Source: Parvularcula dongshanensis (GTDB lineage Bacteria; Pseudomonadota; Alphaproteobacteria; Caulobacterales; Parvularculaceae). From it: 64,000 bases of DNA. Positions 1 through 64,000 of this stretch are shown here, in pieces. The stretch is taken from assembly GCF_014199615.1 (NCBI RefSeq), contig NZ_JACHOB010000006.1, positions 124,001-188,000 on the forward strand. Direction: 5' to 3'. Both the position numbers and the translations under genes were made by a program. Numbering within the stretch: the stretch's first letter is position 1; each line of letters starts with the position of its first letter. The notes under the pieces were generated by a model. The model did no database searches. It was not told the DNA's origin and saw only the letters and a list, made by a program, of their open reading frames with translations.

Positions 1-382
1 CGAGCGCGGCCTGCGCCGCGAGTTGCGCCGGGGTCAGCGCACCGAGCGCGACGTCGCTGAGCACCAGCGCGCAGCTCGCATGGCGCGCCTGCGCAGCCGC
101 TGCCGCCTTGCCGCCGAAAGCGTTGGCATCGGCCGGACCGAAGCTGTCCGCCTTGCCTACGCCGACGAGCAGGACGACCGCCTCATCAAGGCCCTCGGGG
201 CCTGCCACGCTCAGCGTCTGGCCTTTCTTGCCATTGAAGTCCGAAGCCCGCGCCGCGCGCGACAAGGCGCCCGAGCTGCGCGCGTCTATCGTCTTGAAGG
301 CGTCCGAGCCGAGGCCGTCCTCGGCGACGGGGACGGCCAGAAGGCCGGTGGTGGGCAGGTCCGGTGCGAATACGACGTCCAT
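1..382 (-). CDS. pepA: Leucyl aminopeptidase (M17), N-terminal part, cut by the window edge
   Basis: Only the first 127 codons are present; the gene runs off the left edge. The minus-strand frame opens with ATG at 382 and reads MDVVFAPDLPTTGLLAVPVA, followed by GPEGLDEAVVLLVGVGKAD. This is the pattern of the non-catalytic N-terminal domain of M17 cytosol aminopeptidases. The catalytic, metal-binding C-terminal domain lies outside the window. It is divergent from lptF, and a pepA/lptFG pairing is common in Gram-negative bacteria, which supports the call. The enzyme is expected to be a cytoplasmic hexamer that removes N-terminal residues from peptides. The family call is fairly sure; whether the full gene is intact cannot be seen. 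Confidence 0.8.
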   Translation of the reverse strand, partial: MDVVFAPDLPTTGLLAVPVAEDGLGSDAFKTIDARSSGALSRAARASDFNGKKGQTLSVAGPEGLDEAVVLLVGVGKADSFGPADANAFGGKAAAAAQARHASCALVLSDVALGALTPAQLAAQAAL

Positions 383-416
383 AGAAATTCCCGTAGCTCA
401 GAGCGCCGCTGCGCCC

Positions 417-445
417 TTGACGATTGGCAACGGGCGGCTTCTAGG
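417..445 (+). promoter_or_regulatory. Possible sigma-70 promoter of lptFG
   Basis: TTGACG at 417-422 is followed after 17 bases by TCTAGG at 440-445 in the gap between divergent pepA and lptF. The -35 is good and the -10 weak. The position, about 90 bases before the lptF start, fits. It is a visual match only. Confidence 0.3.
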
Positions 446-537
446 CGCAGTTAAGCGCGCGTGCTAACCGCCTGTCACCCGCTCGTGAAGCCGCGGCGGC
501 CGCACCGCACCCCGCCCCGTCAGCGAGGCTCATCGTC

Positions 538-1686
538 TTGACCCGGCTCGACCTCTACCTCTTCCGCGCCGCCGGGCTGCCGCTCGTATGGACGCTCATC
601 TGCACGACGGCGGTGGTCTGGCTGACCCAGGTGCTGCAGCGGGTCGACCTCATGGTCGAGGACGGCGGCTCCCTCGTCGCCTTCCTGCGCGTGACGATCC
701 TCCTCCTGCCGAGCCTCGTGGGCGTGGTGACGCCCTTCGCCTTGCTGGCGGCCATCCTCTACGCGCTGAACATGCTCGCGACGGACAACGAGTTGCCGGT
801 GATCGGCGCGGCGGGCGGCAGCCGCCTTCGCATCGCCCGGCCGCTGATCCTGCTCTCCGTCCTCGCGAGCGTCCTCGTCCTCTGGGTCAACCTCGACCTC
901 CAGCCGCGAAGCTACCGTGCGATGAAGGACACGGTGCAGGAGGTGCGCTCGGACCTCGCCCGCGCCTTCATCCGCTCCGGCGTCTTCACCGAGGTCATGG
1001 ACGGGGTGACGATCTACGCCGACGAGGTTCGGCCCGGCGACCAGTATGTGGGCCTCCTGATCCACGACGCCCGCACCCCGGGCGCCGCCCGCACCTACAC
1101 GGCGGAGAGCGGCCTCTTCAAAGTGACCGAGTTCGGGCCCCGCCTGCTCCTCGCCCGCGGGACGGCCCAGCGGGTCGATCCCGATGACGGCCGCGTCGAG
1201 GTGGTCCGCTTCATGGAGACGGCTGTGGACCTTGCGAGCCTCGAAAGCTCGCCGGGGGAGCGGACGATCGAGGGGACCGAGCGCTACCTCGGCGAGCTTC
1301 TGCACCCCGACCCGACGAACGCTTACGACCGCGAGCAAGCGGGCGAACTCATCGCGGAGGGGCACGCGCGCCTCGCGACGCCGCTCTACGCCCTCGCCTT
1401 CGGCCTTCTCGCGTCCGCCGTGCTCCTGACCGCGCCCGTCAACAGGCGGGGGCACGCCCGTCGCCTGATGCTGGCGATCGCCTTCGCCATCATCCTTCGC
1501 ACGCTCGGCTTCGCGGCGCAGACGGCTGCCGTCGACACTCCGGCGCTCAACGTCATTCAGTACCTCGTGCCGGTGGCCGGTGCGGTTTGGGGCGCCGGCG
1601 TTCTGACCGGTCGGTTCTGGGCCGTCCGGCGGCGGCATGTTCCCAACACGGGTCTCTTCCCCGGCATGAGCGGTGCGGCGGCATGA
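538..1686 (+). CDS. lptF: LPS export ABC transporter permease LptF
   Basis: 382 residues of the YjgP/YjgQ (LptF/LptG) family. Three hydrophobic segments lie near residues 13-33, 50-75 and 102-120. A large periplasmic beta-jellyroll-like region follows to about 285, then three more membrane helices. LptF pairs with LptG and the LptB ATPase (not in this window) to extract LPS from the inner membrane and pass it to LptC, LptA and LptD. The start is TTG at 538, with GAGG at 524-527 as a moderate ribosome binding site; no nearby ATG gives a full first helix. The stop overlaps the lptG start (ATGA), so the pair is translationally coupled. Confidence 0.9.
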   Translation: MTRLDLYLFRAAGLPLVWTLICTTAVVWLTQVLQRVDLMVEDGGSLVAFLRVTILLLPSLVGVVTPFALLAAILYALNMLATDNELPVIGAAGGSRLRIARPLILLSVLASVLVLWVNLDLQPRSYRAMKDTVQEVRSDLARAFIRSGVFTEVMDGVTIYADEVRPGDQYVGLLIHDARTPGAARTYTAESGLFKVTEFGPRLLLARGTAQRVDPDDGRVEVVRFMETAVDLASLESSPGERTIEGTERYLGELLHPDPTNAYDREQAGELIAEGHARLATPLYALAFGLLASAVLLTAPVNRRGHARRLMLAIAFAIILRTLGFAAQTAAVDTPALNVIQYLVPVAGAVWGAGVLTGRFWAVRRRHVPNTGLFPGMSGAAA

Positions 1687-2780
1687 GGCTGCGCCTTTAC
1701 GTCCGCTACCTCATGCGCCGCACCCTCGTCGGGATCGCCGGCCTCTTCCTCGTGATCGGCGCGCTCATCGTCACCGTCGACCTGATCGAGGCGCTTCGCG
1801 AGGTCGGCAAGATCGAGGGCGCCGGCTTCCTGACCGCCCTCCGCCTCACCCTCCTGCGCGCCCCTCAGGTGCTGCTCACGCTCAGCCCCTTCGTCTTCCT
1901 CTTCGGCACGCTCTTCGCCTTCGGCCAGATGGCGAAGTCGTCCGAGATCGCGGTCATGCGGGCGGCGGGGGTCTCGGTCTGGCGGCTCGTCGTCCCGGGC
2001 GCCGCCCTCGCGGTGATCCTGGGCTTCGCGACCGTGACCGCCCTCGACCCTCTCGCCGCGCGGATGGAGAGCAGCGCCCAGGCGCTGAAGAACGAGGTTC
2101 GCGGGCGGGACGGCAAGATGCTCGCCGCCTTCCGCGAGGGGATATGGCTCCGCCAACGCGAAGAGGGCATCACGATGGTCATTCACGCGGCGCGCTTCGA
2201 TCCGGCCGATTCGATGCTGCACGACGTGACGATCTGGAAGCGCACGCGCGAAGGCACCTTCCTCGAACGGTGGGACGCGAAGACCGCCGCCGTGACCGAG
2301 GACGCCTTCGTCCTGGCCCAGGCGCGCCGCACCGCGACCGGGCTTCGCCGGGCGGACGAGCGTGCCCTTTATGTCCTTCCCGTCGGCCTCGACCTTCGCG
2401 CCCTGCGAGAGGACAAGGCCAAGCCCGATGCACTCTCCGTTTGGGAGCTGCCTGACATGACCCGCGTGCTCGAAAGCGCAGGGCTTTCCACGATCTCCTA
2501 CCGCCTGCGCTATCACGACCTCTGGTCGCTTCCGCTCAAGCTCGCGGCGATGGTCCTGATCGCCTGCGCGTTCTCGGTCAGCGGCAATGCCCGTCAGGGC
2601 GGCATCGCACGGCTGATGGGCGTCGGCGTGGCCGCGGGCTTCGTCCTCTTCATCGTATCCGAACTCTCGGCCGCCACGGCGGAGGCTTCGATCGTCCCGG
2701 TCGCCCTCGCCGCCTGGGCGCCGGCCATCCTCGCGATACTCGCGGCGACAAGCCTTCTCCTCTTCCGCGAGGACGGCTAG
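1683..2780 (+). CDS. lptG: LPS export ABC transporter permease LptG
   Basis: 365 residues, the second YjgP/YjgQ-family permease. It has the same architecture as LptF: N-terminal helices (MRLRLYVRYLMRRTLVGIAG, then a hydrophobic stretch), a periplasmic domain in the middle, and C-terminal helices ending in LLLFREDG. I place the start at ATG 1683, inside the lptF stop codon, rather than at an upstream in-frame start at 1587 that would overlap lptF by 100 bases. LptF and LptG form the heterodimeric membrane part of the LPS extraction pump. lptD follows after about 80 bases, so the export genes probably form one transcription unit. Confidence 0.9.
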   Translation: MRLRLYVRYLMRRTLVGIAGLFLVIGALIVTVDLIEALREVGKIEGAGFLTALRLTLLRAPQVLLTLSPFVFLFGTLFAFGQMAKSSEIAVMRAAGVSVWRLVVPGAALAVILGFATVTALDPLAARMESSAQALKNEVRGRDGKMLAAFREGIWLRQREEGITMVIHAARFDPADSMLHDVTIWKRTREGTFLERWDAKTAAVTEDAFVLAQARRTATGLRRADERALYVLPVGLDLRALREDKAKPDALSVWELPDMTRVLESAGLSTISYRLRYHDLWSLPLKLAAMVLIACAFSVSGNARQGGIARLMGVGVAAGFVLFIVSELSAATAEASIVPVALAAWAPAILAILAATSLLLFREDG

Positions 2781-2860
2781 GCGGCCCCGGGGTCAGCTTT
2801 CGTTTACCTTTGAACCGTTAACCGAGGGGCCAGGTTTTGCGTCGCAGGAGCAGTGTCGGC

Positions 2861-5140
2861 ATGGCGGTGTCCAGGATCGCGCTGGCGGCCGCCTTTCTCG
2901 GTCTCGGCACCACGGCGGCCCGTCCCCAGGACATCTCGGTCACGGCCGAGGGCGGCGAGACCGTCCTCTTCCGCGCCGACGCCGTCGTGCGCGAGACGGC
3001 GGACGGACCCATCGTCGCGACCGGCAACGTGCGCGCGAACTATGGCGGCCGGTACCTCACCGCCGACCAAGTCATCTACGACCCTCGGACCGAGATCGTC
3101 ACCGCGTCGGGCAACGTCGCGATCTACGAGGAGACGGGCGAGGTCTACTTCGCCGACGAAGTGGACCTGACCGAGGACCTCGGCACGGGCGTCGCGACGA
3201 ACTTTTCCGCGCTTCTCGCCGGAGACAGCCGCCTCGCTGGCTCGTCCGTCAGCCGCCAGCCCGGTCGGAACGACCTCAACAACGCCGTCTACACCGCCTG
3301 CGAGGTTTGCACCGAAGAGGGCAACGACCGCACGCCCACCTGGCAGATCAAAGCCCTGCGGGTCACGCAGGACGAGGAAGAGAAGGTCATCCGCTTCCGG
3401 AACGCCTTCGTCGAGGTCTTGGGCGTCCCGATCTTCTATACGCCCTACTTCCAGATCGCCGACCCGTCGGTCGAGCGTCAGTCGGGCTTCCTGACGCCAA
3501 GCATCGGCACGTCGTCCCGCCGCGGCTTCGAGGCGGAGGTTCCCTACTACTGGTCGATCTCCGACTATCAGGACGTGACCTTCAGCCCCCGCCTCATGAC
3601 CGACCTCGGCGTGCTGGCGAAGGGCGAGTACCGCCTGCGCACCCATGACGGCGGCGTCGTGATCCAGCCCGGGATCATCAATCCGTCGGGCGGCGACACG
3701 ACGCAGCTCGCGGACATTCCGGACACGCGCTGGCACTTCTTCGGCAACGCGTTCAAGGAACTCGATGACGACTGGCAGGCCGAACTCGACGTCAACTTCG
3801 TGTCGGACGACCTCTACCTGCGCGAGTACGACATCGAGCCCGAAGGCGAGCTACGCGACGCGGTCGACATCCTGCAGCCGGACCGGCTGACTTCCGAACT
3901 GGCGCTGACCCGGCGCAGGCCCGACAGCTTCACCGACGTATCGGCGATCACCTTTCAATCCCTGCGTCGGCGGGACGACGACAGCTACTCCGCGGATGCC
4001 CTGCCGCGCATCACCCACCAGCGCAGCTTCGGCGTGCCGCGGATCGGTGGCGAGTTGTCGGTGCTCGGAAACTTTCTCTACCTGAACCGTCAAACCGGCC
4101 TCGACACGGCGCGCGGCGTTCTGTCTGCGACCTACGAGAAGGCCTATACGACGCGTTCGGGCCACCGCCTTCGCGGCTTCGCGCAGCTGCGTGGGGACGT
4201 CTACCGCTTCGAGGACGCGAACCTGGGCATCGAAAGCTGCCGTCCCAGGAGCGACGCGGAGAACGCGCCGCTGCTCGACAATCGCGGCCGCCCCTGCATC
4301 GGCACGCTGCCTCGCGAAGGCACCGATGACGGCTTCACGACGACCCGTGTCCTGCCAACGGTGGGCGCGGAGTGGTCGATGCCGCTCGTCAAGCTGACCG
4401 ACAGTGCGACCTACATCATCGAGCCGCGCGTCCAGCTCGCCCTCAGCCCTGACAAGGACTACAGCCGCGACGTCTTCAACGAGGACAGTCAGTTCTTCCA
4501 GTTCGACACGGTGACGCTCTTCGACTGGTCGAAGTCGTCCGGGTTCGATCAGTGGGAGGACGGACAGCGCCTCAACGTCGGCATCTCCGGTACCGCCGTC
4601 TACGGCAACGGCGTGACCCTCTCAGGTCTGCTCGGCCAGCAGTTCCGCGTGTCCGAGACCACGGCCTTCGACCGCGACACCGGCCTCGGCGATACGCAGT
4701 CCGACTACGTCGGCAACCTCGACTTGCGCGTCGGCTCTCGCTTCAGCTTCGACAACCGCTTCCGCTTCGACAAGGACAACTTCACCCTCAACCGGGCCGA
4801 GTCGAACCTCCGCGCGAATGTCGGCCGCCTCTCCGGTAACCTCTCCTACCTTCGCGTCGAGACCCAAAACCTCGAGAACGTCAGCGCGACGGCCGGTAGC
4901 GGACGCCGCGACGAGTATCTGACGACCGCCCTCGCCTATCGCCTCACCGATCGCTGGACGATCGGGGGCAATTGGCGCGAGGACCTGGAGAACGGTGCGA
5001 CGACGGCACAGACGCTTCTCCTGCGCTATCAGGACCAGTGCACGATCTTCACCATCAACTACCGCTTCGACAACACGACGGTGGCGGGCCTCGACCAGAA
5101 CCGGTCGCTGACCTTCAACATCGACTTCACGGGGTTCTAG
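2861..5140 (+). CDS. lptD: LPS-assembly outer membrane protein LptD
   Basis: About 759 residues. A signal peptide (MAVSRIALAAAFLGLGTTAA) precedes an OstA/LptA-like jellyroll domain (residues about 25-150, with VVRETADGPIVATGNVRANY). A long beta-barrel rich in aromatic and Asp/Asn residues runs to a terminal phenylalanine (FNIDFTGF). The motif YTACEVC is typical of LptD at the domain junction. Further cysteines (ESCRPR, GRPCIG, DQCTIF) could form the disulfides LptD needs. It would insert LPS into the outer leaflet with LptE. ATG 2861 is preferred because AGGAG at 2846-2850 precedes it; a TTG at 2837 would add eight residues. Confidence 0.9.
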   Translation: MAVSRIALAAAFLGLGTTAARPQDISVTAEGGETVLFRADAVVRETADGPIVATGNVRANYGGRYLTADQVIYDPRTEIVTASGNVAIYEETGEVYFADEVDLTEDLGTGVATNFSALLAGDSRLAGSSVSRQPGRNDLNNAVYTACEVCTEEGNDRTPTWQIKALRVTQDEEEKVIRFRNAFVEVLGVPIFYTPYFQIADPSVERQSGFLTPSIGTSSRRGFEAEVPYYWSISDYQDVTFSPRLMTDLGVLAKGEYRLRTHDGGVVIQPGIINPSGGDTTQLADIPDTRWHFFGNAFKELDDDWQAELDVNFVSDDLYLREYDIEPEGELRDAVDILQPDRLTSELALTRRRPDSFTDVSAITFQSLRRRDDDSYSADALPRITHQRSFGVPRIGGELSVLGNFLYLNRQTGLDTARGVLSATYEKAYTTRSGHRLRGFAQLRGDVYRFEDANLGIESCRPRSDAENAPLLDNRGRPCIGTLPREGTDDGFTTTRVLPTVGAEWSMPLVKLTDSATYIIEPRVQLALSPDKDYSRDVFNEDSQFFQFDTVTLFDWSKSSGFDQWEDGQRLNVGISGTAVYGNGVTLSGLLGQQFRVSETTAFDRDTGLGDTQSDYVGNLDLRVGSRFSFDNRFRFDKDNFTLNRAESNLRANVGRLSGNLSYLRVETQNLENVSATAGSGRRDEYLTTALAYRLTDRWTIGGNWREDLENGATTAQTLLLRYQDQCTIFTINYRFDNTTVAGLDQNRSLTFNIDFTGF

Positions 5141-5184
5141 GCACGGGCGCGGCTCGCTAAGGGGGCGGCCAAGGAGTGCCGCCC

Positions 5185-6996
5185 ATGTTCCAGACCTTCG
5201 ACCCCCGTTCCGACGTCGGCTTCGCCGGCCGCCACCTGCCGCTCTTGCGCGACCGCATGAAGGCGCAGGGTCTGACCGGCTTCGTGGTCCCGCACGACGA
5301 CGCCTACCTCAACGAGTACCTTCCCGACGACGCCGAGCGCTTGATGTGGGTCTCCGGCTTCTCCGGCAGCGCGGGCGCGGCGGTCGTCATGCAGGACCGC
5401 GCGGCGATCTTCACGGACGGCCGCTACACGCTTCAGGTCCGGGAGCAGGTCGATAAGAACCACTTCGTCTACGAGGACTACGACGAGAACGCGGTCGCGA
5501 ACTGGCTCGCGAAGAACGCGGGCCCGAACGACGTCATCGGCTACGATCCGATGCTTCATGCGAAGAGCAGCCTCGGGATGCTCGAGAAGGCGGCGAAGAA
5601 GGCAGGCTTCGCCCTGCGCCCGACGCTCGCGAACCCGATCGACGAAGCGTGGGAGGACCGCCCCGCGCCCCCCGCCGCCGCCATCGTTCCGCAGCCAGAA
5701 GCGATGGCCGGCGAGAGCGCCGCCTCAAAGCGCGAGCGCGTCGGAGCGGCCGTGGCGGAAGCCGGCGCGGACGCGGCTCTGGTCACGGCGCCGACCTCCC
5801 TCGCCTGGCTCTTTAACATCCGAGGCGGTGACGTTCATGCGAGCCCTCTGCCGCTCGGCCGTGCGATCCTGCACGCGGACGGCACGGGGACCCTGTTCGC
5901 GGCGCCCGGCAAGGTCGGCGACGAGCTGCGCGCCCACCTCGGAAACGAGGTCGCCACCCAAGACGAGGCGAGCGTCGAAGAGGCCCTCCGCGCGCTCTCC
6001 GGCAAGCGCGTCATGGTCGACCCCGGCCTATCGCCCGTCCGCTACCTGACGGTCTTGGAAGAAGCGGGCGCGACGCCCGTCCTCGCCCCGGACCCCGTCG
6101 CCCTGCCCCGCGCGGTCAAGAACGAAGGCGAGCTGCAAGGCGCCCGCGAGGCGCACCTGCGCGACGGCGCGGCGATCACGCGCTTCCTTCACTGGCTCGC
6201 TCACGCCGCCCCCTCGGGCAACGTCACCGAGATCGAAGCGGCCAAGCGCCTCGAGGCCTTCCGTGCCGACACGGGCGAGCTTCGAGACATCAGTTTCGAC
6301 ACCATCTCCGCCGCGGGCCCTCACGGTGCGAGCCCCCACTACCGGGTCACGACCGAGACCGACCGCCGCTTGGACCCCGGCAGCCTCTTCCTCATCGACT
6401 CTGGCGGTCAGTACCAGGACGGAACGACGGACATCACCCGCGTCGTCTCTGTCGGCAGGCCGACGGAGGAAATGCGCCGCCGCTACACCCTCGTCCTCAA
6501 GGGCCACATCGCGCTCAGCGTCGCCCGCTTCCCGCGCGGCACGTCGGGTCACGCCCTCGACGCCTTCGCGCGGAAACCCCTCTGGGATGCAGGGCTCGAC
6601 TTCGATCACGGGACGGGCCACGGCGTCGGCGTCTACCTCGGCGTTCACGAGGGTCCGCAGAAGATCTCGAAGCACCCGATCGCGCAGGCGCTTCTGCCGG
6701 GCATGATCTGCTCGAATGAGCCCGGCTACTACAAGGCGGGCGAGTACGGCATTCGCATCGAGAACCTGATCATCGTTACGCCGCCAGCCCCGATCGAAGG
6801 TGGCGACCGCGAGATGATGGGCTTCGAGACCATCACCTTCGCGCCCTACGAACGCGAGTTGATCGTGCCGGAGATGCTGACGGCCGAGGAACGCGCCTGG
6901 GTCGATGCCTACCATGCGGAGGTGTTCGAGAAGATCGGTCCCCGCCTGCCCGAGGACGTCGCAAGCTGGCTCAGGGCGCGCACCGCCCCCCTCTGA
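5185..6996 (+). CDS. Aminopeptidase P family protein (Xaa-Pro aminopeptidase, M24B)
   Basis: 603 residues, the large three-domain form of aminopeptidase P. It has two creatinase-like N-terminal domains and a C-terminal pita-bread M24 catalytic domain. Metal ligands are visible: DSGG followed by GTTDITR (about residues 403-415), the His in DHGTGHGVG (about 473), Glu in SNEPGYY (about 509) and Glu in RIEN (about 524). It removes N-terminal residues that precede proline, probably in the cytoplasm, since no signal peptide is seen. AAGGAG at 5171-5176 overlaps an upstream GTG and sits 8 bases before ATG 5185, so the ATG is chosen. It follows lptD by 44 bases. Confidence 0.92.
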   Translation: MFQTFDPRSDVGFAGRHLPLLRDRMKAQGLTGFVVPHDDAYLNEYLPDDAERLMWVSGFSGSAGAAVVMQDRAAIFTDGRYTLQVREQVDKNHFVYEDYDENAVANWLAKNAGPNDVIGYDPMLHAKSSLGMLEKAAKKAGFALRPTLANPIDEAWEDRPAPPAAAIVPQPEAMAGESAASKRERVGAAVAEAGADAALVTAPTSLAWLFNIRGGDVHASPLPLGRAILHADGTGTLFAAPGKVGDELRAHLGNEVATQDEASVEEALRALSGKRVMVDPGLSPVRYLTVLEEAGATPVLAPDPVALPRAVKNEGELQGAREAHLRDGAAITRFLHWLAHAAPSGNVTEIEAAKRLEAFRADTGELRDISFDTISAAGPHGASPHYRVTTETDRRLDPGSLFLIDSGGQYQDGTTDITRVVSVGRPTEEMRRRYTLVLKGHIALSVARFPRGTSGHALDAFARKPLWDAGLDFDHGTGHGVGVYLGVHEGPQKISKHPIAQALLPGMICSNEPGYYKAGEYGIRIENLIIVTPPAPIEGGDREMMGFETITFAPYERELIVPEMLTAEERAWVDAYHAEVFEKIGPRLPEDVASWLRARTAPL

Positions 6997-7196
6997 CCGG
7001 CGTCGGCGACTGGTCCGGTCGCGACGTCGCGGCGCGCCGGCGCCCGAGCGGCGGTGACACCGCATCGTGTCGTGCCGCACTCGCTCCTGGCTCCGATCCG
7101 GACGCAGGCTTCGGCGCAGGCCCTGAAGACTTGCATACGATCGGCGTACTGTCCGAAGCCATCACCGAGCCCTCTGTCGCGGCCCCTCGAACGTCC
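6997..7196. other. Intergenic region between convergent genes
   Basis: A 200-base gap between the aminopeptidase P stop and the convergent MobA-like gene. It holds GC-rich inverted sequence around 7018-7040 without a T-run. I see no gene or clear terminator. Confidence 0.5.
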
Positions 7197-7763
7197 TCAA
7201 ACCGTCCGCTGTCGGATCGCTTCGAGGTCCTTTACGGTATCGACGTCGCGCAGCATGTCCCCTCCCGCCGCGACGAGAGCCTCGGGGGGCAAGTCTCGCA
7301 GAAGGGAACCGGCGCCGAAATGGCCGCGGCACGCTTCAAGGCGGGGAAACCAACAGGCGGGAAAGCAGGCCGGCGGGCACCGAACGTCACCAACGACGCT
7401 CGCCGAGGGGCGAAGCGACGTCGCGCGCTCGACCACGGCGCGCAGGTAGGCCGCATCAACCCCCGGGACGTCGCCGAGGACGACGAGCAAACGATCCGCG
7501 CCGGCTCGGCCCGCTGCGGCCGCGCCGAGGGCAAGTGAAGCGCCGAGTCCGGTCTCCGGTCGTGGGTTCACGAGGCAGGTGAACCCGTCAGGGCGTACGC
7601 CGCCCTCCCGCGTCACCGCGAACAGCTCGTCCGGTCCGAGCTGCCTAATGGCGGAGGCGGCGGCCTCGACGAGGGTGGTGCCGTTCAACCGCGCCGTCAG
7701 CTTGTCTGCCTCGCCAAAGCGGCGAGACAACCCGGCCGCGAGGAGAACGCAGGCGAGTCTCAA
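7197..7763 (-). CDS. MobA-like NTP transferase (molybdenum cofactor nucleotidyltransferase type)
   Basis: 188 residues. The N-terminus MRLACVLLAAGLSRRFGEAD carries the LAAGxSxRxG nucleotide-binding signature of the MobA/MocA (NTP_transf_3) family. VVLGDVPGVD further on supplies the metal-binding aspartate. The gene starts at TTG 7763. Such proteins attach CMP or GMP to molybdopterin; MocA-type members serve enzymes of the xanthine oxidase family. The XdhC-like gene upstream on the same strand supports the MocA interpretation. No molybdoenzyme subunit lies in the window, so the substrate enzyme is unknown. Other NTP transferases of this fold cannot be excluded. Confidence 0.75.
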   Translation of the reverse strand: MRLACVLLAAGLSRRFGEADKLTARLNGTTLVEAAASAIRQLGPDELFAVTREGGVRPDGFTCLVNPRPETGLGASLALGAAAAGRAGADRLLVVLGDVPGVDAAYLRAVVERATSLRPSASVVGDVRCPPACFPACWFPRLEACRGHFGAGSLLRDLPPEALVAAGGDMLRDVDTVKDLEAIRQRTV

Positions 7764-7999
7764 GGGCGTCGCGCGGGAACGGGCTTCATGCTGTCAGCTT
7801 GGCGCGTAGAATCGAGGCTGACTAGGCGGCAAGGCGACATAGGGCGAACGTGCCGTCGGGCGGCGGGCCGAAAAGCGCGAGGCGGAGAGCGACGAGGGCG
7901 CTTCTGGGCTCTTGGCCGTCGCGGCGAGGAGCGCGGCGCGGACTGAGGGCGCGTTCGACGAAAGGCGGCTCGCCTGCGAACCATACCCGTCGCGACGCG
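7764..7999. other. Gap between XdhC-like and MobA-like genes, unexplained
   Basis: A 236-base gap between two genes on the same strand, unusually long for this compact region. On the minus strand one frame reads WFAGEPPFVERALSPRR and onward to TAG with mostly G/C third positions, but it lacks a start of its own. It could be the remains of a gene end or merely GC-rich spacer. Nothing is recognised. Confidence 0.3.
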
Positions 8000-8935
8000 C
8001 TACCGCTTCCGCGTCTCGCTGAGGACTTCGGCCAGGATCGATATCGCGATGGCTGATGCGTCCCTCAGGGAGGGAACGAGGCCGATCGGACCGTGAATCC
8101 GTGCGATCTCTTCCCGGGTCAAACCCATCTCCGCGAGCGCTTCCGCTCGCGCCGCTTGCGCTCTGCGACTGCCGAGCGCGCCGACATATGGGGCGGGGCC
8201 GCCGAGCGCTTGCGCCAGGATGGCGGGCTCCCAATCGTGCTCGTGGAACAAGAGGACGACCGCGGTCCATGCATCGTCCTCCGCTTCCGGAAGGCTGGAA
8301 GGCGTCTGAAGTCGCACCGTACGCACGGCGCCGAGGCGGTGCGCAGCCGCGCAGGTCGCCTCGTCCGGTGACCATATAACGACGTCGTAGCGCGCTGCCA
8401 ACGCGGCTCTAGCGAGCGCGAGCGTCTCGGCGCCGCGACCGACGATCCTGAGTTGGAGACGAGGGACGAAGGTGAAGGCGGCGAACCCCTCTCCGCTCGC
8501 ATCGCCGTCCGCCCCCGCCGTCCGGACCTCGCCGGTCTCGGCGAAGAGAAGGGTCACCGCTTGGCGTCGGGCAAGGGCGCGCGATGCCTCGGTGATGGCC
8601 TGCGATGCAGCGAGGGGGGTGATCCACACTTCGACCGATCCGCCGCAGGGCAGGACCACGTCGCCGAAGGGCGAGCCGTCCCCATACCGTAGGTGCCTCG
8701 GCTCGTTCGTATCGAGCGTCGCGACGGCTTGCGCCGCGACGTCCGCGTCGACGCAACCGTTCGAGACGTAGCCCGCCATCTCTCCGTTTTCCAAGACAGC
8801 GATGAGGGCTCCGGGCGCCCGGACGCCGCCGCCGGTCGTGCTCGTCACGACGCCGAGCACGCACCTCATGCCGGCTCGCAACGACGCCGCCGCGAAAGCC
8901 AGGACGTCGCCGGCGTAATCGAGATCTATGCTCAT
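8000..8935 (-). CDS. XdhC/CoxI family maturation protein
   Basis: About 311 residues. The N-terminal XdhC_CoxI domain has the expected GYVSNGCVDADV (usually SGGCVE) and PCGGSVEVWITP motifs with conserved cysteines. The C-terminal Rossmann domain has YVGALGSRRAQ and IHGPIGLVPSLRDASAIAIS, matching the family consensus. XdhC-type proteins bind molybdenum cofactor and insert the sulfurated form into xanthine dehydrogenase-like or CO dehydrogenase-like enzymes. ATG 8935 (MSIDLDYAGDVLAFAAASL) aligns with the usual N-terminus. The frame stays open to 9022, and an ATG at 9001 is an alternative. The neighbouring MobA-like gene fits a shared role; the client enzyme is not in the window. Confidence 0.8.
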   Translation of the reverse strand: MSIDLDYAGDVLAFAAASLRAGMRCVLGVVTSTTGGGVRAPGALIAVLENGEMAGYVSNGCVDADVAAQAVATLDTNEPRHLRYGDGSPFGDVVLPCGGSVEVWITPLAASQAITEASRALARRQAVTLLFAETGEVRTAGADGDASGEGFAAFTFVPRLQLRIVGRGAETLALARAALAARYDVVIWSPDEATCAAAHRLGAVRTVRLQTPSSLPEAEDDAWTAVVLLFHEHDWEPAILAQALGGPAPYVGALGSRRAQAARAEALAEMGLTREEIARIHGPIGLVPSLRDASAIAISILAEVLSETRKR

Positions 8936-9342
8936 GCGAGCAGTGACGGGCAGCCCGACATGCGCATCCTTCCAGTGGGTAACCCCTGCCTCGCCCCTCA
9001 TGGTTCCGTAGGCAAGTGTCACCCTCGTCTCAGCAGCCAGCGATCAGGTTGCACGCCGAGTCGGCTGGCGAGCTAGCAGGTCATGGCGCCTGACATCGTA
9101 CCGGACGAGATCGACGTCGGATGGCGGATCAACCGACGCCGCCCTTCGCTGACGCGGGCGAGGTCCTGCCGGCTAGGGCACCAGCATCAGGACCGCACGC
9201 ATGAGCCTTGGTCACAGGAACCGCCACTTGCGGCTGGGCACCGCGGAAAGGATGCAGACACGGACCTTTCGGACCGTGCCCGCGGCGAACCGTTCGGGGC
9301 GATACGCCAAGGGGGCGCAAAGGGGCGAAGTCGCCATGCTGG
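8936..9342. other. Intergenic region before the efflux operon end
   Basis: About 400 bases between the XdhC start and the emrB-like stop, both on the minus strand. It should hold the XdhC promoter. Short open frames on both strands have arginine-rich, unconvincing translations. I see no gene, repeat or clear terminator. Confidence 0.5.
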
Positions 9343-10881
9343 CTACTCGGCCGCTATTCCCTTCGCGGTCCCGCCGGGACGCTTGGTGAACCACACCAAG
9401 GTGATCATCGCGAGCGCGATCCAGCCGGATAGCCAGAACAGATCCGTCGCCGCGAGCAGGTAGGCCTGTTCGACCATCTGCCGCGCAATGACGGCGGAAC
9501 CATGTGCGGCGTCGGCGCCGAGGCTGCGCAGCGTTTCGGTCACGCTGGCATAGCCGGCGGCGTCCGGCGTCACCCTGTCGGCGAGCCGGCTCTGATGGAG
9601 AGCCTCGCGCCGATCCCACATCGTGGTGATGAGGGACGCAGCGAAGCTGCCCGACGTGATCCGCGCGAAGTTCGAGATGCCCGTTGCGGACGGAACCTGC
9701 TCGCTCGGCAGACCGTCCAGCTGGATCGTCAGCATGGCGAGGAAGAACGAGCTCATCGCGACGCCCTGTGCCAGCATCGGGAAGGTGAAGTCCCAGAAGC
9801 TCGCTTCGGTCGTCAGTCCCGCCCGCATGAAGAACGAGACCGCGAAGGCGACGAAGGCGAAGCTCGCCAGCGCGCGGGCGTCGATCTTGCCGCTCACCCG
9901 CGCCACGATCGGCGTGAGCACGACCGCGACGAGACCGCTCGGGGCCGCGACGAGACCGGCCCAGGTCGCCGTGTAGCCGAGCTGGGTCTGCATCCAGAGC
10001 GGCATGAGGAGGACGTTGGCGAAGAAGACGGCGTAGCCGAGGCAGAAGGCGATCGTCCCCAACGCGAAGTTCCGCCGTGCGAAGAGCCGCAGGTCGACGG
10101 CGGGATGGCCGTCCGTCAGCTCCCAGATGATCCAAGCGGCGAAGACGACGAGCGCGACGAGTGCCATCGCGATGATGGTCGCGGAGTGGAACCAGTCGGC
10201 GTCCTTGCCGAGGTCGAGCACCACTTGCAGCGCGCCGACCCAGACGATGAGGAGCGCGACCCCGACCCCGTCGATCGGCAGCTTGCGCGTCGGCGTCTCT
10301 CGGCTTGCGAGGAAGCGCCAGCTGACGAAGGCGCAGAACACGCCGACCGGCACGTTGAGGAGGAAGATCCAGCTCCAGTGATAGTTGTCGGAGATGTAGC
10401 CGCCGAGGATCGGTCCCGCGATCGGGCCGATCAGCGTCGTCATCGACCAAACGCCGAGGGCAGTGGACCGCTTCTGAGGCGGGAAGATCATGAGGAGCAA
10501 CGCCTGGCTGCCCGGAATCATCGGCCCCGAGACCGCGCCTTGGAAGATGCGGAAGAGGATCAGCGACTGCAGGTTCCAGGCGAGCCCGCACAAGAGGGAG
10601 GCCAGGGTGAAGAGCGCGACGGAGGCGGTGAAGGTCCGCACGATGCCGAAGCGCCCCATGAGCCAACCCGTCAACGGCACCGCAATGCCGTTCGCCACGG
10701 CGAAGGAGGTGACGATCCAGGTCCCCTTGCTCGGCGCGACGCCGAGGTTCCCCGCGATGGTCGGCAAAGAGACGTTCGCGATCGTCGTATCGAGCACCTG
10801 CATGAAGGTGCCGAGCGCGAGCGCGAACGCCGCGAGGCCGAGCGCGGGCCCGGTTAGCGGCTGCTGGCCGGGTCCGCTCAC
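9343..10881 (-). CDS. DHA2-family MFS drug efflux permease (EmrB/QacA type)
   Basis: 512 residues with about 14 predicted membrane helices. MQVLDTTIANVSLPTIAGNL is the DHA2 signature of helix 1, GPIAGPILGGYI is motif C, and GWLMGRFGIVR is motif A. It would export lipophilic drugs or toxic metabolites with proton antiport. It works with the membrane fusion protein and outer membrane channel encoded just upstream, forming a tripartite pump across both membranes. The start overlaps the end of the fusion protein gene by 4 bases. It is the last gene of the marR-nodT-emrA-emrB operon. Confidence 0.92.
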   Translation of the reverse strand: MSGPGQQPLTGPALGLAAFALALGTFMQVLDTTIANVSLPTIAGNLGVAPSKGTWIVTSFAVANGIAVPLTGWLMGRFGIVRTFTASVALFTLASLLCGLAWNLQSLILFRIFQGAVSGPMIPGSQALLLMIFPPQKRSTALGVWSMTTLIGPIAGPILGGYISDNYHWSWIFLLNVPVGVFCAFVSWRFLASRETPTRKLPIDGVGVALLIVWVGALQVVLDLGKDADWFHSATIIAMALVALVVFAAWIIWELTDGHPAVDLRLFARRNFALGTIAFCLGYAVFFANVLLMPLWMQTQLGYTATWAGLVAAPSGLVAVVLTPIVARVSGKIDARALASFAFVAFAVSFFMRAGLTTEASFWDFTFPMLAQGVAMSSFFLAMLTIQLDGLPSEQVPSATGISNFARITSGSFAASLITTMWDRREALHQSRLADRVTPDAAGYASVTETLRSLGADAAHGSAVIARQMVEQAYLLAATDLFWLSGWIALAMITLVWFTKRPGGTAKGIAAE

Positions 10882-12194
10882 CTCATCGCTCCGAGGGCGG
10901 CCTGCGTTTGAACCCCGGACGCTCCTTGTGCTTCCGTATTCGCCCCGATGATGCGATCGATCTCGGCGTCCGCCTCGGCGAGGACGGTCCGGGTCTGGTC
11001 GCTCACGTAGGGAGCGCGGGCAGGCCGGGGCGTCAGCGCGCCCGACGTGTCGTTGGTGTCCACGGTCGCGCGAACGGAGAGGCCGATACGCAAGGGATGC
11101 TCCGCCAGCTGGCCCTGGTCGAGCTCGACCCGCACCGGCACTCGCTGGACGATCTTGATCCAGTTCCCGCTTGCGTTCTGCGGCGGCAGGAGGGCGAAGG
11201 CGCTGCCGCTGCCCGCACCGAGGCCCGCCACCCGACCCGAAAAGGCGACGTCGTCGCCATAGGTGTCGGTCGTGATGCGCACCGGTTGGCCGATCCGCAG
11301 GTCGGCAAGCTGCGTCTCGCGGAAGTTCGCGTCCACCCAGACGCGCCCGAGCGGCACGACCGACATGAGGGGGGCACCGGCGCCGACCTGTTGGCCGAGC
11401 TGCGCAGTTCGTTGCGCGACGATGCCGTCGACCGGCGCGACGACGTGCATATGGCTGCGCGTGATCGCCGCCTGGCGATAACGAGCCGCTGCCGAGAGCA
11501 CCGCGGGGTTGGAGCGGACATCCGTGCCCTGGATATGGCTTCGGGCCTGCGCGAGGCGGCTATTGGCGACGTCGAGCGCGGTGCTCATCGCCCGCACGGC
11601 GTCCCTTGCGTGGGCCAGCTCCTCGCCGGATACCGCGCCCTCGTTCGCCGCCTCGCCACGCCGCGCGAGGTCGTCTCGTGCGGCGGCGAGGTCGCTTCGC
11701 GCCTGCGCCACTGCCGCCTCGGCTGCGGTCACGTCGGCCGTGTCCGCACGAACCGTTCGCACCGCCCTGGCGAGCTCGGCCGCCGCCGCGTCGAGCGCGG
11801 CGTCCGCAGCGACCGGGTCGAGATCCACGAGGGGCTGCCCCGCCTCGACCCGCTCGGTGTCGTCCGCGTAGATCGCGGTCACCGTCCCAGCATCACGAGC
11901 CGTTATGGCGACGATGTCCCCTGCCACGTAGGCGTCATCCGTCTCTTCAGTGGGCGGGGCGAAGAAGAGCGAATGAACGCCGTAAGCTGCGGCGGCCACC
12001 AAGACCACGAGCCCGAGCAGGAGGAAACCGCGGCGCCTCGCCTTGGGGCGCCCCTTGGGCGTTTCGGACGGTCCGCTCGTCGGCTCTGCCGCGGCGCCTC
12101 TTTCCGGCTCCGGCGTATCGAGCATGGGCGCGGCCCGCGCCTCGCGCTCGGCACGTTCGTCCGTCGTTCGTTCTTTTTCGTAGGCTTCGGTCAT
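10878..12194 (-). CDS. HlyD/EmrA-family membrane fusion protein
   Basis: 438 residues. A cytoplasmic tail is followed by one membrane anchor (RRGFLLLGLVVLVAAAAYGV, about residues 53-75). A biotinyl-lipoyl-like half (DTERVEAGQPLVDLDPVAAD), a long alanine-rich coiled coil (about 130-230), the second lipoyl half (HMHVVAPVDGIVAQR) and the beta-barrel (VWVDANFRETQLADLRIGQP) follow. This is the EmrA layout. It bridges the inner-membrane permease and the outer-membrane channel. The gene overlaps both neighbours by 4 bases, so expression is coupled across the pump. Confidence 0.92.
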   Translation of the reverse strand: MTEAYEKERTTDERAEREARAAPMLDTPEPERGAAAEPTSGPSETPKGRPKARRRGFLLLGLVVLVAAAAYGVHSLFFAPPTEETDDAYVAGDIVAITARDAGTVTAIYADDTERVEAGQPLVDLDPVAADAALDAAAAELARAVRTVRADTADVTAAEAAVAQARSDLAAARDDLARRGEAANEGAVSGEELAHARDAVRAMSTALDVANSRLAQARSHIQGTDVRSNPAVLSAAARYRQAAITRSHMHVVAPVDGIVAQRTAQLGQQVGAGAPLMSVVPLGRVWVDANFRETQLADLRIGQPVRITTDTYGDDVAFSGRVAGLGAGSGSAFALLPPQNASGNWIKIVQRVPVRVELDQGQLAEHPLRIGLSVRATVDTNDTSGALTPRPARAPYVSDQTRTVLAEADAEIDRIIGANTEAQGASGVQTQAALGAMR

Positions 12195-13627
12195 CGGTCG
12201 GACCTCGAAGTGGCAATGTCGATTTGGGCGGGCGGTTCGAAGCCCCCGCCGAGGGCGACGACGAGCTGGATCGTCGAGATGGCGGTGTCGGCCCTGAGGT
12301 TCGCGTCCTCCAGTTCGGCTTGGAGAAGGCGGACGTCGGAGCCGATCAGTTCGAGCCGGGAGCTGAGACCCGACCGCACGCGGACCTGGTCGAGACGCTG
12401 GGTCTCGCGGAGACCGGCGGTTACCGCCTCTTGCGCCTCGAGCGCGCGCCGCGAGCTGTCTATCCGGCTGAGCGCGTCGGCAGCATCGCGGACCGCGTCC
12501 AGGACGGCTTCGTTGTAGGCGGCGATCGCACGATCGGTCTCGGCGGTGGCCGCTTCGTAGTCACCCCGCAACCGGCCCCCGTCGAAGAGAGGTAAGTGCA
12601 GGGCCGCGCCGGCGCCGTAGGTCAGCGCGTCGTCGGAAACGAGGTTGCCGAGGCCTACCGCCTGGACGCCTGCGAGGCCCGTGAGGTCGATGTTGGGGTA
12701 GAACGCCTTGCGGGCCACCTGCCGGCCTGCGAGCGCCGCCTCCACGCGCGTTCGCGCCCCCAGCACGTCCGGTCGCCTGGCTAAGAGATCGGCCGGCAAG
12801 GTTCCTGGTATCGGAGGCGTCGCGGCGTAGTCGAGCGCGGTCCGGCCGATCGTCGGGTAGTAGTCGGCCCCCCTGCCCGCGAGCCGTGCCAGCGAGTGGA
12901 CGAGGAGCGCGCGTTGCCCTTCGGTTTCGGCGCGCACCCTCTCCGCTTGGGCGAGGACCGTCTCGGCCGCCGTAACGTCCAACTGCGTCGCCAGATCGTT
13001 CCGCAGGCGCACCCGGGCCAAGCGCAACGCTCGTTCGCGCTGCGCGACCGTGTCCGCCGCGACTTGAACCTGCTGCTCGGTCCGGGCGAGTTCGACGTAG
13101 GTCTGTGCGACGGCACCACTGAGCGCCAACCGGGCCGCAGCGACGTCGAGCCCCGCCGCATCCGCCTGCGCCGCCGCCTGATGCACGGCGTCGGCGCTCC
13201 GCCCCCAAAGATCGAGGTTCCAGCCGAGGTTCGCCTGTGCGGAGCCGACCCATCGCGTCGATCCGCCATAGGGCGGCGGGATCGTGTAGACACCGCTCAG
13301 GCGCGCTCGCTGCTCGCCGGCTTCGAGCTCGATCTGCGGCTGCCGATCCGCTCCACGAGTACGAAGCTGCGCCGAAGCGAGGCGCAGGCGAGCCAACGCA
13401 TCGTCCAAGGATGGGTTTCCTTCGAGCGCATCCTCGACGATGCGGTCGAGCTGCGGATCGGCGAAGGCGCGCCACCAATCCTGAGCAACGTCCGGCGCCG
13501 TCACGTCGCTTAGGCCTAGCGACGCCGTATCGACGGTGCGGCCTTCGGGCTCGATGCCCGGCGTGACGCAACCGGCAAGGCCGACGAGCGCCGTAACGGC
13601 GAGAAGCGTGGAGCGGGGTTTGGTCAT
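12191..13627 (-). CDS. NodT-family outer membrane efflux lipoprotein (TolC-like)
   Basis: About 478 residues. The N-terminus MTKPRSTLLAVTALVGLAGC ends in a lipobox (LAGC), so the mature protein should be lipidated. Two outer-membrane-efflux repeats follow, with the typical sequences DPQLDRIVEDALEGNPSLDD and ALAGRQVARKAFYPNIDLTG. It is the outer membrane duct of the pump formed with the EmrA- and EmrB-like proteins. The start is set at ATG 13627, which overlaps the marR stop; the frame is open further upstream to 13732 but would run deep into marR. Confidence 0.9.
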   Translation of the reverse strand: MTKPRSTLLAVTALVGLAGCVTPGIEPEGRTVDTASLGLSDVTAPDVAQDWWRAFADPQLDRIVEDALEGNPSLDDALARLRLASAQLRTRGADRQPQIELEAGEQRARLSGVYTIPPPYGGSTRWVGSAQANLGWNLDLWGRSADAVHQAAAQADAAGLDVAAARLALSGAVAQTYVELARTEQQVQVAADTVAQRERALRLARVRLRNDLATQLDVTAAETVLAQAERVRAETEGQRALLVHSLARLAGRGADYYPTIGRTALDYAATPPIPGTLPADLLARRPDVLGARTRVEAALAGRQVARKAFYPNIDLTGLAGVQAVGLGNLVSDDALTYGAGAALHLPLFDGGRLRGDYEAATAETDRAIAAYNEAVLDAVRDAADALSRIDSSRRALEAQEAVTAGLRETQRLDQVRVRSGLSSRLELIGSDVRLLQAELEDANLRADTAISTIQLVVALGGGFEPPAQIDIATSRSDR

Positions 13628-14112
13628 TCGTCGTCCCCTTCGAGTTGTTCGAACCGCGTCAGGACACGCAGCAACAAGGATGCGAGTTGCGCCACTTCCT
13701 CGGGTTCGAGGGCGCTCAGCGCCTCTTTCCAAACGTTGCGGACGTGCTCTCCCTGACCGTGAAGGGTTGCCTGCCCTTCGGCCGTCAACGTCAGCTCGGT
13801 GACGCGCCTATCGGACTCGGAAGGACGTCGCTCGGCGAGGCCGCGATTGACGAGGCATTCGATCAGGCGGCTCATCGCGCCGGTGTCGTGGCCGAGGTTC
13901 CTAGCCAGCCGGCTGGGCGTCGAGGCGGTGCCCGCGTTGATCAGCGCCAACACGATCCACTGCGTCATCGTAATGTCGCCTTCGGCCAAAGACGCCGAGA
14001 TCCGCGATTCAGCCAGCCGCTCGATGCGGCGGATCAGGTAGCCGATCGTCCGCCGGGGCTCTTCATGTCCAAGGAAGACGTCGTGATCCAAGGTTTTTAC
14101 CTGCTTTGGCAA
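13624..14112 (-). CDS. MarR-family transcriptional regulator
   Basis: 162 residues with a winged helix-turn-helix: TMTQWIVLALINAG, then TPSRLARNLGHDTGAMSRLI, then the wing GLAERRPSESDRRVTELTLT. MarR proteins bind DNA as dimers and release it when phenolic or hydrophobic ligands bind. As the first gene of the efflux operon it very probably autoregulates the pump. The start is TTG at 14112. GGCA (14108-14111) and TGCC (14117-14120) form a short inverted repeat across the start, which could be part of its operator. The stop overlaps the nodT start. Confidence 0.88.
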   Translation of the reverse strand: MPKQVKTLDHDVFLGHEEPRRTIGYLIRRIERLAESRISASLAEGDITMTQWIVLALINAGTASTPSRLARNLGHDTGAMSRLIECLVNRGLAERRPSESDRRVTELTLTAEGQATLHGQGEHVRNVWKEALSALEPEEVAQLASLLLRVLTRFEQLEGDDE

Positions 14113-14265
14113 TATGTGCCTGAGCAGATAGTGGATAGCGCGTTGGAGGCAAGCCCCTTCCCCGAACGGGAGAGCACAGTACCGTGTGGAAATGCCGTTG
14201 CCGGGCAGCAGCCGCTGGAGGGGGTCAGGGCGAACGACCGCTTCCGTTTGGCGCCGAACGTGACG

Positions 14266-14526
14266 ATGGGGGCAGGCGGCAACACGCTCGACGACGCAAA
14301 CACCTTCGACGTGCGCCGCTACGAAGTGTACGGCATCACAGCGCCGTACGAGGGCATGCCGTCACGGAACGTATTCCGGAAGGCGCGAAAGGCGACGGGG
14401 GAGGAGCACTCTTTGAACGACACTAGTCTTGCAGACGCCACTGACCCGAGCGTCCGCCTCGACGTCTTCACCCCAGGCGCGGACCGATCGGTCTTCGGCG
14501 GCACCCGCCCGGGGCTCGGCCGATGA
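14266..14526 (+). pseudogene. Unrecognised coding remnant or small ORF before the PepSY gene
   Basis: The plus-strand frame leading into the PepSY gene looks coding over roughly 14224-14526. Third codon positions are mostly G or C and the amino acid mix is normal (DVRRYEVYGITAPYEG, NVFRKARKATGEEHSL, ending SVFGGTRPGLGR). The stop overlaps the next ATG in the ATGA manner of genuine operons here. There is no convincing start: ATG 14266 and TTG 14248 lack ribosome binding sites, and the open frame upstream runs antisense to marR. It may be the 3' end of a gene whose front was lost, or an 86-residue protein. I do not recognise the family. Confidence 0.4.
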
Positions 14527-15869
14527 GCGCAACGGCGCAGAAGGCGCGGCGGCACTACGCCGCCGTCTGGCGCTGGCACCTCCTCGCCGGGCTCGTCGTC
14601 ATCCCCTTCCTCGTCATGGCGTCGCTGACGGGTGCGGTCATGGTGCTGAAAGGCCCGGCCGCCGGGTTTTTCAATCGCGACCGCCTCGTCGTTCCGGTCG
14701 GCACGGAGAGGCTCGCCCCCGCCGAGATCGTCGCTGCGGCGCAGGCTCGGCACCCACATGCGAGCGCCGCCGCCTACCTGTCGCCGCACGCGGCGAACCG
14801 CAGCGTACAGGTGCATCTCAGCCAGGCGCATGGCAGTCACGCCGGTGGACACGGCGCAGGGCGCACGCTGGCCCTTTTCGTCGATCCGTACACAGGCGAG
14901 GTACTCGCCGAGACCGAGCTTGGCCGGTCGCTGGCGGACCTCGCCGAAACCCTACACGGTACGCTGTTCCTCGGCGCGTTCGGAGACGTCGTCATCGAGG
15001 TCGTCGCGGGCTTCAGCATCCTGATGATCCTGACCGGCCTCTACCTTTACTGGCCGGCGCGGGGGCGGGACACCGCTCCGCCGGTAGGCCGCGCCGCATG
15101 GCGACGTGTGCACGGTCTGACGGGCTGGGCGGTGTCCCTCATCCTCCTCTTCTTCCTCGTCTCGGGGCTCGCCTGGACGCCGGTCTGGGGCGAAAAGCTG
15201 ACCCAGGCCTGGGGGGCTTTCCCGGCGGAGCGGTTCGCCGCCCCCGCCAGCACCGCTCGCCACGCCGCGCTCGACGCCCCCGGGGCCCGCATCGTGCCCT
15301 GGGCGCTCGAGCGAACGCCCTTGCCGCGCTCGTCCCTCGCGGGCGGAGAGGCGCCCGCGATCGGTCTGGGCGACGTCGTCCGCTTCGCCGAAGCGGCTGA
15401 TTTCGACGGTTACCGCGTTCTCCTGCCGCGCGGCGAAGGGGGCACCTACACCGTCAGCGCGACGACCATGGCGGGCGACATCGCCAACCCGATGCGGGAC
15501 CGGACGATGCACATCGATCCCGTCACCGGAACCGTGATCGGGGACGTGGCCTTCGCGGACTACTCGCTCGGCGGCAAGGTCATGGCGGCCAGCATCGCGG
15601 TCCACCAAGGCAATGCGGGTGCGCTCAACGTCGTCATGAACCTGACCCTCTGCGCGGGCGTGTTGGCACTGTCGGGATCCGCGCTCGTCCTTTGGTGGAA
15701 GCGCAGACCGGCGCGCGGCCTGCCCGGCATGCCGAAAGCATCCGCCGCGGCAAGACGGCAGACCGATTGGGCGCTGTTCGGCGCCGCGCTTCTCGTGCCC
15801 GCAACGGCGGTCGTCGTTGCCGTGCTGGGACTCTACGGCACTATCGTCCGGCCACGTCGCAACGGCTAG
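14523..15869 (+). CDS. PepSY-associated membrane protein (iron-related, putative siderophore reductase type)
   Basis: 448 residues. The N-terminal helix RWHLLAGLVVIPFLVMASLT is the typical PepSY_TM start (W-x-H-L-x-x-G). More helices lie near residues 155-175, 205-225, 365-385 and 415-440, with two PepSY-like periplasmic segments between. A small His-rich patch (SQAHGSHAGGHGAG) lies near residue 105. Such proteins are commonly encoded with TonB-dependent siderophore receptors. Some, such as FoxB, PiuB and FsrB, are implicated in ferric-siderophore reduction or transport. The receptor and PiuC genes lie 2-5 kb away, but here it is not adjacent to them. Confidence 0.8.
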   Translation: MSATAQKARRHYAAVWRWHLLAGLVVIPFLVMASLTGAVMVLKGPAAGFFNRDRLVVPVGTERLAPAEIVAAAQARHPHASAAAYLSPHAANRSVQVHLSQAHGSHAGGHGAGRTLALFVDPYTGEVLAETELGRSLADLAETLHGTLFLGAFGDVVIEVVAGFSILMILTGLYLYWPARGRDTAPPVGRAAWRRVHGLTGWAVSLILLFFLVSGLAWTPVWGEKLTQAWGAFPAERFAAPASTARHAALDAPGARIVPWALERTPLPRSSLAGGEAPAIGLGDVVRFAEAADFDGYRVLLPRGEGGTYTVSATTMAGDIANPMRDRTMHIDPVTGTVIGDVAFADYSLGGKVMAASIAVHQGNAGALNVVMNLTLCAGVLALSGSALVLWWKRRPARGLPGMPKASAAARRQTDWALFGAALLVPATAVVVAVLGLYGTIVRPRRNG

Positions 15870-16317
15870 CTCGATCGAGCGCTAAGGTCGCAGACCGTGC
15901 GGTCGGCTTTTCCCGTAGTGAAAGAAGAAGGACGTGCCTCCGACAACCCGGCAGCACGCTCGGTCTTCCTCGGGCTGGACCGAGACGATCCCGTGCCCTC
16001 CTCGTCCTATGCGGTCCATCGGTTCAGGCGTTCCAAACGCCGCCTCGACTTCGAACCGCAGCCGGCACGCGATCTCCTGCCGGCTTGGTCACGCTAAGAC
16101 CGGCAGTCCGGCCCGCTGGCTCAGCGAGGGGCGCCGAGGCGCGTTCGCGTCGTCTGGGCGACTGAGGCCGTAGCTGCGCCAGCGTAGAAGCGTACCGCGC
16201 CCGCTATCCGGTCGTGCCCGACACGAGACGCAGCACCGAAGGGGAGCGTAAGACCCGTAAGGCTTGGGCCGAGACGCAGAACTCGCTCAACCAAAACGAT
16301 GACGTAGGAAGTATGAA
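15870..16317. other. Intergenic region with one doubtful ORF
   Basis: About 450 bases between the PepSY stop and the tRNA. A 12-base perfect palindrome (GCTCGATCGAGC, 15869-15880) overlaps the PepSY stop region but has no T-run. A GTG-started frame at 15897-16097 would encode 66 residues ending RRLDFEPQPARDLLPAWSR. Its codon use is intermediate and it has no ribosome binding site, so I do not call it a gene. Confidence 0.4.
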
Positions 16318-16407
<90 letters not shown>

Positions 16408-16595
16408 GCGAGGTCTTCGCGGGCTGCCCCGCTGGCCGGGGCGTGAGGTAGCGGGGTGGTGAGGCAGGTGCAAGGCCGGATTGGGCGTTTAGGGAGATCT
16501 GTTCGTCTGTTCGAGAAAGATCCCGTCGCGCGGTCGTCCTTGTTAAGGGCAGCGCGGTCGGTAACGCTCGCGGCCCGGAGCGACAGGATTTCGGC

Positions 16596-17648
16596 ATGAC
16601 CACGACGAGCTCCCCTAATCCCTCGGTGAATCGCTCCCCCGCAGCGCTGGCGAGGCGGTTCAAGCCCGACCCCTTCGTCCTCCTGCTACTCGCAGCGGTC
16701 GTCCTCGCGCTCTTGCTTCCGAGCCCGGGCGCTAAGACGAGCGGCCCTCTCGATCTGCACCGCCTGACGCAGATCGGCATCGGTCTTATCTTCTTCCTTC
16801 ACGGTGCGGCTTTCCCCACAGCCGTCATCGTCGAAAACGCGAAGCGGTGGCGCATCCACGCGCTGATCCAGGGGACGACCTTCCTTCTGTTCCCCGCTAT
16901 CGGGTTTCTTCTCTACCTCGCGACGCGCGGCCTTCTCAGCGATACGTTGAGACTGGGCTTCTTCTTCCTCGCCGCCCTGCCCTCCACGATCTCCTCCGCC
17001 GTGGCGCTGACGGGCGTCGCGCGCGGCAACGTGCCGATCGCCGTCTTCAACGCCTCGCTCTCCGGTCTCATCGGCCTCGTGCTGACCCCCCTCTTGCTGC
17101 GCCTCGTTCAGGTCTCCGGCGGGGGAGGCCCCTCGCTCGGCAGCGCGGTCGCGGACATCGCTCGCGTCCTCCTTTTGCCCTTCGTCGCGGGTCAGGTCGC
17201 CCGGCCCCTGATCGGGGGGTTCATCACCCGCCACAAGAAGCGGATCGCCCTCGTCGATCGCGGTGTCATCCTGCTGATCGTCTACACCGCCTTCGCGTCG
17301 TCCACGGCCGCAGGGTTGTGGTCGACGATCGGCATCGGCGAACTCGCCGCGACGGTCCTCCTCGTCGCCTTGCTCCTGGCAGCGGCGCTCGCATCGGTCA
17401 TAGCGACGACAAGGGCGCTGAAGCTCTCGCGAGAGGACGAGGTGGCCGTCGTCTTCTGCGGCTCGACAAAGAGCCTCGCGAACGGCGCGCCGATCGCCCA
17501 GGTCGTCTTCGCAGGAACGGGCCTCGGCGGCGTCGTCATCCTGCCGCTGATGATCTACCATCAGCTCCAGCTCATCGCCTGCGCGTCGCTCGCACAGCGC
17601 TACGCCCGCGCCGCATCGCGCGGCAACGCGGGCAAGCCGGCCCTTTAG
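16596..17648 (+). CDS. Bile acid:sodium symporter family protein (BASS, YfeH-like)
   Basis: 350 residues with about ten hydrophobic helices. The sequences [29 protein letters not shown] and [15 protein letters not shown] fit the SBF-like/YfeH branch of the BASS family, with polar residues in the two crossing helices that bind sodium. It should be an inner-membrane sodium-coupled carrier of an organic anion; the substrate cannot be read from sequence. It is monocistronic. Its TAG stop overlaps the TAA of the convergent piuC gene. Confidence 0.85.
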
Positions 17649-18325
17649 ATGTCGGCCCAGCGGCGAATGAGGTTGTGGTAGACGCCCGTCAGCTCGACGA
17701 CGGCCTCCTCTTCCGGATGGCGCTGGTAGAGGGACTGGATCGAACGGTCGAGCTCGTAGAGCAAAGTCCGTGCGCCGTCGTCACGGACCATGCTCTGCAC
17801 CCAAAAGAACGACGCCACCCGCACGCCGCGCGTCACGGGGGCGACGCGGTGAAGGCTGCTCGACGGGTAGACGACCATGTGCCCTGCGGGCAGCTTCACC
17901 GCGTGCGTGCCGTAGGTGTCATCGATCAGCAGCTCCCCGCCCTCATAGGAGTCCGCGTCCGAGAGGAATAGCGTCGCGGATACGTCCGTCCTGATCCGCT
18001 GATCGCTGCCGGGCAGAGGACGGATCGCGTTGTCGACGTGGTTTCCAAAGCGCTGCCCCCCGGCGTAACGGTTGAAGAGCGGGGGGTAGACCTTGTGCGG
18101 GAGCGCCGCCGAAAGGAACGTCGGCGAGCGCTGCAGCGCGTCGAGGACGAAGGCGCCCGCCTCGCGCCCGGCGGAGGTTCCGTCACGCAGCTGCTCGTTC
18201 CGCTTCGCGGACGCGGCTTGGGCACCGGACGTGACGTTTCCATCCACCCACTCGCCGGCGTCGATCAGGCCCCTGAGGGCAGCGACCTCCTTCGCGCTTA
18301 GAACGTCCGGGACCTGAACGAGCAT
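17645..18325 (-). CDS. piuC: PKHD-type Fe(II)/2-oxoglutarate dioxygenase, PiuC/YbiX family
   Basis: 226 residues. The prolyl-4-hydroxylase-like double-stranded beta-helix is marked by the iron ligands in HVDNAIR and the distal His in [12 protein letters not shown]. The nearby Arg in [12 protein letters not shown] would bind 2-oxoglutarate. The C-terminal helical part [12 protein letters not shown] is typical of PiuC/YbiX. The substrate is unknown in the family, but the gene usually accompanies a TonB-dependent siderophore receptor, as it does here. GGAGG lies 7 bases before ATG 18325, which fixes the start over an in-frame ATG at 18346. It is probably co-transcribed with the receptor under Fur control. 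Confidence 0.9.
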
Positions 18326-18349
18326 AAAGAGGCCTCCTTGTCGCATCGT

Positions 18350-18377
18350 GCCTGCCCGCGTCGCGGCGCGGACAGGC
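18350..18377 (-). other. Stem-loop between siderophore receptor and piuC
   Basis: GCCTGTCCGCG on the minus strand can pair with CGCGGGCAGGC around a 6-base loop, an 11-bp stem with one G-T pair. No T-run follows, so it is unlikely to be a complete terminator. It may stabilise the upstream receptor mRNA or set the ratio of receptor to PiuC. Confidence 0.5.
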
Positions 18378-18389
18378 GTTGTCCTGACG

Positions 18390-20582
18390 TCAGAACGCTA
18401 CCCGAAGCGTTCCGGAGATCGAACGGCTCGGCGCGATCGTCGCCATGTGGGCCGCGTAGACGCGGTCGTAGTAGCGCTCGTCGGTCAGGTTCTGAACGTT
18501 CAGCTGCAGCACCACGTTGTCCGTGAACCGGTAGCTGCCATAGGCGTCGAGCCGCCAGTATCCGTCCACGCTGCGCGTGTTGTCCGTGTTGCCGAAGCGC
18601 TCGGACTGGTACTGGGCACCGCCCCCGAAGCTCAGATTCGTCGTCGGCGCGAGCACCGTCCAAAGGCTGGCAGAATGCTCGGGCGTATTCGGCAGGCGGT
18701 TGCCCTCCGTGTCCTCGCCGACGGGCCCGCCATCGACCACTTCGGAGTCGAGGTAGTTGTACCCGGCGAAGACGCTCCAGATCGGCGTGATCTGCCCGAT
18801 CACGCTCAGTTCGACGCCCTGCACCCGCGTCTTGCCGACGGCGTCCTGCGGCGCCCCGCGCCCTGGTTCGATCGCGACGTGGTCGTCGACGATCTCGGTC
18901 CGGAACACCGCGGCTTCGACCGACAGACGCTCGTCGTAGAACGCCCACTTGGTGCCGAGTTCGTAGTTCCGGCCCTTCTCCGGCTCGAGGTTCTGGTCCT
19001 GCTCGGAGAGGTTCTCCGAGCCGTCGCCGACCGTCACCCCCGATGGGTTCGCGGAGGTGCCGAACGATGCGTAGACGCTGCCGTTCTCGCGGGGCTTGAA
19101 GACGACCCCGGCCTGATAGGTCAGGAAGTCGTCGTCGTTCGACAGGCCGGTCGAGGTCTGCGTACTGAAGTCGTCGTAACGCAAGCCGACGTTCAAGAGG
19201 AGCTGATCGGTGACGGTGACGGTGTCGAAGACGTAGGCGCCGAACGTATCCGCCTCGGTGCGCGTCGGATCGTTCAACGTGATCGCTCCGGTCCAGGGAT
19301 CGTTCGGGTTCGGATTGAACAAGTCGGTACAACTGTAGCCGCTCGGCGCGCCCGCGCCGACGAGGTCGCATTCGCCCCGCCCGATCGGCTCTCCGTCGGC
19401 TGCCACCTGTTCCACGTCGTAGGTCGCGCGGTCGGTATCTTCCGTCGAGAACTCGACGCCCGCCGCAACGCTGTGACCGAGGCCGCCGGTCGCGAACTGG
19501 GCGGTGAGGTCGGTTTGGTTGACGAGCGTGTCGGTCACGGAATCGGTGCTCTTCACGATCCGGGCGACCAGCCCGTTCGCGACGTTCCCCTGACTGTCGT
19601 CCGGGTTGGATGCGATGTAGGCGTTGGACGAGCGGGCCAGGCGCGTGATGTTCCGAAGACGAAGGTTGTCGCCGAACTCGTGCGAGATCTCGACGATGCC
19701 CGAGTCGAGTTCGGTCTCGTGGAAGTCCCGCGCGAAGAGGCCGTAGAAGTTGTCGCGATCGATACCTTCGACGGGCATTCCGGTATCCAGCGACAACGGA
19801 TGCCCGTAATCGATGATGCCGTCGCCCTCGTAGTGCTCGTAGGACACGTCGAGGCGGGTCGGGCCATCGAGGCCCACCGTGATCGTCGGTGCGATTCCCC
19901 ACCGGTCGTCGTAGACGCCGTCCCGTCCGGGGATCTCCGCATCCTGCCACATCGCGTTCAGGCGGATCGCCACGACGTCGTTCAGCGCCTTGTTCACGTC
20001 GACCGTGGCTCGCTTCTGTTCGGCGTTCCCGTACTTGGCGGACGCCTCGACGAAGTCGTCTGCCCCCGCACGTTTCGTGACGAGGTTGATGCTGCCCCCG
20101 GGCGCGCCGCGACCTGCGAAGGCGCCGTTCGGGCCGCGCGAGACCTCGATCTGTTGCAGGTTGTAGACGTCGCGGGACTGGGCGCTCGAATCGCGCAGGC
20201 CGTCGATCAGCAAACCGGAGGTCGACTCGCTGCCCCTGATGAAGGGACGGTCCGCGAAAGGCTGGCCGCCCTCGCCCATCGCCATGGTAATGCCCGGCAC
20301 CGTCCGCAACGCGTCGGTGAGCGAGGAGGCGGCGACGTTCTGCAGGAAATCCTCACCGATGACGGTGACGGACCGGGGCGTGTCGATGAGGTCGGCGGTG
20401 TACTTCGGCGAATCGGGCGCCAGCTTCTCGAATCCTTCGCCCTCGACGACGATGATGTCTTGGGCCTCCGCGACGCTGCTCTCGCCGCCGGCCTGCGCGA
20501 CACCTCCAGCCCCCGCCGCGAAGAGCGCGAGCGCCGTGCCCGAGAAGACTCGGCCGGCTTGGCATCGGTTGTCGATCGGCAT
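18390..20582 (-). CDS. TonB-dependent siderophore receptor (catecholate type, Fiu-like)
   Basis: About 730 residues. A signal peptide (after [10 protein letters not shown]) precedes a plug domain with a TonB-box-like DIIVVEG segment, [34 protein letters not shown] and [21 protein letters not shown] 22-strand barrel ends in the terminal aromatic LRVAF. Two cysteines ([17 protein letters not shown]) may form a loop disulfide. It would import a ferric siderophore across the outer membrane using TonB energy. ATG 20582 has GAGG 8 bases upstream. A Fur-box-like site lies 73 bases upstream, and piuC follows, as in fiu-ybiX. Confidence 0.93.
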
Positions 20583-20654
20583 TGCTCCACCTCGTTCATG
20601 CGAATTACTCGCAATCGCGATGAAGCAATCTCGTGGCGGCGACAACCCCCAAAC

Positions 20655-20669
20655 TGAGAATAATTATCA
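20655..20669. promoter_or_regulatory. Fur box upstream of the siderophore receptor
   Basis: TGAGAATAATTATCA matches the 7-1-7 Fur consensus TGATAATnATTATCA at all positions but one. It stands out as an AT-rich island in GC-rich DNA and lies 73 bases upstream of the receptor start on the minus strand. This predicts iron-dependent repression of the receptor and probably piuC. Confidence 0.82.
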
Positions 20670-20819
20670 AACGCGCATCGACCACGCGGCTAGCGCTACG
20701 GATGCCACCGAACAATGAGCGGGAAGCGGGACTGAGGAAGGTCGCGAGGCGTCGAGCGACGCGCGGTGCCTTCGATCCGGCGGAGCGGCTTACCTACCCG
20801 ACACCGCGCCGTCGCGGCT

Positions 20820-21398
20820 CTACCAGGAGCGGCTCGCGACCGCTTGCCAGTAGCGCGTGAACTCGACCACGAAGCCGTCCCGGGTATGGCGCACGACCTT
20901 GGCCGGGTTGTCGTTGACGATCACTTCGGATGCGACCGGCGGGCGGTGTTGGCTGAGGAGCGTGAGACCGACGACGGAGGCATCGAGGATCCGGCAGATG
21001 CCTTCGCGCCCATCCGCGAAGCGGACCAGTCGCTCGTCGCTTTCGACCGTCTTGGGCTTCGGCTGCGGCGCGGCGGCCTCGAACGGCAGAGGTTGCCCGG
21101 AAAGCTCGGCGAGTTTCCTGGCGACGCGCTCACGCTTCATTTGAGGAAGGTCGTAGGAGAAGGCGAAGCCGCCCTTGAACAGGCGCGCAGCGGTTCCCTC
21201 GAACCGGGTGATGCCTTCGACGTAAGCGATCACCTTCGCCCCGATCGCCGGCCTGACGTTGCAGTTCACCGACACGCCGCTGAGCGAGACGTCGATGACT
21301 TCGCCTTCGTACTGAACGTCGTCGATCAGGAGTTTGACCGGGACGTGCAACGCGACGCGATCGGTCTGGCGTTTATTGTGAGATCGCTGCGGTATCAT
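20820..21398 (-). CDS. PilZ domain protein
   Basis: 192 residues. The cyclic-di-GMP motif pair of PilZ is present: RQTDR near residue 10 (RxxxR) and DVSLSGVSV near residue 38 (D/NxSxxG). The second half (FADGREGICRILDASVVGLT) resembles a degenerate second PilZ repeat without the arginine motif. There is no signal peptide or membrane segment. It would be a cytoplasmic c-di-GMP receptor without an output domain, probably acting through a partner. It is divergent from dnaG. A second PilZ gene lies beyond rpoD. Confidence 0.82.
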   Translation of the reverse strand: MIPQRSHNKRQTDRVALHVPVKLLIDDVQYEGEVIDVSLSGVSVNCNVRPAIGAKVIAYVEGITRFEGTAARLFKGGFAFSYDLPQMKRERVARKLAELSGQPLPFEAAAPQPKPKTVESDERLVRFADGREGICRILDASVVGLTLLSQHRPPVASEVIVNDNPAKVVRHTRDGFVVEFTRYWQAVASRSW

Positions 21399-21527
21399 GG
21401 GGGTAAGCTACGGGTCTTAGTCTTAGCGCGGCGTAAAGATGCGACTTCAGGTTGTCTCTACCGGGCGGCGAGTTGTTCAGACCGATCGCCCCTCGCGCTG
21501 CGCCACCCGACCGCCTAACTTCGCGTG

Positions 21528-23387
21528 ATGGCGAGCTTCACTCCGGACTTTCTCGACGAGTTGCGGTCGCGCTTACGGGCGTCCGACGTCGTGGGCCGAT
21601 ACGTGAAGCTCAAGAAGGAGGGGCGCGAGTGGCGCGGCCTTTCCCCCTTCACCTCCGAGAAGACGCCGAGCTTCTTCGTCAACGACGAGAAGGCGCGCTG
21701 GTTCGACTTTTCGTCGAGCAAGAACGGCGACGTCATCGGCTTCTACATGGAGCATCTGAAGCTCAGCTTCCCCGAAGCCGTCGAGCGCCTGGCCGAGGAA
21801 GCCGGCCTGCAGGTGCCGAAGGACACACCGGAGGAGAAGCGCCGGGCCGAACGGGCCAAGGGACTGGCCGAGGCCTGCGCGGAGGCTGCGCGCTTCTTCC
21901 GGGTCATGCTCGGCCGGGCCGAGGGCGCGGACGCGCGCGCCTATCTCGACCGCCGCATGGTCGCGCAGCGCGAGCGCGAGGCGTTTGGCCTCGGCTACGC
22001 ACCGCAGAGCCGCACCGCCCTTCTCGACCACCTCCTGAACAAGGACTTCCCCAAACCTCTCCTGATCGAGGCGGGGCTCGTCATCCAGCTGGAGGACGGC
22101 TCGACCTACGACCGGTTCCGCGACCGGTTGATGTTCCCCATCCTCGGCAGCAAGGACCGCGTGATCGCCTTCGGCGGCAGGGCGCTCTCGAAGGACGCGA
22201 AGGCCAAGTATCTGAACTCGCCGGAAACGCCGCTCTTTCACAAGTCGGCGGTCCTCTACGACTTCGCCCGCGCCCGCCGACGCGCCGGCGGCGGCGCGCC
22301 GCTACTCGTCACCGAAGGCTACATGGACGTGATCGCGGCCGCAGGCGTCGGCTACGCCGCGACCGCGCCGCTCGGCACCGCCCTGACCGAAGGCCAGCTC
22401 ACCCTTCTCTGGCGCGCTTCGGACGAGCCTGTCCTGTGCTTCGACGGTGACAGGGCCGGACAAGCGGCGGCCTGGCGGGCGGCGGAGCGGGCGCTTCCCC
22501 TGCTCACGCCGGGCAAGTCCTTACGCTTCGCCTTCCTGCCCGAGGGCATGGACCCCGACGACCTCATCCGCCGCGACGGCAAGGCCGCGTTCGACGGCGT
22601 CGTCGAGAAGGCGCAGCCTCTCGCAGAGGTCCTCTGGACGCGCCACGTCGAGAGCCATGCCCGCGGCACGCCTGAGGAGGCCGCCGCGTTCAAGCGCGCC
22701 GCCTGGGACCTCGTGCGGCAGATCAAGGACGAGGACGTCAACGAGGCCTATGCGGAGTTCCTGCGCGGCAAGCTCGGCGCTGGCGCTGCGCCGGCGGCAC
22801 CTGCCGCCCCCGGGCGCAAGGCCTGGCTATCACCGGCGGAGTTCCGCCGTCGCCGTGACGCGCCCACCGTCTCGCCGGCCCTCAAGGCGCGCCTCGGCGC
22901 AGGTATTCCGCAGGACGCGGTGCGCGAGGCGCAGCTCATCGTCACCCTCATTCACCACCCTGCCCTCTTCACGAACCACGAGGCGGCGGTGCTCGATCTC
23001 GACGTGCAGGACGAAGGGCTGAGAGGCTTACTGATGCACGCCGTGGGACGAATCACGGAATCGGGATCGCTTGACAGTGAGGCCCTGCGTTCGCACATGC
23101 TTGCGAGTCCTGGAACCGCCGAGGTGTATCAGCGCTGGTCGAAGCATCCGCTCGTTCGGCTCGCGCGGTTTACGTCTCAGGCGGCGCCTTACGACGCGGC
23201 GGAGGAAGGATGGCTGAACGCGCTATCCATCGACCGGTATCAGGGCGACCTCGAGGGCGAGGTCGCCGAGGCCGCTGCCGAGGCCCATTTGGACACGGGA
23301 CGCGAGAGGACCTGGTTTGACGCTTTTAACCATAGAGCCAGGCTCCTCGCCGAGAACAAGCCTGACGACGACGAAACGGACGGGTGA
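21528..23387 (+). CDS. dnaG: DNA primase DnaG
   Basis: About 619 residues. Order: N-terminal zinc-type domain (FTPDFLDELRSRLRASDVVG, then GLSPFTSEKTPSFFVND), RNA polymerase domain, Toprim motifs LLVTEGYMDVIAA and LCFDGDRAGQAAAW, and a C-terminal helicase-binding domain. The usual zinc ligands are replaced: CPFH is SPFT, and the distal Cys pair is DFSSS. Loss of this site is known in alphaproteobacterial primases. It makes RNA primers for replication with DnaB. ATG 21528 directly follows an in-frame GTG at 21525. rpoD lies 30 bases downstream, a remnant of the macromolecular synthesis operon without rpsU. Confidence 0.95.
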   Translation: MASFTPDFLDELRSRLRASDVVGRYVKLKKEGREWRGLSPFTSEKTPSFFVNDEKARWFDFSSSKNGDVIGFYMEHLKLSFPEAVERLAEEAGLQVPKDTPEEKRRAERAKGLAEACAEAARFFRVMLGRAEGADARAYLDRRMVAQREREAFGLGYAPQSRTALLDHLLNKDFPKPLLIEAGLVIQLEDGSTYDRFRDRLMFPILGSKDRVIAFGGRALSKDAKAKYLNSPETPLFHKSAVLYDFARARRRAGGGAPLLVTEGYMDVIAAAGVGYAATAPLGTALTEGQLTLLWRASDEPVLCFDGDRAGQAAAWRAAERALPLLTPGKSLRFAFLPEGMDPDDLIRRDGKAAFDGVVEKAQPLAEVLWTRHVESHARGTPEEAAAFKRAAWDLVRQIKDEDVNEAYAEFLRGKLGAGAAPAAPAAPGRKAWLSPAEFRRRRDAPTVSPALKARLGAGIPQDAVREAQLIVTLIHHPALFTNHEAAVLDLDVQDEGLRGLLMHAVGRITESGSLDSEALRSHMLASPGTAEVYQRWSKHPLVRLARFTSQAAPYDAAEEGWLNALSIDRYQGDLEGEVAEAAAEAHLDTGRERTWFDAFNHRARLLAENKPDDDETDG

Positions 23388-23417
23388 CACCCTCCGCGCG
23401 AGCTACGGGACCGCTTC

Positions 23418-25409
23418 ATGAGCAAGACAAACAAGGCCGTAGAGCCCGAAGAGGACGGCGACCGCCCCGTCCTCGATCTCAACCTCGCCTCGGTCAAGAA
23501 GATGATCGAGACGGCGAAGAAGAAGGGCTACGTTACCTATGACGAGCTGAACGCCGTCCTGCCGGAAGAAGAGTACACTTCCGAGCAGATCGAAGACATC
23601 ATGGCCCAACTCTCGGACATGGGCATCAACGTGACCGAGAACGAGGAGCCCGACGAGGACGACGCGCAGGCGAAGTCGTCGTCTTCGGATGACGAGGACG
23701 ACGGCGACGACGACGAGGCGCCGCAAGGCAAGGCCGTCGCCAAGAAGGAGACGGCGGCCACCGTCACCACCAACACCAAGGCGGATTCGGACCGCACGGA
23801 CGACCCCGTCCGCATGTACCTGCGCGAGATGGGCGCGGTCGAGCTCCTCTCCCGCGAGGGCGAGATCGCGATCGCCAAGCGCATCGAGGCGGGCCGCGAG
23901 TCGATGATCCGCGCGCTCTGCGAGAGCTCGCTGACCTTCGAGGCCATCACCGTCTGGCGCGAAGAGCTCGAGGAGGGCCGCGTCCTCCTGCGCGACATCA
24001 TCGACCTCGACGCGACCTATGGCGGGGGGCCGGAGAGCCGCCCCGACATGACCCGGCCCGAAGTCGCCGAGCAGGTTCAGCGCGAGCAAGAAGCGCGCGC
24101 GGCCGAGACCGGCGAGGACGAGGACGAGTTCGACGAGGGCGACCTGTCGCTCTCCGCGAAGGAGGCCGAGCTCCGCGAAGGCGTCATGCAGACGTTCCAG
24201 GAGATCGCCGACGACTTCAAGAAGCTGCGCCGCCTTCAGGACCAGCAGATCGAGCTGCAGCTCGGCGGTGAGGACCTGTCGGAGAACCAGGTCAAGCGCC
24301 TCAAGAAGCTGCAGAAGGACATCGTCGAGCGCGTCCGCTCGGTCCGCCTGCACAATCACCGGATCGAGGCGCTGGTCGAGCAGCTCTACGCGATCAACCG
24401 TTCGCTGATGGCGCTGGAAGGCAAGCTCGTGCGGCTCGCCGACAGCTACGGGGTCAATCGTCAGGAGTTCCTGCAGTCCTACCTCGGCCACGAGCTCGAC
24501 CCCGACTGGCTCGAGCGCGTTTCGGCTTACGAGGGCCGCGGCTGGAAGACCTTCACCGAGAAGGGCCAGCCGCAGATCGTCGCGCTTCGCGACGAGATCG
24601 GCACGCTCAGCCAGGAGACGGGCCTTACGGTCAAGGACTTCCGCCGGATCGTACAGACCGTGCAGAAGGGCGAACGTGAGGCACGGATCGCGAAGAAGGA
24701 GATGGTCGAGGCGAACCTACGCCTCGTGATCTCGATCGCGAAGAAGTACACGAACCGCGGTTTGCAGTTCCTGGACCTCATCCAGGAGGGCAACATCGGC
24801 CTCATGAAGGCGGTCGACAAGTTCGAGTACCGCCGCGGGTACAAGTTCTCGACCTACGCCACCTGGTGGATCCGTCAGGCGATCACCCGTTCGATCGCGG
24901 ACCAGGCGCGCACCATCCGCATCCCGGTCCACATGATCGAGACGATCAACAAGATCGTCCGTACTTCGCGTCAGATCCTCAACGAGATTGGCCGCGAGCC
25001 TACGCCCGAGGAGTTGGCCGCCAAGCTGTCCATGCCGCTGGAGAAGGTCCGCAAGGTGATGAAGATCGCCAAGGAACCGATCAGCCTGGAGACGCCGATC
25101 GGCGACGAGGAAGACAGCCACCTCGGCGACTTCATCGAGGACAAGAACGCCGTCCTGCCGATCGACGCGGCGATTCAGTCGAACCTGCGCGAGACGACGA
25201 CCAGGGTGCTCGCCTCGCTAACGCCGCGTGAGGAACGCGTCCTGCGCATGCGGTTCGGCATCGGCATGAACACAGACCATACCCTCGAGGAGGTCGGTCA
25301 GCAGTTCTCGGTGACGCGAGAGCGGATCCGTCAGATCGAGGCGAAGGCGCTTCGCAAGCTCAAGCACCCGAGCCGCTCGCGGCGGCTGCGCAGCTTCCTC
25401 GACAACTAG
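23418..25409 (+). CDS. rpoD: RNA polymerase primary sigma factor RpoD (sigma-70)
   Basis: 663 residues. Region 1.1 ([20 protein letters not shown]) is followed by a very acidic Ser/Asp/Glu linker (about residues 76-105), region 1.2 ([20 protein letters not shown]) and the non-conserved region. Region 2 follows ([37 protein letters not shown]), then region 3 and region 4 ending [20 protein letters not shown]. It directs core polymerase to housekeeping promoters. A strong terminator follows immediately. The acidic linker is longer than in many sigma factors but normal for the group. Confidence 0.97.
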
Positions 25410-25415
25410 GAATCA

Positions 25416-25446
25416 GAAGGGCGGCCCGAGGCCGCCCTTCTTCTTT
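25416..25446 (+). terminator. Rho-independent terminator of dnaG-rpoD
   Basis: GAAGGGCGGCC (25416-25426), loop CGA, then GGCCGCCCTTC (25430-25440): a perfect 11-bp GC-rich stem followed by TTCTTT. It begins 6 bases after the rpoD stop. The stem would also work in part for the convergent PilZ gene, although the A-run on that side is short. Confidence 0.92.
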
Positions 25447-25489
25447 ACGCGTCGCTCTCTCCGAAGCGCCGCGCCCCCCACCGCAACTC

Positions 25490-26158
25490 TTATGCACTGA
25501 TCCGGATGTCGGCTCCCGGCGCGCGGAAGGCCGCGAAGCGTGCTGCGCGTTCTTGGGACGCGCTCGCCGCCTTGCGAACCTCGTCGCGGACGCTGCCCGG
25601 CGAGCGGAGCACTTCGAGACCGTAACCGGCCGTGGCGCGCCGGGCGACCCGAGCCGTTAGGCGGCCGATCGAGACGTTGTCGCCGACCGAAAGCTTGATG
25701 TCCGTCTCGACGAAGAGGCCGGAGAGCGACATGTCGAGGATGCGGCAGGGGTGACGGTCGCCATCTGCCGTCACGAGGTCGCAGCCCTCCTCGCACGCTT
25801 CGTGACGCGTTTCGCGGCGCAGTTGGCGGACGTTCGGCGCGATGTCCTCGAGCCGGGCGGCCTTGTCGCGAAGCGAGACGCGGAGGCGAAGCGTCGCCTC
25901 GCCTCGTCCGGCCGACACGCAGACCCCGACGAAGCGCATACCGCTTTGCAGATAGAAGACGACCGCATCGTCGAGGGCCGGCATGTGAGAAGACCGGATG
26001 ATCACCGTGCGGAGGTCGTCGTTCAGCTGGATGAGCGTGCCGTCGAGCTCTTCGCCGTCCATGGTCAGCATCGTGATCGGCATCGCGCCTTCGGACATGT
26101 CCGTGGTGCGCGGAACGCCAAGGATCGAGGGGACGGCGGCGGTTTCAATGCTGGTCAT
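25490..26158 (-). CDS. PilZ domain protein
   Basis: 222 residues with two PilZ-like halves. The C-terminal one is complete: RRETRHEA (RxxxR) near residue 110 and ILDMSLSGLFVET near residue 137. The N-terminal half (GEELDGTLIQLNDDLRTVII) looks like a YcgR-N or PilZ-like fold without the arginine motif. It has no membrane segment. ATG 26158 has an AAGGG-rich leader; an in-frame ATG at 26224 is less likely. It is convergent with rpoD and may be a paralogue of the PilZ gene upstream of dnaG. It is predicted to bind c-di-GMP; its target is unknown. Confidence 0.8.
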   Translation of the reverse strand: MTSIETAAVPSILGVPRTTDMSEGAMPITMLTMDGEELDGTLIQLNDDLRTVIIRSSHMPALDDAVVFYLQSGMRFVGVCVSAGRGEATLRLRVSLRDKAARLEDIAPNVRQLRRETRHEACEEGCDLVTADGDRHPCRILDMSLSGLFVETDIKLSVGDNVSIGRLTARVARRATAGYGLEVLRSPGSVRDEVRKAASASQERAARFAAFRAPGADIRISA

Positions 26159-26427
26159 GTCTCTGCCCTTGTTTGTTTCCTTCTCGAGAAGAGTGGTGAC
26201 ACAAAGCCGCCCCAATTGCATCACACCTTAGCGTGATTACTATTGCCCCATGCGCGTTTACTTGATGTTTACTATAACGCGGAGAATCCCGGTTGAAAAT
26301 CATTGAGGCGAGCGAACGCATCTCGCGCGCGGACCGGCAGTCGTTTACGCGGGGTAACGTTCGCTACGATCGGGCTGTCCGAGGCGTCGGCCTAAACCGG
26401 ACGAAAAAGCGGCGAAAAGGAGGCACG

Positions 26428-26520
26428 ATGAAACGGCGCAGCATGTATGGGATCGGCTTCGTGCTCTTCCTCGCGATCTTGGCATGGGGGCTCCTGCATA
26501 TGGGTGCCCTCGCGGCCTAG
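26428..26520 (+). CDS. Predicted 30-residue single-pass membrane protein
   Basis: A very short ORF with a near-ideal ribosome binding site: AAAAGGAGG at 26415-26423, 4 bases before ATG 26428. The product is a basic head (MKRRSMYG) followed by one hydrophobic helix (IGFVLFLAILAWGLLHMG) and ALAA. This is a classic small inner-membrane protein. The frame is open upstream to a TTG at 26293, but only the short version has a good start. Its stop codon shares CTAG with the convergent amidase stop. No family is recognised. It could be a small regulatory subunit of a membrane complex or a chance ORF. Confidence 0.55.
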   Translation: MKRRSMYGIGFVLFLAILAWGLLHMGALAA

Positions 26521-27188
26521 CGGTTCGTCACCGCCCCGATCGCGGCGCGCGTTCGTCTCCCGAGCCCCTCGCCCAGCAGCGTCGGTGCGAAGCGGCGCTG
26601 AAAGGCGGTGACGCAAGGCCCAGAGCCGAACGCCTCGACGCCGTAGCCGAGCCGAGCGAGCCGTCGCAGCGCTTCGGGCGCCTCCGGCACGTCGTCCGGC
26701 GCGCGCCCGTCCCAGGGGGCGAGCGCTAGCGCCTCCCTCGCGAGCCGATCCCAAGGGAATCGTTCGCCGGGATCGTCCTTGCGGTCCGGCGCGACGTCGG
26801 AGTGGCCGACGACGTTCTCCGGCGCGACGTCGTATCGGCGGCGAATCTGGCGCAGAAGCTCTAGGACCGTCTGCATCTGGACTTCGGGGAAGTCGCGATA
26901 GCCGAACTCGTGTCCCGGGTTGACGATCTCGATCCCGACCGACATCGCGTTGACGTCGCGGCGGCCGTGCCACTCGGCGACGCCCGCGTGCCACGCCCGC
27001 CGCTCCTCCGGCACGAGGCGGTAGAGCCTACCGTCCTCCTCGACCATGTAGTGAGCGGAGACCTTCGCTGCGGGATCGCGAAGCCGGGCGAGCGCCTCGG
27101 CGCCCGTCTTCATGCCCGTATAGTGCAGGACCACCATGGAGACGGGCACGCCGCGCTCATCGTGGTTGGGCGAAGGCGCGTCGATCAT
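26517..27188 (-). CDS. N-acetylmuramoyl-L-alanine amidase (Amidase_2, AmiD/AmpD type)
   Basis: 223 residues. Amidase_2 motifs are clear: VVLHYTGMKTG (first zinc His), SAHYMVEEDGRLYRLVPEE, AWHAG (second His), VGIEIVNPG (Glu), and VVGHSDVAPDRKDDPG (His plus catalytic Lys/Asp). A C-terminal helical PG-binding-like region (LARLGYGVEAFG, VTAFQRRFAP) follows. It cleaves the bond between MurNAc and L-alanine. There is no signal peptide or lipobox, so it resembles cytoplasmic AmpD in location and AmiD in domain layout. The ATG overlaps the EamA stop by 4 bases; it is the third gene of that operon. Confidence 0.88.
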   Translation of the reverse strand: MIDAPSPNHDERGVPVSMVVLHYTGMKTGAEALARLRDPAAKVSAHYMVEEDGRLYRLVPEERRAWHAGVAEWHGRRDVNAMSVGIEIVNPGHEFGYRDFPEVQMQTVLELLRQIRRRYDVAPENVVGHSDVAPDRKDDPGERFPWDRLAREALALAPWDGRAPDDVPEAPEALRRLARLGYGVEAFGSGPCVTAFQRRFAPTLLGEGLGRRTRAAIGAVTNR

Positions 27189-28087
27189 GGGGCCTCCGCG
27201 AGCGCTTCGGGCGGGGGGGCGGACTTCGCCGACTCGCGCAGGAGGACGAAGCCGACCCCGGCGAGGGTCATGGCGCCGCCGACGAGGAAGCGGCCGCTCA
27301 GCGGCTCGTCCAGGAGGAGCACGCCGAAGCCGACCGCGAAGAACGAGCAGAGCAGGCCCGAAGGCGCGAGCTGGCTGACGGGAACGCGCTGGATCAAGAA
27401 GTAGTAGCTGGCGTGACCGAAGATCGAGGCGACCAGCACCGAGTAGGCGAGCGCACCGAGCAGGAGCCAGTCGATCTGTCCGGTCACGGGCGCGAGCTGC
27501 CCCTCCTCGAAGAAGAACGACAACGTACCCGTCAGGACGAAGCCAACCACCCCGAACCAAGCGAGAAGGTCGAGCGCCTCGATCCCTTCGAGCCGCTTCA
27601 CGAAGATCGCGCCCGCCGCCTCCGACGTCGCGGCGAGGACGATGAGCGCGGCGCCGAGCGCGAGGTTGTCGCTGCCCGTCGCGTCCGAGCGTCCGGTCGC
27701 GATCACCATGACGCCGCCCAGCGCGACGGACATGCCCAGCAAGCGGCGCCAGCCGACGCGCTCCTTCAGGAAGACGATGGAAAACAGCGTCGCGATCGGC
27801 ACGTAGGACTCGATGACGACCGCCGACACGCTTGCCGTAGTCAGGGTGAGGCCGTGGAACATGAAGGCGTAGTTGAGCCCGCCGAAGCACGCCCCGGCAA
27901 GCACCACGCCCCCCATCCTGCCCGGATGCCAACGCCTGAACGGCGTGAGCAGTAGCGCGACGAGCCCCATTCGCGCCGCGGCGTAGGCAAAGGGCGGCAT
28001 GCCGTCGATCGAGGCCTTCACGACCGTGAAGTGCAGGCCCCAGGCCAGCGTGATTCCAATGAGCAGAGCGATGTAAGCGGGCTTCAC
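27185..28087 (-). CDS. EamA/DMT-family transporter
   Basis: 300 residues with ten predicted helices in two EamA repeats (GITLAWGLHFTVVKASIDGM and LLGALAYSVLVASIFGHASY mark the repeats). It belongs to the drug/metabolite transporter superfamily, whose members export amino acids, nucleotide sugars or drugs; the substrate is not deducible. It is overlapped by 4 bases with both the ABC exporter upstream and the amidase downstream, so the three are translated from one mRNA. An envelope-related substrate is possible on that ground only. Confidence 0.85.
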   Translation of the reverse strand: MKPAYIALLIGITLAWGLHFTVVKASIDGMPPFAYAAARMGLVALLLTPFRRWHPGRMGGVVLAGACFGGLNYAFMFHGLTLTTASVSAVVIESYVPIATLFSIVFLKERVGWRRLLGMSVALGGVMVIATGRSDATGSDNLALGAALIVLAATSEAAGAIFVKRLEGIEALDLLAWFGVVGFVLTGTLSFFFEEGQLAPVTGQIDWLLLGALAYSVLVASIFGHASYYFLIQRVPVSQLAPSGLLCSFFAVGFGVLLLDEPLSGRFLVGGAMTLAGVGFVLLRESAKSAPPPEALAEAP

Positions 28088-29880
28088 GCGGGGGCCTCCT
28101 CACGGAGCTGAAGGCGAGCGAGGCGGGCATAGAGACCGCCCTGAGCGAGGAGTTCGTCATGCGTCCCCTGCTCGACGACCCGGCCCTCGTCCACCACCGC
28201 GATGAGGTCCGCGTCCCTGACCGTAGAGAGGCGGTGTGCGATGACGAGCGTCGTCCGTCCTTTCGAAAGGCGCGCGAGCGCCTCTTCGATCAGACGCTCC
28301 GACTCCGCGTCGAGCGCGGCGGTCGGCTCGTCGAGGAGAAGGAGCGGTGCGTCTTTGAGGAAGGCGCGGGCGAGAGCGATCCGCGCGCGCTGTCCGCCCG
28401 ATAGCGACGCCCCCGCGTCGCCGACCTTCGTGTCGTAGCCTCGAGGAAGGTTTGTGACGAACCCCTCCGCAGCGGCCGCGCGCGCCGCTTCGCGCACTTG
28501 TGCGTCGGTCGCCTCGAGGCGCCCGTAGCCGATGTTCTCCGCGACGCTCTCGTCGAAGAGGACGGCATCCTGTCCGACCAGAGCCACGGCGGCGCGCAAG
28601 CTGGCGAGACGGACCGACCGGACTTCCTGGCCGGCGATCAGGATCTCTCCGCCTTGCGGCTCGAAGAGGCGTGGGACGAGGGCGAACACGGTCGACTTTC
28701 CCGCGCCCGATGGACCGACGAGCGCGACCGTCGCCCCGGCAGGCACGTCCAGCGAGAAGCCCCGAAGCGCCGGTTCGCCTTGGTAGGCGAAGGTGACGTC
28801 CCTGAACGACAATGTAGGCGGCCCGTCGAGCCGCAGCGGCTGCGCTCCCGCCCGGTCCCGGATCGTCCCCTCGAGGTCCAGCACCCCGAGTACCCGCTCG
28901 AGCGCGCCCATTCCCTCCTGGAGAACCGCGTTCAGCGTGCCGAGACCGCGGGCGGGCTGAGACAGGAGGGCCATGCCGATGAGGAACGTCACAAGCTCGG
29001 CGCCGGTCAGATCCCCCTGCCCGATCCGGAACGCCGCGACGCCGACGATGACGGCGAAGGCCACGGCGCCCACGACGGTGATGATAGGCTCGTTCGCCGC
29101 GCGAAGCCGCACGAGCCGCATCAGCAGCGAGGCGCGCTCGTCGAAGGCTTGGCCGAGGCGCGCCGATTCGCGGCGTTCGAGGCCGTAGGTCTTGACCATG
29201 CGCTGGCCGCGCAAACTCTCGGTCAGAAGACCGGTCATGTCGCCGATCTGGGCCTGAACCCGTCGTGCGACCCGCCGCACCCTGCCGCCGAGCCACGCCA
29301 CCGGCAGGCCTACCGTGGGGTAGACCAGGAGCACCGCCACGAAGAGGACAGGGTCCAACCAGGCGAGGTAGGCGGTGACGACCGCCAACCTGATCGCATC
29401 GCGCAGGCCGTTCGGGGCCCGCGTCAGCCCTTCGCGCAGGACGGTCATGTCGTTTGTGAAGCGGCTGACCAAGGGCCCTGCCCCCTCGCCCGTCACCTGA
29501 GCGAGGTCGAGCGTGCCGATCCTGGCGAACATGGCGTGCTGCAGGTCGCGCAGCGTCCCGACCGCGGCGCCCTGGGTCAGCACAGCCTGGGCGTAGAACA
29601 GGACCGCTTGCAGGACACCGAGCACCAGGAGGAAGACGGGTCCCCAGACCATGACGGTACGCGGACCCGCCGCGCCGAACGTTCCCGCCTCGCGTTCCGC
29701 GTCGAGACCGGCGAAGACCCACTGCGTGACGCCGAGAAGGCCCGCTTCCGCGACGGCGAGCCCGATCATGCATAGAACGCCGAGGACAAGTTTGGCTCGG
29801 TGACGCGAAAGGAAGCCGGCCCACAGCCGGAAGGCTGCGGACGGTCCGTGTTCTCGTGCGACTTTGGACCGATCGGACAA
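28084..29880 (-). CDS. ABC exporter, fused permease-ATPase (MsbA-like)
   Basis: 598 residues. Six-helix ABC transmembrane domain (residues about 30-330), then the nucleotide-binding domain. Walker A GPSGAGKST lies near 388, the Q-loop at LVGQDAVLFDE, the signature LSGGQRARIALARAF near 490, Walker B LLLLDEPTAALD near 512, and the H-loop at IAHRLSTV. The half-transporter layout is that of MsbA, and the divergent neighbours make Kdo-lipid A, so a lipid A flippase is a reasonable guess. General multidrug or lipid exporters look the same. It heads an operon with the EamA transporter and amidase genes. Confidence 0.88.
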   Translation of the reverse strand: MSDRSKVAREHGPSAAFRLWAGFLSRHRAKLVLGVLCMIGLAVAEAGLLGVTQWVFAGLDAEREAGTFGAAGPRTVMVWGPVFLLVLGVLQAVLFYAQAVLTQGAAVGTLRDLQHAMFARIGTLDLAQVTGEGAGPLVSRFTNDMTVLREGLTRAPNGLRDAIRLAVVTAYLAWLDPVLFVAVLLVYPTVGLPVAWLGGRVRRVARRVQAQIGDMTGLLTESLRGQRMVKTYGLERRESARLGQAFDERASLLMRLVRLRAANEPIITVVGAVAFAVIVGVAAFRIGQGDLTGAELVTFLIGMALLSQPARGLGTLNAVLQEGMGALERVLGVLDLEGTIRDRAGAQPLRLDGPPTLSFRDVTFAYQGEPALRGFSLDVPAGATVALVGPSGAGKSTVFALVPRLFEPQGGEILIAGQEVRSVRLASLRAAVALVGQDAVLFDESVAENIGYGRLEATDAQVREAARAAAAEGFVTNLPRGYDTKVGDAGASLSGGQRARIALARAFLKDAPLLLLDEPTAALDAESERLIEEALARLSKGRTTLVIAHRLSTVRDADLIAVVDEGRVVEQGTHDELLAQGGLYARLARLQLREEAPA

Positions 29881-29948
29881 CTTGCCCCCGCGCTTTGCCA
29901 GCCGCGCCCCGCCGCGCTACAGGCCGGGCCCGCATAGACGAGCGCGCC

Positions 29949-30671
29949 TTGGCCAGCAAAGACAGACTGAACGACGCCCTTCTGAGGTTCGCGCCGCCCC
30001 TCGGCGCAGCCTACGTTCGATTCGTGCACCGCACGACCCGCTGGACGCGGATCGGCGAGGAGCATCATGCGGCCATGATCTCGAGCGGACGCCCCTTCAT
30101 CTGCGCCTTCTGGCACGCCCGGCTCCTGATGATGCCGATCATCAAGCTCGAGCAGGGTCGCGACTTCACCATGATGATCTCCGCTCATGGCGACGGCGAG
30201 GCGGGCACCCGTCTGGCCGCCCGCTTCGGAATCGACGCGGCTCGCGGCTCCGGTGCCGATCCGCGCAAGCCGGACAAGGCGAAGGGCGGCGCCGCCGCGC
30301 TCAAGGGGCTGGTCGAGAGCGCGAAGGCGGGGCGGAACATAGGCGTCACGCCCGACGGCCCGCGCGGTCCCGCCCGGCAGGCGCGGCTCGGTGTCGCGCA
30401 ACTCGCGCGGCTGACAGGTCTGCCTGTCTTGCCGATGAGCTACTCGGTTGCGTCCGGGCGCTTCCTTTCGAGTTGGGATCGCTTCCTCGTGCCCTTCCCT
30501 TTCGGCCGCGGCGTCTTCGCCTTCGGCACGCCCGTCATGGTCGAGGGGCGGGGCCCCGTTCACCTCGAAGCCACGCGCCGAGCCATCGAAGCGGAACTCA
30601 ACCGAATCACCGACCTCGCAGATCAGATGATGGGACACGCCCCGATTCGGCCCGTCCTCGCGCCCGCATGA
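29949..30671 (+). CDS. DUF374 family lysophospholipid acyltransferase-like protein
   Basis: About 240 residues. DUF374 motifs: FICAFWHARLLMMPI, MISAHGDGE (replaces the usual HxxxxD), RGSGADPRK, GRNIGVTPDGPRGPARQ and LPVLPMSYSV. The family is related to the PlsC/LpxL acyltransferases and in Alphaproteobacteria sits beside waaA. It is thought to acylate a lipid A precursor or phospholipid, but its reaction is not settled. The TTG at 29949 (MASKDRLNDALLRF) gives a normal N-terminus; the frame is open to 29856 but that would overlap the divergent ABC gene. The start is uncertain. The stop overlaps waaA by 4 bases. Confidence 0.82.
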   Translation: MASKDRLNDALLRFAPPLGAAYVRFVHRTTRWTRIGEEHHAAMISSGRPFICAFWHARLLMMPIIKLEQGRDFTMMISAHGDGEAGTRLAARFGIDAARGSGADPRKPDKAKGGAAALKGLVESAKAGRNIGVTPDGPRGPARQARLGVAQLARLTGLPVLPMSYSVASGRFLSSWDRFLVPFPFGRGVFAFGTPVMVEGRGPVHLEATRRAIEAELNRITDLADQMMGHAPIRPVLAPA

Positions 30672-31957
30672 CCCCTGAACCTTTCTCCCTGCGCGCCTAT
30701 CGCGCCGCCACCTCCCTCATGCGTCCCGTCGCGGACGCCATCCTCGATCGCCGCCTGAAGGCCGGAAAGGAAGATCCGGACCGGATCGGGGAGCGGCGCG
30801 GCGTGCCGGGACGGCCTCGCCCGGACGGACCGCTGCTTTGGATCCACGGGGCGAGCGTCGGTGAGTCGCTGTCCGTGCTGCCCCTGATCGAGCGGCTTCG
30901 CGTGCTGCGCCCCGAGGCCGGCATCCTCGTGACAACCGGCACGGTCACCTCGGCTCGGCTCATGGCGGAGCGGCTACCGCCTGGCGCCTTCCATCAGTAC
31001 GCGCCTATCGACCACCCGGCCTTCGTCGGCGCCTTCCTCGACGCCTGGCGGCCGGACGCCGGCCTCTTCGTCGAGTCCGAGCTCTGGCCGGGCCTGATCG
31101 GCGCGGCGCAGGCCCGGCAGGTCCCGCTCGCCCTCGTCAACGGCCGCATGTCGCCGGGGGCATTCCATGCTTGGCGAAAGCGGCCGGCGGTCGCCCGCGC
31201 CCTGCTGTCGGCCTTCGATGTCATCCTCGGACAGGACCGCGCCAATGCGAGCCGATTCGCGGAGCTGTCCGGGCGGGAGGTGCGGAGCTTCGGCAACCTC
31301 AAACAGGCCGCCCCGCCGCTTCCTGCCGATGCTTCCAAGCTGCACAAGCTGACCGAGGCGGTGGGGGGAAGGCCTTGCTGGCTCGCCGCATCGACGCATC
31401 CGGGCGAAGAGGAGGAGGTGATCGATGCGCATAAGCGGCTATCGGCGACGATGCCGGACCTTCTCACGATCATCGCGCCCCGCCACCCGGAGCGCGGCGG
31501 TTCGGTCGATGCGTTGGTCAGGGGCGCTGGCCTCAGCGCGTCCCGGCGGAGCCGGTCCGATCTGCCTGGTCCCGAAGACGCGATCTACATCGCCGATACC
31601 CTCGGCGAGCTCGGCCTCTTCTATCGTATCTGCAACGTCGCCTTCATCGGCGGCAGCCTCATCGCCGTCGGCGGACACAACCCGCTCGAACCCGCGCGCC
31701 TTGGTTGCGCCATCCTGACAGGACCGAAGATCTTCAACTTCGAAGAGACCTACGCCGCCATGCGGGGCGCAGGCGGCTCGGCTTTGGTCCGCAACGCACG
31801 CGACCTCTCGGCGTCGCTCGCTCGCCTGATGAACGATCCGATGACCCAGAACCAAATGGCGCAGGCGGCGCAGGAATGGTCGGACGGTGCGGCGTCGGCC
31901 GTTCTCGACGACATCACCGGCGCCCTCGCCCCGGTCCTGGATCGCGTGCCTTGCTGA
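30668..31957 (+). CDS. waaA: 3-deoxy-D-manno-octulosonic acid (Kdo) transferase
   Basis: 429 residues of the GT30 family. An N-terminal hydrophobic region precedes LLWIHGASVGESLSVLPLI (catalytic Glu), LFVESELWPGLI, SFGNLKQAAPP and the nucleotide-binding GGHNPLEPARLGCAI near residue 340. It transfers Kdo from CMP-Kdo to the lipid IVA precursor at the cytoplasmic face of the inner membrane. ATG 30668 overlaps the DUF374 stop, and lpxK starts within its last codons. The cluster is therefore one lipid A/Kdo operon. Confidence 0.95.
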   Translation: MTPEPFSLRAYRAATSLMRPVADAILDRRLKAGKEDPDRIGERRGVPGRPRPDGPLLWIHGASVGESLSVLPLIERLRVLRPEAGILVTTGTVTSARLMAERLPPGAFHQYAPIDHPAFVGAFLDAWRPDAGLFVESELWPGLIGAAQARQVPLALVNGRMSPGAFHAWRKRPAVARALLSAFDVILGQDRANASRFAELSGREVRSFGNLKQAAPPLPADASKLHKLTEAVGGRPCWLAASTHPGEEEEVIDAHKRLSATMPDLLTIIAPRHPERGGSVDALVRGAGLSASRRSRSDLPGPEDAIYIADTLGELGLFYRICNVAFIGGSLIAVGGHNPLEPARLGCAILTGPKIFNFEETYAAMRGAGGSALVRNARDLSASLARLMNDPMTQNQMAQAAQEWSDGAASAVLDDITGALAPVLDRVPC

Positions 31958-32943
31958 CCCCGCCCGGGTTCTGGGCGGCGGGACGGAACCACCCCGCAGC
32001 CCTGGCCCTCGCGCCGCTCGGCGCTCTTTACGCCCTCGCGGGGGCGCGGCGGATCGCGAAGACGACGCCCATTCCCCTCTCCGTTCCCGTCATTTGCGCC
32101 GGCAACGCGACCATGGGCGGGGTCGGCAAGACGCCCTTCGTTCTCGCCCTGGGCGAGCGGCTGAAGCGCCGCGGCTTCGTCCCGCACGTTCTGATCCGGG
32201 GCTATGGCGGCCGCATCAAGGGTCCGCACCGCGTCGGGCGCGCGGATACGGCCGCGAGCGTGGGAGACGAAGCGACCCTGCTCCGCGACGCGCTGCCGGT
32301 CTGGGTCGGGGCGAATCGCGTGGCGACCGGACGCGAGGCGATAGAGGCCGGCGCTAGCGTCTTGTTGCTGGATGACGGCTTCCAGAACCCGGGCCTGGCG
32401 AAGACCTTGTCCTTTCTTCTGGTCGATGCCGAAAACCGGTTCGGCAACGGCCGCGTCTTCCCCGCCGGCCCCCTGCGCGAGCGGCCCGAAGCGGCGCTGG
32501 AGCGCGCGGACGCGGTGGTCGCAGTGACCGCCGGGCCGGACGCCGCCCTGCCCGACACGTTGCGTGCCTTCGCCGCGAACCGTCCTCTTCTTCGGGCGTG
32601 GCAGCGGCTGGACGCAGCAGCGCTGCCTCGGGACCTGCCCCTGTTCGCCTTCGCCGGCATCGGCCGGCCCGAGCGGTTCTTCCGCGCCGTAGAGGCTTCG
32701 GGCGGGCAGCTCGTCGGCACGAAGGCGTTTCCCGATCACCACCCCTACGCGGCGCGGGAACTCGAGGCGCTCACCAGGGCCGCGACGGAGCGGGGGGCGA
32801 CGCTCGTGACGACCGCCAAGGACTTCGTCCGCTTGCCCGTTTCCTTCAGGACGTCGGTTCGCCCCCTGCCGAGCGTCATGCATGTGGAGGACGAGGACGC
32901 GCTCGACGCTCTGCTCTTTGGTGCTCTAGGGACACCGCCATGA
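31951..32943 (+). CDS. lpxK: Tetraacyldisaccharide 4'-kinase
   Basis: 330 residues. The P-loop CAGNATMGGVGKTPFV (about 49-64), LIRGYGG, GDEATLL, LLLDDGFQNP and VFPAGPLRE are LpxK signatures. It phosphorylates the 4' position of the lipid A disaccharide. The frame has no ATG at the expected place; TTG 31951, inside the end of waaA, gives MLTPPGFWAAG, matching the family's usual (R)APxFW start. This implies tight coupling with waaA. Its own stop overlaps the ATG of the following acyltransferase gene. Confidence 0.93.
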   Translation: MLTPPGFWAAGRNHPAALALAPLGALYALAGARRIAKTTPIPLSVPVICAGNATMGGVGKTPFVLALGERLKRRGFVPHVLIRGYGGRIKGPHRVGRADTAASVGDEATLLRDALPVWVGANRVATGREAIEAGASVLLLDDGFQNPGLAKTLSFLLVDAENRFGNGRVFPAGPLRERPEAALERADAVVAVTAGPDAALPDTLRAFAANRPLLRAWQRLDAAALPRDLPLFAFAGIGRPERFFRAVEASGGQLVGTKAFPDHHPYAARELEALTRAATERGATLVTTAKDFVRLPVSFRTSVRPLPSVMHVEDEDALDALLFGALGTPP

Positions 32944-33878
32944 CGCAGGCCACGCAAGCCCGTTGGGACGACGCAATCCCCCTGCCCTCGCCGCGCGCGA
33001 ATCGGCCGGTCACGCTTCTTCACCGCGTCGAGGCGCTGGCGGCGCGCGGGCTCCTCTCCTGGTCGCGGCGGACCGGCCTTGAGAAGGCCTCCGACCGGTT
33101 CGGACGGTTCGCACGCCGGTTCGGTCCCTTGCTCCGCCCCGTCCACAGACGTGGCCTGGAGAATCTCGAGCTCGTCATGCCGACGCTGTCGCGAGGCGAG
33201 AGGGAACGCATCCTGCGCGACGAGTGGGAGAACCTCGGGCGGACGGCCGCCGAGTACGCGCACCTGGCCGCGATCGGCGACCGCACGCGCGTCGTCGGCG
33301 CCGAACGGCTCGCGAACCTCGTCTCGAGCGGCGGTCAGGCCGTCTTCGTCTCGGGGCACTTCGCGAACTGGGAGGCGATGGCCATCGCGCTGCATCGCAG
33401 CGGGCTGCGTTGCGCCACGATCTACCGCGCGGCGAACAATCCGCTCGTCGACGAGGAGATCATCGGCCTACGCGCGGAGGTGATGTCGCGTCGGCTGATC
33501 CCCAAGGGCAAGCGCGGCGGCCGGGAGTTGCTCGCAGCGGCGAAGGAAGGCTTGTCCCTTTGCCTTCTCACCGATCAGAAGCTCAACGACGGCATCGAAG
33601 CGCCGCTCCTGGGACGAGCCGCGCCGACCGCCCCGGCCCCCGCCCGGCTCGCGCTGCGTCATGCGCTGCCCGTCATTCCTCTAGAGATCGTCCGAGAGCC
33701 CGGCAGCCGATTCGTTCTCACCGTGCACGATCCCATAGACTTCGAGCGCACGGGCGACACCGCCGCCGACACCCTCGCGCTGACGACGCGAATCAACGAT
33801 TCGCTGTCGGGCTTCATCCGAACGACGCCCGGCCAGTGGCTCTGGTTTCACCGGCGCTGGCCGAAGGCGAGGCCCTGA
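32940..33878 (+). CDS. Lipid A acyltransferase, LpxL/HtrB family
   Basis: 312 residues. The catalytic HX4E motif is in FVSGHFANWEAM (His near 140). Other family marks are RRGLENLELVMP, GLSLCLLTDQKLNDG and the C-terminal TTPGQWLWFHRRWPKA. It transfers a second acyl chain (lauroyl, myristoyl or similar) from acyl-ACP to Kdo-lipid A. The ATG overlaps the lpxK stop. It closes the run DUF374-waaA-lpxK-lpxL. Chain-length preference cannot be told from sequence. Confidence 0.9.
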   Translation: MTQATQARWDDAIPLPSPRANRPVTLLHRVEALAARGLLSWSRRTGLEKASDRFGRFARRFGPLLRPVHRRGLENLELVMPTLSRGERERILRDEWENLGRTAAEYAHLAAIGDRTRVVGAERLANLVSSGGQAVFVSGHFANWEAMAIALHRSGLRCATIYRAANNPLVDEEIIGLRAEVMSRRLIPKGKRGGRELLAAAKEGLSLCLLTDQKLNDGIEAPLLGRAAPTAPAPARLALRHALPVIPLEIVREPGSRFVLTVHDPIDFERTGDTAADTLALTTRINDSLSGFIRTTPGQWLWFHRRWPKARP

Positions 33879-33884
33879 GGCTTC

Positions 33885-34580
33885 TCAAGGCGAGGGCAGC
33901 GTCACGATCACGACCGTCCCGTCGGCCCCGCTCCGCTCGACGTGAAGTTCGCCTCCGTTCGCGGCGGCCAGCGAAGCGGCGATGGGCAGGCCGAGGCCCG
34001 TCCCCCCGCGGCGCTTCGCGCCCGCGAACGGCACTAGGAGGTCCGCAAAGGCGTAGTCAGGCACGCCCTGCCCCGTATCGCTGAGGGTCAGCGTCACCGC
34101 CTGCGGGCCGGGCACCGCCGACAGCGTGACGCTGCCGTCGGGTCCCGTCGCGCGCATGGCGTTGTCGATGAGGTGAGCGAAGAGGCGGCGCAACTGCTCG
34201 CGATCGCCTTTGACGCTGACGCCCTCCAACCCTTCGAACGATACTTTCGCTCCTTCGACCGAGTCGACGGCATCGGACGCGACACCGCCGAGGGCGAGCG
34301 TCTCGGGCGACCCAGGGGCGACTTCGCACAACTCCTGCGCGGCCCGTGACAGCGCCACCGTCTGCTCCATCGACGTGACCAGGTGGGGCCCCGCCGCCGC
34401 GAGCCGAGTATCTTCGAGCGCCGCGATGCGGTCGGCGATGATGGTGACGCTGGCCAGCAGGTTCCTGAGGTCGTGTCGGACCACCTTCATCGCCTTGAGC
34501 GAGAGGTCCAGCCGCTCCGATTCTGTCCGTGCCGGCCTAGACACCGCTTCGGTGCCGCCTCCTGTCACGCCATCCGCCAT
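33885..34580 (-). CDS. Soluble orphan sensor histidine kinase
   Basis: 231 residues with a compact kinase core and no sensor or membrane part. The phospho-acceptor helix is VVRHDLRNLLASV (His36). The N-box HLIDNAMRATG, G1 DTGQGVPDYAF and G2 GGTGLGLPIAASLAAANGGE form a GHKL ATPase domain. It could be a kinase acting through protein-protein sensing or a ChpT-like phosphotransferase, but the intact ATP-binding motifs favour a kinase. No response regulator lies nearby. It is convergent with the lpxL-type gene (6-base gap) and divergent from rpmH. Confidence 0.8.
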   Translation of the reverse strand: MADGVTGGGTEAVSRPARTESERLDLSLKAMKVVRHDLRNLLASVTIIADRIAALEDTRLAAAGPHLVTSMEQTVALSRAAQELCEVAPGSPETLALGGVASDAVDSVEGAKVSFEGLEGVSVKGDREQLRRLFAHLIDNAMRATGPDGSVTLSAVPGPQAVTLTLSDTGQGVPDYAFADLLVPFAGAKRRGGTGLGLPIAASLAAANGGELHVERSGADGTVVIVTLPSP

Positions 34581-34819
34581 TCATCCCCCTGCCTTGGGAC
34601 CGCTTCGCGGCCTCGCCACCGTTGATGGCATCATGCGGTAAAGGAGAGCCGAAGCTCATCTCGATATCGAACATAACTATCTGATGGGGGGCTGCCGAAT
34701 CCTGACGACAGGGAGGCGCGTCAACTCTACGCGACGGGTGTGCCTTGACCGAAGCGACCCGTGCGTTTATCCGCCGCGGCTCGATCCTATTCTATCCGCC
34801 CCCGGCCGGAGCGACCGTC
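34581..34819. promoter_or_regulatory. Divergent promoter region, histidine kinase / rpmH
   Basis: 239 bases without a gene. TTGACC at 34745-34750, spaced 16 bases from TTATCC at 34767-34772, is a candidate rpmH promoter about 50 bases before the start. The left half (34630-34700) is AT-richer and may hold the kinase promoter. Both are visual matches only. Confidence 0.35.
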
Positions 34820-34954
34820 ATGAAACGCACTTTCCAACCGAGTAACTTCAAGCGCAAACGCCGCCACGGCTTCCGTGCGCGCAAGGCGACCGTTGGCGGT
34901 CGCAAGGTCCTCGCGGCGCGCCGCAGCAAGGGCCGGAACAAGCTCTCCGCCTGA
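34820..34954 (+). CDS. rpmH: 50S ribosomal protein L34
   Basis: 44 residues, the universal L34 sequence: [20 protein letters not shown], then the Arg/Lys-rich tail ending GRNKLSA. It is a basic protein of the large ribosomal subunit. The start is the ATG at 34820; an open frame upstream to 34745 is ignored because L34 always begins with MKRT. rnpA follows after 8 bases, the conserved rpmH-rnpA pair. Confidence 0.98.
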
Positions 34955-34962
34955 CGAGCCCT

Positions 34963-35307
34963 TTGACTCCTTCGGGCGCCAAAATCGTCGTTCTGCGACA
35001 ACGCTCGGACTATGTGCGCCTGAGACGCGGCAAGCGGCGGGGGACGGAGAGTTTCCTCCTCCAGTCGATGCCGAACGGACGCAGCGAGCTTCGGCTCGGC
35101 ATCACCGTAACGAAGAAGATCGGGGGCGCCGTCACGCGCAACCGGATCAAGAGGCGCTTCCGTGCCGCCGCACGGGAGGTCCTCGCCACCAGCGATGCCG
35201 TCGGCACGGACTACGTCCTGATCGCACGGCCGGGTGCGGCGTCGCGACCTTGGCCGTCGCTTCTTGACGACATGCGTACCGCCCTCTTAGACCCGCCCGC
35301 GAGCTGA
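34963..35307 (+). CDS. rnpA: Ribonuclease P protein component
   Basis: 114 residues. The RNR motif region GGAVTRNRIKRRFRAAARE and the N-terminal RQRSDYVRLRRGKRRG identify RnpA. It assists the RNA subunit in maturing tRNA 5' ends. The gene begins with TTG at 34963. It follows rpmH closely and precedes yidC by 68 bases; the usual yidD gene between them is absent, as often in this class. Confidence 0.95.
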   Translation: MTPSGAKIVVLRQRSDYVRLRRGKRRGTESFLLQSMPNGRSELRLGITVTKKIGGAVTRNRIKRRFRAAAREVLATSDAVGTDYVLIARPGAASRPWPSLLDDMRTALLDPPAS

Positions 35308-35375
35308 CGGCCCCGCGGTCGAACCGGGGCGTGGCGCGTTGATCGCGCCGTACGAGCATCACGGAACTCAGAATC

Positions 35376-37148
35376 ATGGACCGCAACCTCATCCTGGCGC
35401 TCGTCCTGACGGCGCTCATCCTGATCGGCTGGGATCAGTTGGTCCTCGGCCCGCAGCGGGAGGCCGCCGAGGCGCAGCAGCGCCAGCAGGGGATCGAAGC
35501 GGCGCAGCAGGCCGGCCCCTCCCTTACCGAAGCGCTGAACGCGCCGGCGACCGACGCCACGCTCGATCGGATCGAGGCGCTGAAGCTGGCCCCGGGCCGG
35601 GTTCCGATCGAAACGCCCGCCGTGACTGGTTCGATCAACCTGCGCGGCGGCGTTTTCGACGACCTGACCCTTCGCCGCTACGGCATCGAGGCCGTCGGCG
35701 AGGCGCCGCGCGTGACGCTGCTCAGTCCGCGTCAGACGGAGGGCGCGCAGTACGTTCTTCCCGGCATGGCCGTGGCGGGCGCGCCGGGCGACAAGGCGCT
35801 CTGGGAGGCGCCCGAGGGCGCGACGCTGACCCCGGGCACGCCGTTGACGCTCACGCGGCGGGAAGGCGGCGTCGAGCATCGTCTGACCTATGCGGTCGCA
35901 GACGACTACCTCTTCACCGCCACCTACAGCATCAGCAACGAGAGCGGCGCGCCGATCACGGTCGAACCCTACACGACCGTCCTTCACCGCGACTTGCCCG
36001 ACACCTCGCGGGGCATCGCCTTCGAAGGACCGATCGCCGTCGCCGGGGGTACCCTGCAGGAGCAGAAGTACAAGTCGGTCGTGAAGAAGGGCGGCTTCGA
36101 GGTTTCGGGAACCGGCGGCTGGACCGGCCTCGCCTCGAAGTACTGGCTCGTCGCGACCGCCCCGCCTCAGGATCAGCCCTTCACCGCGCAAGTCCGGTCG
36201 CTCACGACCGCGCCCTTCCCGCAGATCGCGGCGGCGACGCGCCTCGCGCCGACCGTGCTGCAGCCGGGCGAGGCGACGGAGGTTCAAAACTACGTCTACA
36301 CGGGACCGAAGCGCGTCCGTCTCCTCAACGCCTATGAGGACGCCTACGGCATCACCGAGTTCGACAAGGCGATCGACTGGGGCTTCCTGTTCTTCCTCAC
36401 CCGGCCGATCTTCGCCGGGCTCCAGTTCTTCGCAGGCCTGTTCGGCAATTGGGGCGTCGCCATCTTGGCGCTCACCCTCGTCATCAAGGCGATCCTCTTC
36501 CCGCTCGCCAACGCCTCCTACAAGTCGATGGCGAACATGCGGAAGCTGACGCCCGAGGTCTCCGCGCTGCGCGAGCGGTACAAGGACGACCCGACGAAGA
36601 TGCAGCAGGAGATGATGGCCTTGTACAAGAAGAACAAGGTCAATCCGGCGGCAGGCTGCCTGCCGATCCTCGCGCAGATGCCGATCTTCTTCTCGCTCTA
36701 CAAAGTCCTCTTCACGACCATCGAGCTGCGCCACCAGCCCTTCTTGTACATCAAGGACCTTTCGGAGCAGGACCCGACCACCGTCTTCAACCTGTTCGGC
36801 CTGCTTCCCTACGATCCGTCGGTGGTGCCGGTCGTCGGCGCGTTCTTGGGCATCGGCATCCTGCCGCTTCTGATGGGCGTCGCGATGTGGGTGCAGACCA
36901 AGCTGAACCCGCCGCCGCCCGACCCGATGCAGGCGAAGATCTTCGGCCTCATGCCCTTCATCTTCGTCTTCATCTTCGCGCCCTTCGCCGCGGGGCTCGT
37001 CCTCTACTGGTTCTGGAACACGACGCTCGGCGTCATTCAGCAATACGTCATCATGAGCCGGGCCGGGGCGAAGCCGGACATCCTGGGCAATGTGAAGAAC
37101 GCGTTCGGGCGCGGTAAGGCTGCCAACTCGAACACGCCCGCCGAGTAG
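35376..37148 (+). CDS. yidC: Membrane protein insertase YidC
   Basis: 590 residues. The N-terminal anchor DRNLILALVLTALILIGWD precedes a large periplasmic beta-supersandwich domain (residues about 60-330). The conserved five-helix insertase core (GNWGVAILALTLVIKAILFP, YKKNKVNPAAGCLPILAQMP, WFWNTTLGVIQQ) follows. YidC inserts and folds inner-membrane proteins alone or with SecYEG. It is the third gene of the rpmH-rnpA-yidC string. The next gene starts directly at its stop codon. Confidence 0.97.
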   Translation: MDRNLILALVLTALILIGWDQLVLGPQREAAEAQQRQQGIEAAQQAGPSLTEALNAPATDATLDRIEALKLAPGRVPIETPAVTGSINLRGGVFDDLTLRRYGIEAVGEAPRVTLLSPRQTEGAQYVLPGMAVAGAPGDKALWEAPEGATLTPGTPLTLTRREGGVEHRLTYAVADDYLFTATYSISNESGAPITVEPYTTVLHRDLPDTSRGIAFEGPIAVAGGTLQEQKYKSVVKKGGFEVSGTGGWTGLASKYWLVATAPPQDQPFTAQVRSLTTAPFPQIAAATRLAPTVLQPGEATEVQNYVYTGPKRVRLLNAYEDAYGITEFDKAIDWGFLFFLTRPIFAGLQFFAGLFGNWGVAILALTLVIKAILFPLANASYKSMANMRKLTPEVSALRERYKDDPTKMQQEMMALYKKNKVNPAAGCLPILAQMPIFFSLYKVLFTTIELRHQPFLYIKDLSEQDPTTVFNLFGLLPYDPSVVPVVGAFLGIGILPLLMGVAMWVQTKLNPPPPDPMQAKIFGLMPFIFVFIFAPFAAGLVLYWFWNTTLGVIQQYVIMSRAGAKPDILGNVKNAFGRGKAANSNTPAE

Positions 37149-38381
37149 GTGTCGGATCAGGCCTTCAACGCCTTCCTGGCGCTGTCGGCGGGGACCATCC
37201 TCGCACTCTCGCTCGTAAGCGACTGGGTGAAGGCACGCTTCTGGGTGTCGGAGGCGCTGGTGTGCCTCACGGTCGGCGTCCTCGTCGGCCCGGCAGTCCT
37301 CGGCCTCTTCGAGTTCGACGTCATGACCTCGGAGGCGCATCGGAGCCTCTTCGAGCAGACCGCGCGTTTGACGGTCAGCCTCTCCGTAATGGGCGCGGCG
37401 CTCCGTCTGCCGGCTGGATGGCTGACGGCGCACTGGCGGTCGCTCGCGATCGTCCTGACCCTCGGCATGGCGGCGATGTGGGCGGCCTCGGCACTCCTCG
37501 TCGCCCCCCTCGGCCTTGGCCTTCTCGGTTGCCTCCTGGTCGGCGCGATCGTCACGCCGACCGACCCCGTCCTCGCCGCCAGCATCGTCGAAGGGAAGGT
37601 CGCGAAGGCGCGGGTCCGCGAACGAACGCGCCATGCGATCACCGCGGAGAGCGGCATCAATGATGGGCTCGCCCTACCCTTCGTCCTCCTACCGACACTC
37701 CTCCTGTCGCCGCCGGGGGACGGACCGCTCTGGGCGCACTACCTCTTCGAGGTGATTCTCTGGCAGGTGGTCGCGGCTGCAGGTCTCGGCGGCGTCCTTG
37801 GTTGGGTGACGGGACGGACCTTCGTCTGGATGGCCGAGCGCGGCGCCACCGACGCCAAGACGGTCACCGCCGTCACCCTCGCCCTAACGATCGCGACGCT
37901 GGCCGGCGTCCGCCTGATGGGGGCCGACGGCATCCTGGGCGTCTTTACGGCCGGCATCCTCCTCAACGGCTTCTTCCGCGGCGAACGCGACGAGCACTCG
38001 CAGCACTTCCAGACCACGGTGGACCGCGTTCTCACCCTGCCCGTCTTCATCCTGCTCGGTGTCGCCCTGCCCTTCTCGCAGTGGGGCGAACTTGGCTGGC
38101 CGCTCGTCTTGACCTGTGTGCTCGTCACGCTGTTTCGGCGCTTTCCCGCCTTCGCCTCGTTCGGCGCCCGCCTGCCGCTCTACGGATCGAGGCGGACGGC
38201 GAGCTTCGCGGGCTGGTTCGGCCCGATCGGCGTCGCGGCGATCTTCTACGCGACGCTCGCATTGCACCGCACGGAGCTCGAAGTGGTCTGGCCGATCGTC
38301 ACGGCGCTCGTTACCACCTCCGTCATCACCTACGGCGTCTGCGCGACGCCGCTCACCCGCCGGTTCGGAGACGCGAAGTGA
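37149..38381 (+). CDS. CPA1-family cation:proton antiporter (NhaP-like)
   Basis: 410 residues with about 12 helices. The ion-binding helix pair is visible: VGAIVTPTDPVLAASIVEG (TPTDP unwound region) and ESGINDGLALPFVLLP (the ND of CPA1). It should exchange Na+ or K+ for protons at the inner membrane and so serve pH or salt homeostasis. GTG 37149 directly abuts the yidC stop, and its own end overlaps engB by 4 bases. It is thus inserted in an otherwise conserved yidC-engB gene order. Confidence 0.9.
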   Translation: MSDQAFNAFLALSAGTILALSLVSDWVKARFWVSEALVCLTVGVLVGPAVLGLFEFDVMTSEAHRSLFEQTARLTVSLSVMGAALRLPAGWLTAHWRSLAIVLTLGMAAMWAASALLVAPLGLGLLGCLLVGAIVTPTDPVLAASIVEGKVAKARVRERTRHAITAESGINDGLALPFVLLPTLLLSPPGDGPLWAHYLFEVILWQVVAAAGLGGVLGWVTGRTFVWMAERGATDAKTVTAVTLALTIATLAGVRLMGADGILGVFTAGILLNGFFRGERDEHSQHFQTTVDRVLTLPVFILLGVALPFSQWGELGWPLVLTCVLVTLFRRFPAFASFGARLPLYGSRRTASFAGWFGPIGVAAIFYATLALHRTELEVVWPIVTALVTTSVITYGVCATPLTRRFGDAK

Positions 38382-38995
38382 CAGAAGAAGAGGCGCGAAA
38401 GCTCTTCGCGGGACCCTGCGACTTCCTACTCGGTGTGACCAGCATCGCTGCGCTGCCCGATCCCGGCCTGCCCGAGGTCGCTTTCGCCGGGCGTTCGAAC
38501 GTCGGCAAGTCGAGCCTTCTCAACGCGCTGACGAACAGGAAGGCGCTCGCGCGGACCTCCAATACGCCGGGGCGCACGCGGGAGCTCAACTTCTTCGACC
38601 TCGGCGGAGAGCTTCGCCTCGTCGACCTGCCAGGCTACGGCTATGCCAAGGCGAGCCGGACGGACGTCGAGGGTTGGACCGGCCTCACGCTCGACTACCT
38701 CAAGGGCCGCGTCGGCCTTCGCCGCGTCTGCGTCCTCGTCGACAGCCGGCACGGCTTGAAGCCGGTGGATGCGGGCACGATGGACACGCTCGACGAAGCG
38801 GCCGTTCCCTATCAGATCGTTCTGACCAAGATCGACAAGGTGAAGCCGACCGCAGCCGAGGGCGTGCGGAAGGCGGTCGCGGGTGCCATCGTCAAACGTC
38901 CCGCCGCGCACCCCGACGTGCTGTTGACCTCCTCGCAGACCGGCGAGGGCATGGAAGAGCTGCGCACCACGCTCGCGGCGCTGACCGAACGCTAG
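38378..38995 (+). CDS. engB: Ribosome biogenesis GTPase EngB (YihA/YsxC)
   Basis: 205 residues of the TrmE-Era-EngA-EngB GTPase class. G1 GRSNVGKSSL, G2 with NTPGRTRELNFF, G3 DLPGYGYAKAS, G4 LTKIDKVKP and G5 TSSQTGEGM are all intact. It aids assembly of the large ribosomal subunit. The start is GTG 38378, overlapping the antiporter stop. Its TAG stop shares CTAG with the convergent DUF502 gene. Confidence 0.95.
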   Translation: MTEEEARKLFAGPCDFLLGVTSIAALPDPGLPEVAFAGRSNVGKSSLLNALTNRKALARTSNTPGRTRELNFFDLGGELRLVDLPGYGYAKASRTDVEGWTGLTLDYLKGRVGLRRVCVLVDSRHGLKPVDAGTMDTLDEAAVPYQIVLTKIDKVKPTAAEGVRKAVAGAIVKRPAAHPDVLLTSSQTGEGMEELRTTLAALTER

Positions 38996-39750
38996 GCCTG
39001 ACCGCGCTTCACCGGCGTACGAGGCTGTTTCGTTCCGCCCGAGATCGCCGTCACCCGCTCCGCGAGCGGCGTGTACTCCGGCGCGACGAGGCCGGCCGAG
39101 AAGATCATCTTCGCGCCGTCCTCGACCGACATCTCAAGCACGCGCAGCTTCGAGCGCTGGACGAAGAGCAGGAAACCGGAGGTCGGGTTCGGGGTCGTCG
39201 GCACGAAGACGTTGGTCATGTCGTCGGCGACGGAGGACAGCGCGTGGCGCGCCTCGCCCTTGGTGCGCGTGACCACGAAGCAGAGCGTCCAGATGCCCTC
39301 GCGCGGGTACTCGATCAGCGCGACCTCCTGGAAGGACTGCTCGGACTGTTGCAGCGCCATCTCGAAGACGTTCTTGAAGAAGCCGTAGAGGCTGCGCACC
39401 ACCGGCACCGCGTCGAGCAGCTTCTCGCCGAGGTCGATGAAGAACCGCCCGATGACGTTCTTCGCGATTACCCCGACGATGACGAGCAGCACGATCGCCA
39501 CCAGGACGCCGAGCCCGGGAATGTAGAAGCCTTCCCACTCCGGCGGCAGCCAGGACTGCGGGAAGGCCGACTGCATGAAGTCGTCGAGCCGCGCGAGCGG
39601 CCCGGTCACCAGCCAGTAGATGAGCGCGATGGTGATCAAGATGGGCGCCGAGATCACGACGCCGGTCAGGAAGTTGTTGCGCAGCGCCGAGAACGGGCCT
39701 TGCGGCGCCAGCACCTTCTTCGGCTCGTTGTTCTCAGGACTGTTGGCCAC
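38992..39750 (-). CDS. DUF502 family membrane protein
   Basis: 252 residues. Two membrane helices (NNFLTGVVISAPILITIALI and IPGLGVLVAIVLLVIVGVIA) precede a conserved soluble part: VPVVRSLYGFFKNVFE, VALIEYPREGIWTLCFVV, VFVPTTPNPTSGFLLFV and the C-terminal MIFSAGLVAPEY. These are the conserved blocks of DUF502. Function is unknown across bacteria; plant homologues are named LIKE-COV. It is convergent with engB and divergent from crtY. Confidence 0.88.
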   Translation of the reverse strand: MANSPENNEPKKVLAPQGPFSALRNNFLTGVVISAPILITIALIYWLVTGPLARLDDFMQSAFPQSWLPPEWEGFYIPGLGVLVAIVLLVIVGVIAKNVIGRFFIDLGEKLLDAVPVVRSLYGFFKNVFEMALQQSEQSFQEVALIEYPREGIWTLCFVVTRTKGEARHALSSVADDMTNVFVPTTPNPTSGFLLFVQRSKLRVLEMSVEDGAKMIFSAGLVAPEYTPLAERVTAISGGTKQPRTPVKRGQA

Positions 39751-39811
39751 GACCGGGCTCCTTGGGGGCGCGCATCGCCAAGCCTCGCATTTCTAGAGAG
39801 CGAAAGCCTTA

Positions 39812-41053
39812 ATGGGAACCCGATTGGTAGCGCCCGCGGATCGGGCTAGGCCTGCCCCCGTGTCCACCTACGACCTCCTCTTCGCCGGCGGCGGCCTCTC
39901 CTCGGCGCTCACTGCTTATCGGGTGGCGGTGTCGAACCCGAACCTCAGGATCGGTCTCGTCGAAGCGGCCGATACGCTCGGCGGCAACCACACCTGGTCG
40001 TTCCACGAGACCGACGTGACGGCGGACCAGCACGCCTGGATCGACCCCTTTATCGTCCACCGCTGGCCGGGGCAGAAGGTGCGCTTCCCGAAGCGCGAAC
40101 GGACCCTCGGCACGGGCTACCGCAGCGTCACCTCCGAGCGCCTGCACGATGTGCTGTCCGACGTCGCGAACGTCGACCTGCTGACCGGCACGCCGGTCGC
40201 GGCGGCGGACCCGGACGGGCTCACACTGACCGATCAGCGCCGCCTCGCCGGGACCGTTCTCGACGGGCGCGGCGCGCAGCCGACGCCGCGGCTCACCCTC
40301 GGCTTTCAGAAGTTCCTGGGCCAGGAGGTCCGCACCGCGGCGCCCCACGGCGTCACCGTGCCGACGATCATGGACGCGACGGTCGCGCAGACCGACGGCT
40401 ACCGCTTCGTCTACGTCCTGCCCTTCACGCAAGACACGCTCCTCATCGAGGACACCTACTACGCCGACGGCGCGGACCTGCCGGAGGGTACGCTACGGGA
40501 CGAGATCGCCGCCTACGCCGCCCGCCAAGGCTGGCAGGTCGCCGAGGTCCTGCGCGAGGAGACGGGCATCCTGCCGATCGTCCTCGAAGGCGACGTGGAC
40601 GGCTTTTGGGACGACGCGCGCGATGGCCCCGCTCCGCTCGGGCTTCGCGCCGGCCTCTTCCACCCCGTCACCGGCTACAGCCTGCCCGACGCCGCCCGCC
40701 TCGCGGACCTCGTCGCCGAGGCTTGCCGCGAAGGCGTGCCCGGACCGGAAGCGCTCTTCGCGCTCGTCGAAAACCACGCGAAGACCACCTGGCGCGAGCA
40801 GCGCTTCTACCGCCTCCTCAACCGTATGCTCTTCCGCGCGGCCGAGCCGCACCTGCGTTACGTCGTCCTAGAACGCTTCTACGGCTTGCCGCAGGCCCTC
40901 ATCGAGCGATTTTATGCGGGAAAGACGACGCTAGGCGACATGGCCCGAGTCCTGGCAGGCAGGCCGCCCGTGCCGATCCCGGCGGCGATGCGGGCGCTGA
41001 GACCGGAACGGCTGGGCAGGGAAGGAACGAACGGATGCACGGAGCGGGCATGA
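39812..41053 (+). CDS. crtY: Lycopene beta-cyclase CrtY
   Basis: 413 residues. The dinucleotide-binding LLFAGGGLSSALTAYRVAVS, the diagnostic GGNHTWSFHETD, YVLPFTQDTLLIEDTYY and GLFHPVTGYSLPDAA are the hallmarks of bacterial CrtY. It closes both ends of lycopene to beta-rings, giving beta-carotene, at the membrane. ATG 39812 is the first start; GTG 39860 (just before STYDLLFAGGG) would remove a 16-residue unconserved leader and is equally possible. It is the first gene of the crtYIBWZ operon, with crtI overlapping by 4 bases. Confidence 0.93.
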   Translation: MGTRLVAPADRARPAPVSTYDLLFAGGGLSSALTAYRVAVSNPNLRIGLVEAADTLGGNHTWSFHETDVTADQHAWIDPFIVHRWPGQKVRFPKRERTLGTGYRSVTSERLHDVLSDVANVDLLTGTPVAAADPDGLTLTDQRRLAGTVLDGRGAQPTPRLTLGFQKFLGQEVRTAAPHGVTVPTIMDATVAQTDGYRFVYVLPFTQDTLLIEDTYYADGADLPEGTLRDEIAAYAARQGWQVAEVLREETGILPIVLEGDVDGFWDDARDGPAPLGLRAGLFHPVTGYSLPDAARLADLVAEACREGVPGPEALFALVENHAKTTWREQRFYRLLNRMLFRAAEPHLRYVVLERFYGLPQALIERFYAGKTTLGDMARVLAGRPPVPIPAAMRALRPERLGREGTNGCTERA

Positions 41054-42594
41054 CGAAAGGGACGAAGCCCAAGGCATGCGTCGTCGGCGCGGGCTTCGGC
41101 GGGCTCGCCCTCGCCTGCCGGCTGCAGGCCGCAGGCTTTCAGGTCACGCTGATCGAGGGCCGGGACAAGCTCGGCGGCCGGGCCTACGTCTACGAGCAGG
41201 ACGGCTACACCTTCGATGGCGGACCGACCGTCATCACGGACCCGACCTGCCTCGAGGCCGTGTTCGAGGCGGGGGGCGCCAAGCTGTCGGACTACGTCGA
41301 GCTGATGCCCGTCAGCCCCTTCTACAACCTGCGCTGGGAGGACGGGACGACCTTCGACTACGTCCAGGACGGGGACGCGCTCAAGGAACAGATCGCCAAG
41401 ATCAACCCGAAGGACGTCGAAGGTTACGACCGCTTCCACGCCTACACGCGGCGCCTCTTCGACGAGGGCTACCTCAAGCTCGGCCACGTTCCCTTCTTGA
41501 ACTTCTGGTCGATGATCCGCGTCGCGCCGCAGCTCGCGACGCTCCGGGCCGACAAGTCCGTCTACAGCCAGGTGTCGAAGTTCATCGAGGACGAGCACCT
41601 GCGACAGGCCTTCAGCTTCCACCCGCTGCTGGTGGGCGGGGACCCCTTCAAGACGTCGGCCATCTACGCGCTCATCCACGCGCTCGAGCGCGAGTGGGGC
41701 GTCTGGTTCCCCCGCGGCGGCACGGGCGCCCTCGTACGCGGGATGGGGCGCTTCTTCGAGGACCTCGGCGGCGAGGTCATCCTCGGCGATCCCGTCGAAG
41801 AGATCGACGAGGTGGCCGGACGCCTCAAGACCGTCCGCACGAAGAGCGGCTGGACCGGCGACTTCGACGCCGTCGCTTCGAACGCGGACGTCGTCCACAC
41901 CTACGAGAAGCTCCTGCACCGGTCCCCGCGCGGGCAGAAGGCGACGAGCGCGCTCAAGAAGAAGCGCTACTCGATGAGCCTCTTCGTCATCTACTTCGGC
42001 ACGGACAAGAAGTACGAGGACATCGCTCACCACACGATCCTGTTCGGCCAGCGCTACCGCGAGCTGATCTCGGAGATCTTCGCGGGGCCTGAGCTGCCCG
42101 AAGACTTCTCGCTCTACCTGCACCGGCCGACCGCCACCGATCCGAGCCTCGCGCCGGAGGGCGGCGAGGCGTTCTACGTGCTCTCGCCCGTCCCGCACCT
42201 CGGCAAGGCCGACATCGACTGGTCCGTCGAGGGCCCGAAGTACAAGGAGCGGATCTATCAGTACCTCGAAGAGCGCTACCTCCCGGACCTGCGAAAGCAC
42301 ATCGTCACCGACCACATGCTGACGCCGCAGGGCTTCAAGGACGAGCTGAACAGCCATCACGGCTCGGCCTTCAGCCTCGAGCCGGTCCTGACGCAGTCCG
42401 CCTTCTTCCGCCTGCACAACCGCGACGACGAGATCGAGAACCTCTACTTCGTCGGCGCGGGCACGCATCCGGGCGCGGGCGTGCCGGGCGTCGTCGGCTC
42501 GGCTCGGGCGACGGCGGGGCTCATGATCGAGGACTTCGGCCTCACGCCGACGGCTGGTGAGCACGAGGCCGCGCAGGCAGTGGCAGCGGAGTGA
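41050..42594 (+). CDS. crtI: Phytoene desaturase CrtI
   Basis: 514 residues. FAD-binding VVGAGFGGLALACRLQAAGF and GGRAYVYEQDGYTFDGGPTV at the N-terminus, and the bacterial desaturase signature VGAGTHPGAGVPGVVGSARA at the C-terminus. It converts phytoene to lycopene through four desaturations. ATG 41050 has GGAG 5 bases upstream and overlaps the crtY stop, so it is preferred over ATG 41035. The product feeds CrtY. Confidence 0.96.
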   Translation: MTKGTKPKACVVGAGFGGLALACRLQAAGFQVTLIEGRDKLGGRAYVYEQDGYTFDGGPTVITDPTCLEAVFEAGGAKLSDYVELMPVSPFYNLRWEDGTTFDYVQDGDALKEQIAKINPKDVEGYDRFHAYTRRLFDEGYLKLGHVPFLNFWSMIRVAPQLATLRADKSVYSQVSKFIEDEHLRQAFSFHPLLVGGDPFKTSAIYALIHALEREWGVWFPRGGTGALVRGMGRFFEDLGGEVILGDPVEEIDEVAGRLKTVRTKSGWTGDFDAVASNADVVHTYEKLLHRSPRGQKATSALKKKRYSMSLFVIYFGTDKKYEDIAHHTILFGQRYRELISEIFAGPELPEDFSLYLHRPTATDPSLAPEGGEAFYVLSPVPHLGKADIDWSVEGPKYKERIYQYLEERYLPDLRKHIVTDHMLTPQGFKDELNSHHGSAFSLEPVLTQSAFFRLHNRDDEIENLYFVGAGTHPGAGVPGVVGSARATAGLMIEDFGLTPTAGEHEAAQAVAAE

Positions 42595-42598
42595 GGCC

Positions 42599-43576
42599 GT
42601 GAACGAGACTGCGAGCATGAAAGAAGTCGAGGCCGCAGCGAGCGAGGCCATCGCGAAGGGCTCCCGCAGCTTCGCGCTGGCGAGCCTCCTCTTCCGCCCC
42701 ACCATGCGACGTCACGCGCACATGCTGTACGCGTGGTGCCGCCACTGCGACGACGTGATCGACGGGCAGAACCTCGGCTTCGGCGAGGACTCGAAGGCCG
42801 GCGCCGCCCACACGCCGCGCCGGTCGGATCTCGACGCGCTGCGGAGCGAGACGCTGGCCGCCTTGCGCGGCGGCGAGGTCTCCTCGGCGCCCATGGCTGC
42901 CTTTCGTGAGGTCGCGCTGGCAACCGACATGCCGGCTCACCACCCCCTCGACCTCCTGCGGGGCTTCGAGATGGACGTCGAGGCACGCGACTACCGTACG
43001 ATCTCGGACACGCTCGAATACTGCTACCACGTCGCCGGCGTCGTCGGCGTGATGATGGCGATCGTCATGGGCGTGGACCCGGACGATCAGGAGACGCTCG
43101 ACCGCGCCGCCGACCTCGGTATCGCCTTCCAGCTGACGAACATCGCCCGTGACGTCGTCGACGACGCCGCGATCGGGCGGGTCTACCTCCCATCGGACTG
43201 GCTCGCCGAGCACGGGATCGACGGGCCCGAAGGCGTCCTGGACCCGGCCAACCGGGACGGCGTCTCGGACGTCGCGCGGCGCCTCCTCGCCGTCGCCGAG
43301 CGCTACTACGAGAGCGCGGGACCCGGCGTGCGCCGCCTGCCGATCCGCGCAGGCTTCGCGGTCGCCGCCGCGCGCGGCGTCTACCGGGACATCGGCCGCG
43401 TGGTGCGCCAGCGCGGACCTGCGGCCTGGGACGTTCGCGCCCGGACCTCGAAGAAGCGCAAGCTCGCCCTCGCTGGGCTCGGCTGCATGCAGGGGGCCTC
43501 TGCCAAGGTCATGGTCTTCCGCGCCCTGCCGCCACGCGGCGACCTGTGGAAGTACCGGACCGAAGGGACGGCATGA
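42599..43576 (+). CDS. crtB: Phytoene synthase CrtB
   Basis: 325 residues of the squalene/phytoene synthase family. The first Asp-rich motif is YAWCRHCDDVID (DxxxD) and the second QLTNIARDVVDDAAIGRVYL. It condenses two GGPP molecules to phytoene. The start is taken as GTG 42599, 4 bases after the crtI stop, with GGAGTGAGG just upstream; ATG 42617 is an alternative. Its stop overlaps crtW. Confidence 0.95.
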   Translation: MNETASMKEVEAAASEAIAKGSRSFALASLLFRPTMRRHAHMLYAWCRHCDDVIDGQNLGFGEDSKAGAAHTPRRSDLDALRSETLAALRGGEVSSAPMAAFREVALATDMPAHHPLDLLRGFEMDVEARDYRTISDTLEYCYHVAGVVGVMMAIVMGVDPDDQETLDRAADLGIAFQLTNIARDVVDDAAIGRVYLPSDWLAEHGIDGPEGVLDPANRDGVSDVARRLLAVAERYYESAGPGVRRLPIRAGFAVAAARGVYRDIGRVVRQRGPAAWDVRARTSKKRKLALAGLGCMQGASAKVMVFRALPPRGDLWKYRTEGTA

Positions 43577-44301
43577 CGGATGCGCCCGCTAGGACCGGCC
43601 TGATCGGCGTCGCGCTGGCGACGGCGATCACCGGTGCCTGGCTGGCGGCTCACGTCTACGGCGTCTTCTTCCTCGACCTCTCCAGCCGCGAAGCACTCCT
43701 CGCCCCTCTCCTGATCCTCGCCCTCCTCTGGCTCTCGGTCGGCCTCTTCATCATCAGCCACGACGCCATCCACGGCAGCCTCGCGCCGGGCCGCCCGGTC
43801 GTGAACCGCGCCTTCGGCTGGGTGGTGATGACCCTCTATGCGGGCTTCCATTACGACCGCCTGGCGCGAAGCCATGCAGGCCACCACGCAGCTCCCGGCA
43901 CGGCGGACGATCCCGACTTCTCGGCGGACCACCCCGACGCCTTCTGGCCCTGGTTCGTCCAGTTCTTCCGACACCACTTCTCCTGGCGGCCGTTCCTGTT
44001 CGTGAACGCGGTCGTCTTCTTCTACTGGCTTGTCCTCGGAGCGAGCCCCCTCAACATCGTCCTGTTCTACGGCGTGCCCGCCCTCGGCTCGGCGGTGCAG
44101 CTCTTCTACTTCGGCACCTTCCGCCCGCACCGGCACGCCGAAGGGGCCTTCGCCGACAAACACAACGCGCGCTCGGACCGGATGCCGGCCCTCGCCGCCC
44201 TCCTCACCTGCTACAACTTCGGCGGCTACCATCACGAGCACCACCTCTACCCGCACGAGCCCTGGTGGCGCTTGCCCCGCCGCCGTACGGAGGCCCGATG
44301 A
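43573..44301 (+). CDS. crtW: Beta-carotene ketolase CrtW
   Basis: 242 residues, membrane-bound di-iron oxygenase of the fatty acid desaturase superfamily. Histidine boxes: ISHDAIHG, RSHAGHHAAPG and FGGYHHEHHLYPHEPWW. It adds 4-keto groups to beta-ionone rings, giving echinenone and canthaxanthin, or astaxanthin together with CrtZ. ATG 43573 overlaps the crtB stop (ATGA), and its end overlaps crtZ the same way. Confidence 0.94.
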   Translation: MTDAPARTGLIGVALATAITGAWLAAHVYGVFFLDLSSREALLAPLLILALLWLSVGLFIISHDAIHGSLAPGRPVVNRAFGWVVMTLYAGFHYDRLARSHAGHHAAPGTADDPDFSADHPDAFWPWFVQFFRHHFSWRPFLFVNAVVFFYWLVLGASPLNIVLFYGVPALGSAVQLFYFGTFRPHRHAEGAFADKHNARSDRMPALAALLTCYNFGGYHHEHHLYPHEPWWRLPRRRTEAR

Positions 44302-44807
44302 GCGACATGATCCTTCCCCTCTGGCTGAAGATCACGCTGGTCCTCGGCACCGCCGCCGGGATGGAGGCGGTCGCCTGGTCCGCGCACAAATACATCATGC
44401 ATGGCTGGGGCTGGAGCTGGCATCGTGACCACCACGAGCCGCATGACGGCGCGCTCGAGCACAACGACCTCTACGCGGTCGTCTTCGGCGTCTTCTCGAC
44501 CGTGCTCTTCGTCGTCGGCTACTACTTCTGGCCGCCCCTCTGGTGGATCGCGCTCGGCATCACCCTTTACGGAATCATGTACGCCTTCGTTCACGACGGG
44601 CTCGTGCACGGAAGGCTGCCGATCGCCTGGGTGCCCAAGCGCGGCTACTTCAAGCGCCTCGTCCAGGCGCACAAGCTCCACCACGCGACGACGTCCAAGC
44701 ACGGGGCCGTCTCCTACGGCTTCGTCCTCGCGCCCGACCCGAAGAAGCTTCAAGCGAAGCTCCGCGCGCTGCGAGCCGAGCGCAAGGCCGACATGGCGGC
44801 GCGTTAA
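44298..44807 (+). CDS. crtZ: Beta-carotene 3-hydroxylase CrtZ
   Basis: 169 residues. Four histidine clusters typical of CrtZ: HKYIMHG, WSWHRDHHEPH, VHDGLVHGR and QAHKLHHATTSKHG, on a four-helix membrane scaffold. It hydroxylates the 3 positions of beta-rings (zeaxanthin; astaxanthin when combined with CrtW). GGAGG lies 6 bases before ATG 44298. It is the last gene of the carotenoid operon; the next gene begins 60 bases downstream on the same strand. Confidence 0.95.
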   Translation: MSDMILPLWLKITLVLGTAAGMEAVAWSAHKYIMHGWGWSWHRDHHEPHDGALEHNDLYAVVFGVFSTVLFVVGYYFWPPLWWIALGITLYGIMYAFVHDGLVHGRLPIAWVPKRGYFKRLVQAHKLHHATTSKHGAVSYGFVLAPDPKKLQAKLRALRAERKADMAAR

Positions 44808-44866
44808 CGCGAACGCAGCCGGCTCCTCCCGTGTCCTCTTCGCGAAGACACAGAACGGAGGCTCTC

Positions 44867-45601
44867 ATGGCACGCTTCGAAGGCAAGAGGTTCCTCGTCA
44901 CAGGCGGCTCGGGCGGCATCGGCCGCGCCACGGCCGAACTCTTGGCGAGCGAAGGGGCGGAGGTCGTCGTCACGGGGACCAACGAGGATAAGTTGCAATC
45001 GGTCCGCGACGCGATCCCCGGGGTCAAGGCGCTGAAGAACGACTCCTCCGACCCTGACGCCGCCAAGACGCTGGCCGAAGAAGCCGGCCAACTCGACGGC
45101 ATCTTCCTCAACGCCGGCTACGCGGTGATGGTCCCGCACGACGAGGTCAGTACGGACAAGTTCGAGGAGCAGTTCCACGTCAACGTCCGCGGCCCCATGC
45201 TGCAGATGTCGGCCCTGTCGGGACAGCTCAAGGACGGCGGCACGATCGTCGTGAACACCTCCATCGCCCAGTACGCCGGGATGGAAGGGAACAGCCTCTA
45301 CGGCGCGACCAAGGGCGCCCTGCATTCCTACGTCCGGACGCTGACCAAGGAGATGGCGAAGCGCAAGGTCCGTGTGAACGCCGTCGCGCCGGGGCCGATC
45401 TCGACGGACTTCGGCTCGCGCGCCGGGATGAGCAAGGACGAGGAGAAGAAGTTCCAAGAGGAGATCACGAAGCAGGTCCCTCTCGGCCGCTTCGGCGAGG
45501 CGAAGGAGATCGCCACCGCCGTCGCCTTCCTGCTCTCGGACGACGCTTCTTACGTGAACGGCGCCGAGCTCATCGTGGATGGCGGCATGTCGGGGCGCTG
45601 A
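44867..45601 (+). CDS. Short-chain dehydrogenase/reductase (SDR)
   Basis: 244 residues, classical SDR. Cofactor motif VTGGSGGIGRATAELL, LNAGYA (NAG), catalytic Ser in VVNTSIAQ, YGATKG (YxxxK) and the APGPISTDF segment. The substrate is unknown. GGAG lies 6 bases before ATG 44867. It is on the crt strand 59 bases after crtZ, so read-through from the carotenoid operon is possible, but nothing in the sequence ties it to carotenoids. It is convergent with putP. Confidence 0.88.
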   Translation: MARFEGKRFLVTGGSGGIGRATAELLASEGAEVVVTGTNEDKLQSVRDAIPGVKALKNDSSDPDAAKTLAEEAGQLDGIFLNAGYAVMVPHDEVSTDKFEEQFHVNVRGPMLQMSALSGQLKDGGTIVVNTSIAQYAGMEGNSLYGATKGALHSYVRTLTKEMAKRKVRVNAVAPGPISTDFGSRAGMSKDEEKKFQEEITKQVPLGRFGEAKEIATAVAFLLSDDASYVNGAELIVDGGMSGR

Positions 45602-45620
45602 GCCCCGACACTGCCTGCGC

Positions 45621-47120
45621 TCAGGCCCCTGCGGCCTTCAGCTCCGCCATGACCTCGTCGTGGCGGACGAGGACAGGCTCCGGCGCCTGGCGCGTGAAAA
45701 GGCTGACGCCGACCGCGGTCGCGAACGCCACGATGAAGCCAGGCACGATCTCGTAGATCACGGACGACAGTGCGGCGCCTTCAGGCCCGACCGGTGCGTA
45801 GAGCCAGAACAGGACCGTCACCGTGCCCGCCACCATCGCCGAGACCGCACCCTTCAGCGTCAGGCCGCGCCAGAACAGCGTCAGGAGGATGATCGGACCG
45901 AAGGCCGCCCCGAAGCCCGCCCAGGCGTTCGAGACCAGCGACAGGATCGAGTTCGACCGATCGAGCGCGAGCCCGATCGCGACCAGCGAGACCAGGAGGA
46001 CGCAGATCCGGCCGACCAGCACCAGCTCCTTCTCGCTCGCCCCGCGGCGGACGAACACCCGGTAGAAGTCCTCGGTCAGCGAGGAGGATACGACCAGCAA
46101 CTGCGAGCTGATCGTGCTCATGATGGCAGCCAGGATCGCGGCCAGCAGGAACCCTGCGATGTAGGGGTGGAACAGGATCTGGCTGAGAAGGATGAAGATC
46201 GTCTCGGCGTCGTCGAGCTCCGTGCTCGTCGAGGCGACGTAGCCCGCCCCCGCGATGCCGGTGGCGACCGCGCCGATGACCGTGACGACCATCCACGACA
46301 TGCCGATCCGCCGCGCCGTCTTGATGCCGGGCAGGTCGCGGATCGCCATGAACCGCACGATGATGTGCGGTTGGCCGAAGTAGCCGAGCCCCCAGGAGAG
46401 CGCCGAGATGAGCCCGATCACGGTGACCCCTTCGGTCCAGCTCAGAAGCGCCGGCGAGACGGCCTCGACGCTTCGCGCCGTCCCCTCGAACCCGCCGAGC
46501 TGCGTGATGGTGATCACCGGCACGAGGATCAGCGCGATGAACATGATGCAGCCCTGGACGAAGTCCGTCAGGCTGACCGCTAGGAAACCGCCGAACAGCG
46601 TGTAGGCGACGACCACGCCCGCCGTCAGGAACAGGCCCGGCACGTAGGGGAAGTTGAACGACGCCTCGAACAGCTTGCCGCCCGCGACGATGCCGGCGGA
46701 GGTGTACAGCGTGAAGAAGATGACGATGACGACCGAGGAGAGGACGCGGATCGTTCGCGTCCGGTCGTTGAAGCGCTTCTCGAGGAAGTCCGGAATGGTG
46801 ATCGCGTCGTCCGCCCGCTCGGTGTAGATCCGCAAGCGCGGCGCCACGAGCTTGTAGTTGAGGTAGGCGCCGACCGTCAGGCCGACGGCGATCCAGGCGC
46901 TCGACAGGCCGGTGAGGTACACCGCCCCGGGCAGCCCCATCAGCATCCAACCCGACATGTCGGACGCGCCCGCCGACAGAGCGCCGACGGCGGGGCTGAG
47001 CTGGCGGCCGCCGAGCATGTAGCCCGACACGTCGTCCGTAGACTTCAGGTAGGCATAGAGCCCGATGCCGAGCATCAGGAGAAAGTAGCCGGCGAGAGAA
47101 ATCAGTTGTTCGGTCTGCAT
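45621..47120 (-). CDS. putP: Sodium/proline symporter PutP
   Basis: 499 residues with about 13 helices, SSS family. The N-terminus (YFLLMLGIGLYAYLKSTDDV), GGRQLSPAVGALSAGASDMS, SWGLGYFGQPHIIVRFMAIR and AAIMSTISSQLLVVSSSLTE are diagnostic of PutP. It takes up proline with sodium. It lies downstream of proC and proA on the same strand, so uptake and synthesis may be co-transcribed, which suits an osmoprotective role. A stem-loop separates it from proA. Confidence 0.95.
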   Translation of the reverse strand: MQTEQLISLAGYFLLMLGIGLYAYLKSTDDVSGYMLGGRQLSPAVGALSAGASDMSGWMLMGLPGAVYLTGLSSAWIAVGLTVGAYLNYKLVAPRLRIYTERADDAITIPDFLEKRFNDRTRTIRVLSSVVIVIFFTLYTSAGIVAGGKLFEASFNFPYVPGLFLTAGVVVAYTLFGGFLAVSLTDFVQGCIMFIALILVPVITITQLGGFEGTARSVEAVSPALLSWTEGVTVIGLISALSWGLGYFGQPHIIVRFMAIRDLPGIKTARRIGMSWMVVTVIGAVATGIAGAGYVASTSTELDDAETIFILLSQILFHPYIAGFLLAAILAAIMSTISSQLLVVSSSLTEDFYRVFVRRGASEKELVLVGRICVLLVSLVAIGLALDRSNSILSLVSNAWAGFGAAFGPIILLTLFWRGLTLKGAVSAMVAGTVTVLFWLYAPVGPEGAALSSVIYEIVPGFIVAFATAVGVSLFTRQAPEPVLVRHDEVMAELKAAGA

Positions 47121-47139
47121 TCTGCCCCCTTACGTGGGA

Positions 47140-47165
47140 GAGCGCCGCCCGGCCGGACGGCGCTC
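47140..47165 (-). other. Stem-loop between proA and putP
   Basis: GAGCGCCG (47140-47147) pairs with CGGCGCTC (47158-47165); the 10-base interval contains a further palindromic CCGGCCGG. No T-run follows on the minus strand, so it is more likely an mRNA processing or stability element than a terminator. Confidence 0.5.
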
Positions 47166-47210
47166 GGTTCTACCTCGGTGCGAGCGTCGCAGCTCGCCCT
47201 TTCGTCGACC

Positions 47211-48491
47211 TTACGGCCGGGTCTGCCCGTCCCCGTGCACTCGGTACTTGAAGGTCGTCAGCTGCTCGAGACCGACCGGGCCGCGAGCGTGGACCTTGCC
47301 AGTCGCGATGCCGATCTCGGCGCCCATGCCGAACTCGCCGCCATCGGAGAACTGCGTCGAGGCGTTGTGCATGACGACCGCCGAGTCGATCGCGTTGAGG
47401 AACCGCTCGGCGACGCCCGCATCCTCGGTCAGGACCGCGTCCGTGTGACCGGAGGAATGCTTCTGCACCCAGGCGATCGCCTCGTCCGGCCCTTCGACCG
47501 TCTTCACCGAGAGGATGCTGTCGAGGTACTCGGTGTTCCAATCCTCTTCGGTCGCCGGCACGATCCGGTCGTCGGCGGCCCTCGCCTCCTCGTCGCCGCG
47601 GACCTCGCACTGTCCGATCGTGTCGAGCAGCAAGGGCACGAACTTCGAGACGACCGCCCGGTCCACGACCAGGCTCTCGGTCGCGCCGCATATGCCGGTC
47701 CGGCGCAGCTTCGCATTGGTGACGATCTCTGCGGCCTCTTGCAGGTCCGCATCTGCGTGAATGTATGTGTGGCAGTTGCCGTCGAGGTGCAGCAGCGTCG
47801 GCACCCGCGCCTGGTCGCGGACCAGGCTGACGAGCCCGCGTCCGCCGCGCGGAATGACGAGGTCGATGAACTCCGTCGCCCGCAAGAGCGCCGCGACCGC
47901 CGCCCGGTCGGTCGTCCCGACCGCCTGGATACAGTCCTCCGGCAGGCCCGCCTCGGCGAGGCCGGCGCGCAGGGCGTTCACGATCACCTCGGTCGACCGG
48001 CGGCTCTCCGACCCGCCGCGAAGGATCACGGCGTTGCCGGACTTCACGCAGAGCGCGCCGGCGTCCGCGCCGACGTTCGGGCGGCTCTCGTAGATCATGC
48101 CGATCACGCCCAGCGGCGTCGCGACGCGTTCGATCAGAAGGCCGTTGGGCCGCTCGAACTTGGCGAGGACGCGCCCGACAGGATCCGGCAGGTCCGCGAT
48201 CTGGTCGAGCGCGGCCGCCACGCCCTCGACGCGGGCCTCGTCCAGCTTCAGCCGGTCGACGAAGGCGCCCGACTTGCCGGCGGCGAGGACGCCCGCGACG
48301 TCTTCCTCGTTCGCGGCGACGATCTTTTCGGAGGCCGCGCGCAGCGCACGGGCCGCGCTTTTCAGGGCCTCATTCTTCTGTTCCGTACTCGCCGCGGCGA
48401 GGACGCGCGACGCCGCGCGCGCTCTACGGCCGAGTTCTTCGATGTGGGCCTCGGCGTCCGAGACTTCCGTTTCAGGGGCTTGGTCCAACAT
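47211..48491 (-). CDS. proA: Glutamate-5-semialdehyde dehydrogenase (gamma-glutamyl phosphate reductase)
   Basis: 426 residues of the aldehyde dehydrogenase superfamily. [46 protein letters not shown]-like ([13 protein letters not shown]), [12 protein letters not shown] and the C-terminal [20 protein letters not shown] are ProA signatures. It reduces glutamyl phosphate to glutamate semialdehyde, the second step of proline synthesis. ATG 48491 has AGGAGAG upstream. It lies between proC and putP on one strand, 63 bases after proC. Confidence 0.96.
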
Positions 48492-48554
48492 GATCTCTCC
48501 TCAAATGTCTTCGGTGCGGCGCGAGGCCGCCGTCATTCGCTGGGTCGTCGCGCC

Positions 48555-49349
48555 TCAGCGCAGCTCGACCGCGCGGTCATAGGCCGCGCGCAGCGTCTCT
48601 TCCATGAGGCCTTCCAGTAGGCCGTCCTTGCGCAGCTGATCGAGCCCGGCCTGCGTCGTGCCGTTCGGGCTCGTGACGTCGTTGCGCAGCTCATCGAGCG
48701 GCCGCCCTTCACGCTGCGCCATCTCGGTCGTCCCGAGGACGGTGCCGAACACCATCTCGCGCGCCGTCGCCTCGTCGAACCCCAAGCCCTTCGCCGCTTC
48801 GACGTAGGACCGCAGGATCTCGAAGACGTAGCCAGGGCCGGAGCCCGCGACGGCCGTGAACCGGTCGATCTGGTCCTCGTCCTCGAGCCAGACGGCGGTG
48901 CCGGTGGCCTCGACGAGCCGCGTCGCCGCCGCCTTGTGCGCGTCCGTCACGCCTTCGCCCGCATAGAGCGCGCTGACCCCGCGGCCGATGGCGGCGGGCA
49001 GGTTCGGCATGACGCGAATGACCGGCGCGCCGCCCAGCTTCTCGGAGACCCGCTTCGCCGCGACGCCTGCCGCGATCGACAGCGCGAAGCCGCCATCTTC
49101 GAGCTGCGCTTCGTAGGGCGGCAAGACGTCGTCGAGCATCTGCGGCTTCACGGCGACGACGAGCGCGTCGAAGCGTTCCGTCCCCAGGGCGTCCCGGCTC
49201 TTTTCGTGGCGGACGCCTTGCGGAACCCGGGGCTCGCCCGGGTCGACGGCGACGAAGGTCCCGGCACCCTCCTCGACCCAGCTCGACAGCATCGCGCCGC
49301 CCATCTTTCCGCATCCGGCCATGAGTACGCGCAAGGGAGGGGTCTGCAT
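48555..49349 (-). CDS. proC: Pyrroline-5-carboxylate reductase
   Basis: 264 residues. NADPH-binding LMAGCGKMGGAMLSSWVEEG, PQMLDDVLPPYEAQLEDGGF, IRVMPNLPAAIGRGVSALY and VAGSGPGYVFEILRSYVEAA are ProC hallmarks. It performs the last step of proline synthesis. ATG 49349 gives the normal N-terminus; ATG 49376 and further upstream starts remain open because ribosome binding sites are weak. The promoter should lie in the AT-rich region shared with divergent proB. Confidence 0.95.
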   Translation of the reverse strand: MQTPPLRVLMAGCGKMGGAMLSSWVEEGAGTFVAVDPGEPRVPQGVRHEKSRDALGTERFDALVVAVKPQMLDDVLPPYEAQLEDGGFALSIAAGVAAKRVSEKLGGAPVIRVMPNLPAAIGRGVSALYAGEGVTDAHKAAATRLVEATGTAVWLEDEDQIDRFTAVAGSGPGYVFEILRSYVEAAKGLGFDEATAREMVFGTVLGTTEMAQREGRPLDELRNDVTSPNGTTQAGLDQLRKDGLLEGLMEETLRAAYDRAVELR

Positions 49350-49636
49350 CGGTTCTCGTTTGTCAGTATTCGTCATCAAATTCATATCAGCAAAGAGATA
49401 ACGTAGGGCCCATCGCATCGCAACATGACCAAGCGAATATCTCTACAATTTCCTGATATCGCTCAATCTTGCTATGGTGGCGGCGTCATAAGCAACGAAC
49501 GTCTGACCCCTATTTCGAATTGTTCGTCTTATTATCACGTGTCCGTGATGTTGCTACGCTGATCCAAGACTGTTTGTTGCATTGCAATGTTGGCTACTTA
49601 CACCACGCAGGAACGCAGAGATAACAAGGACAATCC
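49350..49636. promoter_or_regulatory. AT-rich divergent promoter region proC / proB
   Basis: 287 bases between divergent starts, clearly AT-richer than the rest of the window. It contains a perfect inverted repeat ATCACG-TGTC-CGTGAT (49534-49549) and a 10-base palindrome CATTGCAATG (49580-49589), both suited to binding a dimeric regulator. Their position could control both pro transcripts at once. The regulator is unknown; no regulator gene is adjacent. Confidence 0.5.
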
Positions 49637-50794
49637 GTGAACGATCAAAAACGCATCGTAGTCAAGATCGGCTCCGGCCTCCTCGTCGGCGAGGAGAGCC
49701 TCGCGGTCCGATACGCCTTTCTCCACGGCATGATGGCCGACATCGCGGCGCTTCGGGCCGAAGGTTACGAGGTCGTGCTCACCTCCTCCGGCGCGGCGGC
49801 CATCGGGCTCGGCACGCTCGGCCTCACGCCGAAGGACGCAGGCCTCGCGGACAAGCAGGCCGCCGCCGCCTGCGGCCAACCGCTGATCATGAACGCATAC
49901 AAGCAGGTCGCGCTCGAGTTCGGCATCGACATCGCGCAGATCCTCCTGACCTCCGAGGACATGGAGAACCGCCGGCGGTTCCTGAACACAAAGAACACGC
50001 TCGACCGCCTGCTCGCGAAGGGCATGCTGCCGATCATCAACGAGAACGACACGATCACGACCGAGGAGATCCGCGTCGGCGACAATGACCGCCTCGCCGC
50101 CAAGGTCGCCCAGATGATCCAGGCGCAGCACTTCGTCATGCTGACGGGCGTCGAGGGCCTATACGACCGCGATCCGGACGAACCGGGTGCGCAGTTCGTC
50201 GAGGAGGTCGAGGACGTCTCGATCTACCTGGAGGCGACGACCGGCAAGAGCACGCTCGGCTCGGGCGGCATGCTGACGAAGATGCAGGCGGCGAACATGG
50301 CGCAGAACGCGGGCGTCACCGCCTACATCGCCAGCGGCATCCTCGACAGTCCGGTGAGCTCGGTCCTGAAGAACGAACGCCGCCATACCCGGTGCATCGC
50401 GCAAGGCGACGCCTCGTCGTCCTGGCGGGTCTGGCTCGCCGACCGCCTCACCATGGCGGGCAGCCTCGTCGTCTCGAACGAGGCTGCGGCTCAGCTCGGC
50501 ACGGGACAGCGCGGCATCCGCGCCGACGACATCGTCGCCGTGCAAGGAGAGTACGCCAAGGGCGACGTCCTGCACATCTACGACGAGAAGGGTGAGGAGT
50601 GCGCGCGCGGGCTGACCAACTACGCGTCCAACGAGACGGTGCTCCTGGCCCGTCGCGCCGGCGAAGCGGTCGAGTCCGTGCTCGGCTACCACTCGAACGC
50701 CGACGTCATCGCGGCGCGCAACCTCGTCCCGATCGAGGATCGTCACCTCCCGCGAGAGGCGCCGGACGACGACGTCACGTCGATCGCCTCGTAA
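49637..50794 (+). CDS. proB: Glutamate 5-kinase
   Basis: 385 residues. Amino acid kinase domain (residues 1-260: IVVKIGSGLLVGE, VVLTSSGAAAIGLG, PIINENDTITTEEI, FVMLTGVEGLYDRDP, GTGGM-like GSGGMLTKMQAA) followed by a C-terminal PUA domain (VQGEYAKGDVLHIYDEKGEE). It makes glutamyl 5-phosphate, the feedback-controlled first step of proline synthesis. The start is GTG 49637 with AAGGA 6 bases upstream. It is divergent from proC-proA-putP and convergent with crtE. Confidence 0.96.
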   Translation: MNDQKRIVVKIGSGLLVGEESLAVRYAFLHGMMADIAALRAEGYEVVLTSSGAAAIGLGTLGLTPKDAGLADKQAAAACGQPLIMNAYKQVALEFGIDIAQILLTSEDMENRRRFLNTKNTLDRLLAKGMLPIINENDTITTEEIRVGDNDRLAAKVAQMIQAQHFVMLTGVEGLYDRDPDEPGAQFVEEVEDVSIYLEATTGKSTLGSGGMLTKMQAANMAQNAGVTAYIASGILDSPVSSVLKNERRHTRCIAQGDASSSWRVWLADRLTMAGSLVVSNEAAAQLGTGQRGIRADDIVAVQGEYAKGDVLHIYDEKGEECARGLTNYASNETVLLARRAGEAVESVLGYHSNADVIAARNLVPIEDRHLPREAPDDDVTSIAS

Positions 50795-50806
50795 AGACCG
50801 GGGCCG

Positions 50807-51724
50807 TTACGCGCCCACTTTCTCGAAGTGGGCGCGGATATGCTCGGTCAGGGCGACGAGGGGACTACCGTCACATACGGCCGAGGCAGCCTCGGCGGCT
50901 GCCTCCAGGTGACGCTCCGCCCGGCTCTTCGCCGCCCGCAAGCCGCCCGACGGGACGGAACCGAGCATCACCGCCGTGCGCTTGTCGGCATCCTTCCGGG
51001 TCGACTTGCCCGCCAGGCCATCGCTCGCCACGTGGTCGAGCACGTCGTCGAGCGCCTGGTAGGCCAGGCCGAGTTCGCGGCCATAGGTCACGAGCGGCGC
51101 GCGCGCGGAGACCGGCGCTCCGGCGCACGCCGCGCCCGCGAGCGCGGCCGCGACGAACAGGGCCCCCGTCTTGCCGTAGTGAATGTCGTCGATGGAGCCT
51201 TCGCCATGGGCGAGGTCGAGCGCTTGCCCCTGCACCAGGCCCGTCCAACCCACGGCCCGGGAGAGCACCTCGACGACCTCGACCCGCTGCGTCGGGCTCA
51301 GCGACTGCGCCTGCGCGACGACACCGAAGGCGCCGTTGAGAAGACCGATCCCCGCAAGGATCGCGACGTCGTCGCCATAGACCTTGTGCGGGGTCGGCAC
51401 GCCGCGGCGGAGGTCGGCATCGTCCATGGCGGGCAGGTCGTCGAAGACGAGGCTCGCCGTGTGGACCATCTCGACCGCGCACGCGACGTCCAGCGCCGCT
51501 TCCTCCGCGCCGCCGCATTGGCGGGCGGCGAGGACAGTCAGCACCGCCCGTAAGCGCTTGGCGGGGGCGAGCAGGCTGTAGCGTGCCGCGAGGCTCGGCT
51601 CGCCGCCGCGCGGCAGGAGCTGATCGAGGCGCACCTCGATCACCATCTTCAGGCTCGCAAGGTCTTGCGCAAACCCGTCTCCACCCGCTTCTCGTATGTT
51701 CTTCTCGGCGATGGTGAAGCTCAT
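50807..51724 (-). CDS. crtE: Geranylgeranyl diphosphate synthase CrtE (polyprenyl synthetase family)
   Basis: 305 residues. First Asp-rich motif SLVFDDLPAMDDADLRRG (DDxxxxD), second motif LGLAYQALDDVLDHV, and LLAPAKRLRAVLT near residue 55 for substrate binding. The short-chain trans-prenyltransferase family includes farnesyl and geranylgeranyl synthases. With a full carotenoid operon nearby and fni divergent from it, GGPP synthesis is the likely role, though an IspA role cannot be excluded. ATG 51724 (MSFTIAEKNIREAG) is chosen over an upstream ATG at 51832 that would overlap fni. Confidence 0.85.
   Translation of the reverse strand: MSFTIAEKNIREAGGDGFAQDLASLKMVIEVRLDQLLPRGGEPSLAARYSLLAPAKRLRAVLTVLAARQCGGAEEAALDVACAVEMVHTASLVFDDLPAMDDADLRRGVPTPHKVYGDDVAILAGIGLLNGAFGVVAQAQSLSPTQRVEVVEVLSRAVGWTGLVQGQALDLAHGEGSIDDIHYGKTGALFVAAALAGAACAGAPVSARAPLVTYGRELGLAYQALDDVLDHVASDGLAGKSTRKDADKRTAVMLGSVPSGGLRAAKSRAERHLEAAAEAASAVCDGSPLVALTEHIRAHFEKVGA
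50810..50836. other. Stem-loop at the convergent ends of proB and crtE
   Basis: CGCGCCCACTT (50810-50820) and AAGTGGGCGCG (50826-50836) form a perfect 11-bp stem with a 5-base loop, 16 bases after the proB stop and inside the last codons of crtE. There is no T-run. It may mark the 3' ends of both transcripts or protect them from exonucleases. Confidence 0.6.
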
Positions 51725-51843
51725 TCGGGGTTTCTGTCTCCGCCAGTCAGAGCAATATGAAGCGATCCCCTCCGCAAGGCAAAGCGGGCGTTGGGTCCGG
51801 GCGCTGCGTCCGGTAGAGCCGGGGAATGACACATAGAGGCCCG

Positions 51844-52863
51844 ATGAGCGCAGACATCGCCCGGCGGAAGGCCGACCACATCGACGCCGTCCTGTCCGGC
51901 GACGTCGGCTTCAAGGGGCTGACCACGGGCCTCGAGGCAATCCGGTTCGAGCACTGCGCCCTGCCCGAGCTCGCCCTTGGTGACGTCGACCTCTCCGCGA
52001 CGCTGTTCGGCCGACCGATGCGCCTTCCCTTCTTGATCTCGTCCATGACGGGCGGACCGGCGCGCGCGGCGGGCATCAACGAGGCGTTGGGCGAAGCGGC
52101 GGAAGCTTTGGGGCTGGCCCTCGCCGTGGGCAGTCAGCGGATCGCGCTCGAGGAGCGAGGCTCTGCGGGGCTCGGCGCGGACCTGCGCCGCCGCTGCCCT
52201 TCGATCCCCCTCGTCGGCAACATCGGCGCAGCGCAACTGCTTGGCCGGGACGCGGTCGATGCGGCCCGCCAGGCCCTCGACATGATCGAGGCCGACGGTC
52301 TCTTCGTGCACCTGAACCCCCTGCAGGAGGCCGTGCAACGAGGCGGCGACACCGATTGGCGCGGCGTCCTCGCCGCGATCGAGGCGATCGCGCGCGCAGG
52401 AGTGCCGGTCGCGGTGAAGGAGGTCGGGTTCGGCCTCTCAGCCGCCGTCGTCCGGCGACTGACCGAGGCGGGCGTCGTCGTGATCGACGTGGCGGGCGCG
52501 GGCGGCACGAACTGGGCGCGCGTCGAGGGCGCGCGGGACACGGACGGCACGGCCGTGGCCGAGGCGTTCGCCGGGTGGGGCGTGCCGACGGCCCGCGCCG
52601 TTCGGGAAGCGCGCGCCGTCGCACCCGAAGCGGTGATCATCGCTTCGGGCGGCCTCAGAGACGGGGTTGACGCGGCCAAGGCGATCCGCCTGGGCGCGGA
52701 CCTCGCCGGGTTCGCGGGCGCGGTGCTCAACGCCGCGACGACCAGCGCCGAGGCCGTCGCCGCCCGCTTCGAGGCTCTGGCGACGCAACTGCGCGTCGCC
52801 TGCTTCTGCACCGGCAGCGCCGACCTCGCCCAGCTGCGAGAAGCGCCGCTTCAGGCTTCCTGA
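51844..52863 (+). CDS. fni: Type 2 isopentenyl-diphosphate delta-isomerase
   Basis: 339 residues, FMN-dependent TIM barrel. [50 protein letters not shown] (His and Gln active-site segment), [22 protein letters not shown] and [20 protein letters not shown] match type 2 Idi. It interconverts IPP and DMAPP, supplying CrtE. GAGG precedes ATG 51844; ATG 51826 is a possible longer start. It is divergent from crtE with about 120 bases between starts. Its 3' end overlaps the convergent anchor protein gene by 13 bases. Confidence 0.93.
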
Positions 52864-53771
52864 GCCTTCCGCGCCCGGCGGGCGCCGACGAGACCCGCAA
52901 GGCCGGTCGCCATCAGAAGCGCCGGGGCGGGAAGCGGCACGGGCGCACCGCCGAGATCGCCCATGAAGAGCGGGCCGTCCACTTCGACCGTTTGGAAGAG
53001 CGACCCGACCACGACCGATCCCTCGATCCGCCCGCCCGTGAACCGCGCGGCGGCGTCGGGCGCGAGGAGGGAAGCCGAGAAGGCCGCGCCGATGTCGATC
53101 GTCTCCGCCTCGTAGAAGTTGAAGATCACGTCGGCGAACGGACCGTTGAAGTTGAACCCGCCGCCAAGGTCGATGTCGGTGCCCGACACGTTGACGACCG
53201 TCGTGGTCCCGCCCGTGGCGAAGCTGAGGTTGGAGACGCCCGAGAAGAAGCTCGCATCGAGGTCGAAGACCGCGATCCCGTCGGCGCCGGCCGCGGAGGT
53301 GAGCACCGCGTTCTGGCCGCCCGTGATGGAGCCGCCGGTATCGACGAGCCGGGCGAGGTCGGTGGAAAGGCCGTGCATGGCCGTGGCCACGCCGCTGACG
53401 TTCACCGGGGCGTTCGTGATCGTACCCCCGTCATTGTTGTAGAGTCGCCCGTTCGCGTTCCCGCCGATCACGATGTCGCCTTCGAACACCCGGACGCCGC
53501 CATACTGGGCACCCAAGAGGTCACCGCCGACGACGAGGCTCGCGCCGAACTCGGCACCATTGGGCAGCCGGTCCGGATTGACCCCGTAGACACCGTCCGA
53601 CGTCAAATCGCCGCCGACGAAGACGGTCCCTTCGGTCTCGGACGAGACCGTGGCGTCACCGAGGACGATCAGGTTGTACTGGGCGAGGAGGTCGGCCGCG
53701 ACGGGTGCGGCGTGCGCGGTGGTCGAGAGCAGGCTCGCCGCGAGGGCGGCGGCGAGGATACGCTTGGTCAT
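52851..53771 (-). CDS. Choice-of-anchor A family surface protein with VPLPA-CTERM tail
   Basis: 306 residues. Signal peptide ([17 protein letters not shown]) followed by the choice-of-anchor A domain: [57 protein letters not shown], and near the end [20 protein letters not shown]. The C-terminus has [20 protein letters not shown] then RRARKA, a PEP-CTERM-like sorting signal: motif, hydrophobic helix, Arg cluster. It should be exported, processed by an exosortase and released to the surface or matrix. No exosortase gene is in the window. Function beyond the domain is unknown. Confidence 0.85.
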
Positions 53772-53876
53772 GATCGAACTGGCTCCGAGAGAACGTGGAG
53801 CGTCCTCTGCAGGAGCGATGCCAAAGGTGAACGAAAGTTTAAGCGAACCGGCGCGATCTTCGCGTCCGCGTCGACG

Positions 53877-54248
53877 TCAGAAGTCGATGGCCATCTCGGC
53901 GTAGGCTCCGCGCTTGCCGATCCCGCCGTTCAGGTCGAGGTCCTGCCCCGCGACCGTCACCACCCTGCTGACCGCGCCTAGCTTGCGGGACGAAGGCCCG
54001 AAGGCGGCATCGCCTAAGAAGCGGGTTTCGGTACCGCGAGACTGTTCGGGCCCGACTTCGGAACCTTGGACGAGGGTCGGCGCGCCGCGATCGAGCCAGG
54101 CGAAGCTCCCGGCGGCATCGACCTCCGCGCTCAGCGCTTGGGGAAGGTGCACGGCACCGTCCTGGTGCGCGTCCTGCGCCGCAGCGTTCAAGCCGGCGAC
54201 GAGGCTCGCAGCGGCTGCGAGGACGGAGATCGTGCGTCTTGCAGTCAA
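53877..54248 (-). CDS. Small secreted protein of unknown function
   Basis: 123 residues from TTG 54248. A signal peptide (TISVLAAAASLVAGLNAAAQ) is followed by about 100 residues rich in Gly, Ala and Asp, with no cysteine, ending GGIGKRGAYAEMAIDF. The aromatic/acidic end is reminiscent of periplasmic or outer-membrane-associated proteins. No family is recognised. It follows the HPt gene by about 100 bases and precedes the anchor A gene on the same strand, separated by 105 bases; a shared surface role is possible. Confidence 0.65.
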   Translation of the reverse strand: MTARRTISVLAAAASLVAGLNAAAQDAHQDGAVHLPQALSAEVDAAGSFAWLDRGAPTLVQGSEVGPEQSRGTETRFLGDAAFGPSSRKLGAVSRVVTVAGQDLDLNGGIGKRGAYAEMAIDF

Positions 54249-54352
54249 CCAGGCACTCCGGGGGCTGCGCTCCCGGAGAAGTCTGCACGAAGGATGCCAA
54301 AAGTGAAGGGGGCGTTAACCGCTCAAGCGATCACGTTCGCCGTGTCCGGCCT

Positions 54353-54691
54353 TCAGAGATCGCGAAGCCTGCGCACCTCGGCGATAGTCTCGCGGACTTT
54401 GCCCTGCAAGCTCTTGAGCATCCGGATGCGCTCCGCGTCGTCGCGCTGCTCGCCGATCAGGTGCTCCGCCGCCTGGCAGATATGCCCGACTTCCCAGGCG
54501 CCCACGCCACGGCTCGCGCCCTTCAGCGCGTGCGCCGCGTCGCGCCAGGCGGTGTCCTCGGCCTGCGGATCCAGCATGCGGGTCCACATCTCGGCCTGCT
54601 CTTCGAAGATTGCGAGTATCTCGTCGCGAAGCGAACGGTCACCGGCCACGTAGCGATTGAGGTGGTCGAGATCGATCAGTTGCTGCGCCAC
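54353..54691 (-). CDS. HPt (histidine phosphotransfer) domain protein
   Basis: 112 residues, a lone Hpt four-helix bundle. The phosphorylation motif is AAHALKGASRGVGA (His54), with GDRSLRDEILAIFEEQAEMW before it and the C-terminal helix KSLQGKVRETIAEVRRL. It would relay phosphate between a hybrid kinase and a response regulator; neither is adjacent. GTG 54691 has GGAG 8 bases upstream, which decides the start; the open frame continues upstream only by chance. It is divergent from the HerA-like ATPase gene. Confidence 0.85.
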   Translation of the reverse strand: MAQQLIDLDHLNRYVAGDRSLRDEILAIFEEQAEMWTRMLDPQAEDTAWRDAAHALKGASRGVGAWEVGHICQAAEHLIGEQRDDAERIRMLKSLQGKVRETIAEVRRLRDL

Positions 54692-54824
54692 GGAACTTGC
54701 TCCTTCGGACCTCTTGCCCAAGTGCCGCTGTAACAGGCCTGGCTTAACACGGCCTTGCTCTTCCCTCTCGTCTTGTCGGGCGAAGCACGAAACCTTACGG
54801 CTTTCGGGCGTGGAGGAAGCTGCG

Positions 54825-56294
54825 ATGACGACCTTGTTCCTAGGGGCTGCGGACGACGAGCCGGTCACCCTCGACCTCCGCATGGCGAACCGCCACGGCC
54901 TGATCGCGGGGGCGACGGGGACCGGAAAGACCGTGACGCTGCAGATCCTCGCCGAAGGGTTCTGCCGCGAAGGGGTTCCGGTCTTCGTCGCCGACGTGAA
55001 GGGCGACCTGTCGGGCATCGCGGCACCGGGCGCTGACAAGGACTTCCTGCATGCCCGGGCGGAGACGATCGGCCTCGTCCCTTACGAGGCGGAGGATTTC
55101 CCCGTCGCCTTCTGGGACCTCCACGGCGAGAAGGGGCACCCCGTCCGAGCCACCGTGACCGAGATGGGCCCCCTCCTCCTCTCGCGGATGCTGGAGCTCA
55201 ACGACACGCAGGAGGGCGTTCTCTCCCTCGCCTTTCGCGTCGCCGACGAGGAAGGGCTGCCGCTTCTCGACCTGAAGGACCTGCGTGCCCTTCTCGTCAG
55301 CGTGGCCGAGCGCCGCGCCGAGTTGAGCCAGCTTTACGGCAACGTTTCTCCTGCGTCCGTCGCCGCGATCCAGCGGCGCCTCCTGCAACTCGAGGATCAG
55401 GGTGCGGACCGCTTCTTCGGCGAGCCGAAGCTCGACCTCGACGACCTCTTGCGGACCGAGGAAGGCCGCGGCGTCATCAACGTCCTCGCCGCCGACCGTT
55501 TGATGCAGACGCCGCGCCTCTACGCCGTCTTCCTCCTCTGGCTGCTCTCCGAGCTGTTCGAGGAGCTGCCCGAGATCGGCGATCCCGAAAAGCCCGTCCT
55601 CGTCTTCTTCTTCGACGAGGCGCACCTGCTCTTCGACGACGCGCCGAGGGCGCTCCTGTCGAAGATCGAGCAGGTCGTACGCCTCATCCGGTCGAAGGGC
55701 GTCGGCATCTACTTCGCGACCCAGAACCCGATGGACGTGCCGGACTCCGTATCGAGCCAGCTCGGCAACCGCGTTCAGCACGCCCTGCGCGCCTACACCC
55801 CGCGCGAGCGGAAGGTCGTCGAGACCGCGGCGGAGACCTTCCGCCCGAACCCCGGCTTCGAGGCGGAGGACGTCATCACCGAGCTCGGCACCGGCGAGGC
55901 CCTTGTCTCGACGCTTCAGAAGAAGGGCGTTCCGGGCATCGTCCAACGAACCTTGATCCGCCCGCCAAGCTCTCGCCTGGGTCCGCTCACCGCGGCCGAA
56001 CGGGGGCGGGTTCTCCGCGAGGACGGCCTCGGCGACCGCTACGACGAGGCGGTGGACCGCGAATCCGCCTTCGAGATGCTGAAGGCGCGAGCCGAGAAGG
56101 CGGCCGAACGCGTGGAGAAGGAGGAAGCGCGCAAGGGGCGGACCAAGGCCAAACCGCGCAGCCGCAGCCGCAGCCGCAGCCGCAGCCGGCAGACCACCAC
56201 GGAGAAGGTCATCGCTCAGGCGGCTCGGACCGCGACGAGCACGCTTATGCGTGAACTCGTGCGAGGCATCTTCGGCACGGTGCGCCGGCGCTGA
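54825..56294 (+). CDS. HerA-like ATPase, DUF853 family
   Basis: 489 residues. Walker A GLIAGATGTGKTVTLQILAE near residue 25, FVADVKGDLSGIA, Walker B VLVFFFDEAHLLFDDAP near 265, and ATQNPMDVPDSVSSQLGNRV are typical of DUF853 proteins of the HerA/FtsK group. They are annotated as putative nucleotide-binding or helicase-like proteins; the role is unsettled. The C-terminal tail has (Arg-Ser)x5 at residues 445-454 from a DNA hexamer repeat. GGAGG lies 8 bases before ATG 54825. The upstream partner is the divergent HPt gene. Confidence 0.9.
   Translation: MTTLFLGAADDEPVTLDLRMANRHGLIAGATGTGKTVTLQILAEGFCREGVPVFVADVKGDLSGIAAPGADKDFLHARAETIGLVPYEAEDFPVAFWDLHGEKGHPVRATVTEMGPLLLSRMLELNDTQEGVLSLAFRVADEEGLPLLDLKDLRALLVSVAERRAELSQLYGNVSPASVAAIQRRLLQLEDQGADRFFGEPKLDLDDLLRTEEGRGVINVLAADRLMQTPRLYAVFLLWLLSELFEELPEIGDPEKPVLVFFFDEAHLLFDDAPRALLSKIEQVVRLIRSKGVGIYFATQNPMDVPDSVSSQLGNRVQHALRAYTPRERKVVETAAETFRPNPGFEAEDVITELGTGEALVSTLQKKGVPGIVQRTLIRPPSSRLGPLTAAERGRVLREDGLGDRYDEAVDRESAFEMLKARAEKAAERVEKEEARKGRTKAKPRSRSRSRSRSRQTTTEKVIAQAARTATSTLMRELVRGIFGTVRRR
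56157..56186 (+). repeat. Hexanucleotide tandem repeat (CGCAGC)x5
   Basis: Five perfect copies of CGCAGC in frame, encoding Arg-Ser five times in the tail of the HerA-like ATPase. The unit length is a multiple of three, so copy-number slippage would lengthen or shorten the tail without a frameshift. Confidence 0.95.
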
Positions 56295-56422
56295 CGGGGC
56301 CGATCGTGGCGGGAATAAGGTATTCTCGCGACGCCGAGTATTCTCCCGAGGGTATTTACTCTTGCGAAGCCATCACCGGTTGAAAACTCCCGCAGCGAGG
56401 CTGGGGCCGCTGTGGAGTGCTT

Positions 56423-57673
56423 ATGTTCAAGAAGCTACGCCCCTTCGAGGAGTCAGAGCGGGGTTCGGTGACCGTGCTCTTCGGGCTCAGCCTTCCGGCA
56501 CTGCTCGGCTTCTGCGCCCTCGGTACGGAGGTCGCTTACTGGCAGTACAATGAGCGCACCTTGCAGAACGCGGCGGACGCCGCCGCCTACTCCGCCGCGG
56601 CGCAGATGGCGCAGGGCCGAGATGAGGACGAGATCAGGGCGGCTGCCGAGAGCGCCGCTGTCGAGAGCGGCTTCGACCCGGCCGCGAGCGATACGCCTTA
56701 CATCTCAACGCCCCCCGCCGCCGGCGCCTTCGCCGGGGACGACAGCGCGGTCGAGGTGGAGATCGTCACCCACCTGCCCCGGATGTTCACGCAGGTCTTC
56801 TTCCACGAGGAAACGATCACGCTAAGAGCGCGCTCCGTCGCCCGGACCGCAGGTCAACGGCCTGCATGTGTCCTCGCGCTCGACCCCTCGGCCTCCTCGG
56901 CGATGACCTTCCAGGGTTCGTCCGATGTCGTCGTCGCAGGCTGCGACCTCGCGGCCAACTCCATCTCCTCGAACGCGATGGACTTCAGCGGCGCGACCAA
57001 CGTGGTCGCCGACTGCGCCTCCGCCGTCGGCGGCATTACGGGCGAGCACAACTCCCTGACCCTTACGGACTGCGCCCGGGCTTACGAAGGCGCGCGCCTG
57101 ACGCCAGATCCCTTCCGCAAGCGGATCATGCCGCAGCCGAACGGGTGCGACAGCGCGCTCGAGAGCGGCTTCAAGGGCAGCGGCACGCTTTCGCCGGGCA
57201 CCGTCTGCGGCGACGTGACGATCCACGGCGACCTGACGCTCGAGCCCGGCACCTACATCTTCAACGGCGCCGACGTGCGGGTGAACGCCGGCACCCGTCT
57301 GCGCGGCGAGGGCGTCACCCTCGTCTTCCTGAACGGGGCGGAGATCGACATGAACGGCGGCGCCGACGTCAAGATCACCGCGCCGACCGACCCTGCGGAC
57401 GAGATGTTCGGCATCGTGATGTTCGGCGACCGCGACGCGTCGGGCGCCGAGCACGTTCTCAACGGCAACAGCGCCACCTCGTTCACGGGCGCGCTCTACT
57501 TTCCCGCCAGCCGCGTCGAGTTCGAGGGCACGAACGTCGCCTCGCCCGGGGCGTGCACGCTGCTGATCGCGAACACCGTCAAGTTTACCGGCAACAGCTA
57601 CTTCGGCTCGGACTGCACCGGCCTCGGACTCGAAGCGCCCGAGACCTCGCAGGTCGTTCTGATCGTGGAGTGA
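56423..57673 (+). CDS. TadG-like pilus assembly/surface protein with beta-repeat C-terminus
   Basis: 416 residues. The N-terminus ERGSVTVLFGLSLPALLGFC and the following helix, then QYNERTLQNAADAAAYSAA, are the TadE/TadG-type pseudopilin start of Flp pilus systems. The rest (residues about 165-410) has repeated beta-strand units (GDVTIHGDLTLEPGTYIFNG, then VRVNAGTRLRGEGVTLVFLN) like a polymer-forming beta-helix, and paired cysteines. ATG 56423 has GGAG upstream. Two TadE-like genes follow at 4-base spacing or overlap. The Tad secretion ATPase and platform genes are not in the window. Confidence 0.82.
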   Translation: MFKKLRPFEESERGSVTVLFGLSLPALLGFCALGTEVAYWQYNERTLQNAADAAAYSAAAQMAQGRDEDEIRAAAESAAVESGFDPAASDTPYISTPPAAGAFAGDDSAVEVEIVTHLPRMFTQVFFHEETITLRARSVARTAGQRPACVLALDPSASSAMTFQGSSDVVVAGCDLAANSISSNAMDFSGATNVVADCASAVGGITGEHNSLTLTDCARAYEGARLTPDPFRKRIMPQPNGCDSALESGFKGSGTLSPGTVCGDVTIHGDLTLEPGTYIFNGADVRVNAGTRLRGEGVTLVFLNGAEIDMNGGADVKITAPTDPADEMFGIVMFGDRDASGAEHVLNGNSATSFTGALYFPASRVEFEGTNVASPGACTLLIANTVKFTGNSYFGSDCTGLGLEAPETSQVVLIVE

Positions 57674-57677
57674 TCCG

Positions 57678-58157
57678 ATGCGGAAGCGTTCCTTCGCCGC
57701 CAGGTTTTCGTCGTTTGCCCGCCGCCAGGACGGCGTCGCCGCGAGCGAGGCGGCGTTCATCGTCCCGCTGCTCGTGATGGCGCTGATGTCGATCTTCGAC
57801 CTCGGCTTCGCCAGCACCTCGCGGATGCAACTCGACCATGCCTTAAGGACCGGAACGCAGCTCATCATGATGAACGTCCACGACGAGGACGCGGTGGAGG
57901 CGGCGACGCTCGCGACGCTCGAAGAGACGCAAAGCGGCTCGATGCGGAACGACGGGATGTGCGAACCGGACAAGACCTGCCTCACGGTGGTCCAGACCTG
58001 CCGCTGCGGTTCGGCGGCGTCGAGCTGCACGACGCTTTGCTCGGCCACGAGCCTGCCGCCGAGCGCGTTCATGACGATCACCGCGCTGCGGCGCTACGAA
58101 GGCATCTTTCTGGACGACAGGCCCGTCGGCGCGACCATCACGGTTCAGACCCGATGA
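57678..58157 (+). CDS. TadE-like pilus assembly protein
   Basis: 159 residues. RRQDGVAASEAAFIVPLLVM with the invariant Glu before the hydrophobic helix, then the DLGFASTSRMQLDHALRTGT segment, is the TadE pseudopilin signature. The C-terminal part has a cysteine-rich stretch (CEPDKTCLTVVQTCRCGSAA). It would be exported by the Tad/Flp system and processed by its prepilin peptidase. It starts 4 bases after the TadG-like gene, and its stop overlaps the next TadE-like gene. Confidence 0.82.
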   Translation: MRKRSFAARFSSFARRQDGVAASEAAFIVPLLVMALMSIFDLGFASTSRMQLDHALRTGTQLIMMNVHDEDAVEAATLATLEETQSGSMRNDGMCEPDKTCLTVVQTCRCGSAASSCTTLCSATSLPPSAFMTITALRRYEGIFLDDRPVGATITVQTR

Positions 58158-58567
58158 GGCGCTCGCTATGGCGACGGGTCCGGACCGCCGAGGACGGCGT
58201 GACGAGCATCGAGTTCGCCTTCGTCCTGCCGCCGATCTTCCTACTGATGTTCTGCCTCTTCGACATCGGCTACGCGCACTTCGTCCGGAACAGCTTCGAG
58301 ACCGCGGTGCGCGACGCGGCCCGGACGGTCTTCATCGAGCCGACGACGACCGAAGCGGAGATCCATGCGCGTCTCGACGCCGCCGTCTCCTCCTTCGGCG
58401 AGGCGGTGACGACCGAGATCACGCAGGAAGAGATCGGCACCACGACCTACTGGGTCCTGTCCGCCCAGATGCCCTACCGTTACGTCGTCCCGCCTCTGTC
58501 GAGCCTCACCGTAACGCTGCACGGCGAGGGTCGGGCGCCCGTGATCAACTATCAGGTCGACGGTTAG
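58154..58567 (+). CDS. TadE-like pilus assembly protein
   Basis: 137 residues. EDGVTSIEFAFVLPPIFLLM is the TadE signature with Glu at the processing-site position, followed by FDIGYAHFVRNSFETAVRDA and a C-terminal beta-rich region. ATG 58154 overlaps the previous stop by 4 bases, so the three Tad-like genes form one operon. Its 3' end overlaps the end of the convergent Crp/Fnr gene by 23 bases. Confidence 0.85.
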   Translation: MRRSLWRRVRTAEDGVTSIEFAFVLPPIFLLMFCLFDIGYAHFVRNSFETAVRDAARTVFIEPTTTEAEIHARLDAAVSSFGEAVTTEITQEEIGTTTYWVLSAQMPYRYVVPPLSSLTVTLHGEGRAPVINYQVDG

Positions 58568-59321
58568 GGTCCGCCTCGGGCATGCCCGCCAGCATCCAGG
58601 ACAGCGGCACGGCGCGGCGGCGCTCGGTGAACTCTGAGAAGCTCGCGAGGGCCGGGACGTCCGGTACGTGTACGCTCCGCCCCGACCGATCGATTAGGCC
58701 TTGCTTCTCGAGCTCGCTCATCATCCGGCTTACCGAGATGTTCGTCAGGCCGACCGCGTCTCCGATGACCGATTGATCGAGCGGCAGGTGGAAGCGCCCC
58801 GCCCGAGGCAGGCCGTCCGGGTCCGCCTGGTCGGAGAAGCATTGCAGCAAGAAGTGCCCGACACGCTTCACCGCCTCCATCCGTCCGACGACCCGCAGCC
58901 TGTCGATCATCCGGGTATGGTCGTAGATGCCGTAGGTGAGGAAGTAGGCGGCGAGCGCGGGATGCTGCGCGACCACCGTGCTGAAGTCGTCCTTGCCGAT
59001 CCGCACGATGACCCCGTCCGTCGCGGCGACCGTGTCGCAGACCGCGACCTCCCAGCCGAGGTCCTGAAGGCCCATGACGTCGCCGGGCTGATAGACGGTG
59101 TAGACCTGTCGCCCACCGTCGCCGAGCGTCGAGCAGTCGAAGAACCAGCCCTGCTCGACGATCCAGAACTCCACCGCCGGTCCGCCGACCTGCCGCAACT
59201 GGTCGCCTTTGCGTACGTTGCTCGTCGGGCCGAGCACGTCCATGAGCGCGCGCTTGGCTTCGTCTGAGATCGTCTCGAAGACGTTCAAGCGCCGCCGCAG
59301 GGGCTCGGCGTCGTAGGGCAT
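58545..59321 (-). CDS. Crp/Fnr-family transcriptional regulator
   Basis: 258 residues. Cyclic-nucleotide-binding-type beta-roll (VRKGDQLRQVGGPAVEFWIV, YQPGDVMGLQDL), dimerisation helix (IYDHTRMIDRLRVVGRMEAV) and a Crp-type helix-turn-helix (LDQSVIGDAVGLTNISVSRM, then SELEKQGLIDR). There is no Fnr-like N-terminal cysteine cluster, so it is not an oxygen sensor of the Fnr kind. The ligand is unknown. It is convergent with the Tad-like operon and could regulate it, but no binding site is evident. Confidence 0.87.
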   Translation of the reverse strand: MPYDAEPLRRRLNVFETISDEAKRALMDVLGPTSNVRKGDQLRQVGGPAVEFWIVEQGWFFDCSTLGDGGRQVYTVYQPGDVMGLQDLGWEVAVCDTVAATDGVIVRIGKDDFSTVVAQHPALAAYFLTYGIYDHTRMIDRLRVVGRMEAVKRVGHFLLQCFSDQADPDGLPRAGRFHLPLDQSVIGDAVGLTNISVSRMMSELEKQGLIDRSGRSVHVPDVPALASFSEFTERRRAVPLSWMLAGMPEADPNRRPDS

Positions 59322-59398
59322 TCCCTATCTCCTTCCAGGCTCGCGGGTTTTAGATAGAGCAAACAAGGCGGCGGGGCACACGCGCTTTGCACCCGGCG

Positions 59399-60070
59399 TC
59401 ACCCGTCCTGCTCTCCGATCACCTTCTGCACGAAGGCGCGGAGCCCCGTCTGCCGGGTGCGCTTCAGACGCTCGGCACCCAGAATGTGGTGCAGCTGACG
59501 CTCGGCACGGCTCAAATCGTCGTTGACGATGACGTAGCCGTACTCGGCGTAGTGCGACATCTCCGCGTCCGCCTGCGCCATCCGCTTCCGGACCACTTCC
59601 TCGGAGTCCTGCGCACGGCGCCGCAGCCGGTCCTCGAGCGCGGCGCGGGAGGGCGGGAGGATGAACACCGTGACGAGGTCGCCCCGTGCCCGCTCGGCGA
59701 GCTGCTGCGCGCCTTGCCAGTCGATGTCGAAGATCACGTCCCGCCCCGCCTCGATCGCGTCGATGACCGGGGCGCGCGGCGTGCCGTAATAGTGGCCGAA
59801 GACCTTCGCGCTCTCGAGAAACGCGCCCTCGTCCCGCATGCGCTCGAAGGTCGAGATGCCGACGAAGGAGTAGTCCTTGCCGTCCGTCTCGCCCGGACGC
59901 GGCGGCCTGGTCGTGTAGGACACCGAGACTTCGACCTCGTCGTCCGCCTTCAAGAGGCGCCGGGTCAGGGTCGTCTTTCCGGCCCCCGACGGGCTGGAGA
60001 TGACGAAGAGGATGCCGCGCCGGGCGATCCCGGCATTGGGGGCGGCGGGCGTGTGCGGGGTATCTGTCAT
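59399..60070 (-). CDS. gmk: Guanylate kinase
   Basis: 223 residues. P-loop FVISSPSGAGKTTLTRRLLK, the GMP-binding SVSYTTRPPRPGETDGKDY and DVIFDIDWQGAQQL are conserved. It phosphorylates GMP to GDP. The N-terminus has about 17 extra residues before the core. ATG 60070 overlaps the yicC stop by 4 bases, the conserved yicC-gmk pair. It is the last gene of the fabG-to-gmk run. Confidence 0.96.
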   Translation of the reverse strand: MTDTPHTPAAPNAGIARRGILFVISSPSGAGKTTLTRRLLKADDEVEVSVSYTTRPPRPGETDGKDYSFVGISTFERMRDEGAFLESAKVFGHYYGTPRAPVIDAIEAGRDVIFDIDWQGAQQLAERARGDLVTVFILPPSRAALEDRLRRRAQDSEEVVRKRMAQADAEMSHYAEYGYVIVNDDLSRAERQLHHILGAERLKRTRQTGLRAFVQKVIGEQDG

Positions 60071-60954
60071 TCGACGTTGAGCACCTGTTCGCGAAGCTGG
60101 TCGATCACGTGGCGGAGGTCGAGGCCGACGCGCTTGAGTTCGGTGGTCGACGCCTTGGTCGTCAGCGTGGTCGCCTCCCGCGCGAACTCCTGCGCCAGGA
60201 ACTCGAGCTTGCGGCCGATCGGACCGCCTTCCGAGAGGAGGGCACGCGCCGCCTCGGTGTGCGCGTGCAGGCGGTCCGTCTCCTCGCGCACGTCGGCCTT
60301 CACGGCGAGGAGCGCCGCCTCCTGCGCGATCCGGTCCTTCGGCAGCTCGCCTTCGAGCAGCGCCCGGACCTGCTGCTCCAGCCGCTCGCGCAGCGCGGGG
60401 ATCGCGGCCTCGGACAGCCGCGCTGCCTCGCCGGTCAGCCGGTCGATCTCGGTGAGATGATTCTGAAGCGCCTCGGCCAGCACGGCCCCCTCGCGCGCCC
60501 TGTCATGCGCGAGCGCGGCTGCCGCCTCGGCGAAGCTCGCGCGGACGGCGGCAAGGTCGTCTTCGGTCGGCGCCTCGGCCTCGGGCCCGGTCCGCAAGCT
60601 CCCGCCCATGCCGAGAAGGTTCTCGGGCCGCGTCTTCGCGAGCTTGAGCCCCGCCTCCTTCGCGGTGGCCCGCGCGACCATCGCCGCGGCGACGACCGCG
60701 TCCAGCGCGTCCTGATCGACGCGAAGGCTCGATGCGGCCTCGCTTCGCTCGAGCTTCATCGTCGCGGAGACGTTCCCGCGGCTCAACGAGACCTGCGCTT
60801 TGCGAAGCGCGGGCTCCGCCGCTTCGAAGCCCGGCGGCAGTCGCAGCTTCAGGTCGAAGCCCTTCCCGTTCACGGCGCGCAGCGTCCAGCGCCAGGCGAA
60901 GGCGCCCGACGCGCCCTCCCCCTCGGCGAAACCCGTCATCGACCGTACGCTCAT
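60067..60954 (-). CDS. YicC family protein (endoribonuclease-type)
   Basis: 295 residues. N-terminal YicC domain SMTGFAEGEGASGAFAWRWT and VNGKGFDLKLRLPPG, and the C-terminal DUF1732 part KLEFLAQEFAREATTLTTKA with LKRVGLDLRHVIDQLREQV. YicC proteins are reported to act as endoribonucleases in RNA decay. ATG 60954 overlaps the mltG stop by 4 bases and has GGAG upstream. A longer start at 60984 would lie inside mltG. Confidence 0.93.
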   Translation of the reverse strand: MSVRSMTGFAEGEGASGAFAWRWTLRAVNGKGFDLKLRLPPGFEAAEPALRKAQVSLSRGNVSATMKLERSEAASSLRVDQDALDAVVAAAMVARATAKEAGLKLAKTRPENLLGMGGSLRTGPEAEAPTEDDLAAVRASFAEAAAALAHDRAREGAVLAEALQNHLTEIDRLTGEAARLSEAAIPALRERLEQQVRALLEGELPKDRIAQEAALLAVKADVREETDRLHAHTEAARALLSEGGPIGRKLEFLAQEFAREATTLTTKASTTELKRVGLDLRHVIDQLREQVLNVE

Positions 60955-61988
60955 TGCCGCCGCTCCCGCTCGATCCGCCGCCACTTGGCGACGTTCCGGT
61001 TGTGCTCCGCCAAGGTGGACGAGAAGACGTGCCCGCCCGTGCCGTCCGCGACGAAGTAGAGGTCGTCCGTTTCCGCCGGGTTGAGGACGGCTGCAAGGCT
61101 CGCATGGCCCGGGTTCGCGATCGGCGTCGGCGGCAGGCCGCGGATCACGTAGGTGTTGTAAGGCGTCTCGCCGCGCAGTTCGGACAGGCGGATGCCGCGA
61201 CCCAAGGGCTCGCCGCCCGTCAGGCCGTAGATGATCGTCGGATCGGACTGCAGCCGCATGCCCTTGTTGAGCCTGTTGACGAACACGGCGGCGACGCGGG
61301 GCCGCTCGGCCGCGAGGGCAGTCTCCTTCTCGACGATCGAGGCCAGCACGACGGCCTCCTCGGGCGTGTCGATGGGCAAGCCTTCGGCCCGGCCCGGCCA
61401 GAGTTCGGCAAGCGCCGCGTCGTGGGCTTCCATCATCCGCCGCACCACCGCGTCGCGAGGCTCGCCGCGCTCATAGGCGTAGGTCTCGGGCAGGAGCGCG
61501 CCCTCGGCGGGCGCGAGCGTGACCTCGCCTTCCAGCACCGGCGCCGCCTCGACGATCCGCAGGACCTGCGCCGTCGTCCTGCCCTCGGGCACGGTGACGA
61601 AGCGCAAGAGCGGCTTCGCGTCTCGCAGGGTCCGAACAATCTGGTCGAGGCTCGCGCCTTGCGGAATCTCGAACTCGCCGGCCCGTAGGGAGGGCGCCAG
61701 CGCTCGGTAGCGGGCGAGGAAGCGGAAGAGTTCGGCGCCGTAAGCCTCGGGCAGGCCGCAGGCATCGACGGCGAGGCGCACGGCGAGGCCGGAGACGGTC
61801 ATCCCCCGCTCGACCCAGAAGACCTCGGGCGCGTTCGGGCAAGGCCGCTGGACCAGGGCCTTCGCGCGGTAGGCCAGGAAACCGGCCGCCGCCGCGCCGA
61901 GGAGCCCGAGGACGAGAAGCGTCAGGAGGAGCGTCTTGAGGATGCCCCCGCGCTGGCGCGCCGAGGGCCCCCGCGCTACCGCGCTCAG
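60951..61988 (-). CDS. mltG: Endolytic transglycosylase MltG, apparently starting at CTG
   Basis: About 345 residues from a CTG at 61988. The stretch before the first ATG (61802) encodes a basic head, a membrane helix (LKTLLLTLLVLGLLGAAAAG) and the start of the LysM-like domain, all needed by MltG. Yet no ATG, GTG or TTG is in frame there. GGAGG in the last codons of fabF stands 8 bases before this CTG. The catalytic Glu is in LASIVEKETAL, followed by FVNRLNKGMRLQSDPTIIYG and YNTYVIRGLPPTPIANPG. It cleaves nascent glycan strands at the inner membrane. Starting at 61802 would delete the anchor. Confidence 0.85.
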   Translation of the reverse strand: MSAVARGPSARQRGGILKTLLLTLLVLGLLGAAAAGFLAYRAKALVQRPCPNAPEVFWVERGMTVSGLAVRLAVDACGLPEAYGAELFRFLARYRALAPSLRAGEFEIPQGASLDQIVRTLRDAKPLLRFVTVPEGRTTAQVLRIVEAAPVLEGEVTLAPAEGALLPETYAYERGEPRDAVVRRMMEAHDAALAELWPGRAEGLPIDTPEEAVVLASIVEKETALAAERPRVAAVFVNRLNKGMRLQSDPTIIYGLTGGEPLGRGIRLSELRGETPYNTYVIRGLPPTPIANPGHASLAAVLNPAETDDLYFVADGTGGHVFSSTLAEHNRNVAKWRRIERERRQ

Positions 61989-61990
61989 CT

Positions 61991-63277
61991 TCAGACCCTC
62001 CGCATCACGATGGACGCGTTCGTCCCGCCGAAGCCGAAGGAGTTGGAGAGGACGGCGTCGAGCTTCCTCTCCACCGGCGCCTTGGGGGCGAGGTTGATGG
62101 GCGTCTCGACGGACGGATCGTCGAGGTTCAAGGTCGCTGGACAGACCCCGTCCCGCATCGCGAGGAGAGAGTAGATCGCCTCGATCGCGCCCGCGGCGCC
62201 GAGCAGGTGCCCGACGGACGACTTGGTCGACGACATGACGAGGCCGTCCGCGTCGCTGCCGAAGAGGCGCTCCACGGCGCGAAGCTCCGCCTCGTCACCG
62301 AGCGGCGTCGAGGTGCCGTGGGCGTTGACGTAGCCGATCTCCGCGGTCGAGAGGCCTGCTCGGCTGAGCGCCGCCTTCATGGCGCGGTAGCCGCCGTCAC
62401 CGTCCGCGGCGGGAGCCGTGATGTGGTGCGCGTCGCCCGACAGGCCGTAGCCGACGATCTCGCCATAGATCTTGGCACCGCGAGCCTTGGCACGCTCGTA
62501 CTCCTCGAGGACGACGATCCCCGATCCCTCGCCCATGACGAAGCCGTCCCGGCCCTTGTCGTAGGGCCGCGACGCCGCCTCCGGCGTGTCGTTGTAGCCG
62601 GTCGAGAGCGCCTTGCAGGCGACGAAGCCCGCATAGCCGATTCGGCAGATCGACGCCTCGGCGCCGCCTGCCACCATCGCGTCCGCATCACCGTAGGCGA
62701 TCAGGCGCGCGGCGTCGCCGATGGCGTGAACGCCGCTGGCGCAGGCGGTGACGACGGCATGATTCGGCCCCTTCAGGCCGTGCTTGATCGACACCTGGCC
62801 GGAGACGAGGTTGATCAGGCAGGAGGGAATGAAGAAGGGCGAGACCCTGCGCGGGCCCTTGTCCCGCAGCGTCAGCGCCGTCTGCGCGATCCCGTCGAGC
62901 CCGCCGATGCCGGAGCCGATCAGGACGCCCGTGCGCTCTTGCTCTTCTTGCGTACCGAGCGGCAGGCCCGAATCGGCGAGCGCCATGTCGGCCGCGGCCA
63001 TGCCGAAGACGATGAAGGGCTCCATCCGCCGCTGCTCCTTGGGATCGACCCAAGCGTCGGCGTCGAAGGCGTCCTCGTTCGCGCCCTCTTCGCTCTTCAA
63101 CGGCACCTGCCCCCCGATTCGGCAGGCAAGGTCGGAGGCGTCGAAGTGGGTGACCGGTCCGATACCGCTCTCGCCGCTCAGAAGGCGCCGCCAGGGGCCC
63201 TCGACGGGCGCTTCGCGCGTGCCCGCGCCCAGGGGAGTGACGAGGCCGAGGCCGGTGACGACGACGCGCTTGAGCAT
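61991..63277 (-). CDS. fabF: Beta-ketoacyl-ACP synthase II
   Basis: 428 residues. The catalytic triad is visible: Cys in VVTACASGVHAIGDAA, His in VNAHGTSTPLGDEAE and His in SSVGHLLGAAGAIEAI, plus the C-terminal SNSFGFGGTNASIVM. It extends fatty acyl chains by condensing acyl-enzyme with malonyl-ACP. The insert SGESGIGPVTHFDASDLACR is normal for FabF. mltG begins 2 bases after its stop. A terminator lies between acpP and fabF, so fabF probably has its own promoter or depends on read-through. Confidence 0.96.
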   Translation of the reverse strand: MLKRVVVTGLGLVTPLGAGTREAPVEGPWRRLLSGESGIGPVTHFDASDLACRIGGQVPLKSEEGANEDAFDADAWVDPKEQRRMEPFIVFGMAAADMALADSGLPLGTQEEQERTGVLIGSGIGGLDGIAQTALTLRDKGPRRVSPFFIPSCLINLVSGQVSIKHGLKGPNHAVVTACASGVHAIGDAARLIAYGDADAMVAGGAEASICRIGYAGFVACKALSTGYNDTPEAASRPYDKGRDGFVMGEGSGIVVLEEYERAKARGAKIYGEIVGYGLSGDAHHITAPAADGDGGYRAMKAALSRAGLSTAEIGYVNAHGTSTPLGDEAELRAVERLFGSDADGLVMSSTKSSVGHLLGAAGAIEAIYSLLAMRDGVCPATLNLDDPSVETPINLAPKAPVERKLDAVLSNSFGFGGTNASIVMRRV

Positions 63278-63317
63278 GGGCTCTCCGTGGGGCGGCTAGA
63301 CGTGAGGGATGCGGGAT

Positions 63318-63348
63318 AACAAAAACCCGCCGTCCAGGGAACGGCGGG
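63318..63348 (-). terminator. Rho-independent terminator downstream of acpP
   Basis: On the minus strand CCCGCCGT, a 7-base loop and ACGGCGGG are followed by TTTTTGTT. It lies 53 bases after the acpP stop and 40 bases before the fabF start. It would let the very abundant acpP mRNA end before fabF, with partial read-through. Confidence 0.85.
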
Positions 63349-63401
63349 CTGGCACCGAGACCGGTGCGGAAGTCTGGAAGGGCCTCGCCTTCGGGCGAAG
63401 C

Positions 63402-63638
63402 TTACTTCTTGCGTTCTTCGATGAACTTGATCGCGTCGCCGACGGTTTGGATCGTCTCGGCCGCGTCGTCGGGGATCTCGATGTCGAACTCTTCTTCGAA
63501 GGCCATGACGAGCTCGACGATGTCGAGGCTGTCCGCGCCCAGGTCGTCGATGAAGCTGGCCTTCGGTTCGACCTTGGAGGCGTCCACGTCGAGGTGCTCG
63601 ACGGTGATCTTCTGAACGCGCTCTGCGATATCGGACAT
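63402..63638 (-). CDS. acpP: Acyl carrier protein
   Basis: 78 residues, acidic. The phosphopantetheine attachment serine is in [20 protein letters not shown], and the start [16 protein letters not shown] is typical. AGGAG lies 6 bases before ATG 63638, which excludes an open upstream extension to 63743. It carries acyl chains for fatty acid and lipid A synthesis, including the LpxL-type enzyme in this window. It lies between fabG and fabF. Confidence 0.98.
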
Positions 63639-63743
63639 GGTGGCTCCTGGTCGTGTTGTGCGCCGTCCTGCGACGGGGTTGTCAGCGGCGCTTAAGGGAT
63701 AAGGGGGGGGCGTGCAAGCGAGGCGGGCGGGCCGGAAGCCCAC

Positions 63744-64000
63744 TCAGACCATCGCCATGCCGCCGTTCACGTGGATCGTCGATCCGGTCACGTAGGCTGC
63801 CTCGTCCGAGGCGAGGAACACCGCAGCGGCAGCGATCTCGCCGGGCGTGCCCATCCGCCCCGCGGGGATCGTATCGTCGATCTTCGCCTTCTGGTCGTCG
63901 GTCAGCACGTCCGTCATCGGCGTGGCGATGAAGCCCGGCGCGATCAGGTTAGCGGTGATCCCCCGGCTCGCGACTTCGGCCGCCAGCGACTTGATCATGC
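63744..64000 (-). CDS. fabG: 3-oxoacyl-ACP reductase FabG, C-terminal part, cut by the window edge
   Basis: The last 85 codons of an SDR-fold reductase: IKSLAAEVASRGITANLIAP, GFIATPMTDVL, GRMGTPGEIAAAAVFLASDE and the end YVTGSTIHVNGGMAMV, which is the FabG C-terminus. The catalytic Tyr-Lys motif and the cofactor-binding end lie beyond the right edge. Its position just upstream of acpP and fabF is the standard order. It reduces 3-oxoacyl-ACP in fatty acid elongation. Confidence 0.93.
   Translation of the reverse strand, partial: MIKSLAAEVASRGITANLIAPGFIATPMTDVLTDDQKAKIDDTIPAGRMGTPGEIAAAAVFLASDEAAYVTGSTIHVNGGMAMV

Follow-up and report, generated by a model that had tools for sequence, protein, structure and literature searches.

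A Tad minor-pilin trio with a predicted beta-solenoid head in Parvularcula dongshanensis, a probable accessory tip set for a machine encoded elsewhere

What function can be attributed to three Tad minor-pilin genes that lie together in a region devoid of the Tad secretion machine? This question is raised by a locus at 56423-58567 of the window, that is, the whole stretch of 64,000 nucleotides of Parvularcula dongshanensis that was analysed (contig C6:124001-188000; the assembly comprises 3.13 Mb in 16 contigs and is 99.98% complete). A preliminary description of this DNA had placed a TadG/TadE-type trio here, and the Pfam scan bears it out, with three genes matching the Tad (PF13400) or TadE (PF07811) families over their cut-offs:

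56423-57673, plus strand: TadG-type minor pilin (TadG-beta, P0001), 416 aa from ATG, PF13400 over cut-off
57678-58157, plus strand: TadE-type minor pilin 1 (TadE1, P0002), 159 aa, PF07811 over cut-off
58154-58567, plus strand: TadE-type minor pilin 2 (TadE2, P0003), 137 aa, TadF-like by position, PF07811 over cut-off

The trio and the predicted fold of its TadG

The PF13400 match of P0001 scores 36.1 bits for a cut-off of 22.3, and the PF07811 matches of P0002 and P0003 reach 35.9 and 48.2 bits for a cut-off of 22.9; Tad and TadE are the only pilin families matched by the three proteins at a limit of E<=1. The three frames are intact and coupled, with 4 bases between the first two genes and a 4-base overlap (ATGA) between the second and the third, a tight arrangement that argues for the operon proposed earlier. 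An alternative GTG start exists for P0001 at 56417, besides the ATG at 56423. P0003 carries the full GxxxxEF form of the prepilin-peptidase motif, as this motif is given in part of PMC10934763, at residues 15-21, and its G15, E20 and F21 do not vary among the 12 sequences aligned. In P0002 the motif reads G-x4-E at residues 19-24 and is followed by A rather than F; among 13 aligned sequences, E24 and the C108, C110 and C117 of its cysteine-rich C-terminal half are invariant, and G19 is nearly so. A gene for a Crp-type regulator (58545-59321, minus strand) is convergent with the trio and overlaps its end by 23 bases; its product could be a putative regulator of these genes.

P0001 begins with a helix at residues 12-63, followed by a pilin-like part and by a predicted beta-solenoid head at about 145-400. 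No von Willebrand (vWA) domain is listed for it in the Pfam scan at E<=1, in agreement with the earlier view of a TadG-like protein with a long beta region in place of this domain. The structure prediction that the preliminary description had recommended for the repeat region was obtained with AlphaFold2 from an alignment of 13 sequences (pLDDT 81.9, pTM 0.66). When this model was compared with known structures by VIA-align, ice-binding proteins made up 25 of the best 50 rows, with Z scores of 12.4-14.1 over residues 145-400 approximately (to 415 in two rows), 175-193 aligned residues and an rmsd of 3.1-4.1; the other solenoids among the matches listed scored 8.6 or less. One row title names DUF3494, and the remaining ice-binding rows are presumably of the same type. 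The pilin ComZ (PDB 6qvi) aligns over residues 32-416 with a Z score of 12.4 and an rmsd of 10.7. Foldseek also ranks ComZ and ice-binding proteins first, its best E value being 4.6e-3 and thus not below 0.001. By sequence, no ice-binding Pfam family is listed for P0001 at E<=1, and no solved structure was found in the PDB at E<=0.1 for the TadG-beta profile or for P0004, the anchor A protein described below. The C-terminal 250 residues or so of TadG-beta are predicted by the model comparison to fold as a beta-solenoid like that of ice-binding proteins, and the whole protein as a pilin domain bearing this solenoid, in an arrangement resembling that of ComZ. The head contains eight cysteines (149, 174, 198, 217, 242, 262, 378 and 398), seven of them invariant in alignment A3 and C262 nearly so, and these may pair in disulfides. 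It is strongly acidic (pI 4.34), with 14 K+R for 31 D+E. A match to DUF7305 (PF23981) remains below the cut-off in P0001 (21.0 bits for 27), and 13 of 26 aligned members match this family at E<=0.01.

The preliminary description had also attributed similar GD-containing strand repeats to a second protein of the window:

52851-53771, minus strand: choice-of-anchor A protein (pAdhesive_15; P0004), with a sub-threshold VPLPA-CTERM tail match

This likeness found no support at the sequence level. GD dipeptides occur at chance frequency in the two proteins (3 for 2.2 expected, P=0.38; 5 for 3.4 expected, P=0.24), which removes the GD-repeat signature, and an hhalign comparison of the P0001 profile with P0004 as a single sequence reveals no similarity (probability 0.4%). 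The Pfam scan lists no choice-of-anchor A or pAdhesive_15 match in P0001. The dipeptide counts and the hhalign result led to the rejection, at the sequence level, of a kinship between the TadG head and anchor A. The Pfam name of the P0004 domain is 'ice-binding-like', and the single-sequence fold model of this protein (pLDDT 42.8) is of too low a quality to be set beside that of the TadG head. P0004 otherwise looks ordinary.

The Tad machine and a second trio in the same genome

A profile search of the whole genome detected no gene for a Tad ATPase, platform protein or secretin within the window. All the matches to these families (two T2SSE, four T2SSF and two secretins) are carried by contig C1, and the window belongs to C6; the absence of CpaF/TadA, TadB/C and RcpA from this region is therefore confirmed. 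The search for the rest of the Tad locus, also recommended earlier, brought out a single locus at about C1:264-274 kb (L018). Prepilin peptidase, CpaB, secretin, CpaD, CpaF and one T2SSF platform protein are found there over Pfam cut-offs, and the profile search adds two Flp pilins and a second platform protein. CpaE and TadD are putative labels based on gene order and general look, CpaE having no Pfam match over cut-off. No TadE-family match was detected in this locus at E<=0.001 that could represent its own tadE, tadF or tadG. A second T2SSE/T2SSF/secretin set, near 146-149 kb of C1, is probably a type II secretion system.

The genome contains six TadE-family matches (E<=0.001; five of the six over cut-off), all on C6 and distributed in two trios. 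One is the trio under study, hereafter trio B; the other is located 59 kb upstream on the same contig:

C6:117390-121004 (L007:13390-17004), 3 kb before the window: trio A, a vWA TadG gene and two TadE genes

The TadG of trio A (776 aa) shows a vWA match (PF00092) of 29.4 bits for a cut-off of 23.8; its Tad domain reaches 25.2 bits in the genome search and 19.2 bits, below cut-off, in the protein scan. Like trio B, trio A is detached from the machine locus. The machine is encoded elsewhere, no tadE/F/G set of its own was detected, and two candidate sets for it are available in the cell. The export of the trio proteins by a distant Tad system, as suggested in the preliminary description, is thus well supported, both by the C1 locus lacking a detected TadE-family gene and by the class-wide co-occurrence described below. 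Among the findings that would speak against its interpretation, the same description had named a complete Tad locus with a full TadE/F/G set of its own, combined with a lack of expression of the trio. The genome fits this in part: a second set, of the vWA type, does exist 59 kb away, but it lies outside the machine locus.

Distribution of solenoid TadG genes and association with the Tad machine

Of the 62 family genomes, 33 contain a relative of P0001 (E<=1e-5), the genome of P. dongshanensis being counted. Ten of 14 named loci bear the names Parvularculaceae, Marinicaulis or Amphiplicatus, the last two presumably being genera of Parvularculaceae; the others come from two Alphaproteobacteria MAGs, one Rhodospirillaceae MAG and one Afifella MAG. 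At the level of the class, 290 sampled genomes with a completeness of at least 95%, again including this one, were surveyed at E<=1e-20, and relatives were found in at least 30, no more than six candidates per genome having been scored in many of them.

Twenty related stretches were compared. TBLASTN found all three trio genes in nine of them; in 14, representing 13 other genomes, a frame for TadG-beta stands next to two frames of the TadE cluster. In one genome of 83% completeness (G022), the TadG-beta gene is split across two frames. Eleven neighbors of the trio in the window (for example proB, a HerA-like ATPase, the Crp-type regulator and gmk) are unmatched among the listed matches in the 20 stretches. 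Flanking genes are nevertheless common to some of the related stretches (L061 and L063-L066; also L054, L057 and L062), so the trio does not occupy random places. A recent transfer between genera is not claimed, a tree of 18 TadG-beta proteins following mostly the genera within the trio clade; G024 is an exception to this order, and two long branches make part of the tree unsure. Tandem runs of two to at least three divergent TadG-beta genes were observed in four family genomes (L069:7530-11840, L070:1-4074, L071:7356-10126 and L073:7125-11295), with no TadE among the TBLASTN matches listed for these four stretches. The predicted solenoid TadGs form a scattered class, one member of which belongs to trio B, a stand-alone putative Tad tip trio.

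The association with the machine was assessed with the marker RcpC/CpaB, the p-values being only indicative as genomes are related and not independent. In the family, the marker is present in 56 of 62 genomes, 32 of the 33 with a relative of TadG-beta and 24 of the 29 without (p=0.09). When only genomes at least 90% complete and at most 5% contaminated are retained, these proportions become 26/26 and 13/16 (p=0.049). The association within the family is weak. In the class, where RcpC was detected in 130 of 290 genomes, it accompanies 29 of the 30 relatives, this count being a lower bound, versus 101 of the 260 remaining genomes (Fisher p=2e-10; 28/29 and p=5e-10 when the genome of P. dongshanensis is left out). 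In 14 of these 30 genomes, no more than 15 kb separate the TadG-beta gene from RcpC. A relative without detected RcpC was encountered in a single class genome (G120) and in one family genome of 81% completeness (G005).

A sister genome in a single contig, 99% complete (G050), is equipped with one Tad machine (L082). It encodes only four Tad-domain proteins at E<=0.01, in open frames of 436-453 aa, namely the ortholog of the trio B TadG and a tandem run of three, and each of them can be aligned to P0001 over nearly its full length. No vWA TadG was detected in this genome at E<=1e-10, a threshold that a very divergent one could escape. Another family genome (G001) combines one CpaB gene with TadGs of both types, its vWA TadG match being weak.

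Relatives of P0001 also occur on 116 plasmid records, of which 77 are from Sinorhizobium. Two pSymA records, one from S. medicae and one from S. meliloti, place the gene within a Tad cluster:

L100:11938-13233 and L099:11947-13257: TadG-beta-type genes in pSymA Tad clusters

In both, the gene adjoins a prepilin peptidase gene, and CpaF, Flp and TadE are encoded nearby; both proteins exceed the Tad family cut-off. P0001 and the S. meliloti protein share 37% identity across 399 alignment columns. PMC10934763 reports that the flp-2 cluster of pSymA is functional in pilus formation, and also reports the absence of a tadG homologue from S. meliloti. By gene order, rather than by the Rm1021 or GR4 sequence, the TadG-beta gene of S. 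meliloti pSymA is putatively sma1579, and the flp-2 cluster thereby gains a TadG candidate.

An accessory pilus tip and the competing explanations

Detached sets of this kind are already known. In Myxococcus, a single Tad pilus, Kil, is served by four tip complexes of the TadE/F/G type, each encoded by its own gene cluster; genetics links these complexes to predation, and they are modelled as interchangeable tips in the sections of PMC12075869 devoted to them. KilL/M/N of M. xanthus resemble trio B as three-gene minor-pilin clusters, several per genome and mostly away from the machine, with one large pilin carrying a variable head and one Tad-like machine. They differ in that the extra domain of KilN4 has, according to the same sections, no structural relative in the PDB, whereas the head of trio B is predicted to be an ice-binding-like solenoid, and in that their role is tied to predation by genetics, whereas that of trio B is a presumed one. 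In Caulobacter, a model places the vWA TadG CpaL at the tip, together with CpaJ and CpaK (extracts of PMC12607857). CpaL and trio A share with trio B a pilin N-terminus, a large head and two TadE-family partners; unlike them, the trio B TadG has no detected vWA domain, and it is shorter than the TadG of trio A (416 versus 776 aa). The tadGEF genes of Bradyrhizobium diazoefficiens similarly form a stand-alone set, away from the main Tad clusters, whose loss is reported to reduce adhesion to soybean roots (parts of PMC10934763 and PMC12918737). A search of the open-licence PMC literature for a solenoid or beta-helix TadG, or for DUF7305, returned no description under these terms, which other wording could escape; in the portions of PMC7716237 retrieved, TadG and beta-helix appear in mutually unrelated passages. 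Trio-type tip sets are known already, and the class of solenoid-headed TadGs is apparently undescribed and little noticed under the terms searched.

The explanation that is favored, with reasonable confidence, is that trio B constitutes an accessory minor-pilin complex for the tip of the cell's Tad pilus, alternative to the vWA-headed trio. TadG-beta, TadE1 and TadE2 would be inserted in the inner membrane and processed by the Tad prepilin peptidase; their N-terminal helices would then bundle, and the resulting complex would prime or cap the pilus. The beta-solenoid head, probably braced by disulfides, would be exposed at the tip as a receptor or adhesin, and would recognise something that the vWA head of trio A, 59 kb upstream, does not. 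The predicted fold, a pilin bearing an ice-binding-like solenoid as in ComZ, which is itself placed at the pilus tip on steric grounds (excerpts of PMC6561018), favors this explanation, as does the TadG of this type inside the Tad cluster of Sinorhizobium pSymA. The tip position and the swapping of tips are suggested by analogy with Myxococcus and Caulobacter; processing, trimer formation, interchangeability and ligand binding are likewise presumed. An adhesive role, as envisaged in the preliminary description, is plausible for these proteins. Its other suggestion, a shell-forming function, found no support, the published proposal for such trios being that of a pilus-tip complex in the relevant pages of PMC12075869.

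An improbable but serious competitor is that trio B once served a second, divergent Tad machine, since lost from this lineage, and persists as its leftover tip set, unused or residually used. Machines of this kind are present in some family genomes (L074, L075, L077, L078, L079, L080 and L083/L068), where cpaF shares about 46-50% identity with that of the primary machine, and none is present in P. dongshanensis. Strong orthologs (E<=1e-60) occur in 12 genomes, 6 of which possess two CpaB genes, as do only 3 of the 50 others (p=0.0009); in G020 a more distant TadG-beta adjoins the second machine (L068). Both observations favor such an origin. However, the other half of the strong-ortholog genomes, including the single-contig G050 and G057, have one CpaB only. 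Six second-machine loci were compared around CpaB, excluding L076, which ends at a contig end, and L083 (G020), and in four of them the locus itself gives a weak TadE-like match; in G044 and G024, moreover, a Tad-domain protein (486-aa frame) is encoded 2-3 kb from the second CpaB. The intact and coupled frames of trio B also argue against a relic.

A special binding function like that of the relatives of the fold, either DNA capture or ice binding, is very unlikely. In its favor, ice-binding proteins and ComZ are the closest folds to the modelled head. In ComZ of Thermus thermophilus, the solenoid is inserted in the pilin and has an ice-binding protein as its closest relative; ComZ binds DNA, and its location at the pilus tip is argued on steric grounds (excerpts of PMC6561018). 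TadG-beta as modelled would share with it the pilin domain bearing such a solenoid; ComZ differs in belonging to a competence type IV pilus, in having its solenoid inserted in the pilin sheet and in its binding of DNA (same excerpts). The acidity of the TadG-beta head (pI 4.34) and the lack of any ice-binding Pfam family listed at E<=1 speak against this function, and for ComZ itself the discussion excerpted from PMC6561018 drew no clue to function from the resemblance to ice-binding proteins. Acidity alone is no bar to DNA binding, since ComZ, as described there, binds DNA without marked positive patches.

The least probable proposal, in which the trio proteins are helix-anchored surface adhesins, envelope or shell proteins, or substrates of the probable type II secretion system of C1, and take no part in a pilus, draws on that system and on the resemblance of the modelled head to free-standing secreted solenoids; it is opposed by the match to TadE and Tad as the only pilin families at E<=1 and by the strong co-occurrence and linkage with the Tad machine marker.

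From the accessory-tip explanation a wider one can be derived, in which alphaproteobacterial Tad pili possess at least two interchangeable tips, one with a vWA head and one with a ComZ-like beta-solenoid, the latter being a general and overlooked receptor module. This extension is tentative and falls a little short of an even chance. If true, the solenoid tip can be the sole TadG of a cell, as in G050, or occur in tandem runs, and it fills the TadG gap reported for Sinorhizobium meliloti. Tad pili take part in surface sensing, adhesion and predation, and the targets of their tips are mostly unknown. With a second, structurally distinct class of tips in Alphaproteobacteria, whose genes often lie away from those of the machine, tip swapping becomes accessible to simple gene removals; strains possessing both trios, as P. 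dongshanensis does, could alter the recognition specificity of a single pilus.
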